Origin: Erythrobacter cryptus DSM 12079
GTDB lineage: Bacteria; Pseudomonadota; Alphaproteobacteria; Sphingomonadales; Sphingomonadaceae
Direction of reading: 5' to 3'
NCBI RefSeq assembly: GCF_000422985.1
Contig: NZ_AUHC01000010.1
Location: 62,001-126,000 of the forward strand
Length of the DNA: 64,000 bases
This document shows positions 1-64,000 of the stretch, piece after piece. The notes beneath the pieces are model-generated. The model did not search any database, was not told the origin of the DNA, and saw only the letters and a list, made by a program, of their open reading frames with translations. Within the stretch, counting starts at the first letter, position 1. Each line of letters begins with the position of its first letter. Both the position numbers and the translations under genes were made by a program.

Positions 1-138
1 GGCACCATCGCCGAGGTGAACCCGGCCGAGACCTGGATCACCCACGGGCGCGAGGAAGCGCTGCTGCGCTGGTGCGCGCTCACCCAGCGCCGCGCCCGGG
101 CGCTGGCGCTCGTCGGCTACGAGGACGAGGATGACTAG
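1..138 (+). CDS. Ligase-associated DNA exonuclease, C-terminal end only (partial)
   Basis: Only the last 45 codons and the TAG stop lie in the window; the 5' part is cut off by the left edge. The tail carries THGREEALLRWC followed by RARALALVGYEDED, which resembles the C-terminus of the metallo-beta-lactamase-fold exonucleases encoded next to ATP-dependent DNA ligases (family knowledge). The same-strand ligase at 589-2184 is the expected partner, which strengthens the call. The catalytic metal-binding motifs are outside the window, so activity cannot be judged. Confidence 0.7.
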   Translation, partial: GTIAEVNPAETWITHGREEALLRWCALTQRRARALALVGYEDEDD

Positions 139-160
139 CATCCCCGCCCCCGTCATCGCC

Positions 161-490
161 TCACTTGATCGCGGCGAGCTCGGCCGCGATTTTGGCGAGC
201 ATTTCCTCGGTGATCAGCCCCTGCGAGAAGGGCGCCAGCGCCTTGAGGCTGAGCGCCTTGAAATCATTGTAGAGCGGGTGCTGGGTGAGATCCTGCCCGC
301 CGAAATTGGCAGTCACCACCGCCTTGGCGCGTTCGTCGGCCATCAGCACCTCGATCGGGGTGTCGATGGTGAAGGTCCCCGTCTGGGTCGGGGCCGGCGC
401 GGGGGTGGCAGCGTCCTGCGCCAGCGCAGCGGCGGGGGCGAAGGCAGCGGCAAACCCAAGCGCAAGGGCGGCAAGCGGGGCAAGGTGCAT
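161..490 (-). CDS. Small secreted protein of unknown function
   Basis: A 109-residue protein. It opens with a signal peptide (hydrophobic run over residues 3-20 and an ALAQ cleavage site near residue 24), so it is probably periplasmic. A Pro/Ala/Thr-rich linker follows, then a roughly 75-residue helical part with a TPIEVLMADERAKAVV segment and a C-terminal EEMLAKIAAELAAIK helix. I chose the ATG at 490 because the signal peptide begins there and an AGGAA ribosome site precedes it; an upstream in-frame start would bury the signal. It is antiparallel to, and lies between, the exonuclease and ligase genes. I do not recognise the family; similar short secreted proteins occur in sphingomonads. Confidence 0.6.
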   Translation of the reverse strand: MHLAPLAALALGFAAAFAPAAALAQDAATPAPAPTQTGTFTIDTPIEVLMADERAKAVVTANFGGQDLTQHPLYNDFKALSLKALAPFSQGLITEEMLAKIAAELAAIK

Positions 491-588
491 CGGCAAGGTT
501 CCTGTCTGGCAAGGGGACTGACACAAGTGTCAGCAAGCCGCTTTAACGCCTCGCCCCGGCGGCGCAAGGCAGCAATGCAGGCGCGCTG

Positions 589-2184
589 ATGCAGCACTTT
601 GCCGCGCTGCTCGATGCGCTCACCTACACCACCAGCCGCAAGCGCAAGCTGGCGCTGCTCGCTGATTACCTGCGCACCGCCCCTGATCCTGATCGCGGCT
701 GGGCGCTCGGCGCGCTCACCGGCGCGCTCGATTTTCCCGCGGTCAAATCATCGACCATCCGCGCGCTGATGATGCCGCGCATCGATCCGGTGCTCTGGGC
801 CCTGTCGCGCGACTTTGTCGGCGACACCGCCGAGACCGCGAGCCTGCTCTGGCCCGCCCCGCAAGACGGCGCGGGCGCCCCGCCGCCGAGCTTGCATGAA
901 GTGGTGGAAACCCTCGCCACCCTCACCCGCGCCAGCGCCCCGGGGGTGATCGCGGGCCTCTTCGACCGGCTCGATGCGAGCGGGCGCTATGCCCTCATCA
1001 AGCTGGCGACAGGGGCGCTGCGGGCCGGGGTTTCGGCGCGCCTCGCCAAGACCGCCTTCGCCCAGGGCTTTGCCGTCCCGCTCGAGGAGGTGGAGGAATA
1101 TTGGCACGCGCTCGCGCCGCCCTATGCGCCGCTGTTTGCCTGGGCGGCGGGCGGGCCGGCCCCGGTGCTCGCCGATCTGCCGCGCTTTCGCCCCTTCATG
1201 CTCGCCCATCCGCTCGAGGACGAGCGGCTTGACCTCAAGGACTACGCCGCCGAATGGAAGTGGGACGGGATCCGCGTGCAGCTGGTGCGCGCAGGGGGCG
1301 CGGTGCGGGTCTATTCGCGCTCGGGCGATGACATCTCAGCCAGCTTTCCCGAATTGCTGGGGGCGCTGCCCTTCGATGCCGTGCTCGATGGCGAATTGCT
1401 GGTGCGCGGCAGCGCGCAAGGGGGCACGGCGGGGGGCGCGGCGAGTTTCAACGCGCTCCAGCAGCGGCTTGGGCGCAAGAGTGTCCCGGCGCGGATGCTG
1501 CGCGAATACCCGGCCTTCGTGCGGCTCTATGACGTGCTGCTGCTCGAGGGGCGCGACTGGCGCAGCGCGCCGTGGAAGTCGCGCCGCGCAACTCTCGAGG
1601 CGCTGATGCCGCGCCTGCCCGAAAGCCATTTCGATCTCTCGCCGCTGATCGAGGCGGCCGATTTTGCCGAGCTTGCCCGCCTGCGCGAAGGCGCGCGCGA
1701 CGCGGCGATCGAGGGGCTGATGCTCAAGCACCGGGCGAGCCCCTATGTCGCCGGGCGCAAGGCCGGGCTGTGGTTCAAGTGGAAGCGCGATCCGCTGCTT
1801 ATCGATTGCGTGGTGATGTATGCCCAGCGCGGCAGCGGCAAGCGCTCGAGCTTCTATTCGGATTACACCTTCGGCTGCTGGGACGGCGATCCCGAGGCGG
1901 GGGCCGAACTGCTCCCCGTGGGCAAGGCCTATTCGGGCTTCACCGATGCCGAGCTCAAGGCGCTCGACCGCTTCGTGCGCCAGCACACCATCGCACGCTT
2001 CGGCCCGGTGCGCGAGCTGGAACGCAAGCTGGTGGTCGAGGTCGCCTTCGATTCGGTGCACGCCAGCAAGCGCCACAAGAGCGGGCTGGCCATGCGCTTT
2101 CCCCGCATCCACCGCATCCGCTGGGACAAGCCCGCGCACGAGGCAGACAGGGTGGAGCGCCTGCGCGCGCTGGTGAAGGACTGA
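589..2184 (+). CDS. ATP-dependent DNA ligase (ligase/exonuclease damage-response type)
   Basis: A 531-residue ligase that seals nicks by forming an enzyme-AMP intermediate. The adenylated lysine is K224 in EWKWDGIRV (the KxDG motif); further nucleotidyltransferase motifs are EGLMLKH near residue 373 and LWFKWKRD near 393. An N-terminal DNA-binding region (about 1-190) and a C-terminal OB fold (about 410-531) fit the family layout. The start MQHFAALLDAL matches the usual N-terminus. It lies downstream of the exonuclease, the normal pairing for this ligase group, which is proposed to act in repair rather than replication. The essential NAD-dependent LigA would be elsewhere. Confidence 0.9.
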   Translation: MQHFAALLDALTYTTSRKRKLALLADYLRTAPDPDRGWALGALTGALDFPAVKSSTIRALMMPRIDPVLWALSRDFVGDTAETASLLWPAPQDGAGAPPPSLHEVVETLATLTRASAPGVIAGLFDRLDASGRYALIKLATGALRAGVSARLAKTAFAQGFAVPLEEVEEYWHALAPPYAPLFAWAAGGPAPVLADLPRFRPFMLAHPLEDERLDLKDYAAEWKWDGIRVQLVRAGGAVRVYSRSGDDISASFPELLGALPFDAVLDGELLVRGSAQGGTAGGAASFNALQQRLGRKSVPARMLREYPAFVRLYDVLLLEGRDWRSAPWKSRRATLEALMPRLPESHFDLSPLIEAADFAELARLREGARDAAIEGLMLKHRASPYVAGRKAGLWFKWKRDPLLIDCVVMYAQRGSGKRSSFYSDYTFGCWDGDPEAGAELLPVGKAYSGFTDAELKALDRFVRQHTIARFGPVRELERKLVVEVAFDSVHASKRHKSGLAMRFPRIHRIRWDKPAHEADRVERLRALVKD

Positions 2185-2253
2185 CCAGGGGGCGCAAGCA
2201 GGCTTGCACAAAACCCGCTTGCCCGCCCGATTGCTGCGCCTTAGTTGCGCGCC

Positions 2254-3510
2254 ATGCAACCCAAGATCCTCACCACCATGCGCGACTATTCCTGGTCGCT
2301 GTTCGTGCAAGATGCCATTGCCGGACTCACCGTGGCGTTGGTGGCGATCCCGCTCAGCATCGCGATTGCCATTGCCTCGGGCGCCGATCCGGCCAAGGGG
2401 TTGGTCACCGCGATCGTCGGCGGCTTCCTCATCTCGTTGCTCGGCGGCAGCCGGGTGCAGATCGGCGGGCCGACCGGGGCCTTCATCGTGGTTGTGTTCG
2501 GCGTGATCGCCGAGCACGGCTATGATGGCCTGGTGCTGGCCACGCTGATGGCCGGGATCATCCTGATCATCGCCGGCTGGCTCAGGGTCGGCAATCTCAT
2601 CGCCTATGTGCCCGAAGCCGTGGTCAACGGCTTTACCATCGGCATTGCGATCATCATTGCCACCAGCCAGATCAACGATCTTCTCGGCCTCGGCCTCACC
2701 GGCCTGCCTGCCGATTTTCTCGAGAAGGTGCCGGCCTTGTGGGCCGGGCTGGGGCGGATCAATCCAGCCGCGCTGGCAGTCGGGGGCGCCGCGCTGGCGC
2801 TGATCATCGCCTTGCGCATGCTGTTCCCGCGCCTGCCGGGCCTGATCGTTGCGGTCGGCGTGGTCTCCGCTGCGGTTGCGCTCGCCGACCTGCCGGTTGA
2901 CACGATCGCCTCGCGCTTCGGCGCCTTGCCGCGCGGCCTGCCGCTGCCCGAACTGCCGCCGATCACGCTCACCCGCATCACCGAACTGCTCCCCTCGGCG
3001 CTGGTGATCGCCTTCCTCGCCGCAATCGAATCGCTGCTTTCGGCGATGGTGGCCGATCGGATGATCGGCGGCCAGCACCGGCCCAATGCCGAAGTGAGCG
3101 CGCAGGGCTGGGCCAATCTCGGATCGGCGCTGTTCGGCGGGATGCCCGCGACCGGCGCGATTGCCCGCACCGCCACCAATGTCCGGGCCGGGGGCAAGAC
3201 CCCGATGGCGGGCGTGCTGCATGCGGTCTTCATCCTGCTGATCATGCTCCTTGCCGCGCCGCTGGCAGGCTATCTCGCCATGCCCGCGCTTGCCGCGCTG
3301 CTGCTGATCACCGCCTGGAACATGAGCGAACCGCACAAGTGGCGCGCATACCTGGCCGAACCATGGGAAGATCGCGGCCTGCTGCTGGTGACGCTGGTGC
3401 TCACCGTGGTCGCCGATCTCACCGTGGCGATCGGGGTTGGGGTGATGCTCGGCCTGGCGCTGCGCCTGCGCGCGCGCGAGGGGGCAAAGGCCGATGGGGA
3501 GGCAGACTAG
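2254..3510 (+). CDS. SulP-family anion transporter without a STAS domain
   Basis: A 418-residue integral inner-membrane protein with about ten or more hydrophobic segments. The IPLSIAIAIASG and GSRVQIGGPTGAF regions are the conserved SulP core. Family members carry sulfate, bicarbonate or related anions; the substrate here cannot be told from sequence. Most bacterial SulP proteins end in a cytoplasmic STAS domain of about 100 residues, but this one stops about 20 residues after the last membrane helix. The ATG at 2254 is preferred to a TTG nine bases upstream; neither has a strong ribosome site. The stop shares CTAG with the convergent DUF167 gene. A gamma carbonic anhydrase lies nearby, so bicarbonate is a possible substrate (inference). 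Confidence 0.85.
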   Translation: MQPKILTTMRDYSWSLFVQDAIAGLTVALVAIPLSIAIAIASGADPAKGLVTAIVGGFLISLLGGSRVQIGGPTGAFIVVVFGVIAEHGYDGLVLATLMAGIILIIAGWLRVGNLIAYVPEAVVNGFTIGIAIIIATSQINDLLGLGLTGLPADFLEKVPALWAGLGRINPAALAVGGAALALIIALRMLFPRLPGLIVAVGVVSAAVALADLPVDTIASRFGALPRGLPLPELPPITLTRITELLPSALVIAFLAAIESLLSAMVADRMIGGQHRPNAEVSAQGWANLGSALFGGMPATGAIARTATNVRAGGKTPMAGVLHAVFILLIMLLAAPLAGYLAMPALAALLLITAWNMSEPHKWRAYLAEPWEDRGLLLVTLVLTVVADLTVAIGVGVMLGLALRLRAREGAKADGEAD

Positions 3511-3791
3511 GCGGGCAACAGCCGCACCAGCTTGTGCCGCGATGCCCCGCCACGCTCGAGCGTGAGGCGCGAGGGCGCGACATCGAGCGCGCGGGCAAGC
3601 AGCGCGAGCACTGCGGCATTGGCCGCGCCCCGATCCGCCGGAGCGCGCACCTTGACGAGCACCGCCTCGTCGGTGAGCGTCACGCTCTCTTCCCGCGCGC
3701 CAGGCGTGACCTTGACGGCGAGCCGTCCCGCCGGATCGAACCGCGCCCGCAGCGCCTCGCTGTCGGGAAGCTGCGCCGGCGCGCGCGCCAT
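3507..3791 (-). CDS. DUF167 (YggU-type) family protein
   Basis: A 94-residue soluble protein with the DUF167 core: LAVKVTPGAREE near residue 25, then VRAPADRGAANAAVLALLA and a VERGG-like LERGGASRHKLV end. The biochemical function of the family is not established. The ATG shares one base with the TGA of the upstream carbonic anhydrase gene (TGATG), so the two are probably co-translated. Its TAG stop shares CTAG with the opposing SulP gene. Confidence 0.85.
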   Translation of the reverse strand: MARAPAQLPDSEALRARFDPAGRLAVKVTPGAREESVTLTDEAVLVKVRAPADRGAANAAVLALLARALDVAPSRLTLERGGASRHKLVRLLPA

Positions 3792-4372
3792 CAGCCCCGC
3801 GCCGCGCTGGCCGCCGCCACCGCCGCGGCGTGGGCCCTGGCGTTCTCGACATAGTGGGCCGTGCCCATCCGCATCCCGGCGATCGCGGCATCGTTAAGCT
3901 CGCGCAGCTTTGCCGCCGGGCGCCCCGCCCACAGCTCGCGCGGGCCCATCACCTTGCGCTCGGTCAGCATCGCGCCGGCGGCGAGCATCGCGTCCGAGCC
4001 GATCACCGCCTTGTTCATCACAATCGCCCCAAGACCGACAAAGCCGCGATCATGGATGGTGCAGCCATGCACCATCGCCATGTGGCCGATCAGCACATCA
4101 TCGCCGATCACCAGCGGCGAGCCATCGGGATCGCCGGGGCGGGGCGGATCGCAGTGGAGCACGCTGCCATCCTGGACATTGCTGCGCGCCCCGATGCGGA
4201 TGAAGGACACATCGGCGCGCAGCACGCAATTGTACCAGATCGAGGAATCGGGCCCGATCTCGATATCGCCGATCAGCACTGAGCCGGGGGCGATGAAGGC
4301 GGTGTCATGAAGGCGCGGCGTCTTGCCGTGGATGGGGATGATGGTGACACCGGGGCGATCGGGGTGATGCAT
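3791..4372 (-). CDS. Gamma-class carbonic anhydrase family protein
   Basis: A 193-residue left-handed beta-helix protein built from hexapeptide repeats (for example VLIGDIEIGPDSSIWYN). The three zinc histidines of the gamma-carbonic-anhydrase/YrdA/PaaY group are present as H73 (SVLHCD), H97 (LIGHMA) and H102 (MVHGC). It probably assembles as a cytoplasmic trimer. Many members have weak or no carbonic anhydrase activity, so hydration of CO2 is likely but not certain. It forms an operon with the downstream DUF167 gene. The adjacent divergent-side SulP transporter may provide a functional link to bicarbonate (inference). Confidence 0.88.
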   Translation of the reverse strand: MHHPDRPGVTIIPIHGKTPRLHDTAFIAPGSVLIGDIEIGPDSSIWYNCVLRADVSFIRIGARSNVQDGSVLHCDPPRPGDPDGSPLVIGDDVLIGHMAMVHGCTIHDRGFVGLGAIVMNKAVIGSDAMLAAGAMLTERKVMGPRELWAGRPAAKLRELNDAAIAGMRMGTAHYVENARAHAAAVAAASAARG

Positions 4373-4391
4373 GGGTGGGGCCTTGCGCTTG

Positions 4392-6632
4392 CTACGAACC
4401 GATCAGCGTGTTCCACCGAAAATGCGCCAGTGTCGAGGCATATTGATCGCTCCACACCGTATCGCTGGGGGCTGCGAGCGGTTGCCAACGCGCGGCCCCG
4501 CTCGCCCGGGTGAGCGCCGCGAGCGTCTGCGGGCTGGGGCTGAGCACCACCCATTTCGATGGGGTCAGCCGCGCGCCGCCGGCGGGATTGTCGAAGCGTA
4601 CCGCCGCGGCCATGCCGGCATCGCGCGCCAGCGCGGCGAGCACCGGCTCGAGCTCGATGAAGCGGTTGGAGATGTGCACCACCACCAGCCCCTGCGGGCG
4701 GATCGCGCGGCGATAGGCCGCCAGCGCCTCGCGGGTGAGCAGGTGCAGCGGGATCGCATCGGAGGAGAAGGCATCCACCACCAGCACGTCATACTGGCCG
4801 GCCGGCTCCTCCTCGAGCTTGATTCGGGCATCGCCGATCACGGTCTCGCTCTCGGGGGCGCAATCGGCAAGGTAGGAGAAGCGCCCGGCGCGCGAAAAGG
4901 CGAGCACCGCCGGGTCGATCTCGTAGAAGCGATAGGTCTGATCGCTCTGGCGGTAGCAGGCGAGCGTGCCCGCGCCGAGCCCGACGATCCCGACATCCGC
5001 CCCGGGGCCGAACAGGCGCGCGGCATTGGCCAGCACCAGCCCCACCCCGGCGCTGCGCCCGTAATAGGTGGTCGGCTCGCGCCGCTGCGCCGGATCGAGC
5101 GCCTGGCGCCCGTGGAGCGTGGTGCCGTGGGTGAGCTGGCGCAGGCCAAGCTGCCTGAGTTCGGTGAGGGTATAGACCCCGAAATAGCTGCGCAGCCGCT
5201 CGCCCTGGGCATAGGCGCGGCCCTGCCCCGGGCCGCCGATGCTGATCATGATGAGCGCGAACACGGTAAGGAAGGCGAGCCGGTTGAACTTGAGCGCCAC
5301 CGCCAGCGCCGCCAGCGCCAGGAACAGCGCGAGGGCGATGAGCTTGGCCTCGTTGGCGGTGGCGAGGAACAGGTGCCAGGCCAGCAACAGCGCAAGGCCC
5401 ACCCCGCCCAGCACCCACAGCAGGCGCCGCGCCGGATCGCTGACGAGCCGCTGCTGCCAGGCCATCAGCCCGCCCACCGGCACCAGCGCCGCCGCGGCGA
5501 ACACCAGCAGTGGGTGTTCCCACACCCAATCGAACAGCAGCGGCGCGATCAACGCGGTGAACAGCCCGCCGAGCGCCCCGCCCGCCGACATCACCAGATA
5601 GAACAGCGTCAAGCGTGCAGGTTCGGGGCGCGTCTCGTACATCCGTGCATGGAGCGCCACGGCAACCACGAAAAGCAGCGTCACCGCCCCGAGCAAAAGG
5701 CCCACCCCGCCGATCGACTGCGAGACCATCGCCATCGCCCCGGCAAAGAGCAGCACATAGGGCGCGGCGCGGCTGACGATCCGCGCCGGGGCGCGGTTTT
5801 CGGCAAAGGCGAGGCTGAAGCTCAGCAGATAGACCCCGAGCGGGATCACCCACAGGAGCGGCATGGCAAAGATATCGGTGGTCAGATGCGTGGTGGTCGA
5901 GAGCATCAGACCCGAAGGCACCGCGGCGAGCGCCAGCCACAGCGCAATGCGCCGCCAGGTGATCGGCGCGCCTGCCGTCATGGCGCCATCCGCGCCCGGT
6001 GCCGGCACCGCTGCGGCCTGCGCCCCGGTGTTCCAGCGCGCCCCGGTGTCCCAGCGCGCCCAGGCGACCAGCGCCAGCAGCACCAGCATCGCCCCGTAGC
6101 CGAGGCTCCAGATCAGGCTCTGGGCATCGAGCGGCAGGAACGGCTCGATCAGCAGCGGATAGCTCACCAGCCCGGCAAAGCTGCCGAGGTTGGAGGCGGC
6201 ATAGAGCGGATAGGGATCGCCCGCCTGCGGATCGGCGGCATACCAGCGCTGGATCAGCGGGGCCTGGGCCGAGATCAGGAAGAACACCGGCCCGACCGAG
6301 GCGAGCAGCAGCGCCGGCACCCAGAACACCTCCAGCCCCGCGCCAAAGGTGCCGATCTCGGCGAGCGTGAGCGGCAAGGTCAGCGCCGCGGCGGCAAGCA
6401 GCACGAGGTGCAGCACCAGCTGGCGGCGCAGCGGCAGGCGGCCGATGGCATGGGCATAGGCATAGCCGCCGAGGAGCAGCGCCTGATAGACCAGCATGGC
6501 GCTGTTCCAGACATTGGGCGTGCCCCCCAGCCGCGGCAGCGCCAGCCGCGCCATCAGCGGCTGCACCAGGAACAGGAGGAAACTGCCGACCAGGATGGCG
6601 GCGACAAACAGCGGGCGGCGTGACACCGGCAT
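4392..6632 (-). CDS. Fused membrane protein with spermidine-synthase-like domain
   Basis: A 746-residue two-part protein. Residues about 1-430 hold many hydrophobic helices and begin with a membrane anchor (LFVAAILVGSFLLFLVQ). Residues about 520-730 form a Rossmann-type methyltransferase/spermidine synthase fold: VGIVGLGAGTLACY near 548 is the nucleotide-binding loop, FYEIDPAVL the acidic end of strand 2 and DVLVVDAFSSDAIP near 614 the active-site strand. Such fusions are common but the substrate is not established; a true polyamine synthase is not assured. A 19-bp gap separates its stop from the carbonic anhydrase start. hemB lies upstream with a hairpin between them. Confidence 0.8.
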   Translation of the reverse strand: MPVSRRPLFVAAILVGSFLLFLVQPLMARLALPRLGGTPNVWNSAMLVYQALLLGGYAYAHAIGRLPLRRQLVLHLVLLAAAALTLPLTLAEIGTFGAGLEVFWVPALLLASVGPVFFLISAQAPLIQRWYAADPQAGDPYPLYAASNLGSFAGLVSYPLLIEPFLPLDAQSLIWSLGYGAMLVLLALVAWARWDTGARWNTGAQAAAVPAPGADGAMTAGAPITWRRIALWLALAAVPSGLMLSTTTHLTTDIFAMPLLWVIPLGVYLLSFSLAFAENRAPARIVSRAAPYVLLFAGAMAMVSQSIGGVGLLLGAVTLLFVVAVALHARMYETRPEPARLTLFYLVMSAGGALGGLFTALIAPLLFDWVWEHPLLVFAAAALVPVGGLMAWQQRLVSDPARRLLWVLGGVGLALLLAWHLFLATANEAKLIALALFLALAALAVALKFNRLAFLTVFALIMISIGGPGQGRAYAQGERLRSYFGVYTLTELRQLGLRQLTHGTTLHGRQALDPAQRREPTTYYGRSAGVGLVLANAARLFGPGADVGIVGLGAGTLACYRQSDQTYRFYEIDPAVLAFSRAGRFSYLADCAPESETVIGDARIKLEEEPAGQYDVLVVDAFSSDAIPLHLLTREALAAYRRAIRPQGLVVVHISNRFIELEPVLAALARDAGMAAAVRFDNPAGGARLTPSKWVVLSPSPQTLAALTRASGAARWQPLAAPSDTVWSDQYASTLAHFRWNTLIGS

Positions 6633-6648
6633 TCAAAACCCCTCGCTT

Positions 6649-6668
6649 GGCCTTGTTGCGCCAAGGCC
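6649..6668 (-). terminator. Hairpin between hemB and the next gene (possible weak terminator)
   Basis: GGCCTTG (6649-6655) and CAAGGCC (6662-6668) are perfect 7-base inverted arms around a six-base loop. In the leftward direction of transcription the hairpin lies just after hemB and before the membrane protein start at 6632. A run of four T follows only about 11 bases later, so an intrinsic terminator is possible but not typical. An attenuator or protein site is an alternative. Confidence 0.35.
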
Positions 6669-6716
6669 TAGGCGAACATGGTTAACATCCGGTCAGCATG
6701 ATCGGAGCGGCGGCGC

Positions 6717-7757
<1,041 letters not shown>

Positions 7758-9503
7758 TCAGCGCATGCCCCGGGCGATATCGACCTTCTCGATCTCGCGC
7801 ACCGGCGTTTTCACCTCGCCCGGCTGGGGTTCGAGATCCTTGAGCGCGGCGCCGACCTCGATCTCCTTCAAGCGGATGAGCTGGCGGCGGAAATCGATGA
7901 GCTCGGTGCCGGTCAGCTCGGCCCGGGTGACGAATTGCACGCTCGCCGGATTGATCACCCGCCCGCCGCGATACATCTCGTAGTGAAGGTGCGGCCCGGT
8001 CGAAAGCCCGGTCGAGCCGACATAGCCGATCACCTGCCCGCGCCGCACGGTCATCCCCGGCGCCACGGCCATGCGGCTCATGTGGCAATAGCGGGTGGAC
8101 AGCCCCCCGCCATGCTCGAGCCTGACAGCGATGCCGCAGCCGCCGGCGCGGCCCGCGGCGCTCACCCGCCCGTCGCTCACCGCCACGATCGGGGTGCCAT
8201 AGGCGGCCTTGAAGTCGATGCCCTCGTGCATCCGGTGATAGCCGAGGATCGGGTGGCGCCTGAGGCCAAAGCCCGAGGTCACCGCCCCCGGCACCGGGGC
8301 AAGCAGGCCGCGGCGCTGCTCGCCCACGCCCGAAGCCTCGTAGAAGCGCCCATCCTTGCCCCAGCGCATCAGCTGGGTGCGCGGGCGCCCGCCGCGGTCG
8401 ATCCCGGCATAGAGCACCTGCCCGGCCTGGCGTTCGCCAGTGGCGGCACGGCGGTAGGCCAGAATGACGTCGAACTCGTCGGCAGGGCTGATCTCGCGTT
8501 CAAGATCGATCTGGCTATCGAGCGCGCGGATGAACTCCTGCGCCGCGCTGGCCGGCACCCCGGCCTGGCGCATCGAGCGGAACAGGCTGCTGCCCACCAC
8601 CCCGCGCAGCCGCAAGGGCGTGTCATCCACCCGGATCGGCTTGCGCGCGAGCGCCAGCGGCCCGCTCGGGATCACCGGGGTGCCATCGGGATTGCTCTGC
8701 CCCACCCCCGGGCGGGCAAGCTCGAGCGCGAGATCGAAGCGCGCACGCAAGGCCAGCCGATCGAGCGGGCGCGGCTCGCCCGGGGCCGGGCGGCGGCCGA
8801 GCACCACGTCGATCTGCGTGCCCGGGGCGATCTCGCTGAGCGGCACCGCCTCGCCCACCAGCGCCGCAGCGCGCGCGATATCGCCCGGCGCCACCCCGGC
8901 GCGGCGCAGCATCGCGGCAAAACTGTCCCCCGGTGCGAGTGTCGTCACCAGCGCGATCTGCGGGCGCTCGGGCGCGCTTGCGAGTGGGCGCACCGCCGCG
9001 GTCGGGCCCATGCGCCGCCCGCTGTCGCCCCCCAGCGCCAGCGGCACGATCATCTGGCTGCGCCATTCCTCGGCCACCGCGGGATCGCCCGGCATCACCG
9101 GGCGCGCCTCGAGCGGGGTGAGATCGGGCCAGAAGGCAAGCGCGGCGGCGCCGAGCGCCAGCATGGTGCCAAGCCCGCGAAACCAGCGGCGGCTGCCGAT
9201 CGCCTCGGCCAGATCGGGGGCAAGATCGAGCCCGGCGATCCAGCGCCCGGCCGCGAGGCGCCATTCGTCGTAGCGCGCGCCCAGCCCGCTCACCTGGCGC
9301 GCCACCTGCCGCCGGGCGCGTTCGGCCTTCGACGGCGGGGCGAGCGCGCGCGACTTGCGCAGATAGGGCAGGAGTTCGCGCGCGGTCTCGGGCGGGATCG
9401 GCGCCGCCTCGGGCCGTCGGGGCGCGGGCGGGCCGGGCGGATCGACGGGCGCGCCGGCTTGCGGTGCGAGCCCATCGTCCCAATCGCGCGCGTGCTTCAA
9501 CAT
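7758..9503 (-). CDS. M23-family murein endopeptidase, membrane-anchored
   Basis: A 581-residue cell-wall enzyme. A cytoplasmic N-terminal part of about 110 residues is followed by one membrane segment (LGTMLALGAAALAFWP). A periplasmic part contains a LysM/OapA-like region (APGDSFAAMLRRAGV) and a C-terminal M23 domain, with HEGIDF near residue 425 (HxxxD zinc ligands) and GPHLHYE near 505 (HxH). It probably cuts peptide cross-links of peptidoglycan. The ATG at 9503 follows a GGGG-rich ribosome site and removes 79 low-complexity residues of a longer frame. It is divergent from the helicase gene and lies upstream of hemB. Confidence 0.88.
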   Translation of the reverse strand: MLKHARDWDDGLAPQAGAPVDPPGPPAPRRPEAAPIPPETARELLPYLRKSRALAPPSKAERARRQVARQVSGLGARYDEWRLAAGRWIAGLDLAPDLAEAIGSRRWFRGLGTMLALGAAALAFWPDLTPLEARPVMPGDPAVAEEWRSQMIVPLALGGDSGRRMGPTAAVRPLASAPERPQIALVTTLAPGDSFAAMLRRAGVAPGDIARAAALVGEAVPLSEIAPGTQIDVVLGRRPAPGEPRPLDRLALRARFDLALELARPGVGQSNPDGTPVIPSGPLALARKPIRVDDTPLRLRGVVGSSLFRSMRQAGVPASAAQEFIRALDSQIDLEREISPADEFDVILAYRRAATGERQAGQVLYAGIDRGGRPRTQLMRWGKDGRFYEASGVGEQRRGLLAPVPGAVTSGFGLRRHPILGYHRMHEGIDFKAAYGTPIVAVSDGRVSAAGRAGGCGIAVRLEHGGGLSTRYCHMSRMAVAPGMTVRRGQVIGYVGSTGLSTGPHLHYEMYRGGRVINPASVQFVTRAELTGTELIDFRRQLIRLKEIEVGAALKDLEPQPGEVKTPVREIEKVDIARGMR

Positions 9504-9751
9504 CCCAGCCCCGTTTGCGGTGCCCCGGCGGGGCGGGCCTCGAGCGGCCCCCACGAGCGGCCCCTGCCGCGCTGTCCCTAACCGCAGATGCCTGCCAGAA
9601 CAAAGTAAAGGCGGCCTTAACCAGCGACCAGCAGAGCCGTGGGCACGATAAGGTGTTATGCGTAGGCCTGCGCGCCGCAATCCCCCCACTCCCCACTCCG
9701 CGCGGTGAGGTCTTGCCGGCGCGGGCGCGGCCTGACACAAGCGCGGGCATT

Positions 9752-12463
9752 GTGAGCGCCGCCCCCCTCGCCCGCCCCCTTTCCCCGCGCGGCCATCGTG
9801 ATGGCGACTTTGCGGTGCGCGCGGTGCTGGGGCCGACCAACACCGGCAAGACCCACCTCGCGATCGAACGCATGTGCGGCCATTCGAGCGGGATGATGGG
9901 CTTTCCCCTGCGCCTGCTGGCGCGCGAGGTCTATGAGCGGGTGCGCGCGCTCAAGGGGGATAACGAGGTCGCGCTCGTCACCGGGGAGGAGCGCATCGTG
10001 CCTTCGCAGGCGCGCTATTTCCTCTGCACCGCCGAGGCCATGCCGCGCAGCCAGGGCGAGGTCGCCTTTGTCGCGCTCGACGAGGCGCAACTCGGCGCCG
10101 ATCCCGAGCGCGGGCACATCTTCACCGATCGCCTGCTCCATGCTCGCGGGCGCGAGGAGACCATGATCCTCGGCGCCGCCAGCCTCGCGCCGATGGTCAA
10201 GGCGCTGATCCCGGGCGCCGAGATCACCAGCCGCCCGCGCTTTTCGACGCTCAGCCACGCTGCCCCGGTCAAGCTCTCGCGCCTGCCGCGGCGCAGCGCG
10301 GTGGTCGCCTTCAGCATCGAGGAGGTCTATGCCCTCGCCGAGGCGCTGCGGCGGCTGCGCGGCGGGGCGGCGGTGGTGATGGGCGCGCTCTCGCCCGAAA
10401 CCCGCAACCGCCAGGTGGAAATGTTCCAGGCGGGCGAGGTCGATGTGATCGTCGCCACCGATGCCATCGGCATGGGACTCAACCTCGATTGCGATCATGT
10501 CGCCTTTGCCGCGCTCACCAAGTTCGACGGGCGGCGGCGGCGGCGGCTGACCGCGGCGGAGATGGCGCAGATCGCCGGGCGCGCCGGGCGCCACCAGCGC
10601 GATGGCAGCTTCGGCACGCTGGCGGGGGCGGGCCGGGCCGGCGGCGCCCCGCTCGCCTTCACCGAGGAGGAGATCCACGCGATCGAGGAACACAGCTTTG
10701 CCCCGCTCACCCAGCTCTATTGGCGGAAGGCCGAGCCTTCGTTCGATTCGCTCGAGCGCCTGATCGCCGATCTCGAGGCCCGGCCCAGCCACCCGGCGCT
10801 CGCCGCGGCCCCCGAGGCGATCGATCTTGCGGTGTTGAGGCGCCTGGCGCAGGAGCGCCTCGCCGAGGAGGTGCGCGGGCCCGCGGCGGTGCGGCGCCTG
10901 TGGGAGGCCGCCTCGCTGCCCGATTTCCGCGGGCTCGGGGTTGAGGCCCATGCCCGCTTCGTCGCCCGGCTGTGGGCCGATCTCAAGGACGGCCACCTCG
11001 GCGCCGATTATGTCGCCGCGCGCATCGCCGAGCTTGACCGGATCGAGGGCGATATCGACACGCTCCAGGGGCGCATCGCCGCGATTCGCAGCTGGGCCTA
11101 TGTCTGCCAGCGGCCCGATTGGGTGCTGGCGCGCGAGGAGATGGCGGCGCGGGCGCGCGCGGTCGAGGCGCGGCTGTCCGATGCGCTGCACGGGCGGCTG
11201 ACCGAGAGATTCGTCAACCGGAGGACAAGGATCCTGATGAAGTCGCTGGGAGAGGAAGCATCGGCGCTGCCGGTCGCGCTCGAGGCCGATGGGCACGTGA
11301 CGGTGGAGGGCGAGAGCATCGGGCGGCTCGAGGGCTTCCGCTTCCACGTCGATCCCGCCGCCGGGGCGAGCGATCGGCGCATGCTGCTCGCCGCGGGGGA
11401 AAAGGCGCTGCCGGCGCTGCTCGCGCGGCGCGCTGATTGGCTGCTCAGCGAAGGGCTTGGCGCGCTCGAGATCGCGGCGGGCGAAATCCGCTGGCAAGGC
11501 CGGGCGCTGGCGATGATCACCTTTCCCGGCCAGCCCGGTTCGGGCCAGTTCGGCACCCCGCGCCTGACGCTGACCCGCGAGGTGGCGCTGCTGCCCGAGC
11601 CCGCGCGGGCGCGGCTCGCCGCCGGGCTTGCCGCCTGGCTCGAGACCGAGTTGGCTCCGCTCGAACCGCTCAGGCGCCTCGCCGAGGCGGCGCGCGATCC
11701 GGCGGCAGGCTCGCAGGCGCGCGCGCTCGTCATCACCCTGATCGAGGCGCGGGGGGTGATCAGCCGGGCCGAGGCGGGGCTTGAGCACCTGCCCAAGGAG
11801 CTGCGCCCCTATCTGCGCCGGCTCGGCATCACCTTCGGCGCGCTCGATATCTTCGCCGCGCCCCTCATCAAGCCCGCGCCGCGGCGGCTGCTCCACGCGC
11901 TCGGGCTCGATCCGCGCCCGCTCGAACCGGCGATGCTGCCGGTGCTGGGGCCGGAGCGCTGGCCCGGGGGGCGCCTGCCAGCGGGCTATCGCCCGGCGGG
12001 TACCCAGGCGATCCGGGTGGATCTGGCCGAGAAGATCCTGCGCGCCGCCTTTGCCGCCCGCGCCGCCGCGGCCACGGCCCGCCCGGGGGTGCGCCACCCC
12101 GCCTTCCGGCTCGACCTCGCGCTGGCGATCTCGATCGGGCTGGAGGAGGGCAATGCCCGGCGCCTGCTCGGCAGCGCCGGGTTCCGCTGGACGCCGGGCA
12201 GGGCCTTGCCCGAGGGCGCGCATGGCCCGCCCGCGCCCGATCGCTGGCACTGGCGCCCGCGCCGCACCGAGGCCGCGCCGCCGCGCCAGGAGGGCAATGA
12301 GGGCAAGGCGCAAAAGCAGCGCAAGGCCGCCGCGCCCGGGGCCAAGCGCAGCGCGCCGCATCCGCACCAGCCGCCGCGCCGCCCAGCCCGGGGGGCGCGC
12401 GATTCCGGCCCGGCCCGCGCCGGCGGGGCCTTTGCCGGCCTTGCGGACCTGTTCAAGCGATGA
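9752..12463 (+). CDS. SUV3-like DExH RNA helicase
   Basis: About 903 residues. GPTNTGKTH near residue 27 is the Walker A loop in the form typical of SUV3-type helicases, LDEAQLGAD near 108 is the DExH-type motif II and QIAGRAGRHQ near 272 is motif VI. The C-terminal 100 residues are rich in Arg, Pro and Lys and probably disordered. The mitochondrial relative works with RNA degradation enzymes; a similar role here is inference. The start is uncertain: the GTG at 9752 begins just before the conserved domain, but a GTG at 9653 is also in frame. The stop overlaps the next gene by ATGA. Helicase, S4 protein, ferredoxin and CarD form a group found in many alphaproteobacteria. Confidence 0.85.
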   Translation: MSAAPLARPLSPRGHRDGDFAVRAVLGPTNTGKTHLAIERMCGHSSGMMGFPLRLLAREVYERVRALKGDNEVALVTGEERIVPSQARYFLCTAEAMPRSQGEVAFVALDEAQLGADPERGHIFTDRLLHARGREETMILGAASLAPMVKALIPGAEITSRPRFSTLSHAAPVKLSRLPRRSAVVAFSIEEVYALAEALRRLRGGAAVVMGALSPETRNRQVEMFQAGEVDVIVATDAIGMGLNLDCDHVAFAALTKFDGRRRRRLTAAEMAQIAGRAGRHQRDGSFGTLAGAGRAGGAPLAFTEEEIHAIEEHSFAPLTQLYWRKAEPSFDSLERLIADLEARPSHPALAAAPEAIDLAVLRRLAQERLAEEVRGPAAVRRLWEAASLPDFRGLGVEAHARFVARLWADLKDGHLGADYVAARIAELDRIEGDIDTLQGRIAAIRSWAYVCQRPDWVLAREEMAARARAVEARLSDALHGRLTERFVNRRTRILMKSLGEEASALPVALEADGHVTVEGESIGRLEGFRFHVDPAAGASDRRMLLAAGEKALPALLARRADWLLSEGLGALEIAAGEIRWQGRALAMITFPGQPGSGQFGTPRLTLTREVALLPEPARARLAAGLAAWLETELAPLEPLRRLAEAARDPAAGSQARALVITLIEARGVISRAEAGLEHLPKELRPYLRRLGITFGALDIFAAPLIKPAPRRLLHALGLDPRPLEPAMLPVLGPERWPGGRLPAGYRPAGTQAIRVDLAEKILRAAFAARAAAATARPGVRHPAFRLDLALAISIGLEEGNARRLLGSAGFRWTPGRALPEGAHGPPAPDRWHWRPRRTEAAPPRQEGNEGKAQKQRKAAAPGAKRSAPHPHQPPRRPARGARDSGPARAGGAFAGLADLFKR

Positions 12464-12804
12464 GCGCGCCGCAGGCGATCCGCATCGACCGGCTGCTCGT
12501 CTATCTGCGCTTTGCCCGCACCCGCTCGGCCGCTTCGGCGCTGATCGCCGCCCATGCCCTGCGGCGCAACCGCGTGCCGGTGCGGCGCGGGAGCGAACCG
12601 GCGCGGGTGGGCGACGTGCTCACCCTCGCGCTCGGCGGGCGGGTGCGGGTGATCGAGCTTATCGCCCTGCCTGCGCGGCGCGGCTCGGCGGCCGAGGCGC
12701 TTGCCCATTATCGTGAGGTTGACGGCGCCGGGCTTGACCCTACATCGCAAATGCCCATAGCAGCAGCGCCGCCTGCGCCGGGCCAGCCCTGCAAGGATCC
12801 TTGA
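12460..12804 (+). CDS. S4-domain RNA-binding protein (Hsp15-like)
   Basis: A 114-residue protein with an S4 RNA-binding fold over residues about 7-65: [19 protein letters not shown] then a [16 protein letters not shown] turn. Hsp15-type members bind ribosomal or stem-loop RNA. The ATG overlaps the helicase stop by four bases, implying coupled translation and perhaps joint action on structured RNA. The last 30 residues are Ala/Pro-rich and not conserved-looking. Confidence 0.85.
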
Positions 12805-12827
12805 AGACCTCTCGTGAAAGAGCCGCA

Positions 12828-13166
12828 ATGACTTACGTCGTCACCGAAGACTGCATCAAGTGCAAGTACACCGACTGCGTGGAAGTGTGCCCGGTCGATT
12901 GCTTCTACGAAGGCGAGAACATGCTGGTGATCAACCCCAGCGAATGCATCGATTGCGGGGTGTGCGAGCCGGAATGCCCGGCCGAGGCGATTCTGCCCGA
13001 CACCGAGGACGGTCTTGAGAAGTGGCTCGAGCTCAACACCAAATATTCGGCGATCTGGCCCAACATCACCAGCCAGAAGGCCCCGCCCCCCGATGCCGAT
13101 CAGCACAAGGGCGAGAAGGGCAAGTTCGAGAAATATTTCAGCCCCGAGCCGGGCGAGGGCGATTGA
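12828..13166 (+). CDS. fdxA: Seven-iron ferredoxin (3Fe-4S / 4Fe-4S)
   Basis: A 112-residue soluble electron carrier. The cysteines are C9, C12, C17, C21, C25, C40, C43, C46 and C50, the same spacing as Azotobacter ferredoxin I, which binds one 3Fe-4S and one 4Fe-4S cluster. The acidic and lysine-rich C-terminal tail is usual for the alphaproteobacterial FdxA group. I chose the ATG at 12828, preceded by AAAGAG. It lies 23 bases after the S4 gene and probably belongs to the same transcript. Confidence 0.93.
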
Positions 13167-13244
13167 GGCGCCCGCGCGCCTGCAGGTCTGCGAGGCTTTG
13201 CAGGCACGCGCAATCTGCGACTCGCAATTTTGTTGCAAACCTGC

Positions 13245-13250
13245 TATAAG
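13245..13250 (+). promoter_or_regulatory. Candidate -10 element ahead of carD
   Basis: TATAAG lies in the only AT-rich part of the 266-base gap between fdxA and carD. The -35 is not clear: TCGCAA sits 17 bases upstream and is a poor match. A separate promoter would uncouple carD from the helicase operon. A transcript leader of roughly 175 bases would result. Confidence 0.35.
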
Positions 13251-13432
13251 CTTTCTTGACCCCGCCGGTCCTTGCAGCCCGGCGCAGGCGAGCGAACCAG
13301 AAAGGCCCGACACCAGCAGCCCCCAACCGGATGATCACGCAACCGGCGCCAAGCCTCTGCCAGCCAGGGTCGCGCCGAAGGCCGGGTTGTCCGCTCTCAT
13401 CCTGCCGGTGAGGCCCAGAGAAAGGAAAGTGC

Positions 13433-13966
13433 ATGGCAAGCACCGCAACCGCATTCTCCGTCGGCGATTACGTGGTTTATCCCAAGCACGGCGTGGGCCG
13501 TGTGGTCGAGCTGCAGAGCGAGGAAATCGCCGGGATGCAGCTTGAGCTTTACGTGCTGCGCTTCGAGAAGGAGCGCATGACCTTGCGGGTGCCGGTGAGC
13601 AAGGTCGAGGCGATCGGAATGCGCAAGCTGTCTTCCGACAAGACCTTGAAGCAGGCGATGGAGACGCTCAAGGGCAAGCCCAAGATCAAGCGCACCATGT
13701 GGTCGCGCCGGGCGCAGGAATACGAGGCCAAGATCAATTCGGGCGATCTCGTCTCGATCGCCGAGGTGACCCGCGACCTGTTCCGCCCCGAGGATCAGCC
13801 CGAGCAGTCCTATTCCGAACGCCAGATCTTCGAGGCCGCCTCGAGCCGCCTCGCGCGCGAGCTGGCGGCGATGGAAGACACCGACGAGGCCACCGCGCTC
13901 GAGAAGATCCTCCAGGTGCTGCGCGAACACGCCCCGAAATATTACGAGGGCACGCAGGAGGCCTGA
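13433..13966 (+). CDS. carD: CarD/CdnL-type RNA polymerase-binding regulator
   Basis: A 177-residue transcription factor. Residues about 8-65 (FSVGDYVVYPKHGVGRVVEL) form the Tudor-like domain that contacts the RNA polymerase beta subunit; the helical C-terminal half binds promoter DNA and stabilises the open complex at rRNA and housekeeping promoters (family knowledge). The ATG follows GGAAAG. A strong intrinsic terminator follows 40 bases after the stop. Confidence 0.93.
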   Translation: MASTATAFSVGDYVVYPKHGVGRVVELQSEEIAGMQLELYVLRFEKERMTLRVPVSKVEAIGMRKLSSDKTLKQAMETLKGKPKIKRTMWSRRAQEYEAKINSGDLVSIAEVTRDLFRPEDQPEQSYSERQIFEAASSRLARELAAMEDTDEATALEKILQVLREHAPKYYEGTQEA

Positions 13967-14005
13967 GGCCCCCGCAACCCCAAGACGCATCGGATCACGC
14001 CATCA

Positions 14006-14034
14006 GGGCCGCCTCGCAGCGGGGCGGCCCTTTT
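14006..14034 (+). terminator. Intrinsic terminator after carD
   Basis: GGGCCGCC at 14006-14013 pairs perfectly with GGCGGCCC at 14023-14030 across a nine-base loop and is followed directly by TTTT. It lies 39 bases after the carD stop codon. Confidence 0.85.
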
Positions 14035-14139
14035 GCCGTGCCCGCCGCGCCGGCGATGCATAGGGGCGCCGCGCGGGCCTTGTGCGCCGGCGGCAGGTGT
14101 CTTATCTCGGCAATACGCCAACCTCCGGGAGAGCCCTTC

Positions 14140-14946
14140 ATGCCCCGCTTCACCCCCCGCCCGCGCCCGCTGCGCCCTGCCCTTGCCGCGCTCGGCGCGC
14201 TCGCCCTGCCGCTGGCACTGGCGGCTTGCGAGGGCGCCGATGTCGAGATCAACGGGCAGAAGGGCGTGCCGCTTTCCGAGATCGAACTGGCCGGCCCGCC
14301 CCCGGGCGAGGTGGTGCTGGCCTCGGGCGACATGGTGGTGATCAGCCCGGGCGAGCGCCTCGCGATCTCGGTTGAGGGGGCGGGCACCGAGGGGCTGCGC
14401 TTCGTGCGCGATGACAAGGTGATCGGGATTTCCCGCGCGGAGGGCTGGAACGAGGGCGGCAAGGCCACGATCCGCATCACCATGCCCCCGCCGCGCACGC
14501 TGGTGGTGGCCGGCAGCGGCACGATCAAGACCGCGACGCTGGCGCCGAGCGCCGAGGTCTCGATCGGCGGCAGCGGGATGATCGAATTCGGCACCGTCGC
14601 GGCGGACAAGCTCGGCATCAATATCGGCGGGGCGGGCACGGTGCGCGGCGCGGGCAGCGCGCGGCGGCTCGAGATCAATATCGGCGGCAGCGGCGATGTC
14701 GAACTGGCCGGGCTCAAGGCCGACAGCGCCGAGGTGACGATCGGCGGCAGCGGCGATGTTGCCTTTGCCTCGGACGGCAAGGTCGAGGCCAACATCGCCG
14801 GCTCGGGCGATGTCAAGGTGACGGGCGCGGCCCAGTGCACGGCCGAAACCTTCGGCTCGGGCACGCTCACCTGCACCGGCGCGCTCGGCGGCGCGGCGCC
14901 GGCCCCGGCGGCGCTGCCCGCCCCGGCGCCCAAGGCGGGCCAATAG
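14140..14946 (+). CDS. Head GIN domain lipoprotein (DUF2807)
   Basis: A 268-residue secreted lipoprotein: signal peptide over residues 1-29 with an LALAAC lipobox. Residues about 105-250 are built from repeating beta-strand units with the recurring pattern NIGGSGDV/TIGGSGDV, as in the head GIN (DUF2807) fold, which forms a right-handed parallel beta-sheet stack. The function of the family is unknown; adhesion to envelope material is a guess. The C-terminus is an Ala/Pro linker. The ATG follows GGGAGA, and the carD terminator lies upstream, so it has its own promoter. Confidence 0.82.
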   Translation: MPRFTPRPRPLRPALAALGALALPLALAACEGADVEINGQKGVPLSEIELAGPPPGEVVLASGDMVVISPGERLAISVEGAGTEGLRFVRDDKVIGISRAEGWNEGGKATIRITMPPPRTLVVAGSGTIKTATLAPSAEVSIGGSGMIEFGTVAADKLGINIGGAGTVRGAGSARRLEINIGGSGDVELAGLKADSAEVTIGGSGDVAFASDGKVEANIAGSGDVKVTGAAQCTAETFGSGTLTCTGALGGAAPAPAALPAPAPKAGQ

Positions 14947-14985
14947 CGATTGCCAGGCGCGCCGGGGCGCGGCAGGATGGCGGCG

Positions 14986-15318
14986 ATGCGCCCCTGCCGG
15001 ATCGTTCTTGCCGCGCTTGCCGCCATGCTGCTCTCGGGCTGCCTTGCCCGCGCCGCGGTCGATGTGGTGAGCCTGCCGGTCAAGGTGGCAAGCCGCGGGG
15101 TCGATCTTGCCACCGAGAGCCAAGCGGAAGCCGACGAGAAGCGCGGGCGGGAAATCCGCAAGCGCGAGGAACGCCTCGGCGCGCTCGAGCGCGGTTACGC
15201 GCGGGCGATGGAGCGCTGCGGCGATGGCGATGATGCCGCCTGCGACAAGGCCCAGGCGATCCGCGCCGAGATGAAGGCGCTGAGCGCTGGGGTGCCGCTC
15301 GAACCGGACGCAGACTAG
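14986..15318 (+). CDS. Small lipoprotein with charged helix
   Basis: About 110 residues. A signal peptide ends in MLLSGC, a clear lipobox, so the mature protein is lipid-anchored. The mature part is a long highly charged helix (EADEKRGREIRKREERL), probably coiled coil, with CGDGDDAACDK near residue 80 that could form a disulfide. I chose the ATG at 14986 because GCAGG lies nine bases before it; an ATG at 14977 is in frame. I do not recognise a named family. The TAG stop shares CTAG with the convergent tsaC gene. Confidence 0.65.
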   Translation: MRPCRIVLAALAAMLLSGCLARAAVDVVSLPVKVASRGVDLATESQAEADEKRGREIRKREERLGALERGYARAMERCGDGDDAACDKAQAIRAEMKALSAGVPLEPDAD

Positions 15319-16241
15319 GCCGCGGCGCGGCGCAGCCGATCATTGATTGCCCGGCCCAGCCCCACATCGGGCACCGGGGCCACGGCGATGCGCGGCTGCG
15401 GGGCCAGCGCGGCGGCATGAAGGCAGGCATAGAGCCGCGCGGCGGCCTCGGTGAGATCGCCGCGGGCCGAAAGCGTCACCGCGCCCGCCACCGGGCCGAA
15501 GCCGATCAGGAACTCGTCTGCTTCGGCGCTCCGCGCCCCCAGCCGCACCGGCTTTCCCGGGGCATAGTGGCGCTCGAGCTGGCCCGGCGCCTCGATCGGC
15601 GCGCGCGCACCGCTCGCCCGGGCGGCATCGAGCGTGATCGGCCCGGGGCGCAGCTCGGCCAGGCTGCCATCGGCGCGCACCGCGAGGATGGTCGATTCGA
15701 CCCCGCCGGGGCAGGCCCCGCCATCGAGCACGAGGTCGATCCGCCCATCGAGCGAGGCGAGCACATGCTCGGGGCGCGTGGGGCTGATGAAGCCCGAGCG
15801 GTTGGCCGAGGGCGCGGCGAGCGGGAAGGGCACCGCGCCGAGCAGCGCCTGCATCACCGGATGGGCGGGCACGCGCAGCGCCAGCGTGGGAAGGCCGGCG
15901 CTCACCGCCGGGGCAACCTCGGCCCCGTCGCGGCGCGGCAGCACCAGCGTCAGCGGCCCGGGCCAATGGGCCTCGGCCAGCGCGCGCGCCGCGGGGGAGA
16001 AATGCGCAAGGCGCTCGGCCGCGGCGAGATCGCTGAGGTGCAGGATCAGCGGGTTGAACGAGGGCCTGCCCTTGGCGGCATAGATGCGCGCCACCGCCTC
16101 GGCCCGATCGGCCCGCGCAGCAAGGCCATAGACCGTCTCGGTCGGCACCGCCACCAGCCCGCCCAAGTCGAGGATGCGCGCGGCCTCGGCGATCCCCGCT
16201 GCGTCCGCCAGCCGCACCTCTGTAACCTTCTTGCCGCTCAT
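15315..16241 (-). CDS. Threonylcarbamoyl-AMP synthase (Sua5/YrdC type)
   Basis: A 308-residue enzyme that makes threonylcarbamoyl-adenylate from threonine, bicarbonate and ATP for t6A modification of tRNAs reading ANN codons. The YrdC domain covers residues about 10-200 (LVAVPTETVYGLA; KGRPSFNPLILH; PLAAPSANRSG). A C-terminal Sua5 domain (about 230-308) makes it the long Sua5 form rather than the short TsaC form. It is divergent from the acyl-CoA dehydrogenase gene. Confidence 0.93.
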   Translation of the reverse strand: MSGKKVTEVRLADAAGIAEAARILDLGGLVAVPTETVYGLAARADRAEAVARIYAAKGRPSFNPLILHLSDLAAAERLAHFSPAARALAEAHWPGPLTLVLPRRDGAEVAPAVSAGLPTLALRVPAHPVMQALLGAVPFPLAAPSANRSGFISPTRPEHVLASLDGRIDLVLDGGACPGGVESTILAVRADGSLAELRPGPITLDAARASGARAPIEAPGQLERHYAPGKPVRLGARSAEADEFLIGFGPVAGAVTLSARGDLTEAAARLYACLHAAALAPQPRIAVAPVPDVGLGRAINDRLRRAAA

Positions 16242-16314
16242 GCCCCGGCGCTATATGCGAAAGCCCGCCCTGCCAAGGCCGGGCGCAATTTCCCATCTCA
16301 AGGACGCCCCCCAA

Positions 16315-18057
16315 GTGACCGCCTTTGCCCCGCCCACCGCCGACCAATTGCTCGCCATCCGCGTCAATGCCGGGATCGCGGAATTGGCCCAGCACCAACG
16401 CTTCGCCCATGCCGAGCCCGATCTTGTCGAGGCGATCGTCGAGGGCGTGGGCCAGTTTGCTGCCGGAGAGTTCGCCCCGCTCAACCGCATCGGCGATGTC
16501 GAGGGCGCGCGGCTCGAGAACGGCGTGGTGCGCTTGCCTGAAGGCTTTGCCGCGGCCTACCGGGCCTATGTCGAACAGGGCTGGAACGCGATCGCCAGCC
16601 CCACCGCCTTTGGCGGGCAGGGCCTGCCCTTCACCCTTGCCTGCAACGTGCTCGAAAACCTTGGCGCGGCCAACATGGCCTTCACCCTGCTGCCGATGCT
16701 CTCGGTGGGAGCGATCGAGGCGCTCGAACACCATGGCTCGCCCGCGCAGCAGGCGATGTATCTGCCCAACCTCGTCAGCGGCAAGTGGTCGGGGACGATG
16801 AACCTCACCGAGCCGGCCGCGGGCAGCGATGTCGGCGCGCTGCGCACCACCGCCACACCGATCGAGACCGGCCCCCATGCCGGCAAGTATCGCATCACCG
16901 GGCAGAAGATCTACATCACCTGGGGCGAGCATGAGCTGGCCGAGAACATCATCCACCTGGTGCTCGCCCGCCTGCCCGGCGCGCCCGAAGGCTCGCGCGG
17001 CATCTCGCTGTTCGTCGTGCCCAAGTATCACGTCAACGCCGATGGCAGTCTCGGGCCGAAGAACGATCTGCGCTGTGTCAGCCTCGAACACAAGCTCGGC
17101 ATCAACGCCTCGCCCACCTGCGTGATGAGCTATGGCGACAATGGGGAGTGCATCGGCGAGCTGGTGGGCGCGCCCAACCGGGGCCTTGCGGCGATGTTCA
17201 CGATGATGAACAACGCCCGCATCAATGTCGGCAACCAGGGGGTGCAGATCGCCGAGCGCGCCACCCAGCAAGCCGCCGCCTATGCCCGCGACCGGGTGCA
17301 ATCGGCCCGCGCCGGATCGCCCGACAAGACCCCGGTGGCGATCATCGAACACCCCGATGTGCGCCGCATGATCCTCAGGATGAAGGCGCTCACCGAGGGG
17401 GTGCGCGCACTGCTCTACTATTGCGCCGGGCAGGTCGATCGCGGCCATCTGGGCGACGAGGCCGCCCGCGCGCGGGCCGAGATCCTCGTGCCGCTGCTCA
17501 AGGCCTGGGGCACCGATGTCGGGGTCGAGGTGGCAAGCCTCGGCATCCAGGTGCATGGCGGGATGGGCTATGTCGAGGAGACCGGCGCCGCCCAGCACTG
17601 GCGCGATGCGCGCATCGCCCCGATCTATGAAGGCACCAACGGCATTCAGGCGGCCGATCTCGTCACCCGCAAGCTCGCTCTCGAGGGCGGCGCGGCGATC
17701 CGCGCGCTGTTCGAGACCATCGCGCGCGAGGCCGCAGGCGCGCCGGCGCTCGCCGCGCTCGCCCGCGATTGCGGCGCGGTGGCGCGCTGGATGCAGGACG
17801 AGGCCAGCCTCGATGATCGCCTGGCCGGCAGCGTGCCCTTCTGCACCATGGCCGCGGTGTGCGTGGCGGGCTGGCAATTGCTGCGCCAGGCCGAGGCGGT
17901 GGCCGCCGGGGCGGCGCCGGCGCTCGCGGCGACCAAGCCGGTGACCGCGCGCTTCTTCCTCGAACGGATCGTGCCCGAGGCCGCAGGGCTTAGCGCCGGG
18001 GCCACCGCCGGGGCCGCCTTGCTCTATGCCCTGCCCAGCGCGGCGCTGGTCGGCTGA
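16315..18057 (+). CDS. Acyl-CoA dehydrogenase, long form
   Basis: A 580-residue flavoenzyme that introduces a double bond into acyl-CoA thioesters. Residues about 155-180 contain the FAD-contact motif MNLTEPAAGSDVG, and the catalytic base is E439 in IYEGTNGIQ. An extra C-terminal acyl-CoA dehydrogenase domain (about 465-580) is shared with the DmdC-like group; true specificity is unknown. The GTG at 16315 follows AAGGA with ten bases between; the ATG at 16255 would add 20 unlikely residues. The next gene starts two bases after the stop. Confidence 0.9.
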   Translation: MTAFAPPTADQLLAIRVNAGIAELAQHQRFAHAEPDLVEAIVEGVGQFAAGEFAPLNRIGDVEGARLENGVVRLPEGFAAAYRAYVEQGWNAIASPTAFGGQGLPFTLACNVLENLGAANMAFTLLPMLSVGAIEALEHHGSPAQQAMYLPNLVSGKWSGTMNLTEPAAGSDVGALRTTATPIETGPHAGKYRITGQKIYITWGEHELAENIIHLVLARLPGAPEGSRGISLFVVPKYHVNADGSLGPKNDLRCVSLEHKLGINASPTCVMSYGDNGECIGELVGAPNRGLAAMFTMMNNARINVGNQGVQIAERATQQAAAYARDRVQSARAGSPDKTPVAIIEHPDVRRMILRMKALTEGVRALLYYCAGQVDRGHLGDEAARARAEILVPLLKAWGTDVGVEVASLGIQVHGGMGYVEETGAAQHWRDARIAPIYEGTNGIQAADLVTRKLALEGGAAIRALFETIAREAAGAPALAALARDCGAVARWMQDEASLDDRLAGSVPFCTMAAVCVAGWQLLRQAEAVAAGAAPALAATKPVTARFFLERIVPEAAGLSAGATAGAALLYALPSAALVG

Positions 18058-18058
18058 G

Positions 18059-18874
18059 ATGAACGACGACGCGCTCGCGCGGATCGCCGCGGCGCTCGAG
18101 CGGATCGCCCCGCCGCCACCCGCGCCGGTCGATTGGCGCGCCGCCCCGGCCTATTGGTGGGATGGCACGGGCGCGCGCGCGGTGCCGGTGCTCGACGCCC
18201 TGCCGCTCGCGCGGCTGCTTGGGATCGAGGCGCAGAAAGTTGCGCTGCGCGACTTGTGCCAGCGCCTCGCCACCGGCGCGGCGGCGCATGACGTGCTGCT
18301 GTGGGGCGCGCGCGGCATGGGCAAATCGGCGCTGGTGCGCGCCTGCGTGGCCGATGTTCAGGCCGCGCACCCGGGCAAGCTGGCGCTGGTGCAGCTCGCC
18401 CCCGGCGCGCTGGCAAGCTTCCCCGCGCTGATTGCCGAACTCGCCGCCCAGCCCCGCGCCTTCCTGCTGTTCATCGACGATCTCGGCTTTGGCGCGGATG
18501 CGCGGGCCGAAATGCTGGCGCTGCGCAGCCTGCTCGAAGGCGGGGTGATGCCGCGCCCGGCCCATGTGCGCGTGGCGGTGACCGCCAACCGCCGCGGCAT
18601 CATCGCCCGCGAGGATTGGAGCGCGGCGATGCACGAGCGCGACGAGCGCGACGATGCCTTGGCGCTCGCCGATCGCTTTGGCCTGACGCTCGGCTTCCAC
18701 CCGGCCGACAAGGACACCTATCTGGCCATCGTCGCCGCCTATGCCGAACCGGCAGGCCTTGCCTTCGCTGCCGAGGAGGCCATGGCCTTCGCGCGTGCGC
18801 GCGGCAACCTTTCGGGCCGCACCGCGCTGCAATTCGTCACCGAACTCGCCGGGCGGGCTGGCCGCGCGCTCTAG
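18059..18874 (+). CDS. DUF815-type AAA ATPase
   Basis: A 271-residue ATPase. GARGMGKSA (residues 83-91) is the Walker A loop and LLFIDDLGF near 140 is Walker B; the VTANRRGI segment matches sensor 1. This arrangement matches the DUF815 family, whose cellular role is unknown. It is translationally linked to the acyl-CoA dehydrogenase. Its stop shares CTAG with the convergent sugar-dehydrogenase gene. Confidence 0.85.
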   Translation: MNDDALARIAAALERIAPPPPAPVDWRAAPAYWWDGTGARAVPVLDALPLARLLGIEAQKVALRDLCQRLATGAAAHDVLLWGARGMGKSALVRACVADVQAAHPGKLALVQLAPGALASFPALIAELAAQPRAFLLFIDDLGFGADARAEMLALRSLLEGGVMPRPAHVRVAVTANRRGIIAREDWSAAMHERDERDDALALADRFGLTLGFHPADKDTYLAIVAAYAEPAGLAFAAEEAMAFARARGNLSGRTALQFVTELAGRAGRAL

Positions 18875-20364
18875 CGCCCCGCGCCCGCGCGCCGCGCCTT
18901 GGCCGCCTGCTGGCGCAGATATTCGGCCTCCCATTCGGCCTTGGGATCGCGCAGCACCGTGGGCTTGAGGGATTCGCCCGCAAGCGGGGCGATTGCCGGG
19001 GCGGGCGCGGCCTTGGGATCGATCACCCGCCAGATGATCCCGGCGGTATCGTCGGACACGAGCAGCGCCCCATCACCCGCCCATTCCACCCAGGTCGGCC
19101 GCCCGCGGGTGGTGCCATCGCCCTTGAGAAAGCCGGTGAGCACCGGCACCGGCTTGCCGGTGGGATTGCCCAGATCGTCGAAATCGACAAACACCACGTC
19201 ATAGCCCGCGGGCGGCTTGCGGTTCCACGAGCCGTGGCGGGCGATGAAGGCACCGCTGGCAAAGCGCGCGCCCATGCGGTGGCCGGGGGCGCTGAACACC
19301 AGCCCCAGCGCGGCGACATGGGGGCCGAGCGCATATTCGGGCTTGCGCACATATTCCATCAGGAAGCGCGGCATCGGCGCTTCCACCCGGCGGTCGATGT
19401 TGGTCTTGTAATAGACCCAGGGCCAGCCATACTGCGCCCCCACCGGCACATTGGTGAGATAATCGGGCACCAGATCGCTGCCGAGCATGTCGCGCTCGTT
19501 CACCGTGGTCCACAATTCACCCGTCCAGGGGCTGAAATCGAGGCCATTGGGATTGCGCAGCCCCATGGCAAAGCGGCCCTGGCGGCGTGCGGCCAGATCA
19601 TATTCCCAGATCATCGCCCGGCCTTCCTCCACCGCCATGCCGTTCTCGCCGATATTGCTGGCCGAGCCGACCGCGACATAGAGCGCGCGGCCATCGGGCG
19701 CCATTTCGATGTTGCGCATCCAGTGGTTGGCGCCCGCGGGCAGATCCATCAGCTTGCGCGGCGCGCCGGAGACCTTGTCGCTCCCCAAGTCATAGGGAAA
19801 GGCAAGGAGGGCATTGTGGTTGGCGACATAGAGCGTGCCCGCGCGCCAGGCGAGGCCCGAGGGCGAATCGAGGCCCTCGTCGAGGATCACCTTGCGCACT
19901 TCGGCCCGGCCATCGCCATCGCCATCGCGCAAGAGCACGATCTGGTTGGGCGATTGGCCGGTGGCCCCGGCCTTGCTCAGCAGCATCCCGGCGATCCAGC
20001 CCTTGATCCGCTCCATCAGCCCGGCCTCGCCCCCTTCCACCCGCGGGGCGCGGGTGAGGGCCACCAGCACATCGCCATTGGGCAGGGCATGGAGCACGCG
20101 CGGGTGATCGAGCCCCTCGGCAAAGCGCTGCACGGCCAGCCCCGCGGCTGCCTCGGGCGTCTCGTCGGCCTTCCAGCCCACCGGCTCGGCGATCACCACC
20201 GTGGGGATGGTCTGCGGATCGGGCTCGGCCAGCACCGGATCGGTGCCCGCCACCTCCTCGAGCGACAGGGCGGCGCTGTCCCCGCGGGTCAGCCACCACA
20301 GTCCCGCACCGGCGAGCACCACGAGAAGGCCAAAGGCGATTGCGATTTTGCGCAAAGTGGTCAT
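18871..20364 (-). CDS. Sorbosone/glucose dehydrogenase-like beta-propeller protein
   Basis: A 497-residue protein anchored by one N-terminal membrane helix (IAIAFGLLVVLAGAGLWWL); the rest is probably periplasmic. The propeller region shows RDGDGDGRAE, YVANHNALL, HWMRNIEMAPDG and ARHGSWNRKPPAGYDVV, typical of the PQQ-dependent glucose/sorbosone dehydrogenase family. Whether it binds PQQ or which sugar or alcohol it oxidises is not shown. The ATG at 20364 precedes the membrane helix; longer frames upstream look like antisense to msrC. No operon partner on its strand. Confidence 0.82.
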   Translation of the reverse strand: MTTLRKIAIAFGLLVVLAGAGLWWLTRGDSAALSLEEVAGTDPVLAEPDPQTIPTVVIAEPVGWKADETPEAAAGLAVQRFAEGLDHPRVLHALPNGDVLVALTRAPRVEGGEAGLMERIKGWIAGMLLSKAGATGQSPNQIVLLRDGDGDGRAEVRKVILDEGLDSPSGLAWRAGTLYVANHNALLAFPYDLGSDKVSGAPRKLMDLPAGANHWMRNIEMAPDGRALYVAVGSASNIGENGMAVEEGRAMIWEYDLAARRQGRFAMGLRNPNGLDFSPWTGELWTTVNERDMLGSDLVPDYLTNVPVGAQYGWPWVYYKTNIDRRVEAPMPRFLMEYVRKPEYALGPHVAALGLVFSAPGHRMGARFASGAFIARHGSWNRKPPAGYDVVFVDFDDLGNPTGKPVPVLTGFLKGDGTTRGRPTWVEWAGDGALLVSDDTAGIIWRVIDPKAAPAPAIAPLAGESLKPTVLRDPKAEWEAEYLRQQAAKARRAGAGR

Positions 20365-20427
20365 GGAGGCACGCCATAGGCCCGGGGCAAGGCCCGGGCA
20401 ATGGGCGAGAGAGCAGGACGCGCAGCC

Positions 20428-20928
20428 ATGTACGATTTCAGGCCTGATCCCGCGCTGGGCACGCCGGCGCTTTACCGCGAGCTCATCGCCGCGGCCGAGG
20501 CGCTGACCGCGGACGAACCCGATCCGGTGGCCAACATGGCCAATCTCGCCGCGCTCTTGTGGGAGTTCCTGCCCGATCTCAACTGGGCCGGGTTCTACCG
20601 CATGGCCCCGCGGCGCGATGGGGCGGGCGCGGAGCTGGTGCTCGGCCCCTTCATCGGCCGGCCGGCCTGCATCCGCATCGCGCTTGGCAGCGGGGTGTGC
20701 GGCACCGCCGCGGCAAGTGGCGCCACCCAGCTCGTGGCCGATGTCCACGCCTTTCCCGGCCACATCGCCTGCGATGCGGCGAGCCGATCGGAACTGGTGG
20801 TGCCGGTGCGGCGCGCAGGCCAGGTGGTGGCGGTGATCGATCTCGACAGCCCGCGCCTCGCCCGCTTCACCCCCGAGGATGCCGCCGGGATCGAGGCCCT
20901 TGCCGAGGCCATCGCCGCGCGCATCTGA
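20428..20928 (+). CDS. msrC: Free methionine-(R)-sulfoxide reductase, GAF type
   Basis: A 166-residue GAF-domain enzyme that reduces free methionine-R-sulfoxide and so protects against oxidation. The three cysteines of the family are present in RPACIR, GVCGTAAASG and HIACDAASRSE, and the VVAVIDLDSP segment is typical. The ATG at 20428 follows GCAGGA. It is divergent from the sugar dehydrogenase gene, with 63 bases between. Confidence 0.92.
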   Translation: MYDFRPDPALGTPALYRELIAAAEALTADEPDPVANMANLAALLWEFLPDLNWAGFYRMAPRRDGAGAELVLGPFIGRPACIRIALGSGVCGTAAASGATQLVADVHAFPGHIACDAASRSELVVPVRRAGQVVAVIDLDSPRLARFTPEDAAGIEALAEAIAARI

Positions 20929-21059
20929 ACGCGCACGCCGCGCCCGAACGGCCCGAAACGGGACAGGTGCTGCGCGGCGGCTTGGGCCGCGGCGGCAGGC
21001 GGTGTTAAACGCGTTGCTAACCATCTGCCGCTTCGGCGGCGCCACGGGGGATTTGAGAC

Positions 21060-22001
21060 ATGCGCCTGCCGCTCCGCCTTCTTGCCAGCCTCGGCGTGGC
21101 CCTGCCCGCGCTCGCCCTGCCTACGCTGGCAAAGGCGCAGAATTACAGCGACCTGCCGCCGCTCACCCCGATGGGCGAGGCTGAGATGCAGGCCCTTCCC
21201 GCCGACATGCGCAGCGCGCCCCTCCCGGCGCAGGTGGACGAGACCGTGACCGTGGTCGATGGGGTGGAGACCATCACCCGCACCCGCCGCATCGCCGCGC
21301 CGCGCCCGGCCGCGACCAGCACGCCCGCCGCGGCGCCCCCCACCGCGGTGCCCCCCACCGCGGCGCCCCATGCCGGCCCTGCCGCTTACCCCGGCGCCCA
21401 TTATCCGGGCGGCTATGCCCCCGCCTACATGCCCGCCGCCGCCCCGGTGGTGTTCGAGCGCGAGCAGTGGCTCGCCGAATGTCGCCGCCGCACCAAGGGG
21501 ATGGGGCGCGATGAGACCGGGCTCATCATCGGCGGGCTGCTCGGTGCGATCGCCGGGGGCGTGGCCGGTTACGAGATCGCCGGGGCGGGGGACCGGGTGC
21601 TCGGCACCGTGCTCGGCGCCGGCGGCGGCGGGCTGATCGGCGGACTGCTCGGCAGCCTGTTCGATCGCAACGACAAGCGCCGCTATGACTGCGAGGCGGC
21701 GCTCGATGCCTATCTCTCGCAGCCAACTGCGCGCATCGCCAGCCGCGAGATCGCCTATCCGGCCTATGGCGCCTATCCCGCCTATGCCTATGGCTATGCG
21801 CCGGCCTATGCGCCGGCCTACACCTATGCCTATGCCCCGCCGCCGCAGATGGTGCTGGTGCCGGTGCGCAGCGAGGTGCCGCAGCAGGTGGTGGTGCGTG
21901 AAAACATCCGCGAGGAGACCTATGCCGTGCCCGGCGCGGCGCGCGAAATCCCCGCCCCACCGCCCTCGCCCAAGATGATCAAGCTGCGCCGCGGGCGCTG
22001 A
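21060..22001 (+). CDS. Envelope protein with glycine zipper and Tyr/Ala-rich repeats
   Basis: A 313-residue protein with a signal peptide (residues 1-26, ending AKAQ). A Pro/Ala linker leads to a glycine-zipper helix pair near residues 160-205 (GLIIGGLLGAIAGGVAGYEI and GGGGLIGGLLGSLFD), often membrane-inserting. A tandem AYPAYAYGYAPAYAPAY stretch spans residues about 235-265, encoded by near-exact 9-12 base DNA repeats at 21767-21835. The C-terminus is basic. It is probably an outer-membrane or periplasmic structural protein; no named function. RBS GGGGGA precedes the ATG. Confidence 0.65.
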   Translation: MRLPLRLLASLGVALPALALPTLAKAQNYSDLPPLTPMGEAEMQALPADMRSAPLPAQVDETVTVVDGVETITRTRRIAAPRPAATSTPAAAPPTAVPPTAAPHAGPAAYPGAHYPGGYAPAYMPAAAPVVFEREQWLAECRRRTKGMGRDETGLIIGGLLGAIAGGVAGYEIAGAGDRVLGTVLGAGGGGLIGGLLGSLFDRNDKRRYDCEAALDAYLSQPTARIASREIAYPAYGAYPAYAYGYAPAYAPAYTYAYAPPPQMVLVPVRSEVPQQVVVRENIREETYAVPGAAREIPAPPPSPKMIKLRRGR

Positions 22002-22097
22002 GGCCGCGGGCGAACAACAGATAGCCGCCGGGCGGGCTGCGCCACCGGCGCGCCTTGGCGCTGCCCTCACCCGCCAAACCAAGGCGGAAAGGCGCGC

Positions 22098-23087
22098 TCA
22101 GATTTCTCCGCCGGTGAGGCGCTGGCACACCAGATCGAGCTGATCGAGCGTGGTGTAGCGGATCGTGACGGTGCCCTTGCGCGGATCGGCCTCGGGCTTG
22201 ATCTTGACCGTAAGGCCCAGAAACTCCTCGAGATGCTGCTGCACCGCACGGATATCGGCATTCTCGCCGGTGGCGGCGGCCGCGTCCGGCGCCGCGGTCT
22301 CGCCCCGCGGGGCGGCGCCCTTGCGCGCCAGGGTCTCGACATCGCGCACCGACAGCCCCTCGGCCACCGCGATCTCGGCGAGCGCGAGGGCATCGCCGTG
22401 GCCGATCAGCGCGCGGGCATGGCCCATCGAGAGCTTGCCCTGCTCGATGAGGTCGAGCACCTGGCCCGGCAGGCTCATCAGCCGCATCATGTTGGCCACG
22501 TGGCTGCGCGATTTTTCGACCAGCTTGGCGATATCGACCTGGAGCATCCCCTCCTCCTCGGAGAGGCGGTGATAGGCGCGCGCTTCCTCGACCGGATTGA
22601 GATCCTCGCGCTGGAGGTTCTCGATCAGCGCGAGCGCCATCACCTCGCGGTCAGACAGGTCGCGCACCAGCGCCGGGATCTCGTGCAGCCGCGCCTTCTG
22701 CGCCGCGCGCCAGCGGCGCTCCCCGGCGACCAGCTGATACCCCTCGCCATCGGGGTGCGGGCGCACGATGATCGGCTGGATCACCCCGCGCGCGGCGATC
22801 GAGGCCGCAAGTTCCTCGAGCGCGGCCTCGTCGAAATGCTTGCGCGGGTTGCCGGGGAGCGGACGGATGCTGGCAAGCGGCAGCATCCGCAAGGGCGAGG
22901 AGGGCACGGCCGCGCCCGCCTCGGCCCCGGCTGCCGGCGCCGCCGCCGCATCGGCGCGCACCAGCGGCTCCTCGCGCCGGGTCTCGCCGAGGAGCGCCCC
23001 CAGCCCCTTGCCAAGGCGCCGCGGCCGCTCTGCCGATGCGCGGGAAACCGCAGGATTATCAGTCATTTGGTTGGTGCTTTCGGTCAT
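22098..23087 (-). CDS. parB: Chromosome-partitioning protein ParB (CTPase, parS-binding)
   Basis: A 329-residue DNA-clamp protein. GERRWRAAQKARLHEIPA near residue 118 is the conserved box II that binds CTP. The helix-turn-helix VDIAKLVEKSRSHVANMMRL recognises parS, and the C-terminal 50 residues are the dimerisation domain. ParB loads at parS, spreads and is pulled by ParA to move the origin. The ATG at 23087 overlaps the parA stop (ATGA), fixing the start; an ATG 21 bases downstream is also in frame. Seven parS sites lie within 1-6 kb upstream. Confidence 0.97.
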   Translation of the reverse strand: MTESTNQMTDNPAVSRASAERPRRLGKGLGALLGETRREEPLVRADAAAAPAAGAEAGAAVPSSPLRMLPLASIRPLPGNPRKHFDEAALEELAASIAARGVIQPIIVRPHPDGEGYQLVAGERRWRAAQKARLHEIPALVRDLSDREVMALALIENLQREDLNPVEEARAYHRLSEEEGMLQVDIAKLVEKSRSHVANMMRLMSLPGQVLDLIEQGKLSMGHARALIGHGDALALAEIAVAEGLSVRDVETLARKGAAPRGETAAPDAAAATGENADIRAVQQHLEEFLGLTVKIKPEADPRKGTVTIRYTTLDQLDLVCQRLTGGEI

Positions 23088-23860
23088 GCGGCCTGTCTTT
23101 CGGCGGGAAATCTTCCAATGAGTTCGCGCGCCAGCGCCATATAGGCGCGGCTGCCGCTGCAATGCTGGTCATAGACCAGCGCCGGCAGCCCATGGCTCGG
23201 CGCCTCGGACAGGCGCACATTGCGCGGGATCACGGTCTCGAACACCAGCTTGCCGAGGCATTCGCGCACGTCCTCGGAGACCTGGTCGGTCAGGCGGTTG
23301 CGCCGGTCGTGCATGGTCAGCGCCACCCCGATGATGCCGAGATCGGGGTTGAAGCGCTGCTGCACCTGATCGACCGTCTGGAGCAGCTGCGAGAGGCCCT
23401 CGAGCGCGAAGAACTCGCATTGCAGCGGCACCAGCAGCGTGTTGGCCGCGCACAGGGCGTTGAGGGTGAGCAGGCCCAGCGAGGGCGGGCAATCGATGAA
23501 GCACAGCTCGTGCCCCGAATGGCCGGCAAGCGCCCGGGCCAGGCGATGGGTGCGCCCCTCGAGCGCGACCAGCTCGACCTCGGCGCCTGAAAGATCGACC
23601 GTGGCGGGCACGATCTCGAGCCGGGGGATGCTGGTGGGCACGATCGCGCTCGCCAGCGGCACCTCGTCGACCAGAAGATCATAGCTCGAGACCGCGCGCG
23701 CGGCGTTGCCGATGCCCAGCCCGGTCGAGGCATTGCCCTGCGGGTCCATGTCGATCAGCAGGGTGCGCCACCCGGTCGCCGCCATGGCGGTGGCGATGTT
23801 GATCGCGGTGGTGGTCTTGCCCACCCCGCCCTTCTGGTTGGCAATGGCGATGGTCAGCAT
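23084..23860 (-). CDS. parA: Chromosome-partitioning ATPase ParA
   Basis: A 258-residue deviant-Walker ATPase; KGGVGKTT (residues 10-17) is the nucleotide loop and LLIDMDPQGNAS the switch I region. It binds DNA non-specifically and is stimulated by ParB to move the origin region. It overlaps parB by four bases and lies 37 bases after rsmG, giving the common mnmG-rsmG-parA-parB order. Confidence 0.97.
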   Translation of the reverse strand: MLTIAIANQKGGVGKTTTAINIATAMAATGWRTLLIDMDPQGNASTGLGIGNAARAVSSYDLLVDEVPLASAIVPTSIPRLEIVPATVDLSGAEVELVALEGRTHRLARALAGHSGHELCFIDCPPSLGLLTLNALCAANTLLVPLQCEFFALEGLSQLLQTVDQVQQRFNPDLGIIGVALTMHDRRNRLTDQVSEDVRECLGKLVFETVIPRNVRLSEAPSHGLPALVYDQHCSGSRAYMALARELIGRFPAERQAA

Positions 23861-23897
23861 GGGTTTCGTCCGTCCTTCCCCGGCGCCGCTGCGCCCA

Positions 23898-24524
23898 TCA
23901 GACCCTCACGATGATCCCGGCCTCGGGATCGGTCAAGGAATGTTTCACGTGAAACATTGCCCGAATCGCAGGATCAAGCCCTGCCAGTTCCTGCGCTGCC
24001 GAGCGGCCCTTGGGCAACAGATAGGCGGTCTGGTCTGTGGAGAAGGGTGCGGATAGCGCGAGGAGACGCGCCAGCGGCGCAAAGGCGCGTGCCGAAATGG
24101 CGCGGGCAGCAAAGGGGGGCACGCGCTCGAGCCGGCGCCCCTCCACCTGGCAATGCGGCAGATCGAGCGCCGCCACGGCCTCGCGCAGAAAGGCGGCGCG
24201 CAGCGCGCGCGCCTCGACCAGCACCACCGGCATCTGCGGGCACAGCGCGGCGATGACGAGGCCGGGAAAGCCCGGCCCGCTGCCGAGATCGAGCCACGGC
24301 CCGCCCGCCTCTGCCGCCAATGTTTCACGTGAAACATGGGTGATGAGCTGGGCGGAATCGGCGATGTGGCGCTGCCAGATCCGTTCCTCGCTGGCGCGGG
24401 CGATGAGGTTCTGCCGGCGGTTCTCGGCGAGCACCAGCGCAGCGAGCCGCTCGAGCCGGGCCATGCCCGCGGCATCGGCAAGCCCTGCGACAAAGGCGCG
24501 CGCCGCCGCTTCGCTGTCGATCAT
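23898..24524 (-). CDS. rsmG: 16S rRNA (guanine-N7) methyltransferase RsmG
   Basis: A 208-residue enzyme that methylates G527 (E. coli numbering) of 16S r[17 protein letters not shown] near residue 76 is the SAM-binding loop and [16 protein letters not shown] the next motif. Its ATG overlaps the mnmG stop by ATGA. Two perfect parS palindromes lie inside the gene, at residues about 63-68 (VSRET) and 190-195 (MFHVKH), the second close to the C-terminus. Confidence 0.96.
23941..23956. other. parS: parS site 1 (perfect palindrome)
   Basis: TGTTTCACGTGAAACA, the 16-bp ParB centromere sequence, inside the 3' end of rsmG, about 0.85 kb from the parB start. It is read in the frame that gives MFHVKH. 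Confidence 0.96.
24321..24336. other. parS: parS site 2 (perfect palindrome)
   Basis: TGTTTCACGTGAAACA inside rsmG near codons 63-68, read in the frame giving HVSRET. Confidence 0.96.
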
Positions 24525-26380
24525 GCCGCGGGGCTCGCAGCCAGGCGCCGCGCGTGCACCAGCAGCGCCGCCAGCGCCGCCGGGGTCACCCCCGGCACCC
24601 TTCCCGCCGCGGCGAGACTGGTGGGCGCGGCGCGGGTGAGCCGCTCGACCATCTCGTTCGAGAGGCCCGGCACCGCGGCATAGGGAAAGTCGGGCGGCAG
24701 CGGCAGGGCCTCGCTCGCGCGCAGTTCCTTAAGCTCGGCCTCCTGCCGGGCAAGATAGGGGGCATAGGCGGCATCCTCGGCCAACTCCTCGGCAAGCTGG
24801 GGATCGCGCGCGGCAAGATCGCCGAGCCAGGGGCCGAGCGCCGCGGGCGTCACCCCGTCGAAGCGCAGCCATTCGGCGATGGTCTTGACCCCATGGTCGC
24901 GGCGCACCGGCAGGCCGAGATCGGCGAGTTCGCGCGCGTGGATTCGCTCGGAATGTTTCACGTGAAACATTGCCCGCAATGCCTCGCGCCGCTCCCACCA
25001 GGCGCGCCGCTCGGCCCCGATGCACGCGGCGGCGATCCCCAGCGGGGTGAGGCGCGTGGCGGCATTGTTGGCGCGCAGGCGCAGGCGATATTCCGCCCGG
25101 GCGGTGAGCATGCGGTAAGGCTCGGAGACCCCTTGCAGGGTGAGATCGTCGATCATCACCGCGATGTAGGAATTGGCGCGGTCGAGCACCGGGGCAGCCT
25201 TGCCCAGCGCCGAAGCCGCGGCCTCGAGCCCGGCCACCAACCCTTGCGCCGCGGCTTCCTCATAGCCGGTGGTGCCGTTGATCTGCCCGGCGCAATAGAG
25301 CCCGGGGATCGCCCGCAGCTGCAGATCGCGGCCCAGCGCGCGCGGATCAATATGGTCATATTCGACCGCATAGCCCGGCTGCACGATCACCGCCCGCGCG
25401 CAGCCCGGCATGGTGCGCACCACGATCTCCTGGACATCGGTGGGCAGCGAAGTGCTGATGCCATTGGGATAGACAAGGTGCGTATCCAGCCCCTCGGGCT
25501 CGAGGAAGACCTGGTGGCCATCGCGGTCGCCAAAGCGGTGGATCTTGTCCTCGATCGAGGGGCAATAGCGCGGCCCCGCCGCCGCGATCGCGCCCGAGAA
25601 CAGCGGCGAGCGGTGGAGATTGGCGCGGATCGCCTCGTGCCCGGCGGCACTGGTGCGGGTGATGGCACAGAACACCTGCGGGTTCATGCGCCGCGGCGTG
25701 AGCGGCGACATGGTCCAGCCCTCGCCATCGGAGGGCTGCTCCTCGAGCACGGCCCAATCGATGCTGCGGCCATCGAGCCGCGGCGGGGTCCCGGTCTTGA
25801 GCCGGGCCATGGGCAGATCGGCATCGCGCAGCTGGGCGGCGAGGCGCTTGGCGGCATTCTCGCCGATGCGCCCGCCCTCGAAGCGTTCCTCGCCGCGGAA
25901 CATCACCCCGCCAAGGAAGGTGCCGGTGCACAGCACCACATGTTTCACGTGAAACATCGTGCCATCGGCAAGTTCGAGCCCGGCCACGCGCCCGCCCTTG
26001 AGCACCAGCGCCGCGGCCTCGCCCGCCACCAGCGTGAGGCCCTCCTGCGCGTGCACCGCCGCCTGCACCGCGGCCTTGAAGCGCCTGCGATCGGCCTGCA
26101 CCCGCGGGCCCCACACCGCGCTGCCCTTGGAGCGGTTGAGCATGCGGTAGTGGATCGCCCCGGCATCGGCAGCGCGCGCGATCACCCCGTCGAGCGCATC
26201 AACCTCGCGCACGAGGTGGCCCTTGCCCAGCCCGCCGATCGCGGGATTGCAGCTCATCGCCCCGATCGCGGCAAGATCGAAGCTGACGAGCGCGGTGCGC
26301 GCGCCCATGCGCGCCGCGGCGCAGGCGGCCTCAACCCCGGCGTGCCCACCGCCGACAACGATAACATCGAAGCTGTGCAT
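24521..26380 (-). CDS. mnmG: tRNA uridine 5-carboxymethylaminomethyl enzyme MnmG
   Basis: A 619-residue FAD protein that, with MnmE, installs cmnm5 at the wobble uridine of several tRNAs. [17 protein letters not shown] (residues 11-27) is the FAD dinucleotide motif; [12 protein letters not shown] and [12 protein letters not shown] are signature segments and the C-terminal part carries the tRNA-binding GidA region. Two perfect parS sites are embedded near residues 142-147 (within [10 protein letters not shown], just before the conserved CTGTFLGG) and 471-476. It overlaps rsmG by four bases. Confidence 0.97.
24954..24969. other. parS: parS site 3 (perfect palindrome)
   Basis: TGTTTCACGTGAAACA inside mnmG near codons 471-476, read as MFHVKH. 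Confidence 0.96.
25941..25956. other. parS: parS site 4 (perfect palindrome)
   Basis: TGTTTCACGTGAAACA inside mnmG near codons 142-147. The encoded FHVKHVVL replaces a beta strand that in other MnmG proteins reads similarly, so the site fits the protein well. Confidence 0.96.
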
Positions 26381-26459
26381 GGGGCCGCGAGATAGGGCGC
26401 GCCGGCGCGCGCGTCAAAGGCGATTCGCCTGGGGGGGCTGCACCCGGGTATGGCGGCAA

Positions 26460-26475
26460 TGTTTCACGTGAAACA
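26460..26475. other. parS: parS site 5 (perfect palindrome, intergenic)
   Basis: TGTTTCACGTGAAACA in the 159-bp gap between mnmG and mnmE. It is the only one of the seven sites outside a coding sequence. Confidence 0.96.
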
Positions 26476-26539
26476 TTAACGGCAGCCCGAACTCATGTTC
26501 GCGGCAAGGCAACAAGCATTGGCGCCGCCGGGGGCGCGC

Positions 26540-27820
26540 CTATTTGCCGATGCAGAAGCGGCCGAACAGCGCGTCGAGCATGTCCTCGGTGGTGGCGCGG
26601 CCGACCAGCCGATCGAAGGCGAGCCGGGCGCAGCGCAGCTCCTCGGCGATCAGCAGCGGATCGGCAAGGCGCTGCGCCGCCGCCAGGGCCGCGGCCGCTT
26701 CGCCGAGCCGCGCGTGCTGGCGGGCGTTGAGCGCGGCCTCGCCCGGCTTGGGCAGCGCCGCGCGCGCCGCTTCGACCAGCGCCTGCTTGAGCGCTTCCAG
26801 CCCTTCGCCGCTTGCCGCCGAAACCGTAACCCGGGCGGCGCGCTTGGGGGCAAAATCGGGCCGATCGGCCTGCGCGGCGATCTCCCAGGCGCCGGGCGGG
26901 CCCTCGCCTTCCGGTCCCAGCCACAGCACCACATCAGCGCGCGCCAGCGCCGCGCGGGCGCGGGCGATCCCGATCGCCTCGATTGCATCGGCCTCCTCGG
27001 TGGCGCGCAGCCCGGCGGTGTCGATGAAGGTAAAGGGCACCCCGGCGATGGCCACGCTGCGCTCGAGCACGTCGCGGGTGGTGCCGGCAATCGGCGAAGT
27101 GATCGCCGCCTCGCTCTCGATGAGGGCATTGAACAGGGTGGACTTGCCGGCATTGGGCGGCCCGGCGAGCGCGACGCGAAAGCCCTCGCCCAGCCGCTCG
27201 GCGCGCGGGCGGGCCAGCCAGGCAGCGATCTCGCCTTCGAGCGCGGCAATGTTCCACGTGAAACATTGCGGCAGATCGGCGGCGTCCTCCTCGTCGGAAA
27301 AGTCGAGCACCGCCTCGATCTCGGCCGAGAGCGCGAGCAGGCGGGTGCGCCAGTCCTCGACCGCGCGCGACAGCGCCCCCCCGGCCATGGCGAGCGCCGC
27401 GGCGCGGGCCAGCTCGGTCTCGGCAGCGAGGAGATCGGCAAGCCCTTCGGCCTCGGCAAGATCAATCCGCCCATTGGCAAAGGCGCGGCGGGTGAACGCG
27501 CCCGGCTCGGCCCGACGCAGGCCCGGCACCGCGGCGAGCGCCGCCTCGATCGCCGCGATCACCGCACGCCCGCCGTGGCAATGGATTTCGGCCATGTCCT
27601 CGCCGGTGGCGCTGCCCGGCCCGGGCAGCCACAGCACCAGCGCCTGATCGAGCAGCGCGCCTGCCGCGTCATGAAGGCGCCGCAGCACCGCCCGGCGCGG
27701 CGGTGGCAGCGGCCCGGCGAGCGCCGCCAGCGCCGTGCCTGCCGCGGGGCCGGAGATGCGGATCACCCCCACGCCCGCGGGCGGCGCCCCGCTCGAGAGC
27801 GCGAAGATCGTCCCGCTCAT
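26540..27820 (-). CDS. mnmE: tRNA modification GTPase MnmE
   Basis: A 426-residue GTPase, partner of MnmG in wobble-uridine modification. The N-terminal folate-binding domain starts TIFALSSGAPPAGVGVIRISG. The G domain has GPPNAGKST near residue 218 and DTAGLR (switch II) near 265, and the protein ends in the family motif FCIGK. A parS variant lies at residues about 186-191 (CFTWNI), in a frame where the perfect palindrome would give a stop codon. Confidence 0.97.
   Translation of the reverse strand: MSGTIFALSSGAPPAGVGVIRISGPAAGTALAALAGPLPPPRRAVLRRLHDAAGALLDQALVLWLPGPGSATGEDMAEIHCHGGRAVIAAIEAALAAVPGLRRAEPGAFTRRAFANGRIDLAEAEGLADLLAAETELARAAALAMAGGALSRAVEDWRTRLLALSAEIEAVLDFSDEEDAADLPQCFTWNIAALEGEIAAWLARPRAERLGEGFRVALAGPPNAGKSTLFNALIESEAAITSPIAGTTRDVLERSVAIAGVPFTFIDTAGLRATEEADAIEAIGIARARAALARADVVLWLGPEGEGPPGAWEIAAQADRPDFAPKRAARVTVSAASGEGLEALKQALVEAARAALPKPGEAALNARQHARLGEAAAALAAAQRLADPLLIAEELRCARLAFDRLVGRATTEDMLDALFGRFCIGK
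27250..27265. other. parS: parS site 6 (TGTTCC variant)
   Basis: TGTTCCACGTGAAACA inside mnmE near codons 186-191. One base differs from the perfect palindrome, at the position that is variable in the Bacillus subtilis parS consensus TGTTNCACGTGAAACA. On the coding strand the change turns an in-frame TGA into TGG (Trp). Confidence 0.9.
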
Positions 27821-27836
27821 GGTTGAGGCCCCCGGC

Positions 27837-28100
27837 TCAATCGCCGCTGCGGCCCCCGTCGCCGGCGCGCTGGGCCGCCTTCATCGAGCCTTCGACAAAG
27901 CTCTGGAACAGCTTCAGCCCGATCTGTCCCATGGGCGCGAGCGCCTCGGCATAGGGGCGCAGCTGTTCGGGGCTGGTGGCGCCCTGCATCGCCTTGGTGA
28001 TGGTCTCGACATAGGCGCTGTTGGCGGCGCTGACATCGGGCAGACCGAGGAAGCTGCGCGCTTCTTCCGGGGTGCAATCGACTTCGATGGTGATCTTCAT
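27837..28100 (-). CDS. DUF6489 family protein
   Basis: An 87-residue soluble, mostly helical protein beginning MKITIEVDCTPEEARSFLGL. It matches the small DUF6489 family that often sits beside mnmE in sphingomonads (recalled, not searched). The segment PMGQIGLKLFQSFVEG resembles phasin-like helices. Function unknown. It is 16 bases upstream of mnmE and probably the first gene of that transcript. Confidence 0.7.
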   Translation of the reverse strand: MKITIEVDCTPEEARSFLGLPDVSAANSAYVETITKAMQGATSPEQLRPYAEALAPMGQIGLKLFQSFVEGSMKAAQRAGDGGRSGD

Positions 28101-28207
28101 GGGGCCGGCCTCCTTCGCGCCTTGCGCGCGGGCTTCATTTGCGCTTGGCAGGCGCGCAAGGCAAGCGATAGAGCCTTGGCCCGCGCCAACAATCGAGGAG
28201 AGATTGC

Positions 28208-28906
28208 ATGAGCCTCAACGAAACCATCCCCACGCTCGAAGGCGATGCCAGCTTCGGCGCCTATCTCGCCCGGCCCGAGGGCACGCCGCGCGCGGCGATC
28301 ATCGTCATTCAGGAGATCTTCGGGGTCAATCCCGGCATCCGCCGCAAGTGCGACAAGCTCGCCGCCGAGGGCTATCTCGCGCTCGCGCCCGATCTGTTCT
28401 GGCGGCTCCAGCCGGGTTTCGAGGCCGATCCCGATATCGAAAGCGAGTTCCAGACCGCGCTCGAGATGATGGGCCGCTTCGACCAGGATCTCGCCATCCG
28501 CGATATCGAGGCCTGCATCCACCATATCCGCCGCACGCTCGGCATCGCCAAGGTCGGCTGCGTCGGCTATTGCCTCGGCGGGAGGCTCGCCTTCCTCGCC
28601 GCGGCGCGCACCGATATTGATGCGAGCGTGGGCTATTACGGCGTCGGCATTGACGGGCTGCTGGGCGAAAAGCACGCCATCGCCAATCCGCTGATGCTGC
28701 ACATCCCCACCGCCGATGGCTTTGTTCCACGTGAAACACAGGCGGCGATGCACGCCGGGCTCGACGATCACCCCAAGGTGACGCTTTATGACTACGAGGG
28801 GCTCGATCACGGCTTTGCCACCGAGATGGGCAAGCGCCGGGTCGAGGAGGCGGCCCAGCTTGCCGACCGCCGCACCGCGGCCTTCTTCGCCGAGCATTTG
28901 GGATGA
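28208..28906 (+). CDS. Dienelactone hydrolase family protein
   Basis: A 232-residue alpha/beta hydrolase. The triad matches dienelactone hydrolase: C122 in GYCLGGR, D170 in TADGF and H201 in LDHGF. True dienelactone hydrolases act in chlorocatechol breakdown, but no such pathway is nearby, so the substrate is open. A GAGGAG ribosome site lies seven bases before the ATG. A parS site occupies codons 172-177, immediately after the catalytic aspartate. It overlaps the next gene by ATGA. Confidence 0.9.
   Translation: MSLNETIPTLEGDASFGAYLARPEGTPRAAIIVIQEIFGVNPGIRRKCDKLAAEGYLALAPDLFWRLQPGFEADPDIESEFQTALEMMGRFDQDLAIRDIEACIHHIRRTLGIAKVGCVGYCLGGRLAFLAAARTDIDASVGYYGVGIDGLLGEKHAIANPLMLHIPTADGFVPRETQAAMHAGLDDHPKVTLYDYEGLDHGFATEMGKRRVEEAAQLADRRTAAFFAEHLG
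28723..28738. other. parS: parS site 7 (TGTTCC variant)
   Basis: TGTTCCACGTGAAACA inside the dienelactone hydrolase gene, read as FVPRET. It has the same C at position 5 as site 6 and fits TGTTNCACGTGAAACA. It is the site nearest the proposed origin, about 4 kb away. Confidence 0.88.
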
Positions 28907-29298
28907 GCCGGGCGAACCTGGCGCGCTGGCACGCCTATATGGACGGCGGGTGCGATCCCGCCGTCCTTGCCGGTCTGCTGGCTGAAGACGCGGTGTTTCA
29001 CTCCCCGGTGGTGCACACCCCGCAGGCGGGAAAGGCACTGGTGATGGCCTATCTCCTCGCCGCCGCCAAAGTGCTGGGCAACGAGAGCTTCCGCTATGTC
29101 CGCGAGCTGGTGGACGGAAACGAGGCGATGCTCGAATTCGTCGCCGAGGTGGATGGCATCACCATCAACGGGGTTGATATCATTCGCTGGAACGAAGATG
29201 GAACAATCAGCGATTTCAAGGTGATGGTGCGGCCCTTGAAGGCCATCAACAAGGTCTGGGAGATGATGGCGGCGACGCTCGCCGCCACGCGCGCCTAG
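28903..29298 (+). CDS. NTF2/SnoaL-like small protein
   Basis: A 131-residue protein with the nuclear-transport-factor-2-like cone fold pattern: RWHAYMDGGCDPAVLAGLLAEDAVFHSP at the start and a long central sheet ending VDIIRWNEDGTISDFKVMV. Proteins of this fold are isomerases, hydrolases or ligand binders; no catalytic assignment is possible. The ATG overlaps the hydrolase stop, so the two are co-translated. The stop shares CTAG with the BLUF gene. Confidence 0.8.
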   Translation: MSRANLARWHAYMDGGCDPAVLAGLLAEDAVFHSPVVHTPQAGKALVMAYLLAAAKVLGNESFRYVRELVDGNEAMLEFVAEVDGITINGVDIIRWNEDGTISDFKVMVRPLKAINKVWEMMAATLAATRA

Positions 29299-29687
29299 TT
29301 CAGCACCGCGAAATTGACGATCATCTTGCGCACCTCCGGATCAAGCCCTGCCGGCAGGTCGCGCTCGAGCATCTCGCGGCGGTTCTCGATGCTCTCGGCG
29401 ATCAGCACCCGCTTCATCGCCCAGCCCGGGCAGGCGCGCGCGGCGATCGCGCGCTTGTCGAGCACCGAGACGCCGGCATGGCGCGGATCGGCGGTGATGA
29501 CCTCCATCAGCGCGGCGACCTCGGCCTCCTCGCCCTCGAGCAGCTGGAGGAAATTGCGCCCGTTGAACAGCAGCAGCCCGGTGATCCCGCGCGCCGGGTT
29601 GTTGCGCGCGCTGGTGGCAAGGATCGCGTCCACCTCCTCGCGCAGCAAGGTCGGCGCGGTGCTGATATAGAGATACTGGCTGAGCAC
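29295..29687 (-). CDS. BLUF-domain blue-light sensor
   Basis: A 130-residue protein that is almost only a BLUF domain binding FAD. The photoactive residues are present: Y7 (LYIS), N30 (RNNPARGITG), Q48 (NFLQLLEGE) and the semi-conserved W89 and M91 (GWAMK). DPRH at 67-70 is typical. Light shifts the hydrogen bonds around the flavin through the Tyr-Gln pair. No output domain is fused, so it must signal through a partner protein; none is evident beside it. It lies 55 bases downstream of the rho stop side. Confidence 0.92.
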   Translation of the reverse strand: MLSQYLYISTAPTLLREEVDAILATSARNNPARGITGLLLFNGRNFLQLLEGEEAEVAALMEVITADPRHAGVSVLDKRAIAARACPGWAMKRVLIAESIENRREMLERDLPAGLDPEVRKMIVNFAVLN

Positions 29688-29742
29688 TGTTCCCGTCCGT
29701 CACTTCCGCCCCGATCCCCCGGGCGCGTCGCCTTTGGCCTGC

Positions 29743-31008
29743 CTATTGGTTCATGGTGGCGAAGAAGTCCTCGTTGGTCTTGGAATCCTTCATCTTGTCG
29801 AGCAGGAACTCCATCGCATCTACGGTGCCCATCTGCATCAGGATGCGGCGCAGCACCCACATCTTGGAGAGGATATCCTTGCCCACGAGCAGCTCCTCCT
29901 TGCGGGTGCCCGACTTGCCGACATCGAGCGCCGGGAAGATGCGCTTGTCGGCGACCTTGCGATCGAGCACGATTTCGGAATTGCCGGTGCCCTTGAACTC
30001 CTCGAAGATCACCTCGTCCATGCGGCTGCCGGTGTCGATCAGCGCGGTGGCGATGATCGAGAGGCTGCCGCCCTCCTCGATGTTGCGCGCCGCGCCGAAG
30101 AAGCGCTTGGGCCGCTGCAGCGCATTGGCATCGACCCCGCCGGTGAGCACCTTGCCCGAGGAAGGCACCACGGTGTTGTAGGCGCGGCCCAGGCGGGTGA
30201 TCGAATCCAGGAGGATCACCACGTCGTGCTTGTGCTCGACGAGGCGCTTGGCCTTCTCGATCACCATCTCGGCCACCTGCACGTGGCGGTTGGCCGGCTC
30301 GTCGAAGGTCGAGGAGATCACCTCGCCCTTGACCGAGCGCTGCATGTCGGTGACTTCCTCGGGGCGTTCATCGACGAGGAGCACGATCAGGAACACCTCG
30401 GGGTGGTTGTCGGTGATCGCCTTGGCGATGTTCTGCAAGAGCACGGTCTTGCCGGTGCGCGGCGGGGCGACGATCAGCGCGCGCTGGCCCTTGCCTTGGG
30501 GCGCGATGATGTCGATCACCCGCGCGCTCTTGTCCTTGACCGTGGGATCGAGCGTGTCGAGCCGCAGCTTCTCGTTGGGATAAAGCGGGGTGAGGTTGTC
30601 GAAATTGGTGCGCAGGCGCAGCGCCTCGGGATCGTCAAAATTGACCTTAACGAGGCTGGTGAGGGCAAAATAGCGCTCGCCATCGCGCGGGGCGCGGATC
30701 TCGCCCTCCACCGTATCGCCGGTGCGCAAGCCCCATTTGCGCACCTGATTGGGCGAGACATAGATGTCATCCGGCCCGGCCAGGTAATTGGCCTCGGGCG
30801 AGCGCAGGAAGCCGAAGCCATCCTGCAGCACCTCGATCGTGCCGATGCCCATGATCGGCTCGTCATAATCCTCATCCTCGGCCAGTTCGCGCAGGATCGA
30901 GAACAACAGGTCCTGCCGCCGCATGGTCGAGGCGCCCTCGACGCCCAGTTCTTCGGCCATGGCCACCAGCTCGGCCGGGGTCTTTCGCTTGAGGTCTTTA
31001 AGGTGCAT
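29743..31008 (-). CDS. rho: Transcription termination factor Rho
   Basis: A 421-residue hexameric RNA helicase that ends transcription at unstructured C-rich RNA. It starts [21 protein letters not shown] (Rho N domain), has the RNA-binding cold-shock-like domain at about 50-120 ([13 protein letters not shown]) and the ATPase with [12 protein letters not shown] near residue 177 and [13 protein letters not shown] near 213. Length is normal. A 203-base leader with a hairpin lies upstream. Confidence 0.98.
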
Positions 31009-31050
31009 CTTCGTGGTGTTCCGATGGGTTTGGGCTTGGCCGGGTGGTCA

Positions 31051-31073
31051 GTGCCTCTGCCGGGCAGAGGTGC
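31051..31073 (-). promoter_or_regulatory. Inverted repeat in the rho leader
   Basis: CCTCTGCC (31054-31061) and GGCAGAGG (31063-31070) are perfect inverted arms around a single G, and the flanks can extend the RNA stem with G-U pairs. It lies 43 bases upstream of the rho start in a 203-base gap after hemJ. No T run follows. rho is often autoregulated through its leader, so a role there is possible but not shown. Confidence 0.35.
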
Positions 31074-31211
31074 CCCGGTGGGAGATGGGGCTGGGCTTGG
31101 AGAAAGCAGACCTGCCAAAGCCGCAAGGCGCGCTTTGGCAACCGGAAAAGACACCTTGGCGCATAGGCCCGGGCGCGCCCAAGGTCAATCGCGCAAATGC
31201 GCGCGCCGGGC

Positions 31212-31655
31212 CTAGAGGGGCTTCAAGTAAACCAGCACCACCACGAGCACCAGGATCAGCCCCGGCACCTCGCCGATCATGCGCAGCTGCTTTTCGCTGA
31301 GCGGACGCGCGCCGCGCGCCATCTTTTTGGTCTGCGCCACCAGCCAGCCGTGAAAGCCGGTGAGCGCCAGCACCAGGGTGAGCTTGGCGTGCAGCCACCC
31401 GTCGCTAAGCCAGCCCCCGGCATAGGCGAGGCTCAGCCCCAGCACCCAGACGATGATGAGGCTGGGCGTGAGGATGATCTTCCTGAGCTTGCCCATGCGC
31501 TCGGCCCACTTGGCCTCGCCCGGCGAGCCCGGCGCATGATCGAGCATGTAGATGCACTGGCGCGGCAGCATGAACAGGCCGGCGAGCCAGAACACCATGA
31601 AGATCACGTGCCCGGCCTTGAGGAAGAGATAGATCGAGGACAGGGTTTCCTGCAT
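31212..31655 (-). CDS. hemJ: Protoporphyrinogen IX oxidase HemJ
   Basis: A 147-residue membrane protein with four hydrophobic helices. LKAGHVIFMVFWLAGLFMLPR near the N-terminus holds the conserved histidine (H16) and WLHAKL holds the conserved lysine (K91) of the HemJ/UPF0093 family. HemJ carries out the six-electron oxidation of protoporphyrinogen IX in bacteria lacking HemG or HemY. Position four bases after hemE supports this over a CopD-type copper protein. Confidence 0.88.
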   Translation of the reverse strand: MQETLSSIYLFLKAGHVIFMVFWLAGLFMLPRQCIYMLDHAPGSPGEAKWAERMGKLRKIILTPSLIIVWVLGLSLAYAGGWLSDGWLHAKLTLVLALTGFHGWLVAQTKKMARGARPLSEKQLRMIGEVPGLILVLVVVLVYLKPL

Positions 31656-31659
31656 CTTT

Positions 31660-32676
31660 TCAGCCCCTCACCACGCCCAGCAGCGCCTCGACATGGGCGA
31701 TCGGGGTGTGCTGGCCGATCCCGTGCCCGAGGTTGAAGACATGGGGCCGCCCGGCAAAGGCGGCGATGATCGCGCGCGCCCGCGCGGCGAGCGCCGGCCC
31801 CCCGGCCTCGAGCAGCAGTGGATCGAGATTGCCCTGCACCGGCATGCCTTCGGGCAGGCTCGCATGCGCCCAGGCCGGATCGAGCGTCTCGTCCAGCCCC
31901 ACCGCATCCACCCCGGTCTCGCGCGCATAGGCAGGCAGCTTGGCCCCTGCGCCCTTGGGAAAGCCGATCACCGGCACCTCCGGGTGGCGCGCCTTGACCG
32001 CGGCGGTGATCGCGGCATTGGGGGCGATCACCCATCTTTCAAACTCGTCGGGGGCAAGGCTGCCCGCCCACGAATCGAACAGCTGCACCGCCTCGGCCCC
32101 GGCTTCGATCTGGCCGCTAAGGTATGTCACCGTCACCGCGATGATGGCATCGATGATCGCCTGCATCCGCGCCGGATCGCGATAGGCGAGAAGGCGCGCC
32201 GGGCCTTGGTCCTTCGCGCCTTCGCCCGCGATCATGTAGGTCGCCACGGTCCAGGGGCTGCCGGCAAAGCCCAGCATCGTCACCTCGGGCCCCAGCTGCG
32301 CGCGGGTGCGGCGCACCGTCTCATAGACCGGATCGAAGCGCGCAGGCGCCGGGGTGAAGTGATCGAGATCAACCTCAAGCAGCGTGGGCGAAAGCTGCGG
32401 GCCTTCCCCAGCGGTGAAGGCAAGGCCCTGGCCCATGGCATGGGGCACGATCAGGATGTCGGCAAACAGGATTGCCCCGTCAAACCCGAAACGGCGGATC
32501 GGCTGGAGCGTGATTTCGGCCGCCGCCGCGCTGTCATAGACCAGTTCGAGAAACCCGCCCTTCTCGGCGCGCAGGGCGCGGTATTCGGGCAGGTAGCGCC
32601 CCGCCTGGCGCATCAGCCAGATGGGCGGACGGGGCTGACGCTCACCCTTGAGCGTGGCAAGAAGCGGACCGGGCAT
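31660..32676 (-). CDS. hemE: Uroporphyrinogen decarboxylase
   Basis: A 338-residue cytoplasmic enzyme that removes four carboxyl groups from uroporphyrinogen III. The signature PPIWLMRQAGRYLPEYR (residues 16-32) is at the N-terminus and GFAGSPWTVATYM near 145. An AAGGAG ribosome site precedes the ATG, and a TACAAT -10-like hexamer lies at 32706-32711 on this strand inside the AT-rich part of the proposed origin. hemE-hemJ form an operon transcribed away from the origin. Confidence 0.97.
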   Translation of the reverse strand: MPGPLLATLKGERQPRPPIWLMRQAGRYLPEYRALRAEKGGFLELVYDSAAAAEITLQPIRRFGFDGAILFADILIVPHAMGQGLAFTAGEGPQLSPTLLEVDLDHFTPAPARFDPVYETVRRTRAQLGPEVTMLGFAGSPWTVATYMIAGEGAKDQGPARLLAYRDPARMQAIIDAIIAVTVTYLSGQIEAGAEAVQLFDSWAGSLAPDEFERWVIAPNAAITAAVKARHPEVPVIGFPKGAGAKLPAYARETGVDAVGLDETLDPAWAHASLPEGMPVQGNLDPLLLEAGGPALAARARAIIAAFAGRPHVFNLGHGIGQHTPIAHVEALLGVVRG

Positions 32677-33008
32677 GGCTCTCCTTAGATCAAATCAAAT
32701 CAGATTGTAAAAGGAGGGATGAAGGGAAGTTGGCCTGTGGATTGCGGGAATTGCCGGAGCTTGCACCGCCCCGCCCCGCCCGGCCTCCCGCTCCCGATCG
32801 CTCGCGACTCTGCGCGCCGCGGTGGTCAAGCAGAGTTTATCCCCGCTCTTCCCAGCCTGTCGAAAGCGCGCCCGGCCTGTGTGCAAGGCCCGAGAGAAAT
32901 GAGCGGGCAGCGGGGAGGAAAATCGCTCCCCCGCTTGTGAGACCGGCCCTCCCGTGGTTTATGCCGCCATCTGTCCACAGGCCCGCACGGGGCAAAAGCC
33001 GGCCCGCG
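32677..33008. other. oriC: Probable chromosomal replication origin (oriC)
   Basis: This 332-base non-coding gap lies between hemE and the DUF299 kinase gene, exactly where the Caulobacter and Rickettsia origins lie. Seen: an AT-rich stretch 32684-32712 containing ATCAA ATCAA ATCAG tandem pentamers; three sites matching the DnaA box TTATCCACA at 7 of 9 bases (32736-32744 reverse, 32837-32845, 32971-32979); and a GANTC methylation site at 32806. No perfect DnaA box is present. Genes on both sides are transcribed outward, and the parS cluster is 4-9 kb away. hemE promoter elements overlap the AT-rich part. Confidence 0.75.
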
Positions 33009-33854
33009 ATGAACCCGCTCAATCTCCACCTCGTATCCGATTCGACCGGCGAGACGCTGGAGATGATCGCCAAGGCCGCGCTCGCCCAGTTCGACAATCC
33101 CACCGTGGCCCGCCATTTCTGGCCGATGGTGCGCTCGCTCCAGCATCTTGACCGGATCGTGCCCGAGCTTGCCGCCCATCCGGGCCTGGTGCTCTACACC
33201 CTCGTCAATCCCGAGACCCGCCAGCGGCTCGAGGACCATTGCCGCCACCTCGGCCTGCCCGCGGTGGCGGTGCTCGATCAGGTCACCGCCGCGCTCGAGG
33301 CCCAGCTCGGCCAGGAGGCCCGCGGCCGGTCCGGGCGCCAGCACATGATGGACGAGAGCTATTTCAGGCGGGTCGAGGCGATCCAATACACCATCGCCCA
33401 TAATGACGGCCTGGGCCACGAGGACTGGGAGGAGGCCGATGTGCTGCTGGTGGGGGTGTCGCGCTCGTCCAAGACCCCAACCAGCATCTATCTGGCCAAT
33501 CGCGGCTACAAGGTGGCCAATCTGCCGCTGGTGATCGAAAGCCCGCCCCCGCCGGCGCTGTTCGGCCTGCGCCGCCCGCTGGTGGTGGGGCTGACCACCA
33601 CCCCCGAACGCCTGATCCAGATCCGCCGCAACCGGCTCCTCTCGCTCAACGAGGCGACCGAGACCGCCTATGTCGATAATGAGCGGGTGCGCGCCGAGCT
33701 GCAATTTGCCCGGCGCATGTTTGCCGATCATGGCTGGCCGGTGATCGATGTCACCCGCCGCTCGATCGAGGAGACCGCCGCGGCGGTGATCCGCCTGCTG
33801 CAGGAACGCGCGCGCCGGGGCGAGGGCGAGCCCGGCGCCGGGGGGATCCTGTGA
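33009..33854 (+). CDS. PEP synthase / pyruvate phosphate dikinase regulatory protein (DUF299)
   Basis: A 281-residue bifunctional ADP-dependent kinase and Pi-dependent pyrophosphorylase that switches PEP synthase or pyruvate phosphate dikinase off and on. It begins NLHLVSDSTGETLE; the P-loop is GVSRSSKTPTS near residue 147, followed by YLANRGYKVANLPLV. The ATG at 33009 has no strong ribosome site but is where the conserved domain begins. It is the first gene right of the origin and overlaps maf by GTGA. Confidence 0.93.
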   Translation: MNPLNLHLVSDSTGETLEMIAKAALAQFDNPTVARHFWPMVRSLQHLDRIVPELAAHPGLVLYTLVNPETRQRLEDHCRHLGLPAVAVLDQVTAALEAQLGQEARGRSGRQHMMDESYFRRVEAIQYTIAHNDGLGHEDWEEADVLLVGVSRSSKTPTSIYLANRGYKVANLPLVIESPPPPALFGLRRPLVVGLTTTPERLIQIRRNRLLSLNEATETAYVDNERVRAELQFARRMFADHGWPVIDVTRRSIEETAAAVIRLLQERARRGEGEPGAGGIL

Positions 33855-34447
33855 GCGCGGCGCGGCTGATCCTGGCGAGCGCCAGCGCCTCGCGCCGCGC
33901 GATGCTTCAAGCCGCCGGGGTGGCGCACGAAGCCATCCCCGCCGCGATCGACGAGCGCGCGTGCGAGGCCCGGCTCGGCGCCGCGCCGCCCGCGGAGGTC
34001 GCGCTCGCCCTTGCCGAGGCCAAGGCCGCCGCCATCAGCGCCGCGCACCCGGGCGCGCTGGTGCTGGGAAGCGATTCGCTGGTGGTGTGCAAGCACCGGC
34101 GCTTCGACAAGCCCAAAAGCCGCGCGGAGGCCGCGGAGCACCTGCGCTTCTTTGCGGGCGCAGTGATGGAGCTGCATTCTTCCGCCGCGCTGGTGAAGGA
34201 CGGGGTGTGCATCTGGCGCCATGCCAGCCTTGCGCGGCTCCATGTGCGGCCCTTGTCCGAGGCCTTCATCGAAGATTACCTCGCGCGCGAATGGCCCGCG
34301 ATCGGCCAGACCGTCGGGGCCTTCCGCATCGAGGGGCCGGGGGTGCAATTGTTCAGCCGCATCGAGGGCGATCACTTCACCGTGCTCGGCATGCCGCTCA
34401 TCGCCGTGCTCGAGGCGCTGCGCGAGGAAGGGGTCTTGCTCGCATGA
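33851..34447 (+). CDS. maf: Maf-type nucleotide pyrophosphatase
   Basis: A 198-residue house-cleaning enzyme that hydrolyses non-canonical nucleoside triphosphates. LILASASASRRAML is the N-terminal signature and VLGSDSLVV the catalytic aspartate region near residue 76; GAFRIEGPGVQLF is the C-terminal motif. Start is GTG overlapping the previous TGA; its own stop overlaps the aroE ATG. Confidence 0.93.
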   Translation: MSAARLILASASASRRAMLQAAGVAHEAIPAAIDERACEARLGAAPPAEVALALAEAKAAAISAAHPGALVLGSDSLVVCKHRRFDKPKSRAEAAEHLRFFAGAVMELHSSAALVKDGVCIWRHASLARLHVRPLSEAFIEDYLAREWPAIGQTVGAFRIEGPGVQLFSRIEGDHFTVLGMPLIAVLEALREEGVLLA

Positions 34448-35301
34448 CCCGTCCCTATGCCGAGGTGATCGGCGATCCCATCGCCCAGTCCAAGTCCCCC
34501 GCGATCCACGGCTTCTGGCTCGACAAGCTCGGGATCGAAGCGGATTACCGCGCCTGCCATGTCCGCCCGGATGAACTGGCTGCCTATCTCGCCGCGCGCC
34601 GCGCCGATCCGCTCTGGCGCGGCTGCAATGTCACCATGCCGCACAAGCAGGCGGTGATCGGCCTCATCGACGAAGTTGCCCCGCCCGCCGATGTGATCGG
34701 CGCGGTCAACACCATCGTGCCCGCGGGCGACGGGCGGCTGATCGGCACCAACACCGATGCGGCGGGCTTTCTCGAGCCGCTCGCGCACGCGCTGGCCCAA
34801 ACGCACCTGTTTCGCATGGCGCGGATCATCGGCACCGGCGGGGCGGCGCGGGCGATCATCACCGCGCTGGGGCAGCAAGGCTTCACTCTGGTGGTGGCGG
34901 GCCGCGATCCGGCCAAGGCGCGCGCCCTGCTCGATGAACTTGCGCCCACGGGCGAACACCACGCCATCGACCTTGCCCATTTTGCCGCGCCCACCGATTT
35001 TGCCTTCGATGACCGCGCGGGCATCCTCGATCTCGTGGTCAATGCCTCCAGCCTCGGGATGACCGGCCAGCCCCCGCTTGCCTTCGACTGGAGCCACGCG
35101 CCCCCCGGCGCGATTGCCTATGACATCGTCACCGCCCCGCGCGATACGCACTTCCTCAAGGCCGCGCGCGCGGGCGGGCACCCGACGATCGACGGCCTCG
35201 CCATGCTGATCGGGCAGGCCGCGATTGCCTTTGAACGCTTCTTCGGCGCGGCCCCACCGCGCCAGCACGACCACCAGTTGCGCGCGATCCTGAGCCAATG
35301 A
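34444..35301 (+). CDS. aroE: Shikimate dehydrogenase
   Basis: A 285-residue NADPH enzyme of aromatic amino acid synthesis. GDPIAQSKSPAIHGFW binds shikimate, K68 in NVTMPHKQA is the catalytic lysine, TNTDAAGF supplies the aspartate and GTGGAARAII near residue 137 is the nucleotide loop. It overlaps maf and coaE by ATGA on both sides. Confidence 0.96.
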   Translation: MTRPYAEVIGDPIAQSKSPAIHGFWLDKLGIEADYRACHVRPDELAAYLAARRADPLWRGCNVTMPHKQAVIGLIDEVAPPADVIGAVNTIVPAGDGRLIGTNTDAAGFLEPLAHALAQTHLFRMARIIGTGGAARAIITALGQQGFTLVVAGRDPAKARALLDELAPTGEHHAIDLAHFAAPTDFAFDDRAGILDLVVNASSLGMTGQPPLAFDWSHAPPGAIAYDIVTAPRDTHFLKAARAGGHPTIDGLAMLIGQAAIAFERFFGAAPPRQHDHQLRAILSQ

Positions 35302-35891
35302 CCAGACCTCTCATCATCGGCCTGACCGGCTCCATCGGCATGGGCAAATCCACCGTTGCAGGCATGTTTGCCGAGGCCGGCATTCCGGTGTTCGACGCCG
35401 ATGCCGAGGTGCGCGCGATGCAGGGACCGGGGGGCGAACTTGTGCCCGCGATCGAGGCTGCCTTTCCCGGATCGACCGGGCCGCAAGGCGTCAACCGCGA
35501 GAAGCTCGGCGCCGAGGTCTTTGCCGACAAGGCCGCGCTCGCCCGGCTCGAGGCGATCGTCCACCCGGCGGTCGCCGCCCGGCGCGCCGCCTTTCTCGCG
35601 CGCCACGCCGACAAGCCGGCGGTGGTGTTCGACATCCCCCTGCTGTTCGAGCGCGGCGGGGATGCGGCGGTCGACCTTGTCGTCGTCGTCTCCGCGCCGG
35701 CCGAGGTGCAGCGCGCAAGGGTGCTTGCTCGCCCGGGGATGACGCCTCAGAAGCTCGATCACATCCTCTCGCTGCAATTGCCCGATGCCGAAAAGCGCGC
35801 CCGTGCGCACCATGTGATCGACACCGGCACCAGCCTCGAGGCGACCCGCGCCGCGGTCGCCGCGCTGATCGCCGCGCTGCCCGCGCCCTAG
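35298..35891 (+). CDS. coaE: Dephospho-CoA kinase
   Basis: A 197-residue P-loop kinase catalysing the last step of coenzyme A synthesis. GLTGSIGMGKST (residues 8-19) is the P-loop, VFDADAEV carries the catalytic aspartate and IVHPAVAARR is typical. It overlaps aroE by four bases. Confidence 0.96.
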   Translation: MTRPLIIGLTGSIGMGKSTVAGMFAEAGIPVFDADAEVRAMQGPGGELVPAIEAAFPGSTGPQGVNREKLGAEVFADKAALARLEAIVHPAVAARRAAFLARHADKPAVVFDIPLLFERGGDAAVDLVVVVSAPAEVQRARVLARPGMTPQKLDHILSLQLPDAEKRARAHHVIDTGTSLEATRAAVAALIAALPAP

Positions 35892-35940
35892 CTGCACGCA
35901 GCGCTTGCAAGCCGCCGCACATGGGAGGATAGTGGCGAGA

Positions 35941-36657
35941 ATGCGGGAAGTGATCTTCGATACCGAAACCACCGGGCTTGATCCGCGCAATGGTGATCGC
36001 ATGGTGGAGATCGGCTGCATCGAGATGATCGACCGGGTCGAGACGGGGCGCACCTTCCACGCCTATTTCAACCCCGAGCGCGACATGCCCGCCGAGGCCG
36101 AACGGGTGCACGGGCTTTCGAGCGCCTTTCTGGCCACCAAGCCGCGCTTTGCCGAGGTGGCCGAGGAATTGCTCGCCTTTCTCGGCGATGCGCCGCTGGT
36201 GGCGCACAACGCCGGCTTCGATTTCGGCTTTCTCAATGCCGAGCTGGAACGCGCGGGCCATGCCCCGATCGCGCTTGAACGCATGGTCGATACCGTGGCG
36301 CTGGCCCGGCGCAAGCACCCCGGGGCCAAGCTCAGCCTCGATGCGCTGTGCACGCGCTACGGGATCGATCGCAGCCACCGGGTCAAGCACGGGGCGCTGC
36401 TCGATGCCGAACTGCTCGCTCAGGTCTATGTCGAACTGACCGGCGGGCGCCAGATCGGCCTTGGCCTTGCCGAGACCGTGGTGAGCGCCAGCATCACCGC
36501 GCTCAGCCCCCATTCCACCAGCGGCAACGCGCCCTGGCATCGCCCCCCCGGCGATCGCCCGGTGCGCCCGCCGCGTCCGCACGTTGCCAGCCCGGAGGAG
36601 CTGGAACGCCACGCCGCCTTCATCGCCGGGATCGAGAACGCGCTCTGGACCCGCTGA
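35941..36657 (+). CDS. dnaQ: DNA polymerase III epsilon subunit (proofreading exonuclease)
   Basis: A 238-residue 3'-5' exonuclease. FDTETTGLD (D7, E9) is ExoI, HNAGFDFGFLN ExoII and HGALLDAELLA (H, D) ExoIII. The C-terminal 50 residues are a Pro-rich linker for binding the alpha subunit. The ATG at 35941 directly precedes the conserved strand. It follows coaE by 49 bases, the Caulobacter-like order. Confidence 0.96.
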   Translation: MREVIFDTETTGLDPRNGDRMVEIGCIEMIDRVETGRTFHAYFNPERDMPAEAERVHGLSSAFLATKPRFAEVAEELLAFLGDAPLVAHNAGFDFGFLNAELERAGHAPIALERMVDTVALARRKHPGAKLSLDALCTRYGIDRSHRVKHGALLDAELLAQVYVELTGGRQIGLGLAETVVSASITALSPHSTSGNAPWHRPPGDRPVRPPRPHVASPEELERHAAFIAGIENALWTR

Positions 36658-36722
36658 CGCCTGGGGCGGCTGCCCAAACTCATCCGGAAATCCTCAACCT
36701 TGGACGGGAGGACTGAACGATC

Positions 36723-37289
36723 ATGGATATCCGCATTTCCGGCCACCAGATGGACACCGGCGCCGCGCTCCAGCAGCACGCCGCCGAGCGGCTCGGGGCA
36801 ATCGTCGAGAAGTATTTCGAGCGTGCGCTTTCGAGCCACGTCACCTTCGCCCGCGCGCCCGCCGGGGCCTTCACCTGCGACATCGTCACCCACGTGATGC
36901 AGGGGCTGATCCTCAAGGCCCAGGGCCAGGCGCATGATGCCCATGTCGCGCTCGATGACGCGGTGGCCAAGATCGAAAAGCAGCTGCGCCGCTACAAGCG
37001 CCGGCTCAACGCCCGCCACGAGGCCGCCGATCACGCCCGCGCCGAGGAAGAGGCGGCCTATACCATCTTTGCGGTCGAGGAGGACGAGGACGAGGAGGTG
37101 GTGGCCGATGCCCCGGTGGTGATCGCCGAGACCCGGGTGGACATTCCCACCGCCACCGTGGCCGATGCGGTGATGCTGATGGACCTGCGCAACACCGGGG
37201 CGCTGTTCTTCAAAAATGCTGGCACCGGGCGGCATAATATGGTTTACCGGCGCGCCGATGGCTCGATCGGATGGGTTGAGCCAAGATAG
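36723..37289 (+). CDS. hpf: Ribosome hibernation promoting factor, long form
   Basis: A 188-residue protein. Residues 1-100 form the beta-alpha-beta-beta-beta-alpha domain that binds in the 30S decoding centre (DIRISGHQMDTG start; ARAPAGAFTCDIVTHV). An acidic linker (EEDEDEEVVAD) leads to a C-terminal dimerisation domain (about 130-188, ending NMVYRRADGSIGWVEPR), so this long form can pair ribosomes into 100S. GGGAGGAC is a strong ribosome site. The usual rpoN neighbour is absent; dnaQ is upstream and ptsN downstream. Confidence 0.95.
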   Translation: MDIRISGHQMDTGAALQQHAAERLGAIVEKYFERALSSHVTFARAPAGAFTCDIVTHVMQGLILKAQGQAHDAHVALDDAVAKIEKQLRRYKRRLNARHEAADHARAEEEAAYTIFAVEEDEDEEVVADAPVVIAETRVDIPTATVADAVMLMDLRNTGALFFKNAGTGRHNMVYRRADGSIGWVEPR

Positions 37290-37461
37290 GATCGCGAGAG
37301 GCTCGAGGCGCTCAGCCACAGCCCCGTGCCGCAAGCTGCCGGCACCAAGGTCCAGACGGCACGCAGGGGGGCCACGCCCCGGCCCGGCAGCGCAACCAAC
37401 GCGGCGCCGTGCCGGATCTTCCCGCCCCCGGCGGGGCCACGCAATCGGGATTCGTGACAGG

Positions 37462-37923
37462 ATGGATGTGAACCTTGCCCTTTCGCCGCAGGCCATCGCG
37501 GTGGCGCGGCTCGATTCCAAGCCCAAGGTGCTTGCGCGCATGGCGCAGCTCTTGAGCGAGGCCTATGGACTAGACGAGAGCGAGGTGCTCGAGGGGCTAG
37601 AGGCGCGCGAGGCCTTGGGCAGCACCGGCTTTGGCCGCGGCGTCGCCATCCCCCATTGCCGCAGCAAGGGGGTGCGCCGCCCCTCGCTCGCGGTCTTGCG
37701 GCTCGATCCGCCGATCGATTTTGCCGCGCTCGATGCGCAGCAGGTGGCGCTGGTCTGCGCCCTCGTCTCGCCCGAGAACGCCGGGGCCACCCACCTCCAC
37801 GCGCTCGCCGCGATCTCGCGCCTCACCCGCGATGAGGCGATGGTGCAGATGCTCGCCGATGCCCCTGATGCCGAGGCGATCTATGCCCTCCTCACCAACC
37901 AGTTCCTGCGCGATGCGGCCTGA
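37462..37923 (+). CDS. ptsN: Nitrogen-PTS regulatory protein EIIA-Ntr
   Basis: A 153-residue EIIA domain; H65 in GRGVAIPHCRS is the phosphorylated histidine. It belongs to the phosphoryl relay that signals nitrogen and potassium state rather than sugar import. The 172-base gap after hpf is GC-rich, contains a short hairpin (GTGCCG ... CGGCAC near 37326-37344) and no coding sequence that I can support. The ATG at 37462 follows GACAGG. Confidence 0.93.
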   Translation: MDVNLALSPQAIAVARLDSKPKVLARMAQLLSEAYGLDESEVLEGLEAREALGSTGFGRGVAIPHCRSKGVRRPSLAVLRLDPPIDFAALDAQQVALVCALVSPENAGATHLHALAAISRLTRDEAMVQMLADAPDAEAIYALLTNQFLRDAA

Positions 37924-37940
37924 TTCGTGCCGGGGCAGTG

Positions 37941-38441
37941 ATGGCTGAAGCTGACGACGAGGGGCATGGCCACGGCCGGCCAAGCGGGGCCGAGGAGCAT
38001 TTCCGCGCGCTCGAGCGGCTCTATGCCGCCGCGCCGATCAACCGCAAGTTTGCCAGCCGCCTCACCATTCCGGGCGAGGGCCTCGCGCGGCTGACCTTCA
38101 CCGTCACGCCCGAGGATTACCACGCCGCCGGGGCGGCGCACGGCACCATCTATTTCAAGATGCTCGATGATGCCGCCTTCTATGCCGCCAACACCCTGGT
38201 GACCGATCGCTTCCTGCTCACCACCAGCTTCAACCTGCTCTTCACCCGCCCGGTGCGCGCCGGCACGGTCACCGCCGAAGGGCGCTGGGTCAATGGCCGG
38301 CGGCGGGTGTTCGTGGCCGAGGCGCGGCTGATCGATGCAAGCGGCGAGGAGATCGGGCGCGGCACCGGCACCTTCATGCGCTCGCGCATCCCGCTTTCGG
38401 GCCTTGCCGGCTATGCCGCGCCGGGCCTTGCCGGGGATTGA
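37941..38441 (+). CDS. PaaI-type hotdog thioesterase
   Basis: A 165-residue hotdog-fold protein. YHAAGAAHGTIYFKMLDDAAFYAAN is broken by the family pattern HG-x(7)-D-x(1)-A: the histidine and aspartate of HGTIYFKMLDDAA are the likely active-site residues. The natural acyl-CoA is unknown. The ATG at 37941 is preferred to the adjacent GTG. It lies 17 bases after ptsN. Confidence 0.82.
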   Translation: MAEADDEGHGHGRPSGAEEHFRALERLYAAAPINRKFASRLTIPGEGLARLTFTVTPEDYHAAGAAHGTIYFKMLDDAAFYAANTLVTDRFLLTTSFNLLFTRPVRAGTVTAEGRWVNGRRRVFVAEARLIDASGEEIGRGTGTFMRSRIPLSGLAGYAAPGLAGD

Positions 38442-38442
38442 G

Positions 38443-38784
38443 GTGAGCGCGCGCCTGCCCGCGCGGCTCGAGGTCAGCGCGATTTTGCGCCTGGCCGAAT
38501 CGCAGGGCGGCTTTGCCACGGTGCTCGCCCGGGGTGAGCCGGATGCCGGAACCATCCTGATTGTAACCCTGATGCGCGGCACGGGCGCGGTGCTTTACGA
38601 AAGGATGCCGCAACCGAGCGGCGCCAGGCCATATGTTGCTGCAAAGCGGCAAAGCGAGGAAAACCCGTCCGAATTCGAGGAATACCTGGCCCGCAGGCGG
38701 CGTCAGGACCCGGATGCTTGGCTGATCGAGGTGGATATCGCGGATCCGCCACGGTTCATCGCGCAATTGAACGATTGCGATTGA
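38443..38784 (+). CDS. DUF1491 family protein
   Basis: About 113 residues with the DUF1491 pattern: SARLPARLEVSAILRLAESQG at the start is shortened here to its key parts LPARLEV and GGFATVLARGEPDAGTI, followed by RRRRQDPDAWLIEVDI. Function unknown. The GTG at 38443 starts at the conserved N-terminus just after the thioesterase stop; an ATG at 38413 would overlap that gene. Confidence 0.8.
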   Translation: MSARLPARLEVSAILRLAESQGGFATVLARGEPDAGTILIVTLMRGTGAVLYERMPQPSGARPYVAAKRQSEENPSEFEEYLARRRRQDPDAWLIEVDIADPPRFIAQLNDCD

Positions 38785-38981
38785 CCGGCGGCGCCAGCAA
38801 CCTACCTGCGCGCCGACTTTCGAGCGCAGGCTCGCCGCGCGGCATTCCGGCCGGGCGACGGGCACGCCAGTCGGGGAACGGCCGGCAGGCCCCATCGAAC
38901 CCGCGCAGCCCCGTGGAGGGCTGGCCCTGAGAGGTTCGCGCCTGCGTCGGTGCCCGTTCACCGCACGATCTGTTTCCGTTG

Positions 38982-39638
38982 ATGAGTCGCAAGACTGCCA
39001 CTTTGGGTGCGATTGTCGCGCTCGCCCTTGCCACCACCCTGTTTCCCAGCGGCCGCGATGCCGCTGCCCTTGCCGAAGCTGCCAGCCCCACCGAGGCCCC
39101 CGCGCCCGCCCCTGAGGAGCAGGTGCCCGCCGCGCCGCGCTTCATCTCCGCGCCGGTGGTGCAGCCCCTGCCCCCGCAGGATCGCGCTGTGCCCGACCTG
39201 CCCGATGCGGCGGGCGAGGCCGGATCGCTCGAACAGCTCGTTGCCATGATCGATACCTCGGCCCCGCTTGATCCCGAGCTGCGCTGCCTTGCCGGCGCGG
39301 TCTATTTCGAGGCCCGGGGCGAGCCGCTCACCGGCCAGCTGGCGGTGGCCGAGGTGATCCTCAACCGCGCCGCCGATCCGCGCTTTCCTGCCACCTATTG
39401 CGGCGTGGTGCGGCAGAAGGGGCAGTTCTCCTTCATGCGCGGTCGGCACATGCCGCCGATCCCCACCGCCTCACCCGCGTGGAAGCGCGCCCGCGCGATT
39501 GCCGAGATCGCCCATCGCGGCCTGTGGGAAAGCCGGGCGAGCGCGGCGATGTTCTTCCACGCGCGCCATGTCAGCCCGGCCTGGCGCCATTCCAAGACCC
39601 GCCTCGCGCAGATCGACACGCATATCTTCTACCGCTGA
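38982..39638 (+). CDS. SleB/CwlJ-type cell wall hydrolase
   Basis: A 218-residue exported protein. An N-terminal membrane or signal helix (ATLGAIVALALATTLF) precedes a Pro/Ala linker (about 30-80). The hydrolase domain (about 95-218) has CLAGAVYFEARGEP, with the likely catalytic glutamate, QLAVAEVILNR and the closing HIFYR. It probably cleaves peptidoglycan in the periplasm. The 197-base gap upstream is GC-rich; I see no clear promoter or RNA gene in it. Confidence 0.9.
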   Translation: MSRKTATLGAIVALALATTLFPSGRDAAALAEAASPTEAPAPAPEEQVPAAPRFISAPVVQPLPPQDRAVPDLPDAAGEAGSLEQLVAMIDTSAPLDPELRCLAGAVYFEARGEPLTGQLAVAEVILNRAADPRFPATYCGVVRQKGQFSFMRGRHMPPIPTASPAWKRARAIAEIAHRGLWESRASAAMFFHARHVSPAWRHSKTRLAQIDTHIFYR

Positions 39639-39650
39639 AGGGCCTGTGGC

Positions 39651-40445
39651 TCAGAGCGCGATTTCGGCCCACACGGGGGCGTGGTCGCTCGCCTTCTCGC
39701 GCCCGCGCTGGGCCTTGTCCACGCCCACGGCCACCAGCCGATCGGCACATTCGGGCGAAAGCAGGATGTGATCGATGCGAAAGCCGTGGTCGCGCGGCCA
39801 GGCCCCGGCCTGATAGTCCCAATAGGTCCACACCCCGCCGCGCGGATTGTGGGTGCGCAGCGCATCGGTCCAGCCATCGGCGAGCAGCCGGGCATAGGCG
39901 GCGCGCGACTCGGGCTGCATCAGCGCATCATCGGCCATGGCCTTGGGCGACCAGACATCATCATCATGGGGGATGACGTTGAAATCGCCGAGCACCACCG
40001 CCGGCACCTCGGCGGCCCAGATCGCCGCCATGCGCTGGCGAAGCGCAGCCATCCAGGCGAGCTTGTAGGTGAACTTGGGGCCCGGCTGGGGGTTGCCGTT
40101 GGGAAGGTAGAGGCAGGCGATGCGCAGGCCCGCGACATCGGCTTCGAGATAGCGCGCCTGCTCGCCCTCGTCCTCCCCCGGCCCGGCCACACCAAGCCCG
40201 CGCTGCACCTCGGCGAGTGACAGCCCGGCCCGCGCATCGGCAAGGATTGCAACCCCGTTGAAGCCCTTCTGCCCGTGCCAGATCGCCTTGTAGCCGAGCG
40301 CGGCGATATCGGCCTCGGGGAAGCCCTCATCCGCGGTCTTCAATTCCTGCAGGCAGGCGATCGCGGGGCGGGTTTCGCTGAGCCATTCGGCAAGGCGCGG
40401 CAGGCGCGCCTTGATGCCGTTGATGTTGAAGGTGGCAATCTTCAT
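39651..40445 (-). CDS. xth: Exodeoxyribonuclease III (AP endonuclease)
   Basis: A 264-residue enzyme of base-excision repair. MKIATFNINGIKARLPRL opens the EEP fold, LQELKTAD has the metal glutamate, LGDFNVIPHDDDVW the active-site Asp/Asn and SDHAPVWAEI the catalytic Asp-His near the C-terminus. The ATG at 40445 is the conserved start. Confidence 0.95.
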   Translation of the reverse strand: MKIATFNINGIKARLPRLAEWLSETRPAIACLQELKTADEGFPEADIAALGYKAIWHGQKGFNGVAILADARAGLSLAEVQRGLGVAGPGEDEGEQARYLEADVAGLRIACLYLPNGNPQPGPKFTYKLAWMAALRQRMAAIWAAEVPAVVLGDFNVIPHDDDVWSPKAMADDALMQPESRAAYARLLADGWTDALRTHNPRGGVWTYWDYQAGAWPRDHGFRIDHILLSPECADRLVAVGVDKAQRGREKASDHAPVWAEIAL

Positions 40446-40482
40446 GCGGCCCTGATGCCGCAAAGCGCGCGGCGCGTCTAAC

Positions 40483-40815
40483 CTAAATCCCGAAGCTCGC
40501 CCCGCAGCCGCAGCCCGAGGCGGCCTGGGGGTTTTCCACCCGGAACGCCGCCCCGCCGAGCGATTCGACGAAATCGACCGTGCTGCCGGCGATGAGATCG
40601 AGGCTGACGGGATCGACCACCAGCCTCACCCCATCGGTCTCGCTCACGCTGTCATCGGGCGCCGGGGCATCGGCCAGCTCGAACTTGTATTGAAAGCCCG
40701 AACAGCCCCCGCCTTCCACCGCAAGGCGCAGGATCGGCGGGCGCGACTGGCGCGCGGCGATCGCGGCGACGCGCCTTGCCGCGGCAGGGGTGAGGGTGAG
40801 CGGGGCAGCGTTCAT
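40483..40815 (-). CDS. erpA: A-type iron-sulfur cluster carrier (ErpA/IscA-like)
   Basis: A 110-residue scaffold/carrier. The three cluster cysteines are C38 (GGCSGFQY), C102 and C104 (GCGCGASF). It delivers Fe-S clusters to target proteins. It precedes xth by 37 bases. ErpA and IscA cannot be told apart from sequence alone; location beside xth favours ErpA. Confidence 0.9.
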   Translation of the reverse strand: MNAAPLTLTPAAARRVAAIAARQSRPPILRLAVEGGGCSGFQYKFELADAPAPDDSVSETDGVRLVVDPVSLDLIAGSTVDFVESLGGAAFRVENPQAASGCGCGASFGI

Positions 40816-40853
40816 TCCGATGATCTAGGGTGCCCGGGCCGGCTGCTCAAGGG

Positions 40854-41285
40854 TCAGCCCGCCTGGATATAGTGGCGCAGCGCCTCGGCCTCGTGCTGCA
40901 CCTCGTCGATCTTGTGCTTGACGAGATCGCCGATCGACACGAAGCCGATGAGCTTGCCCTCCTCGACCACCGGGAAGTGGCGGAAGCGGCGGCGGGTCAT
41001 CATTCCCAGCGCCTCATCGACGGTAGTCGAAGGGGCCACGGTGATCGCCGGCGAGGTCATGATCTCGCTCACCGGCTGGTCGAGGCAATCGCGGCCCTTT
41101 TCGGCGAGGCAATAGATCACGTCACGTTCCGAGACGATGCCGACCACCCGGCCCTCGCGCAGCACCGGCAGGGCGCCGATGCGGCGGGTGGCAAGCAGCG
41201 CCACCACCTCGCTCACCGGGGTGGCGCAATCGCAGGAAATGATCTCGGCCGGGCCGCGCCGGGCAAGGATTCGGGCGATGGTCAT
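40854..41285 (-). CDS. Tandem CBS-domain protein
   Basis: A 143-residue protein of two CBS domains (residues about 15-65 and 75-130; IGALPVLREGRVVGIVSERD and FRHFPVVEEGKLIGFVSIGD share the repeat). Such pairs bind adenine nucleotides and sense energy state. No effector domain is fused. The ATG at 41285 starts the conserved part. Confidence 0.9.
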   Translation of the reverse strand: MTIARILARRGPAEIISCDCATPVSEVVALLATRRIGALPVLREGRVVGIVSERDVIYCLAEKGRDCLDQPVSEIMTSPAITVAPSTTVDEALGMMTRRRFRHFPVVEEGKLIGFVSIGDLVKHKIDEVQHEAEALRHYIQAG

Positions 41286-41445
41286 GGCGGGCTTCCTCTC
41301 TCTCGTGGGCGCCAAGATTGCCACGATTCCGGCCAAAAGGCGAATCCGCGCGGCGCTGCGGGCGGGCGGGCACTTGCACCGCGGGCAAGGGCCCTTGCGC
41401 GCATCGAGCGTTGCCAAGCGCCGCGGGGCGCGCCATGGCTGCGGG

Positions 41446-41760
41446 GTGACGCAGCGCAAGTCCCCGCTCGAGGATCCCATCAATGCCGCCCATGCCTGGG
41501 CGCGCTATCGCCGCATCATGCGCTGGCTTCTGGCGGCAACGGTGCTCACCGTGGGGCTGGCCATGGGCCTGCTGTTTGCCTTCAACGGCATGATCTCGGT
41601 GCATTTCTACATCGCCGTGGCGCTCGGCATCAGCTTTACCATGCTGCTTGGCGGCGGGCTGATGGGGCTGGTGTTCCTTTCCCACGGCACGGGCCACGAC
41701 GAATCGGTCGACAATCACCTGCCCGCGCGGGACGAGGTGTGGCTGCCGCGCCAGGATTGA
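41446..41760 (+). CDS. Small two-helix membrane protein
   Basis: About 104 residues with two membrane helices (IMRWLLAATVLTVGLAMGLLF and IAVALGISFTMLLGGGLMG, each shown here only in part) and a hydrophilic end containing HGTGHDESVDNH, which could bind a metal. The GTG at 41446 is the first plausible start. No recognised function; such proteins recur in sphingomonads. It is divergent from the CBS gene. Confidence 0.6.
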   Translation: MTQRKSPLEDPINAAHAWARYRRIMRWLLAATVLTVGLAMGLLFAFNGMISVHFYIAVALGISFTMLLGGGLMGLVFLSHGTGHDESVDNHLPARDEVWLPRQD

Positions 41761-41770
41761 TTTCACGCGC

Positions 41771-42184
41771 CTAGGCGGGCGGGGTCAGGCGATATTCGGC
41801 CACCGGCACCCCGCCGATGAGGTGTTCCTGAATGATCCGCTCGAGCACCGCGGGGCTGCACGAGTGGTAGAAAACCCCATCGGGCCAGACCACGGCGACC
41901 GGCCCGGCGGCGCAGATCTGCAGGCAATCCACCTTGCTGCGCTGCACCCCGCCGCGCCCCTGCTGCCCCGCCTCACCCCCGCGCCGCGGGCCGACGAGGC
42001 CCAGCTCCTTGAGGCGCGCCTTCAGGAACTGCCAGCTCTCCTCGCCCGCCGCGCGGGTGCAGCACTGCTGCTTTTCCGACAGGGCGCACAGCATGATGTG
42101 CCGGGTGATGCCGCTGCCGCGCGCCGCATCGCCATAGTGGCGCGCCAGCGCGGCGCGGGCGGCGGGCAGTTCCTGGCGGCTCAC
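41771..42184 (-). CDS. Thioredoxin-like 2Fe-2S ferredoxin
   Basis: About 137 residues. C33 (HIMLCAL) with C41/C42, and VDCLQICAAGP further on, give the C-x(8)-C plus C-x(3)-C pattern of thioredoxin-fold 2Fe-2S ferredoxins; PDGVFYHSCSPA near the end is typical. The GTG start overlaps the TGA of the upstream S9 peptidase gene by four bases, which fixes it. Redox partner unknown. Confidence 0.82.
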   Translation of the reverse strand: MSRQELPAARAALARHYGDAARGSGITRHIMLCALSEKQQCCTRAAGEESWQFLKARLKELGLVGPRRGGEAGQQGRGGVQRSKVDCLQICAAGPVAVVWPDGVFYHSCSPAVLERIIQEHLIGGVPVAEYRLTPPA

Positions 42185-44358
42185 TGGCGCTTGTCCGCCT
42201 TGAGCCAGCGGGCGAGCCAGGCGAACACCGTCTCGTGCCATTGCAGCGAATTCTTCGCGCCCAGCACCCAGTGGTTCTCATCCGGGAAGACCAGCAATTG
42301 CGCCGGCACCCCGCGGCTCTTGAGCGCGGTGTAGGCGCCCAGGCCCTGGGTGTAGGGGACGCGGAAATCCTTCTCGCCCAGCACCACCAGCATCGGGGTT
42401 TGCCACTTGCTCACGTGATTGGCCGGGTTCCAGCGCTCATAGGTTTCGCGCGCGGCCTCGTAGGTGCCGCCGAAATCCCAGTGCGGGAACCACAATTCCT
42501 CGGTGGCATAGGCAAAGGCGCGGGTGTCGAACAGGCCGTTGTGGTTGACGAGGCAAGAAAAGCGATCGGGCCATTGCCCGGCGATCCAGTTGATCATGTA
42601 GCCGCCATAGCTCGCCCCGAGCGCGCAGGCCCGGCTGCCATCGATCTGCGGGTCGAGCGCCAGCGCCGCCTCTAGGCCCCGTTGCAAGTCCTCGAGCGGC
42701 TTGCCGCCCCAATCTTCGCGGATGGCATCGGTGAAGGCCTGGCCATAGCCGGTCGAACCGTGGAAATCGATCGATATCACCGCATAGCCCTGGCTGGCAA
42801 AGACCCGCGGGTTCCAGCGGCTTGACCAGGCATCGTTGAACGAGCCTTGCGGCCCGCCGTGGATGAACAGCAGCGCCGGGATCGGCCCGGTCTGATCGGC
42901 AAGGCGGGTGATCTGGCCCCACACCTCGGCCCCGCCCGCCCCGGTGAAGCGCAAGCGCCGGGTGATGATATTGGCCATGGCCCCCATGCGGGTGGTGGCA
43001 ATATCGGTGAGCGGGCGCGCCTGGCGGGTGCCTTGCGCGAGGAACAGCTCGGGCGGATTCCCGAGCGAATCGCGGGTGAAGATCAGCCGCCCGCCGGGCA
43101 GCGCTGCCAGGTTGGCGATATGCGCTTCCGTCCCGGCGATGAGATCAAGCTCCTCCACCTTGCCGCTGGCGATGTCGATGCGGAAGGCCGGGGTGTCGAG
43201 CACCTTTTGCGCGGTGGCGATCAGGCTCTTGCCATCCGCGCTCCAGGCAAGGCTGGCAAAGCTGAGATCGACCGCCTCGGTCAGCGCGCGCTGCGTGCCG
43301 GTTTGAAGATCGAGCAGCTGCACCACCTGGCGATCGGCTTCGTATCCGGGCCGCGCCATCGCCAGAAAGGCAAGGTGGCGCCCATCGGGCGAGACCACAG
43401 GGGCGGTGTCGCTCGCGCGGTTGGCGGCGGTGAGATTGCGCGGTGCGCCGCCGGACAGATCGGAAACATAGATGTCGAGGTTGGTCGAGGTCGGCTCATC
43501 CGCATCGGCAAGCCGCGCGGTGAAATAGAGCGCGCTGCCATCGGCGGCAAAAGCGATTTCCTCACCCCCGCCGAAGGGCATGGTCGGGCTGTCGGCGGTG
43601 ATGCCGCTTTCCGGATCGCGCCCGTCGGCAGGCACGCCGTCGCCCACGGCCACGCCCTCGGCCAGCGGATAGACGAAGATGCGGTTGTGGATCCCCGGGC
43701 TGGCCCAGCGATCCCAGTGGCGCACGAAGCCCGTGGTGCTGTCATAGAGCCGCCCGCTGCCGGGGCCGGGCAGGTGCGCAGGGGCCATGTCCGGGCAACC
43801 GAAGCGCGGGCAGGCGCGCGGCACCGCGCCCCACACCGCGATCGCCCGGCCATCGGGGGAGAGCTTGAAGCCCTCGACATCGGCCTCGACCTCGGGGGTC
43901 ACCGGCGTGGGCGCGCCGAGCGTGCCGTCCTTGGCAAGGCTCGCCCGCCACACCCGGCTGCGTGGGGGCGCGGTGCTCTCGGCCCCCGGCAGGTTGCGGC
44001 TCGAGAGGAAATAGAGCGCGCCGTCAGCGCCGAAGGCGAGGCTCGCGGCGCCGGGGCCAAGATCGAGCGCGATCGGGGCGCTGCCCGGGCGGGTGAGATC
44101 GATGAGGTAATGCGCCTGGCTGCGCGCGAGGCTTGCAGGATCGGTGAGGGTGACGCTGAAGACCGCGCGCGTGCCCTCGCGGTTGACCGCGGGGGCACCG
44201 AGCCGCGGCAGGGTGACGAGATCGCGCGCGCCCATCGGCGCGGCGGGCTGTTCTGCCGGCGCGGCGGGGGCGATGGTGTCGCCCGTCTCTGCGGCGAGCG
44301 GGGCGGGAAGGGCGAGGGCGGCGGCGACCAGCGCGCCGAAAGCGGTGATGTGACGCAT
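42181..44358 (-). CDS. S9-family serine peptidase (acylaminoacyl/dipeptidyl type)
   Basis: A 725-residue exported peptidase with a signal peptide (residues 1-23, ending LAAE). Residues about 50-420 form a beta-propeller (WDARS-like repeats such as LSPDGRAIAVWG and VSPDGRHLAFLA). The C-terminal alpha/beta hydrolase has the nucleophile serine near residue 583 in GASYGGYM; Asp and His follow near 670 and 703. It is followed by the overlapping ferredoxin gene. Confidence 0.92.
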   Translation of the reverse strand: MRHITAFGALVAAALALPAPLAAETGDTIAPAAPAEQPAAPMGARDLVTLPRLGAPAVNREGTRAVFSVTLTDPASLARSQAHYLIDLTRPGSAPIALDLGPGAASLAFGADGALYFLSSRNLPGAESTAPPRSRVWRASLAKDGTLGAPTPVTPEVEADVEGFKLSPDGRAIAVWGAVPRACPRFGCPDMAPAHLPGPGSGRLYDSTTGFVRHWDRWASPGIHNRIFVYPLAEGVAVGDGVPADGRDPESGITADSPTMPFGGGEEIAFAADGSALYFTARLADADEPTSTNLDIYVSDLSGGAPRNLTAANRASDTAPVVSPDGRHLAFLAMARPGYEADRQVVQLLDLQTGTQRALTEAVDLSFASLAWSADGKSLIATAQKVLDTPAFRIDIASGKVEELDLIAGTEAHIANLAALPGGRLIFTRDSLGNPPELFLAQGTRQARPLTDIATTRMGAMANIITRRLRFTGAGGAEVWGQITRLADQTGPIPALLFIHGGPQGSFNDAWSSRWNPRVFASQGYAVISIDFHGSTGYGQAFTDAIREDWGGKPLEDLQRGLEAALALDPQIDGSRACALGASYGGYMINWIAGQWPDRFSCLVNHNGLFDTRAFAYATEELWFPHWDFGGTYEAARETYERWNPANHVSKWQTPMLVVLGEKDFRVPYTQGLGAYTALKSRGVPAQLLVFPDENHWVLGAKNSLQWHETVFAWLARWLKADKRQ

Positions 44359-44398
44359 GGGCGCGGGACTACTCCCCTCGCCCCGGCAATGCCAGAGC

Positions 44399-44905
44399 CT
44401 AGCGGCGCTTGCCGACGATCCGGGCGATTTCGGCCTGCACCAGGCGTTCGACCATGGCGGGCAGGTTGGCCTCGAGCCACTCGGCCAGCATCGGGCGCAG
44501 CAATTCGCGGGTGAGCCCTTCGAGCGAGGTTTCGCCCTGGCGCACGATCTGCGGGCGCGCGCCCGGCTCGGCCAGCATGGCGAGCGCGGCGAGGTTCTCC
44601 TGCATCGCGCCCACCACCGGCTCGGCGATCAGCGGGGCTTCCTCACCCTCGGCGAGCGGCATGGCCGGCACATCATGGCCCGCCTCCTCCTCCCCGGCAT
44701 ATTCCATGTCGGCAAGATCGAGCACTTCCTCGGCATCCTCCACGCGGTGCGGACGCGCCAGCGGCGCCGCCTCGCGCGCGACCTCCTCGGCCTGCAGCGC
44801 GCGCCGCCGCCGCGCCTCGAGCGCGCCGGCGCGGTTGTCGCGTGCGATCACCTTCTTGATCGATTCGAGGATTTCCTCGACCGAGGGTTCACTGTGCTGC
44901 GCCAT
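44399..44905 (-). CDS. popZ: PopZ polar organising protein homologue (DUF2497)
   Basis: A 168-residue acidic protein. The N-terminal motif EPSVEEILESIKKVIARDN and the C-terminal helices (LEGLTRELLRPMLAEWLEANLP is one; MVERLVQAEIARIVGKR the other) bracket a long low-complexity acidic linker, the PopZ layout. PopZ forms a polar mesh that captures ParB-parS complexes after segregation. The ATG at 44905 is the conserved start. It lies about 12 kb from the proposed origin and 21 kb from parB. Confidence 0.88.
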   Translation of the reverse strand: MAQHSEPSVEEILESIKKVIARDNRAGALEARRRRALQAEEVAREAAPLARPHRVEDAEEVLDLADMEYAGEEEAGHDVPAMPLAEGEEAPLIAEPVVGAMQENLAALAMLAEPGARPQIVRQGETSLEGLTRELLRPMLAEWLEANLPAMVERLVQAEIARIVGKRR

Positions 44906-44964
44906 GATCTGCCCCACCTGCCTGCACCTGCCCGCGACAAGGCCCTGTCCCGAATCGGGAAAGC

Positions 44965-46443
44965 CTATTCGCCGGGGGCGAGTTGCGGGCCGATCATTGC
45001 GTCGGGGGCAGGAATGTCAACGGTGCTGGTCGATTTCGCCGCGGGCCTGGGATCGCGGTCCCAGTCCCACAGCTTGCTGCTCACCCGCCGGGCGTTGACT
45101 TCGGGATCGTAGAGCACCCCGCCATCGAGGTTGAGATCGCGCGCCTCGGCCCGGCCCATCAGCGCCAGCAGCGAGAAGCCCGCGACATAGGCGTTGCGCC
45201 GCGCGGTCACCAGCTGCACCCGGGCCTGGAGCAGTTCCTGCTCGGCATTGAGCACGTCGAGCACGGTGCGGTTGCCGATCGAGTTTTCCGCGCGCACCCC
45301 TTCGAGGCTGAGCTCGGCCGCCTCGACCGCGGCCTGGGCGCTCTTGATCACCTGATTGGCGGCTTGCCAGTTGGCGAAGGTCGAGCGGGTCTCGGCAATC
45401 ACCTGGCGTTCGGCAGCGATCACGTCCTCGAGCGCGGCGCTCTCGCGCGCCCCGGCCTGGCGCTGGCGCGCCGCGGGCAGCCCGCCCTGAAACAGCGGGA
45501 TGGTGAGCCGCACCCCGGCGTTGGCAGTGGTTTCGCGCTGGACGAACTGCGCCGCCACCGGCCCGCCGAGCGTGCCGAAGAAGTCGCTGTATTGCCCGTT
45601 CACGAACACGCCCAGCGTCGGCAGGCGTCCCGCGCCGGCAACCTTGGTGTCGAACCCGGCGGCTTCGGCGCGCAGGCGCGCGGCCTCGAGATTGGGGTTG
45701 TTTGCGAGCGCCGCGGCGATGGCCTCTTCGAGCGTATCGGGCAGGCCGGGAAGCGGCGGCGGCGCCTCGAGCGCGCTCGCCGGGCGACCGACGAGGCGGA
45801 TATAGGTCTCACGCGCGGCGATGAGATTGGCCTCGGCCTGCTTGAGGTCGCCCTCGGCCACGGCGAGGCGCGCGCGCGACTGGGCGACATCGGTGATGGT
45901 GAGGTCGCCGATCTGGAAGCGGTCGCCGGTTGCCTCGAGATTGGTTTTCAGCACCGCGACATTGTTGGCCGCGAGCATCGTCAGCGCCTCGGTGCGCAGC
46001 ACGTCCATATAGGCGGCGACCACCTGGCTGAACACCACGCTTTCGGTGTTGCGCAGATCGGCCTGCCCGGCCTCGACCCGCTCCTTGGCGGCGGCAATGG
46101 CGTTGCGCACCGCGCCGCCCGAATAGATCGGCACCAGCGCCTGGGCCTGCACCCCGAGGTTGCGCTCGGGCGCGGTGAAGGCGTTGGCCGACTGGCGCAG
46201 AAACTCGGTGTGGGTGGCGGTGAGATTGAGCGAGGGCAGGCCCGGCGCCCGGGCAATCGGCACGCCCTCGTCGATCGCGCGCTGGTTGGCGCGGGCGGCC
46301 TCGAGCGTGGGATTGGTGCCATAGGCATTCGCCAGCGCCTCGCGCAGCGTCTCACCCGCCGCCGGGCCAGCGCCGAGCGCGAGCGCGAGCACCAAAGCGC
46401 CCGGCGCCGCGACCCGCGCAAGGGAAGCGCTCGGCCGCCTCAC
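44965..46443 (-). CDS. tolC: TolC-type outer-membrane efflux/secretion channel
   Basis: A 492-residue protein with a signal peptide (residues 1-30, ending PAAGE). The mature part has the two-fold repeat of long coiled coils and short beta segments (LREALANAYGTNPTLEAARA; ERNLGVQAQALVPIYSGG; VRAENSIGNRTVLDVLNAEQ). It forms a trimer spanning the outer membrane and periplasm, used by RND or type I exporters encoded elsewhere. The start is GTG overlapping the pcm stop, so pcm and tolC are one operon under the palindromic promoter at 47.06 kb. Confidence 0.94.
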   Translation of the reverse strand: MRRPSASLARVAAPGALVLALALGAGPAAGETLREALANAYGTNPTLEAARANQRAIDEGVPIARAPGLPSLNLTATHTEFLRQSANAFTAPERNLGVQAQALVPIYSGGAVRNAIAAAKERVEAGQADLRNTESVVFSQVVAAYMDVLRTEALTMLAANNVAVLKTNLEATGDRFQIGDLTITDVAQSRARLAVAEGDLKQAEANLIAARETYIRLVGRPASALEAPPPLPGLPDTLEEAIAAALANNPNLEAARLRAEAAGFDTKVAGAGRLPTLGVFVNGQYSDFFGTLGGPVAAQFVQRETTANAGVRLTIPLFQGGLPAARQRQAGARESAALEDVIAAERQVIAETRSTFANWQAANQVIKSAQAAVEAAELSLEGVRAENSIGNRTVLDVLNAEQELLQARVQLVTARRNAYVAGFSLLALMGRAEARDLNLDGGVLYDPEVNARRVSSKLWDWDRDPRPAAKSTSTVDIPAPDAMIGPQLAPGE

Positions 46444-47045
46444 GCGAAGGTCCAGCCCCGAGGCGCGTCGAAGGCGTGGAGCACCGGGATGCCGAGATCC
46501 TCGATCGGCTGGAGGCTCACCTGCCCGCCGATCTTGCGCCCCGATGCGAGGCGGGTGACGCCGCGCAGCACCAGCCCGGTGACGATCCTCCCGCCCTCGG
46601 CGAGCGCCGCAGCAAGCCCGTCGGGCAGGCGCTCGATCGCCCCGTCGATGAGGATGAGATCGTGGCTCCCCGCCACCGTGCCCTTGGCGGCTTCATCGGC
46701 GGGGATTTCGGCAAGGCTGCCGACCAGCGGGGCGACGAGCGCGGCAAGGTAGCCGGTGCCCCCGCTCACCACCAGCGCCGCATCCTTCGAGGTGGGCGCG
46801 GCTTCGCTGAGGAGCTTGCCATAAAACAGCGGCGCGGCCAGCACCCGGCCCTCGCCCAGCGCAATCGCGCGGTCGATATAGGCGAGCGCGGCCTTGTCTG
46901 CAGGCAGGAACTCCTCGCGCGGCACCGCCAGCATCCGCGCCAGCACATATTCCTCGTTGACCCCGCTGGTGCGCAGCTGGCTGTCAACCATGGCGCGCCG
47001 CGCGGTGGCAAAATCGGGCAGGGTGATGGTCATGGTCTCGATCAT
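46440..47045 (-). CDS. Protein-L-isoaspartate O-methyltransferase family protein
   Basis: A 201-residue SAM-dependent methyltransferase. ARRAMVDSQLRTSGVNEEYV matches the N-terminus of alphaproteobacterial PCMT-like proteins. The SAM loop is VVSGGTGYLAALVA, less canonical than E. coli Pcm, so repair of isoaspartate is likely but not proven. The ATG follows GGAG. It is the first gene of an operon with tolC, and its promoter carries a long palindrome. Confidence 0.82.
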   Translation of the reverse strand: MIETMTITLPDFATARRAMVDSQLRTSGVNEEYVLARMLAVPREEFLPADKAALAYIDRAIALGEGRVLAAPLFYGKLLSEAAPTSKDAALVVSGGTGYLAALVAPLVGSLAEIPADEAAKGTVAGSHDLILIDGAIERLPDGLAAALAEGGRIVTGLVLRGVTRLASGRKIGGQVSLQPIEDLGIPVLHAFDAPRGWTFA

Positions 47046-47056
47046 GTCTCCGGCTC

Positions 47057-47088
47057 GGCTGTATTATGTGCGCAATACAGCCCGTCAA
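47057..47088 (-). promoter_or_regulatory. Promoter with overlapping palindromic operator for pcm-tolC
   Basis: Reading leftward, TTGACG (47088-47083) is a good -35 and TAATAC (47066-47061) a -10 at 16 bases spacing. GGCTGTATT (47057-47065) and AATACAGCC (47074-47082) are perfect 9-base inverted arms with 8 bases between. The arms cover the -10 and most of the spacer, the usual place for a repressor. Transcription would begin only about 9 bases before the ATG, leaving just the GGAG ribosome site. Confidence 0.72.
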
Positions 47089-47248
47089 GCCCTCCTTAAA
47101 CCCGCCGCGGCGCGCTTCCAAGCGCTTTGCGGCCCCGTGCCGTGGCCGCCCGGCGGGCAATTTCGCCCTTTGACCTTGGCGGCGGCGAGTGCTTAGGGGA
47201 GCGCGGCGACAAGCGCTGCGGTATTCGACTTAGCGAGGGATGGGTTCG

Positions 47249-48664
<1,416 letters not shown>

Positions 48665-48706
48665 GGCGCGCGCAGGATTGGGCCGCGGTTTTTTGGGGGG
48701 CGCCTC

Positions 48707-48724
48707 GCTGAACAGGCGTTCAGC
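48707..48724. promoter_or_regulatory. 18-bp palindrome ahead of the LytS/LytTR operon
   Basis: GCTGAAC (48707-48713) and GTTCAGC (48718-48724) are perfect 7-base inverted arms around AGGC. It lies 87 bases upstream of the histidine kinase start, in the 146-base gap after fumC. The GAAC-N4-GTTC form resembles operators of TetR-type repressors. No matching regulator gene is in the window. Confidence 0.5.
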
Positions 48725-48810
48725 TTTCGACCAAGGCGCAACCGCGCCCGACCACCGGCGCCGCCCGCCATGGCGCAGCGCCGGGCGCGGCGCTATCTGG
48801 CAGGGCCAGA

Positions 48811-50046
48811 ATGATGGCTGATTCCCTACCTGCGCCCGGCCCCGGCGAAAGCGCGCCGCGCGTGCCGCTGCGCGCCGTGCTGTTCTCGATGGTGGTGCTG
48901 TGGGCCACCTATTTCCTCCTCACCACGGTGCGCAGCCTGGTGATGGACATCGGCTTCCAGTTCGAGCTGGCCTGGCGGCGGCTGGTGGTGACCGCCATCG
49001 GCATCGCGCTGACGCTGGTCCTGTGGCTGCTCTTGCGCCTGTTCGACAACCGCGCGCTGTGGATCAAGATTTCCGCCGCGATCGTGCTCGCGCTTCCTGT
49101 CGCCCTCGCGATCGGCCAGGTCAATTACTGGGTGTTCAAGGATATGTCCCCGGCGATCGAACGCGCCTATGGGGAAAAGCTCAATCTCAACCTGCGCCGC
49201 GATGAGAGCGGCAACCTGCTCGTCGATGTGCCGCTGCAGGGGCCGGGGGGCACGGCGGCGGGCACGCAATCGGTGATCATCGAGCCGGCCGAGACGCTGG
49301 GGGATTTCTGGCGCAAGCTGCTCGATGTCGCGCTTGGGCGCTATTTCCTCCTGCTTGCCTGGGCCTCGACCTATTTTGCCCTGCTCGCCGGGGTGCAGGC
49401 GCGCGCGGCGCAGCGCCGCGAGGAGCAGTTCCGCTCTGCCGCCAAGGCCGCCGAGCTGCGCTCCTTGCGCTATCAGGTCAACCCGCATTTCCTGTTCAAC
49501 ACCCTGAATTCGCTCTCGGCCCTGGTGATGACCGGCAAGACCGAGGCGGCCGAGACGATGATCCAGACGATCAGCCGCTTCTATCGCCATTCGCTCGCCG
49601 CCGAGCCCACCGCCGATGTCGCGCTGCGCGACGAATTCGATCTGCAAAGGCTGTATCTCGAGATCGAGGCGGTGCGCTTTCCCACCCGTCTCAGGGCCGT
49701 GTTCGATCTGCCCCAGGGGCTGGAGGATGCGCGCCTGCCGGGGATGATCCTGCAGCCGCTCGTGGAAAACTCGGTCAAGTACGCGGTCTCGCCGGTCTCG
49801 CGCCCGGTGACGATCACGCTCGCGGCGCGCGAGGAGTTCGATCGGCTGGTGATCACCGTCAGCGATGATGGCCCGGGCGTGCCGCAGGGCGCGCAGCACG
49901 GCTTCGGCATCGGCCTTGCCAATGTGCGCGACCGGCTCGAGGCGCGCTTAGGCCCCGATATCGGCTTTGCCTCCGGCCCGGTGCCGGGCGGCTATCGCAG
50001 CGAGATCCGCATTCCCCTATCCCGGATGAGTGGCCCCCATGCCTGA
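48811..50046 (+). CDS. LytS-type sensor histidine kinase
   Basis: A 411-residue kinase with four membrane helices in residues about 20-195 and a periplasmic or loop region rich in polar residues (about 105-160). The phosphorylated histidine is H226 in YQVNPHFLFNTLNSL, the HisKA-like form of LytS kinases. The ATPase has QPLVENSVKYAV (N box) and SDDGPGVPQG (G box). The response regulator follows 20 bases downstream. The signal is unknown. Confidence 0.93.
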   Translation: MMADSLPAPGPGESAPRVPLRAVLFSMVVLWATYFLLTTVRSLVMDIGFQFELAWRRLVVTAIGIALTLVLWLLLRLFDNRALWIKISAAIVLALPVALAIGQVNYWVFKDMSPAIERAYGEKLNLNLRRDESGNLLVDVPLQGPGGTAAGTQSVIIEPAETLGDFWRKLLDVALGRYFLLLAWASTYFALLAGVQARAAQRREEQFRSAAKAAELRSLRYQVNPHFLFNTLNSLSALVMTGKTEAAETMIQTISRFYRHSLAAEPTADVALRDEFDLQRLYLEIEAVRFPTRLRAVFDLPQGLEDARLPGMILQPLVENSVKYAVSPVSRPVTITLAAREEFDRLVITVSDDGPGVPQGAQHGFGIGLANVRDRLEARLGPDIGFASGPVPGGYRSEIRIPLSRMSGPHA

Positions 50047-50066
50047 AGCCATGCCCGAAACAAGCC

Positions 50067-50825
50067 ATGCCTGAGACCAGCGAGACCCAGCCCCAGGTGC
50101 TGCGCACCCTGATCGTCGATGACGAGCCGCTCGCGGTCGAGCGGGTGCAGGTGATCTGTGCCGAGATCCCCAGCGTTGCCGTGGTCGGCACCGCGAGCGA
50201 CGGGGCCGCGGCGCTGCGCCTGGCTGAAAAGCTCCAGCCCGATCTGGTGCTGCTCGACATGACCATGCCCGAGCTTGACGGCCTTGGCGTGGCGCGCCGA
50301 TTTGCCGAGCAGGAAGCCGCCCCGGTGGTGATCTTCGTCACCGCGCATGATCACTTCGCGGTCGAGGCCTTCGATCTTGAAGCGGTGGACTATGTCTTGA
50401 AGCCGGTCTCGGCCGATCGGCTCGCCCGGGCGATCACCCGCGCGCTCGCCCGCCGCGGGCAGCGCCGGCCGCGCCAGGGCCGCTATCTCGAGGAACTGTG
50501 GGTGCCGCACCGCTCGGAGCTGTTGCGGATCGCGGTGAGCGAGGTGCTGCGCATCGATGCCGAGCGCGATTATGTGCGCCTGCATGTCGGCACCGGGCCG
50601 GCGGCGCGAAGCTATCTGCTGCTCCAGACCATCGCCGGGCTCGAGGCGCGGCTCGATCCCGAACAGTTCATCCGCATCCACCGCTCCACCATTCTCAGGC
50701 GCGATCACATCCGCGGCCTCAGGCACGATGGCCTCGGGGTGTGGTCGGCCGAGCTGGTGAGCGGCGAGGCGCTGCGCATCGGGCGCACCTACCTCGCGCG
50801 GGTCAAGGCGATGGCGGGGCGCTGA
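50067..50825 (+). CDS. LytTR-type response regulator
   Basis: A 252-residue regulator. The receiver has the acidic pair D18-D19 and phospho-acceptor D64 (VLLDMTMPELDG), with K near 112 (VLKPVSADRL). The C-terminal LytTR DNA-binding domain (about 145-250) shows VSEVLRIDAERDYVRLH and FIRIHRSTILRRDHI. It is cognate to the upstream kinase. Its targets are unknown; divergent urcA is close. Confidence 0.94.
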   Translation: MPETSETQPQVLRTLIVDDEPLAVERVQVICAEIPSVAVVGTASDGAAALRLAEKLQPDLVLLDMTMPELDGLGVARRFAEQEAAPVVIFVTAHDHFAVEAFDLEAVDYVLKPVSADRLARAITRALARRGQRRPRQGRYLEELWVPHRSELLRIAVSEVLRIDAERDYVRLHVGTGPAARSYLLLQTIAGLEARLDPEQFIRIHRSTILRRDHIRGLRHDGLGVWSAELVSGEALRIGRTYLARVKAMAGR

Positions 50826-50865
50826 CGCGCGCGGCCCGCCTCTATCGGGCCTGCGCCTCGGGAAC

Positions 50866-50908
50866 AAAAAGACGGCCCGAACCCCAGGGACTGGAAGGGT
50901 TCGGGCCG
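50866..50908 (-). terminator. Intrinsic terminator of urcA
   Basis: CGGCCCGAACCC (50873-50884) pairs perfectly with GGGTTCGGGCCG (50897-50908). Reading leftward the hairpin ends in a TTTTT run (50870-50866), so it stops urcA transcripts coming from the right. Rightward there is no T run. Confidence 0.88.
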
Positions 50909-50966
50909 TGGCAGCTGCGCGCAGCCTTTCGGGGGAGGTGCGCGCAGGATCGGGAGGGGGCGCAGG

Positions 50967-51290
50967 TCAGCCGCCCCGCTGGTCGGCACGCACCAGCGCG
51001 GCAACCTGCTGGCGGGCCTCGGCGCGGGCCTTGGCAAGGCAGGTCTTGACTTCCTGCGAGAGGATCCGCGAGCCGGTCGTCAGGCTGGTCACGCGGCCCA
51101 CCTGGCGCACCGCCTTTTCCACCCGCTGATCGAGTGCGCGCTGGCCCGCCGGCGTGGCAAGGTTGAGGTCATCGGCGCTGACGGTCACGCGCATCTGTTC
51201 CATCTGGCCAGCCTGGGCGGGGGTGAAGGCGGCCGCGGCAAGGCCGGCGGCGGCAACCGCATGGGTCATCAGTTTCGCAAGGGGTTTCAT
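50967..51290 (-). CDS. UrcA family secreted protein
   Basis: A 107-residue exported protein with a signal peptide (residues 1-27, ending AQAG). The mature part RVTVSADDLNLATPAGQRALDQ, here cut to its core DDLNLATPAGQRALD, then VEKAVRQVG and a conserved Cys in VKTCLAKAR, is typical of the UrcA family of sphingomonads. Function unknown. AAAGGA precedes the ATG. A terminator follows. Confidence 0.82.
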   Translation of the reverse strand: MKPLAKLMTHAVAAAGLAAAAFTPAQAGQMEQMRVTVSADDLNLATPAGQRALDQRVEKAVRQVGRVTSLTTGSRILSQEVKTCLAKARAEARQQVAALVRADQRGG

Positions 51291-51520
51291 GGGCTTGTCC
51301 TTTCCTCTGCAGCGGCGCCGGGACCAGTCGGGGGCCGGTCGCGGGGGGCTTTCGGCGCCGCTGCTGAACCCTTGATAGCCGCCCCGCCGCGCCGGCGCAG
51401 CCGCGCCTCGACCAAAGCGGCGGCGCACCTCGACCGGCGTGGGGGCGGGATGACGAAGCGCGCGCACCGGGCGATGAAGCGCGGTTTCCAATCGACCGGC
51501 GCCGCACCATATTGGTAGGC

Positions 51521-51793
51521 ATGGGCTGGGCGACATTTGCGATCTTCGTGCTGGGCATCGCCAATTTCGCGATGGGCAAGGCGGTGTTTGAAAGCGGCCA
51601 CCCGCTGTTTGCGCGCCTGCCCCGGTCGAGCCAGCTTTTGAGCCGCCGCGCCTCCTTCTTCACCGAATTCGTGGTGCTGTGCCTTGCCCTGGCGCTTTCG
51701 GTCGAGGGCTGGCCGGGCTTTGTTTTTGCCTATGCCGGCTACACGGCATTGAATGCGCTTGCCACCTGGCTTGTGCTCACCGGCAGGCTATAG
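51521..51793 (+). CDS. Small membrane protein, unknown
   Basis: About 90 residues with two to three hydrophobic helices (ATFAIFVLGIANFAMGKAVF; FVVLCLALALSVEGW; AGYTALNALATWLVL). No family recognised. A weak TTTCCA/CATATT promoter pair would start transcription almost at the ATG, so the message could be leaderless. The phosphoesterase gene follows nine bases after the stop, suggesting one transcript. Confidence 0.6.
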   Translation: MGWATFAIFVLGIANFAMGKAVFESGHPLFARLPRSSQLLSRRASFFTEFVVLCLALALSVEGWPGFVFAYAGYTALNALATWLVLTGRL

Positions 51794-51802
51794 GCGGGCG
51801 CG

Positions 51803-52555
51803 ATGACCACCCGCCTGTTCCATATCAGCGATGTGCATTTCGGGGTCGAGGACAAGGCCGCGCTCGATGCGGTGGCGCGCGCGGTGGCCGATGAGCGGCC
51901 CGATGCCGTGGTGTGCACCGGCGATCTCACCCAGCGCGCCAAGCATTCCGAATATGCCGCGGCGGCGCGCTGGCTGGCGGGGCTCGGGGTGCCGGTGGTG
52001 CTCGAGCCGGGCAATCACGATCTGCCCTATTACAACCTGTGGGAACGCTTTGCCGATCCCTTCCGCCGCTATCGCCGGCTGCGCGCGGCGGTTCCGGGGG
52101 ACTTTGCCTCGCCAGATGTGGTGCTGGTGCCGCTGCGCACCACGGTGCGCGCCCAACCGCGCTTTCCCTGGTCTGACGGGGTGGTGCGCCCCGCCGCGCT
52201 GCGCCAGACCCTCGCGGCGCTGGCGGGCTTGCGCGACGATCCGCGCACCCGCATCGTGATCGCGCATCACCCGCTGCTCGGACCCCCGGGCCAGCGCCGC
52301 AACCCCACCATCGGCGGTGACGCGGCCTTTGTCGCGCTCGCCGCGGCCGGAGCTCATGCGGTGATCTCGGGCCATGTCCACGTGCCCTTCGATCAGCTGC
52401 GCAGCCATGGCGGGCAGAGCCTGCGGATGATCGGCACCGGCACGCTTTCCACCCGCCTGCGCCGCGGCGTGCCGCCTTGCTATCGGGTGATCACCTGCGC
52501 GCCCGGGGGGGAAATCAGCACCGAAATCCGCAGCCTGCCGGGCGCGGCGCGGTAA
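51803..52555 (+). CDS. Calcineurin-like metallophosphoesterase
   Basis: A 250-residue phosphoesterase. All metal motifs are present: SDVHFG (D9, H11), VCTGDLTQ, EPGNHDLP, IVIAHHPL and SGHVHVPF. These coordinate two metals. The fold serves cyclic-nucleotide phosphodiesterases, nucleases and lipid-A hydrolases (LpxH); it is shorter and different from LpxH in its cap, so the substrate is open. Confidence 0.9.
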   Translation: MTTRLFHISDVHFGVEDKAALDAVARAVADERPDAVVCTGDLTQRAKHSEYAAAARWLAGLGVPVVLEPGNHDLPYYNLWERFADPFRRYRRLRAAVPGDFASPDVVLVPLRTTVRAQPRFPWSDGVVRPAALRQTLAALAGLRDDPRTRIVIAHHPLLGPPGQRRNPTIGGDAAFVALAAAGAHAVISGHVHVPFDQLRSHGGQSLRMIGTGTLSTRLRRGVPPCYRVITCAPGGEISTEIRSLPGAAR

Positions 52556-52706
52556 TCTTGCGGGGGCGGGCCTTAACCCTTTTTCGAGGTTTGGCATTAA
52601 GGAATTGTTGATGGAATCACGGCGCCGGTGGGGGTGGCGGCGCGCTGGCCCTGCGCCCCGGCCCGGCCCCCGCGGCGGAAAAAGGCAAGCGAGCGAGGAC
52701 AGGGTG

Positions 52707-52904
52707 ATGGATTTCATCAAGGCGGCGAGTTTCGGCGCGGTGCTCTCGGCGATCATCGCGCTGGTGATCGGTTCGCAGGGCACCAGCGCCGGGCCACTGG
52801 CGATCCACACGGTGGCGCTGGCCGAGACCAGGTTCTACTGGTCCTGGCCGATCTTCTTCTCCGGCAGCGGTCTCGCCTGGGGGATCATGCTGCTGCAACG
52901 CTGA
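52707..52904 (+). CDS. 65-residue membrane protein, unknown
   Basis: One sure helix (SFGAVLSAIIALVIGS) and a second hydrophobic stretch (WSWPIFFSGSGLAWGIMLL). No family assignment. The ATG at 52707 follows GAGGACAGGG; an adjacent GTG is possible. A CCTTAA ... TTAAGG inverted pair (52571-52576 and 52597-52602) lies in the upstream 151-base gap. A bidirectional terminator follows. Confidence 0.6.
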   Translation: MDFIKAASFGAVLSAIIALVIGSQGTSAGPLAIHTVALAETRFYWSWPIFFSGSGLAWGIMLLQR

Positions 52905-52928
52905 GCCGCAAGAGCGTTGCCCAAAGGG

Positions 52929-52961
52929 AAAGGGCGGCTCCCGCCTGGGGAGCCGCCCTTT
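52929..52961. terminator. Bidirectional intrinsic terminator
   Basis: AAAGGGCGGCTCCC and GGGAGCCGCCCTTT-type arms (52929-52942 and 52948-52961) form a 14-bp stem with a five-base loop. A and T runs on the two outer ends make it work for the rightward small membrane gene and the leftward rpsI. Confidence 0.9.
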
Positions 52962-52992
52962 CTCGTTGCCGCCCGCAAGGGGGCGCCGGGGC

Positions 52993-53508
52993 TTAGCGCT
53001 TCGAGAACTGGAAGCTGCGGCGGGCCTTGGCCTTGCCGTACTTCTTGCGCTCGACCACGCGGCTGTCACGGGTGAGGAAGCCGGCCGCCTTGACCACGGG
53101 GCGCAGCTCAGGCTCGTACTTGGTCAGCGCCTGGGCGATCCCGTGCTTGACCGCGCCGGCCTGGCCCGAAAGCCCGCCGCCGCGCACCGTGGCGATCACG
53201 TCATACTGCCCGGCACGATCGGTGATGGTGAAGGGCTGGTTGATGACGAGGCGCAGCGTCGGCCGGGCGAAATAGACTTCCTGATCGCGCCCGTTGATGG
53301 TGATCTTGCCGGTGCCGGGCTTGACCCACACTCGCGCCACCGCATCCTTGCGGCGGCCGGTGGCATAGGAACGGCCCTGGGCATCGACTTCGCGCGCGCG
53401 CAGCGGGGCGGTGGTGCGGGCGATTTCGGCGGCATCGCCCTGCGGCACGGCGCCGGCAATGTCCTTGAGATCGGCCAGATCGGTGACGGTGGTGGTTTCA
53501 GCGGTCAT
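52993..53508 (-). CDS. rpsI: 30S ribosomal protein S9
   Basis: A 171-residue S9. The conserved domain spans residues about 45-171 ([15 protein letters not shown]; the C-terminal tail ends SFQFSKR, which reaches the P site). The first 45 residues are an acidic extension common in alphaproteobacteria. Its ATG shares one base with the rplM stop (TAATG). Confidence 0.98.
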
Positions 53509-53987
53509 TACGCGGTGACCTTGTTCTTGCGGTTAAGGGAAGCAACGTCGAGCACCTGGGGCTGCTGCCCGGCGTGGGGATGCTCGCTGCCGGCATAAAG
53601 GTGCAGCGCCTTCATCTGCTTGCGGCCAAGCGGCCCGCGCGGGATCATCCGCTCCACCGCCTTTTCCAGCACCCGCTCGGGGAAGCGCCCGCCCAGCACC
53701 TTGGCCGGGGTGGTCTCCTTGATCCCGCCGGGGTGGCCGGTGTGCTTGTAATAGACCTTCTCGCCCATCTTGTTGCCGGTGAACTTCACCTTCTCGACAT
53801 TGATGACGATCACGTGATCGCCGCAATCGACGTGCGGGGTGTAGCTCGGCTTGTGCTTGCCGCGCAGGATGTTGGCGATGATCGCGGCGAGGCGGCCGAC
53901 GACGAGGCCATCGGCATCGATGATGTGCCAGTTCTTCTCGACCTCGGCCGGCTTGATCGACCGGGTCTGCTTGCTGAGCGCCTTCAT
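53508..53987 (-). CDS. rplM: 50S ribosomal protein L13
   Basis: A 159-residue L13: [17 protein letters not shown] near residue 16, then [17 protein letters not shown] and [16 protein letters not shown]. The ATG at 53987 is the conserved start. TTGACT (reverse strand, 54138-54133) with ACATTG 16 bases further on could be its promoter, though the -10 is weak; the -35 overlaps the stop of the upstream gene. Confidence 0.98.
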
Positions 53988-54134
53988 GGCATGTGTCCTT
54001 GCTTCTTCAAGAGGCTTGGCATGGGGCCTTGCGAGGGGCCCCTGCCGCCCGCTGGCCCCGCGCCCCGCCGGATTCGCCCCGGCACGGGCAGGCCGCGGAA
54101 AGTGCGGGGCCAATGTCGCCGAGCTTGGCGAAAG

Positions 54135-54935
54135 TCAAGCAAAAGCGCGGTTTCGCCGTAGGGTAAAATAATACCGCAAGGGCGCTTCGGCCCCTGGCGG
54201 CAAGAGATCGCCCATCCGCCACAGCTCCTCGCGGCGGCGTTCCTGCGCGCCGATGCGGGTGGTGATCACGCGCTCGGCCCGGCTGAGCCAGGGGGCATCG
54301 GGCTGCGGCGCGGCGCGGTATTCCACGGTGAAGCTGCCGATCAGCCCGTCGGGCAGGGTGAGCGTCTCGCGCACCACACTCGGGACCCCGGTGGGAAAGA
54401 ACAGATCGCGCGGCAGCTGTTCAAACAGATCAGCCCCGACGGCATCGAGCCGGGCGAGATAGGCGCGCTGGAGCGCCCGCTGATCGGCCGGCCCCGGCCC
54501 GCGCGCGATCAGTTCCTCGGCTGCGCCAAGCGCCGCGGTGACCGCCTCGCTCACCCCTTGCGCATCGGCGACCGGCAGGATCGCGCCATCGGCATCGAGC
54601 ATCAGCGGGAATAGCCCGGTCTCGGTGCGCTGCTGCTCGATCCGGGCGAGCGCGGCAAGCTGGGGCGGGGCATTGACCTCGGCAAAGAGCTGGCGCCCGC
54701 TCACCGCGATCCCGCGGCCCTGGGGCGCAAACCACACCTCCCAGCCGCGCCGCACGCTGAGGGCGCTGTGCCCGCCGACCACGTGGGAGAGCACCCGCTC
54801 GAGCCGCTGCGGGCGCTGCGGCAGGCTGAGCGGCGACGCCCCGCCCGTCGCCGCGCTGCGCCCCGCCGCGCCTGCTGCAAGCCCGGCGCCGAGGAGCGCG
54901 ATGAGGCGGCGCCGGGTGATCGCAGTGCTCGCCAT
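54135..54935 (-). CDS. Exported protein with Tat-like signal, unknown
   Basis: A 266-residue protein. Residues 1-30 contain TRRRLIALLGAGLAAGAAG, a twin-arginine-like signal, so the protein is probably exported folded. The body has no motif I recognise; it contains GRGIAVSGRQLFAEVNAP and ends in an Arg/aromatic-rich RYYFTLRRNRAFA segment. It sits between rplM and cutA on the same strand without overlap. Confidence 0.55.
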   Translation of the reverse strand: MASTAITRRRLIALLGAGLAAGAAGRSAATGGASPLSLPQRPQRLERVLSHVVGGHSALSVRRGWEVWFAPQGRGIAVSGRQLFAEVNAPPQLAALARIEQQRTETGLFPLMLDADGAILPVADAQGVSEAVTAALGAAEELIARGPGPADQRALQRAYLARLDAVGADLFEQLPRDLFFPTGVPSVVRETLTLPDGLIGSFTVEYRAAPQPDAPWLSRAERVITTRIGAQERRREELWRMGDLLPPGAEAPLRYYFTLRRNRAFA

Positions 54936-54987
54936 CCTCGCATCCCCTCACACAGGCGCCGGCGTCTTCCCGCCCCGTTGCTCAGCC

Positions 54988-55338
54988 CTACGCCGCGTCC
55001 GGTGGCGCGCCGGGCAGCGGCGCGGCGCAGCTTGCCGCAAGCCAGGCCAGCGTGGCCGGATGGGCAGCCGCTGCCTCCCAGCCGATGATCGCGGGCGTAT
55101 CATAGGGGTGGAGTGCGCCCAAACGGTTGACGAGTTCGGTCAAGCATTCCTTGCGCGTCTTCAGCAATACCCCGGCCTCGCTGGAGCTGTCGCGCGCGCC
55201 CTGCCAGGTGAAGTGCGATTCGATCGTACCGATGATGTTGGCGCAGGCGATCAGCCCCTCGTCGAGCAGAAGCGCCACCGCCGCACGGGCGCTTTCGGCA
55301 TCGGGAAAGGGGCACCAGACCAGCGCCGCGCCGTTCAT
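54988..55338 (-). CDS. cutA: CutA1-type divalent-cation tolerance protein
   Basis: A 116-residue trimeric protein: VWCPFPDAESARA, LIACANIIGTIESHFTWQG (quoted here in part) and LKTRKECLTELVNRL are the family strands and helix, and LHPYDTPAII is the signature. Linked to copper tolerance in E. coli, though its direct role is disputed. The ATG overlaps the ctaA stop by four bases. Confidence 0.92.
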   Translation of the reverse strand: MNGAALVWCPFPDAESARAAVALLLDEGLIACANIIGTIESHFTWQGARDSSSEAGVLLKTRKECLTELVNRLGALHPYDTPAIIGWEAAAAHPATLAWLAASCAAPLPGAPPDAA

Positions 55339-56414
55339 TGTCGCTGTGCCCGCACAAGCGCATCGGCGTGGAGCGCCCACGCGGTGGTGGCCACCGTCAG
55401 CGCGCCGAACAGCTGGTGGGCCGCGGCGATCCACAGCGACACCTCGCTCATCACCGTGGCAATGCCGAGCAGCACCATGGTGCCAAAGGCGCTGTGCACC
55501 GCGATGCTGGCAAAGCGGTCATGCCGGCGCACCCGTCGTGCCAGCCACACCAGCGCCGCCACCGCCACCCACGCCCACCAGCGGTGCAGGAATTGCAGCA
55601 GGAAGGGATCGTTGGTGAGCGTCCACAGGGCGCCGCGCGACCAGTCGATCTCGGGCACGAGGCGCCCGTTCATCAGCGGCCAGTCATAGGCGGCGTGCCC
55701 GGCATTGAGCCCGGCGACAAAGGCCCCTAGCAGCAGCTGCACCATGAGCACCGCGGCGATCAGCAGCCCGGCAGGGGTGGGCAGCGCCGGGCGCGCGGCC
55801 GCATCGGCGGCAAGGCGTCTGAGATCGCGCGCCGTCCAGATGAGGCCGCCGAGCAGGAACAGCGCGGTCAGGAGATGCGCGGCCAGGCGAAAATGGCTGA
55901 CATCGGTAAGCTCGCTCGCGCCCACGCCCGAGGAGACCATGAACCAGCCGAGCGCCCCCTGCCCGCAGATCAGTGCAAACAGCGCCGCGAGCCGCCAGCC
56001 ATAGCCCGCCGGGATCGCCCGGCGCAGCGCGAACACCGCAAAGGGCACAAGGAAGGCCAGCCCGATCACCCGGCCAAGGATGCGGTGGAACCATTCCCAG
56101 AAGAAGATGAACTTGAAGGCGGCCAGATCCATCCCCGCCGGCCCGGCTTCATAGCGGAACTCGGCGGTCGCCTGATATTTGGCGAATTCGGCCTGCCAGG
56201 CCGCTTCGCTCAGCGGCGGGAGGATGCCGCTCACCACGTTCCACTCGGTGATCGAAAGCCCGCTTTCGGTGAGCCGGGTGATCCCGCCGACCAGCACGAT
56301 CAGCACCACCAGCCCCGCCACCAGCTCGAGCCAGCGCGCCAACGCCAGCGGCCGGGCGCGGGTGGAGGGCGGGGCGGCGATCGGGTGCGGGGCGGGGGCG
56401 GCGGTGCTGGCCAT
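55335..56414 (-). CDS. ctaA: Heme A synthase (COX15/CtaA)
   Basis: A 359-residue membrane enzyme that oxidises heme O to heme A for cytochrome oxidase. About eight helices; GGITRLTESGLSITEWNVVS near residue 45 is the signature and HRILGRVIG, HFRLAAHL, LHRWWAW and AHQLFGA hold the conserved heme histidines. The ATG at 56414 is the conserved start; the upstream frame is antisense to merC signals. Confidence 0.94.
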   Translation of the reverse strand: MASTAAPAPHPIAAPPSTRARPLALARWLELVAGLVVLIVLVGGITRLTESGLSITEWNVVSGILPPLSEAAWQAEFAKYQATAEFRYEAGPAGMDLAAFKFIFFWEWFHRILGRVIGLAFLVPFAVFALRRAIPAGYGWRLAALFALICGQGALGWFMVSSGVGASELTDVSHFRLAAHLLTALFLLGGLIWTARDLRRLAADAAARPALPTPAGLLIAAVLMVQLLLGAFVAGLNAGHAAYDWPLMNGRLVPEIDWSRGALWTLTNDPFLLQFLHRWWAWVAVAALVWLARRVRRHDRFASIAVHSAFGTMVLLGIATVMSEVSLWIAAAHQLFGALTVATTAWALHADALVRAQRQ

Positions 56415-56544
56415 GGCGGCTCTTTGTGCCGGGCGCGCCGCCAGCGCAAGCCCGTTTGGCGCAAGCACCCATGCGGGACGCGCACCCAATCGAGAAGCTG
56501 GGGCACGGGCGCGGCGCCAAGAAAGGCGCCATCGCCGCTTGCGC

Positions 56545-56558
56545 AATGTGACAACATT
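56545..56558. promoter_or_regulatory. Zur-like inverted repeat ahead of merC
   Basis: AATGTGACAACATT has perfect 5-base arms. ATGTGACAACAT matches 10 of 12 bases of ATGTTATAACAT, the core of alphaproteobacterial Zur sites as I recall it. It is 20 bases upstream of the chosen merC start, in an otherwise GC-rich gap. Zinc control is inference. Confidence 0.4.
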
Positions 56559-56577
56559 ACATATGTGCAAGGGCGAG

Positions 56578-56967
56578 ATGTGCCTTCCCGGATTTCCCTT
56601 CGCGACTCGCAGCGTCCTGCGCCGCCGCCTCGATCAGGTGGGGCTTGGCCTTGCCGGGCTGTGCGCGCTGCACTGCATCGCCACGCTGGTGCTGGTCTCG
56701 GCGCTGGGGCTGGGCGGGCATTTCCTGATGGACGAGCAGATCCACCGTATCGGCCTTGTCCTCGCGCTCGGGGTGGCCGCGCTGGCGCTGGGCTGGGGGC
56801 TGCGGCGCCACCGGCGGCGCCTGCCCTTCGTGGTCGCGCTGGCGGGCCTGGCGCTGATGGCCGGCGCGTTGATGGTGCCGCATGGCCCGCGCGAATTCGC
56901 GCTCACGCTCGCCGGGGTGGGGATCGTCGGCGCGGCGCATTGGCTCAACCTGCGCGCGGGCCGCTGA
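56578..56967 (+). CDS. MerC-domain membrane protein
   Basis: A 129-residue protein with four helices. The first helix carries [13 protein letters not shown], the Cys/His pattern of MerC mercury transporters. In sphingomonads such proteins are found apart from mer operons and may handle zinc or another metal (inference). The ATG at 56578 follows AAGGGCGAG; an ATG at 56563 is in frame. Confidence 0.8.
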
Positions 56968-57034
56968 GGGGCCACGCGCCGCCTCGTCAAAACGCGCGCT
57001 TGCAGGCCGGGCGCAAGGCCCTATGTCTCGCGCC

Positions 57035-58021
57035 ATGATCAAGTCCTTCACTCTCAACGGCGCGCCGCACCGCTCGGCCGCTGCCACGCTTGCCGAGCTG
57101 GTGCGCGAACTCGAACTTGCGCCGGAAAAGGTGGCGGTGGAACGCAACGGCGAAATCGTGCCGCGCTCGACCCTTGGGCATGCGCCGCTGGCCGAGGGCG
57201 ACAAGCTCGAGATCGTCCATTTCGTCGGCGGTGGGGATCATGCCGCCCCGGCCGAGGATTGCTGGAGCGTCGCGGGGCGCAGCTTCCGCAGCCGGCTGAT
57301 CGTGGGGACGGGCAAATACAAGAGCTTTGAACAGAACGCCGCCGCGGTCGAGGCAAGCGGGGCGGAAATCGTCACCGTGGCAGTGCGCCGGGTCAACATC
57401 TCCGATCCCAAGGCGCCGATGCTCACCGATTACATCGATCCCAGGAAGATCACCTATCTGCCCAACACCGCCGGGTGCTTCACCGCCGAGGAGGCGATTC
57501 GCACCCTGCGTCTCGCGCGCGAGGCGGGGGGATGGGATCTCGTCAAGCTCGAGGTGCTGGGCGAGGCGCGCACACTCTATCCCGATATGCGCGAAACCCT
57601 GCGCGCCACCGAGGTGCTGGCCAAGGAGGGCTTCCTACCGATGGTCTATTGCGTCGATGACCCCATCGCCGCGCGCCAGCTGGAGGAGGCCGGGGCGGTG
57701 GCGATCATGCCGCTGGGCGCCCCGATCGGCTCAGGCCTTGGCATCCAGAACCGCGTCACCATCCGCCTGATCGTCGAGGGCGCGAAGGTGCCGGTGCTGG
57801 TCGATGCCGGGGTGGGCACGGCCTCGGACGCGGCGGTGGCGATGGAACTGGGCTGCGACGGGGTGCTGATGAACACCGCCATCGCCGAGGCCAAGGATCC
57901 GGTGCGCATGGCCCGGGCGATGAAGCTCGCGGTGGAGGCCGGGCGCGAGGCCTATCTTGCCGGGCGCATGGGCCGGCGGATGTATGCCGATCCCAGCTCG
58001 CCGCTTGCGGGGCTTATTTGA
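57035..58021 (+). CDS. ThiS-ThiG fusion (sulfur carrier plus thiazole synthase)
   Basis: A 328-residue fusion. Residues 1-67 are Thi[16 protein letters not shown] opens a ubiquitin fold and EIVHFVGGG ends with the Gly-Gly that must be thiocarboxylated. Residues about 78-328 are Thi[47 protein letters not shown] (Schiff-base lysine) and [21 protein letters not shown] in part. Free ThiS needs an open C-terminus, so the fused GGGDHAA junction must be cut or worked around. No TPP riboswitch precedes it in the 67-base gap. ATG 57023 is an alternative start. Confidence 0.9.
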
Positions 58022-58093
58022 CCTAGCCGCAAGCGCCGGCGCGCGCATGCCGCCCGCCAGCCTATCGTCTCGACGCCAGCGGCGATTTTCATA

Positions 58094-58108
58094 CCTAACC
58101 CTAAATTA
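58094..58108. promoter_or_regulatory. CtrA-like box
   Basis: CTAA-N7-TTAA (CTAACCCTAAATTAA) matches TTAA-N7-TTAA, the CtrA consensus, at 7 of 8 bases. It lies 43 bases upstream of the unknown gene at 58151, in the -35 area, within the most AT-rich stretch for kilobases. Confidence 0.5.
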
Positions 58109-58150
58109 ACCATCTTGGGCGACGTTCTTCCGGCACGAAGGAGACGCGCC

Positions 58151-58663
58151 ATGATGCTGCCGATTGCCGAGATGCGCGAATTTGCCGGCTTTGCCCCGGC
58201 CGAACAGCGCTACATCAAGCGCAGCCTCGATATCGGCCTGGCCCGCACCGATGCCTTCCGCCGCTGGGGCCGCAGCGAGGCCGAGAACATCGCCATCCGC
58301 CGCCAATATGTCGCCTATCAGGATCTGAAGACGCTGCGCGGCCTGATCCCGCAGGACAGCAGCGGCCAGGAGGTCGAGCGCTTCCTCGGCAAGCTCGTTC
58401 GCCTTGCCGCCTTCGATCTCGAGCAGGGGCGCCTTGCCAGCTTCTCGGCCTTCCGCTTCCTCTATGAACGCCTGCTCGGCGCCAGGGTGCGCCCTTTCCT
58501 GCCGGCGGCCTTCTGCGCCGCCAGCGCGCTGCCGCTGATCCCCCCGGCGCGGCGCAAGCTGTTGCTGCAATCGCTCTCCGAGGCGGCGGCCACCGCCCCC
58601 GGCTGGTCCGAGCGCGAGCCGGTGTTCTTCCCCGAATATGTGGACGACTTCGAGGCTGCCTAG
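58151..58663 (+). CDS. Unknown helical protein, possibly CtrA-regulated
   Basis: About 170 residues, soluble, mostly alpha-helical and Arg/Leu-rich (AEQRYIKRSLDIGLARTDAF; LRGLIPQDSSGQEVERFLG). No family recognised. AAGGAG lies eight bases before the ATG. A CtrA-like box 43 bases upstream suggests cell-cycle control (inference). A second ATG follows directly. It is 129 bases after thiSG. Confidence 0.6.
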   Translation: MMLPIAEMREFAGFAPAEQRYIKRSLDIGLARTDAFRRWGRSEAENIAIRRQYVAYQDLKTLRGLIPQDSSGQEVERFLGKLVRLAAFDLEQGRLASFSAFRFLYERLLGARVRPFLPAAFCAASALPLIPPARRKLLLQSLSEAAATAPGWSEREPVFFPEYVDDFEAA

Positions 58664-58680
58664 CTGCTAGGATCGGGCGC

Positions 58681-58914
58681 ATGGCTGTGCCCTATCACCC
58701 TCCGGTCAAGCGCTCGCTCACCATCGCGGGCCATGCCACCTCGATCAGCCTCGAGCCGCTGTTCTGGGAGATGCTGCGCGCCGCCGCGGCGCGCGAGGGG
58801 CTGGCCGTGGCCGCGCTGGTTGCCCGCATCGATGCCGAGCGGATCAAGGCCCCCACCCCGCCGGGCCTTGCCAGCGCCATCAGGGTATGGCTGGTCGCCA
58901 ATCGCCCGGCCTAG
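58681..58914 (+). CDS. Ribbon-helix-helix domain protein (RHH_4 type)
   Basis: A 77-residue protein with the RHH_4 pattern: KRSLTIAGHATSISLEPLFW, then LREGLAV-like AREGLAVAALVARIDAER and LASAIRVWLVA. Ribbon-helix-helix proteins bind DNA as dimers; this type is small and common in alphaproteobacteria with unknown targets. It starts 17 bases after the helical unknown. Confidence 0.82.
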   Translation: MAVPYHPPVKRSLTIAGHATSISLEPLFWEMLRAAAAREGLAVAALVARIDAERIKAPTPPGLASAIRVWLVANRPA

Positions 58915-58927
58915 TCAACCAACCGGC

Positions 58928-58939
<12 letters not shown>
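58906..58939. repeat. 17-bp tandem duplication across two convergent stops
   Basis: Two copies with a 17-base period, both containing CCGGCCTAGTCA, at 58906-58922 and 58923-58939 with two mismatches. The first copy holds the TAG stop of the RHH gene and the second the TAG stop of murA. Confidence 0.8.
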
Positions 58940-60208
<1,269 letters not shown>

Positions 60209-60345
60209 CCGCCCGCCTTAGCGAAAAGTGCCTCTGGCGCAACATCGCCGCATGTGCGCGCAACAATGGTTGACCACCTCGCTGCAGCGCGGCACGAGAG
60301 CCGGGCGCGGCCTCACCGCCGAGACAGTGTCACAACGGGGTTCCC

Positions 60346-61239
60346 ATGTCCGCCACGCCGAGCCGTCCCAAACCGATCAGGAAAGCGGTCTTTCCCGTTG
60401 CCGGCCTTGGCACCCGGTTCCTGCCCGCCACCAAGGTGGTGCCCAAGGAACTGCTGCCGGTGGTCGATCGCCCGCTCATCCAATATGCCGTGGACGAGGC
60501 GCGCGAGGCGGGGATCGAGCAGATGATCTTCGTCACCGGGCGCGGCAAGACCGGGATCGTCGAGCATTTCGACATCGCCTTTGAACTCGAAAAGACCATG
60601 GCCGAGCGCGGCCGCGATACCTCGGTGCTCGATTGCACCCGCGCCGTGCCGGGCGATGTCATCGCGGTGCGCCAGCAGGTGCCGCTCGGCCTTGGCCATG
60701 CGATCTGGTGCGCCCGCGCGATCGTGGGGGACGAGCCCTTTGCCATCTTCCTGCCCGATGAGCTGATGGTGGCGCGCGCCGGCGGCAGCGGCTGCATGAA
60801 GCAGATGGTCGAGGCCTATGAAGAGGTCGGCGGCAATCTCGTGAGCGTGCTCGAGGTGCCGATCGAACAGGTCTCGAGCTATGGGGTGATCGCTCCGGGC
60901 GAGAGCCGCGGCAAGCTGACCGAGGTGCGCGGCCTCGTGGAAAAGCCCCCGGTGAGCGCGGCGCCCTCGAACAAGATCGTCTCGGGCCGCTATATCCTCC
61001 AGCCCGAGGTGATGGGCCTGCTCGCAGCGCAGGAACGCGGTGCCGGCGGGGAAATCCAGCTCACCGATGCCATGGCCAAGCTGATCGGCTCCCAGCCCTT
61101 CCACGCCCTCACCTTCGATGGCGCGCGCTATGATTGCGGCAGCAAGGTCGGCTTTGTCGAGGCGACACTGGCGATCGCCCTGTCGCGCCCCGACATGGGC
61201 GAGGCGGTGCGGGCCATGGCGCAGCGGCTGCTCGGCTAG
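60346..61239 (+). CDS. galU: UTP-glucose-1-phosphate uridylyltransferase
   Basis: A 297-residue enzyme making UDP-glucose for envelope polysaccharides. VAGLGTRFLPATKVVPKELL (in part: GLGTRFLPATK) binds the nucleotide and metal, and VEKPPVSAAPSN and GRYILQPEV are further motifs. Divergent from murA across a 137-base gap; its stop shares CTAG with the P450 gene. Confidence 0.96.
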   Translation: MSATPSRPKPIRKAVFPVAGLGTRFLPATKVVPKELLPVVDRPLIQYAVDEAREAGIEQMIFVTGRGKTGIVEHFDIAFELEKTMAERGRDTSVLDCTRAVPGDVIAVRQQVPLGLGHAIWCARAIVGDEPFAIFLPDELMVARAGGSGCMKQMVEAYEEVGGNLVSVLEVPIEQVSSYGVIAPGESRGKLTEVRGLVEKPPVSAAPSNKIVSGRYILQPEVMGLLAAQERGAGGEIQLTDAMAKLIGSQPFHALTFDGARYDCGSKVGFVEATLAIALSRPDMGEAVRAMAQRLLG

Positions 61240-62528
61240 GCCGGCGTCACTCTGATCGGCAGGGTCTTCAATCCGCCGACAAAGGTGCTGCTCGCGCGCT
61301 TGGCCTCGCCCGCCGGTTCCACCGCGGCGATGCGATCGAGGATCGCCTCGAACAGGATCCTCATCTCCAGCCGGGCCAGGTGGAGGCCGAGGCACTGGTG
61401 CGCCCCGGCGCCGAAGGCGAGGTGGCGGTTGGGCGAACGGGCGGCATCAAACCGGCGCGGATCGGCAAATTGTGCCGGATCGTGGTTGGCCGCGACATAG
61501 TTCAGCATCAGCCAGTCGCCCGCCTTGATCGCCTGCCCGCCGATCTCGCAATCCTCAGCGGCGGTGCGCATGAAGTGCTGCACCGGGGTGGTCCAGCGGA
61601 TCGCTTCCTCGACAATGCCGGGCAGCAGGCTGCGATCGGCGCGCACGCGGGCATATTGTTCGGGATCATTCGCCAAGGCCTGCATCGCCCCAGCGGTGCT
61701 GGCCGAGGTGGTGTCATGCCCGGCGGTGGCGACGATGATGTAATAGCCCGCCATGTCGCGCGGCGGCAGCGGCTGGCCATCGACCATGGCATTGGCGATC
61801 ACGCTCGCCACGTCATTGGTGGGGTGCTTGCGCCGATCCTCGGCAATCGCGGCGAAATAGTCCTCGAAGCTGCGCACCGCCCCGGCAACGATCTGCACCA
61901 CCTGATCGGGGGTCATGTTCTCCATGCCGGTGCCCGAAAGGTCCTTGTCCTGCCCGCCGAACAATTGCTGGGTGAGCATCAGCATGCGCGGCTCATCCTC
62001 CGGCGGCACGCCGAGGATCTGCATCACCACCCGCAAGGGATAGGGGCCGGAGACCTCCTTGACGAAATCGACCTCGCCGCCCTTCTCGAGCATCTGTTCG
62101 ACCATGCGCGCGGCCAGCGCCTTCAGCTCCGCCTCGAGCCGGGCAAGGCTGCGCGGCATGAACCATTCCTGCGTGAGCTTGCGATATTTGGGGTGGATCG
62201 GCGCATCGAACACCACCAGCGAATCGACCAGCATGTTCGATCCCGTGGCCGCGCGCGAGAAGGCGATCGCCTCGTTGAAGCTGAACACCACGGGGCGCGG
62301 ATTGTTGAGGAAGCCGGCATTGTCCTTGGAGATGCGCATCACATCGTCGTAGCGGGTGACGAGCCAGAAGGGATCGAACAGGCCTTCCGTCTCCGGCGCC
62401 ACCAGCGCCACCGGGGTTTGGGCGCGGATCTCATCGAAGGTGTCGAGCAGCCCGTGCCATTCGGCATAGGCATGGGGGTCGATCACCTGGCGGGCGATCG
62501 GCCCGGGCAGCACCGCCGGCCCGCTCAC
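61236..62528 (-). CDS. Cytochrome P450
   Basis: A 430-residue soluble bacterial P450. AGHDTTSAS is the I-helix oxygen-activation motif, and the heme cysteine is near residue 379 in FGAGAHQCLG. The ExxR pair lies near 285. Substrate unknown. Its ATG overlaps the stop of the acyl-CoA synthetase gene, so the two act together, perhaps on a terpenoid, steroid or fatty acid (inference). Confidence 0.94.
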   Translation of the reverse strand: MSGPAVLPGPIARQVIDPHAYAEWHGLLDTFDEIRAQTPVALVAPETEGLFDPFWLVTRYDDVMRISKDNAGFLNNPRPVVFSFNEAIAFSRAATGSNMLVDSLVVFDAPIHPKYRKLTQEWFMPRSLARLEAELKALAARMVEQMLEKGGEVDFVKEVSGPYPLRVVMQILGVPPEDEPRMLMLTQQLFGGQDKDLSGTGMENMTPDQVVQIVAGAVRSFEDYFAAIAEDRRKHPTNDVASVIANAMVDGQPLPPRDMAGYYIIVATAGHDTTSASTAGAMQALANDPEQYARVRADRSLLPGIVEEAIRWTTPVQHFMRTAAEDCEIGGQAIKAGDWLMLNYVAANHDPAQFADPRRFDAARSPNRHLAFGAGAHQCLGLHLARLEMRILFEAILDRIAAVEPAGEAKRASSTFVGGLKTLPIRVTPA

Positions 62529-64000
62529 GCCGCCGCCCCGGCTTCGGCCTCGGCGCGCGCCTTGGCGGCATATTCATCGCGCAGCTCGCGCTTGTAGAGC
62601 TTGCCATTGGCCTCGCGCGGCAGGCTGGCGCGGAAATCGAACAGCTTGGGCATCTTGATCCTGGCAAGCTGCGGGGCGAGGAATTCGCGCAGCTCGGCCT
62701 CGAGCGCGGGGCCGGCATCGGCCATGTTGCGCGGTTGCACCACCGCCACCACCTTCTCGCCCAGATCGGGGCAGGGCGCGCCGATCACCGCGGCATCCAT
62801 CACCTTGGGATGGGTGATGAGCAGGTTCTCGATTTCCTGCGGATAGATGTTGACGCCCCCGCTGATGATCATGTGGCTCTTGCGGTCGGTGAGGAACAGG
62901 AAGCCATCCTCATCCACATGGCCGATGTCGCCCAGCGTCATCCAGCCCTTGGGGTGCATTGCCTCGGCGGTCTTCTGCGGGTCGTTGTGATAGGTCGGCA
63001 ATTGATCGTTCTCGAAGAAGATGAGCCCGTCCTCGCCCGGCGGCAATTCCTCGCCATCAGGGCCGCACACGTGCAGCTTGCCGTGCACCGCCACGCCCAC
63101 CGTGCCGGGCTTCTTCAGCCATTGTTCGGACTTGACCAGCGTCATCCCGATCATTTCCGAGCCGGCGTAATATTCGTTCACGATCGGCCCCCACCATTCG
63201 ATCATCGCCTGCTTGATCGGCACCGGACAGGGGGCAGCGGCGTGGATCGCGCGCTGGTGGCTGGAGAGGTCATATTTCGCCCGCACCTCCGGCTCGAGCC
63301 GCAGCAGGCGCACGAAGTGGGTCGGCACCCACTGGCTGTCGGTCACCTTGTAGCGCTCGATTGCTTTGAGCGCTTCTTCGGGATCGAACTTCTCCATCAT
63401 CACCACCGTGCCGCCGAGGCGGTGAACCACCGAGCACCAGCCGATCGGTGCGGCGTGATAGAGCGGGGCGGGGGAGAGATAGACCATCGAGCCATCGGCC
63501 GGCATGCCCATGCCGAGCGTCGCCAGGCCGAGCAGCGGCACCGGCGCCTGGGGATCGGGATCGGCCGGCGGGGCCGGGCGGATGCCCTTGGGCCGGCCGG
63601 TGGTGCCCGAGGAATAGAGCATGAGCAGGCCCGCGCTCTGATCGGGGATCGGGGTCGTCGGCTGCGCGCCCAGCGCGGCGGCGAAATCTTCATCGCCCCC
63701 CGCATCCATCACCAGCACATCAAGCCCCGGGCATTCGGCGCGGATGCCCTCGAGCACCCCGGCAAAGGCGGTGCTGGTGATCAGCAGCTTCGCCTCGGAA
63801 TCGCGGATGATATAGGCCGCCTCGGGCGCGGTGAGGCGCGAGGAGATCGGCACCATCATCGTGCCGGCGCGCTGCGAACCCCAGATCAGGGTGAAATATT
63901 CGATGCGGTTTTCGAGCAGCACCGCAAAGGCATCGCCCGGCCCGATCCCGCGGGCGCGCAGCAGATGGGCAAAGCGGTTCGATTCGGCGTCCATCTCGCC
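62525..64000 (-). CDS. Acyl-CoA synthetase / AMP-dependent ligase (5' end cut off)
   Basis: At least 491 residues; the frame runs off the right edge. LYSSGTTGRPKGI is the P-loop, LGDIGHVDEDGFLFLTDRKS the AMP-binding core (in part) and ANGKLYKRELR holds the catalytic lysine near the C-terminus. It would activate a carboxylic acid as its CoA ester. It precedes the P450 with a four-base overlap. Confidence 0.93.
   Translation of the reverse strand, partial: GEMDAESNRFAHLLRARGIGPGDAFAVLLENRIEYFTLIWGSQRAGTMMVPISSRLTAPEAAYIIRDSEAKLLITSTAFAGVLEGIRAECPGLDVLVMDAGGDEDFAAALGAQPTTPIPDQSAGLLMLYSSGTTGRPKGIRPAPPADPDPQAPVPLLGLATLGMGMPADGSMVYLSPAPLYHAAPIGWCSVVHRLGGTVVMMEKFDPEEALKAIERYKVTDSQWVPTHFVRLLRLEPEVRAKYDLSSHQRAIHAAAPCPVPIKQAMIEWWGPIVNEYYAGSEMIGMTLVKSEQWLKKPGTVGVAVHGKLHVCGPDGEELPPGEDGLIFFENDQLPTYHNDPQKTAEAMHPKGWMTLGDIGHVDEDGFLFLTDRKSHMIISGGVNIYPQEIENLLITHPKVMDAAVIGAPCPDLGEKVVAVVQPRNMADAGPALEAELREFLAPQLARIKMPKLFDFRASLPREANGKLYKRELRDEYAAKARAEAEAGAAA

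Follow-up and report, generated by a model that had tools for sequence, protein, structure and literature searches.

The intergenic gap at positions 32677-33008 of the window (the whole 64-kb stretch of DNA analysed here, bases 62001-126000 of contig 8 in a 2.95-Mb genome of 34 contigs) is very probably the chromosomal origin of replication of an Erythrobacter/Porphyrobacter-type host, and belongs to the hemE-linked alphaproteobacterial kind; the probability of this reading is put at about 0.92. The basis for the assignment is position, synteny, weak conserved DnaA boxes, an AT-rich element, a switch in GC skew and a parABS system. It is made because synteny, family-wide enrichment of DnaA boxes, the skew switch and the adjoining parABS genes and sites all agree.

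A hemE-linked origin has already been published for Sphingomonadaceae, and the origin described here is expected biology. The call sets the replication start, and hence the positions of the chromosome arms, for the genus, and it presents a hemE-linked origin whose DnaA boxes are all weak and which lacks a full CtrA site. More weight attaches to a result concerning parS, the ParB-binding site. The confinement of parS to the origin is breached naturally in a clade that has dozens of perfect copies at gene ends shared between species, and it therefore becomes possible to ask why these sites are normally confined, and whether ParB acts in transcription or in global chromosome folding.

The hemE-PPSR gap and its sequence elements

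The gap lies between two divergently transcribed genes. The gene encoding uroporphyrinogen decarboxylase, hemE (31660-32676, minus strand; PF01208, E 2e-110), starts at 32676, and the DUF299/PPSR kinase-pyrophosphorylase gene (33009-33854, plus strand; PF03618, E 2e-93) starts at 33009, leaving exactly 332 bp between them. The initial annotation had likened this location, between hemE and a DUF299 kinase gene, to Caulobacter Cori and had described outward transcription on both sides; the domain matches confirm both genes, and their strands and starts agree with the description. The PPSR protein is at most 89% identical to those of its closest named relatives, Porphyrobacter and Erythrobacter. 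The dnaA gene is located on a different contig from the gap.

At the hemE end is an AT-rich element (32684-32715; ATCAA-ATCAA-ATCAG), a candidate unwinding element that is partly conserved in the 45 distinct gaps of Erythrobacter-like genomes described below. The ATCAA tandem repeats claimed for it are indeed present, as two exact units and an ATCAG at 32689-32703, and the element is one of only two sites in the 64-kb window with a 26-bp stretch of at least 73% AT. Read directly, the sequence shows an overlap of this element with the leader of hemE and an AAGGAG Shine-Dalgarno motif.

When TTATCCACA is taken as the reference DnaA box, the gap contains exactly three boxes that match at 7 of 9 positions, that is, with two mismatches, which is the number originally claimed. 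The weak box CAATCCACA (32736-32744, minus strand) is within a conserved block, CCTGTGGA..CGGGAATT.CCGG; the weak box TTATCCCCG (32837-32845, plus strand) corresponds to a genus consensus of TTATCCCCA; and the weak box CTGTCCACA (32971-32979, plus strand) is within the conserved block CGTGGTTTATGC..TCTGTCCACAGG. Shuffling the gap 1000 times yields a mean of 0.27 such boxes (P of at least three, 0.003), and at least three occur in 0.65% of sliding 332-bp windows. A perfect box is absent from the gap, in agreement with the annotation, and from the entire 64-kb window, in which four one-mismatch boxes are found (2.0 expected), none of them inside the gap. Since two further places in the window (around 23749 and at 39355-39523) also have three weak boxes per 332 bp, the boxes of this genome are suggestive, but cannot by themselves single out the gap.

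A GANTC motif (GACTC, 32806-32810), possibly a CcrM methylation site, had also been put forward as an origin feature. It is present, once, but this count is close to chance (a mean of 1.22 in shuffled Erythrobacter-like gaps), so the single site is uninformative here and was rejected as origin evidence for the window gap. The mean number per gap is 2.71 in Erythrobacter-like genomes, versus 1.22 after shuffling, and 5.16 in other Sphingomonadaceae, versus 1.47. The full CtrA site has the motif TTAA-N7-TTAA. It is absent from the window gap and from all 52 Erythrobacter-like gaps, and is present in 4 of 31 gaps from other Sphingomonadaceae and in none of six from other families. The proposed likeness to Caulobacter accordingly extends to the place and the weak boxes, but not to CtrA sites (0/52).

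The replication start in relatives

A total of 91 stretches were compared, comprising 30 from relatives, 60 from named genomes and the window itself, with a few genomes entered twice. The hemE and PPSR genes are neighbouring and divergent in 89 of these, the window included, with gap sizes of 296-457 bp, the two exceptions being short loci in which hemE was not matched. Of the 89 gaps, 82 are distinct: 45 Erythrobacter-like, 31 from other Sphingomonadaceae and six from other families. Conserved short blocks surround the DnaA boxes in the 45 distinct Erythrobacter-like gaps. Boxes with at most one mismatch number 1.13 per gap in this group (0.04 expected), 2.97 in the other Sphingomonadaceae (0.05 expected) and 1.83 in the other families (0.14 expected).

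These boxes are also concentrated within the loci. Their density is 3.8 per kb in the gap versus 0.11 per kb elsewhere for 28 Erythrobacter-like loci, and 9.2 versus 0.15 per kb for 30 loci of other Sphingomonadaceae; the densest 400-bp stretch of boxes falls in the gap in 21 and 26 of these loci, respectively. It is thus the comparison of relatives, unlike the boxes of this genome alone, that singles out the gap. Perfect copies of TTATCCACA occur 50 times in the gap and nine times elsewhere in the 30 loci of other Sphingomonadaceae, whereas the gaps of the 28 Erythrobacter-like loci contain one between them. Because of this difference, weak boxes look like a trait local to the Erythrobacter-like lineage.

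Because the genome itself is fragmented, GC skew was sampled in three single-contig congeners (G003, G022 and G026), and the best half-and-half origin split was sought on a 20-kb grid. A skew minimum elsewhere had been named as the observation that would count against the prediction; in the three congeners, the switch is within 0-100 kb of the locus. In G003, all 12 of the 20-kb samples taken between the locus and 0.55 of the chromosome have positive skew, one of them practically zero, and the eight between 0.60 and 0.99 have negative skew. With the terminus placed at exactly 0.5, 19 of the 20 samples fit. The best split is at 960 kb with these samples, or at 860-900 kb with 46 four-kb pieces, and the locus is at 959.7 kb. 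In G022, the best split (440-480 kb) is 26-66 kb from the locus (414 kb), and skew is positive in 18 of the 23 pieces that follow the locus, compared with 6 of 24 from the opposite half (P 7e-5). The skew of G026 is weak and noisy, being positive in 7 of 10 samples after the locus and negative in 8 of 10 before it; its best split is at 2300 kb, 19 kb from the locus at 2281 kb, and within the 200 kb around the locus, the minimum sits 11 kb away.

Skew locates the origin to tens of kilobases, which is coarser than the gap itself. Finer mapping was attempted with local GC skew but was unsuccessful, as the minimum for 20 loci was 9 kb off. Averaged over these loci, the cumulative skew reaches its minimum 9.3 kb to the right of the PPSR start, which is close to the edge of the 20.8-kb stretches used, and the true minimum may be further out; only one of the 20 loci has a local minimum at the gap itself. 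The cumulative skew of the window is lowest at about 42 kb (40000-43000), some 9 kb to the right of the gap, which is similar to the average of the relatives.

A chromosomal ParABS set, with a ParA ATPase and a ParB containing N-terminal, HTH and dimerisation domains, is encoded on the other side of hemE. The domain matches identify parB (22098-23087, minus strand; 329 aa; ParB_N, HTH_ParB and ParB_C) and parA (23084-23860, minus strand; 258 aa; ParA ATPase), which are 8.8-10.6 kb from the gap, and ParB is the only PF02195 match in this genome at E 0.001. ParB proteins were obtained from 10 of 15 loci. Seven perfect parS sites, versus 0.02 expected, occur at 23941-28738 of the window, 3.9-8.7 kb from the gap. 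The form TGTTTCACGTGAAACA is found at 23941-23956 and 24321-24336, inside an open reading frame (23898-24524) that is presumably rsmG, at 24954-24969 and 25941-25956, inside mnmG, and at 26460-26475, between mnmG and mnmE. The form TGTTCCACGTGAAACA is found at 27250-27265, inside mnmE, and at 28723-28738, inside a dienelactone hydrolase gene. Six of the seven origin-proximal sites are therefore within coding genes, and three of them translate as FHVKH.

It is conceivable, though very improbable, that the gap serves hemE and PPSR simply as a divergent promoter region and that the true start of replication is at another place in the origin domain, such as near parAB. Such a model would account for the overlap of the AT-rich element with the hemE leader, and the conserved blocks in the gap could be promoter elements; local skew minima some 9-11 kb from the gap and the two other places in the window that equal it in weak boxes are also compatible with it. 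However, DnaA boxes are enriched in the gap across 82 distinct gaps and are far sparser in the rest of the 58 loci, and promoters would not need the perfect boxes that favour the gap by 50 to 9 in the 30 loci of other Sphingomonadaceae. The prediction of an origin at this gap is instead supported by skew in three congeners, by synteny in 89 of 91 stretches, by box enrichment and by parABS. If the gap is the origin, its weak boxes would be bound by DnaA in a cooperative manner, the AT-rich ATCAA element next to hemE would open, and forks would depart both ways, after which the nearby parAB genes and parS cluster may move the duplicated origins apart.

parS sites beyond the origin

According to reviews, parS sites are found close to the origin and almost nowhere else, and 20-23 copies represent the high end of the range (PMC5815017, PMC7022226, PMC7333895). 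This rule does not hold here. The draft genome contains 30 exact parS sites, of which 23 are on contigs other than that of the window (C1, C2, C3, C4, C6, C7, C9, C10, C12 and C13), and in the single-contig genomes of G003 and G022, 46 of 54 and 47 of 55 sites, respectively, are scattered more than 15 kb from the origin. Exact copies predominate: the draft genome has no one-mismatch site and a single two-mismatch site (a control pattern gives seven with at most two), and among sites with at most one mismatch, 54 of 63 are exact in G003 and 56 of 61 in G022, compared with one each for the control pattern. A literature search of open-licence papers found no earlier report of scattered parS in this genus.

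Of 397 genomes of the family with a completeness of 90% or more, 14 of which belong to the genus itself, only six have at least 10 parS sites. Among 114 genomes of the genus, some of them incomplete, 66 have 0-5 sites, none has six and 48 have 7-69. Many-site examples include E. ramosus (11), E. tepidarius (19), E. donghaensis (20), Porphyrobacter AAP60 (54) and Erythrobacter WG (69), and few-site examples include Erythrobacter YT30 (3) and Qipengyuania (1-3). In a tree of hemE and PPSR with 41 rows, 38 of them different, that was built by a quick method without bootstrap, the rows with at least seven sites form one clade of 27 (SH-aLRT 95), and the other 14 rows have 1-5. With the threshold set at nine sites, the change count on the tree is two; one row has seven. 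Across the class, six of 387 genomes, including this one, have at least 10 sites. Two alphaproteobacterial genomes of other families stand out, G912 (0.9 Mb), with 154 exact sites, and G730 (1.8 Mb), with 79, which suggests that parS expansion is not unique to the genus.

All scattered sites were read in the draft genome (G000; 23 sites), G003 (46) and G022 (47), with the surrounding genes called by a codon-usage script instead of a standard caller. With the exclusion of 10 sites that fall inside called genes and of one that lacks a neighbour on its left, 63 of 105 intergenic sites lie between convergent genes (14 of 22, 23 of 42 and 26 of 41, respectively), against a background of 15-25% of intergenic start positions as sampled in G026 and G003. 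For the first 60 sites, 38 of 52 were convergent (P 2e-10 versus a 30% background), a value to be read with the caveat that sites shared between species are not independent.

Many junctions are common to the genomes. At least one adjacent gene is shared for 15 of 23 sites when the draft genome is compared with G003, for 18 of 23 when it is compared with G022, and for 27 of 46 when G003 is compared with G022; both neighbours are common in 12, 13 and 17 cases, respectively. Given 46 sites in a 3-Mb genome, such overlap is unlikely to arise by chance. In 24 of the 27 pairs between G003 and G022, the copies differ by a symmetrical change from TTC/GAA to TCC/GGA, and the flavour of the origin cluster is that of the scattered sites, in seven of eight cases each in G003 and G022. 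In G026, a congener with few sites, no parS was seen at the four junctions inspected. When the distance from the origin is divided into fifths, these contain 12, 10, 10, 9 and 5 scattered sites in G003 and 12, 11, 8, 8 and 8 in G022, neither series departing significantly from uniformity, and spacing is somewhat more even than chance in G022 (P 0.02) and not in G003. A large mobile repeat carrying parS was considered but seems unlikely, as inspection of 60 sites by eye showed no common flanks other than the array and a short extension of the palindrome.

The array in question is a set of 11-bp repeats next to the palindrome. GGGTCT occurs near parS at 38 of the 46 sites in G003 and 41 of the 47 in G022, pointing outward and nearly always on one side only, and its commonest spacing is 11 bp (23 of 36 and 64 of 76 of the spacings listed); the repeat type in both is GGGGGTCTARA. 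Convergent gaps sampled in G003 contain 0.35 GGGTCT per kb without parS (n = 30) and 10.8 per kb with it (n = 5). In the draft genome, GGGTCT is found at 3 of 23 sites, and a different unit, CAAAGC, is enriched, with 20 copies pointing outward versus one inward and a spacing of 11 or 22 bp. At array-bearing convergent junctions, the distance between parS and the bare-side stop codon is 0-31 bp for 17 of 22 sites in G003 and 20 of 25 in G022, and the array occupies the opposite side. A KOPS-like polarity of the arrays relative to the replication fork was rejected, since they run with and against the fork 17 and 20 times in G003 and 23 and 18 times in G022 (nine and six undetermined).

RNA running from the array side toward parS is richer in C than in G in 36 of 37 cases in G003, 38 of 41 in G022 and 7 of 10 in the draft genome. 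The median ratios for the array and bare sides are 1.57 versus 0.97 in G003 and 1.47 versus 1.08 in G022, and the median in the draft genome is 1.12. PMC6407284 gives the RhoTermPredict criteria as an excess of C over G and cytosines every 11-13 nt, followed by a hairpin. Sequence features of this kind are present in G003 and G022 and weak in the draft genome, and the parS palindrome folds as a hairpin at a mean of -7.5 to -10.4 kcal/mol. The make-up of the arrays points to Rho-linked termination, insofar as it matches this pattern. Intrinsic terminators were rejected: the 8 nt that follow the palindrome include at least five T in 1 of 46 directions in the draft genome, 1 of 92 in G003 and 2 of 94 in G022.

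It is quite likely that the single ParB loads at the scattered parS sites too. With somewhat less confidence, we favour a model in which parS has become a genome-wide gene-end element in one clade, with about 5-60 extra copies, many of them at shared, mostly convergent junctions, where ParB may load and then either block RNA polymerase together with Rho or spread the loading of condensin. Alternatively, the scattered palindromes could have no connection with ParB and only resemble parS, acting in RNA as the hairpins of Rho-dependent terminators. The placement of parS close to the stop on the bare side, a C-rich array with 11-nt spacing that precedes the palindrome in RNA from the other side, the fit to the RhoTermPredict pattern as given in PMC6407284 and the folding energies are all what such terminators would lead one to expect. 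The hairpin model nevertheless seems unlikely, as exact parS copies far outnumber one-mismatch copies (30 to none in the draft genome), a precision that a hairpin does not need. Furthermore, the scattered sites share the flavour of the origin cluster, which in the window is mostly inside genes, and a run of T follows the palindrome in only 4 of 232 directions.

A role in nucleoid occlusion is less probable still. Noc of Bacillus, a second ParB-like protein, carries out nucleoid occlusion, and scattered parS could by analogy serve to keep division off the DNA. The dozens of ParB-type sites around the chromosomes of G003 and G022 fit this idea, as does their more even spacing in G022, though not in G003. 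Yet there is no clear depletion of sites opposite the origin in either genome, and the ParB_N domain (PF02195) has one match each in the draft genome and G003, and six, one of them strong, in G022. A second ParB was therefore rejected for the draft genome and G003, and these two genomes have no separate Noc.

Comparison with known systems

Among the closest published counterparts of the gap is the origin of Sphingopyxis granuli TFA, which, according to PMC4741004, is linked to hemE, as are those of most Sphingomonadaceae in DoriC; the locus, the intergenic DnaA boxes and a putative DUE are alike. The 30 loci of other Sphingomonadaceae differ from the present species in their 50 perfect boxes, as the boxes found here all match at 7 of 9 positions. 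In Caulobacter crescentus, hemE flanks the origin (PMC6650430), and a title cited in PMC4468827 refers to two classes of weak sites. The two origins resemble each other in their hemE-linked place, weak DnaA boxes and linked parABS, but Cori has five high-affinity CtrA sites (PMC4468827), whereas the full TTAA-N7-TTAA motif does not occur in the gap. In Hyphomonas neptunium, marker frequency peaks near hemE, and parAB are about 7 kb from that gene (PMC6650430). The origin near hemE, the nearby parAB and the perfect parS are features in common, though the same paper places two parS sites upstream of parAB in that species, compared with 30 in the genome here.

The scattered parS sites are less easily matched. 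Streptomyces coelicolor and Listeria innocua, with about 20-23 sites, resemble the present clade in having many (PMC7333895, PMC5815017), but in the accounts cited their copies are near the origin, whereas those of G003 and G022 are spread around the chromosome. In Caulobacter, an extra parS in the middle of a chromosome arm is described as strongly disfavoured (PMC5815017). ParB of Pseudomonas aeruginosa contacts hundreds of sites beyond the parS of the origin, as reported in PMC7022226; however, those are heptamer half-parS sites, and the sites described here are complete 16-bp palindromes, many of them at junctions shared between species.
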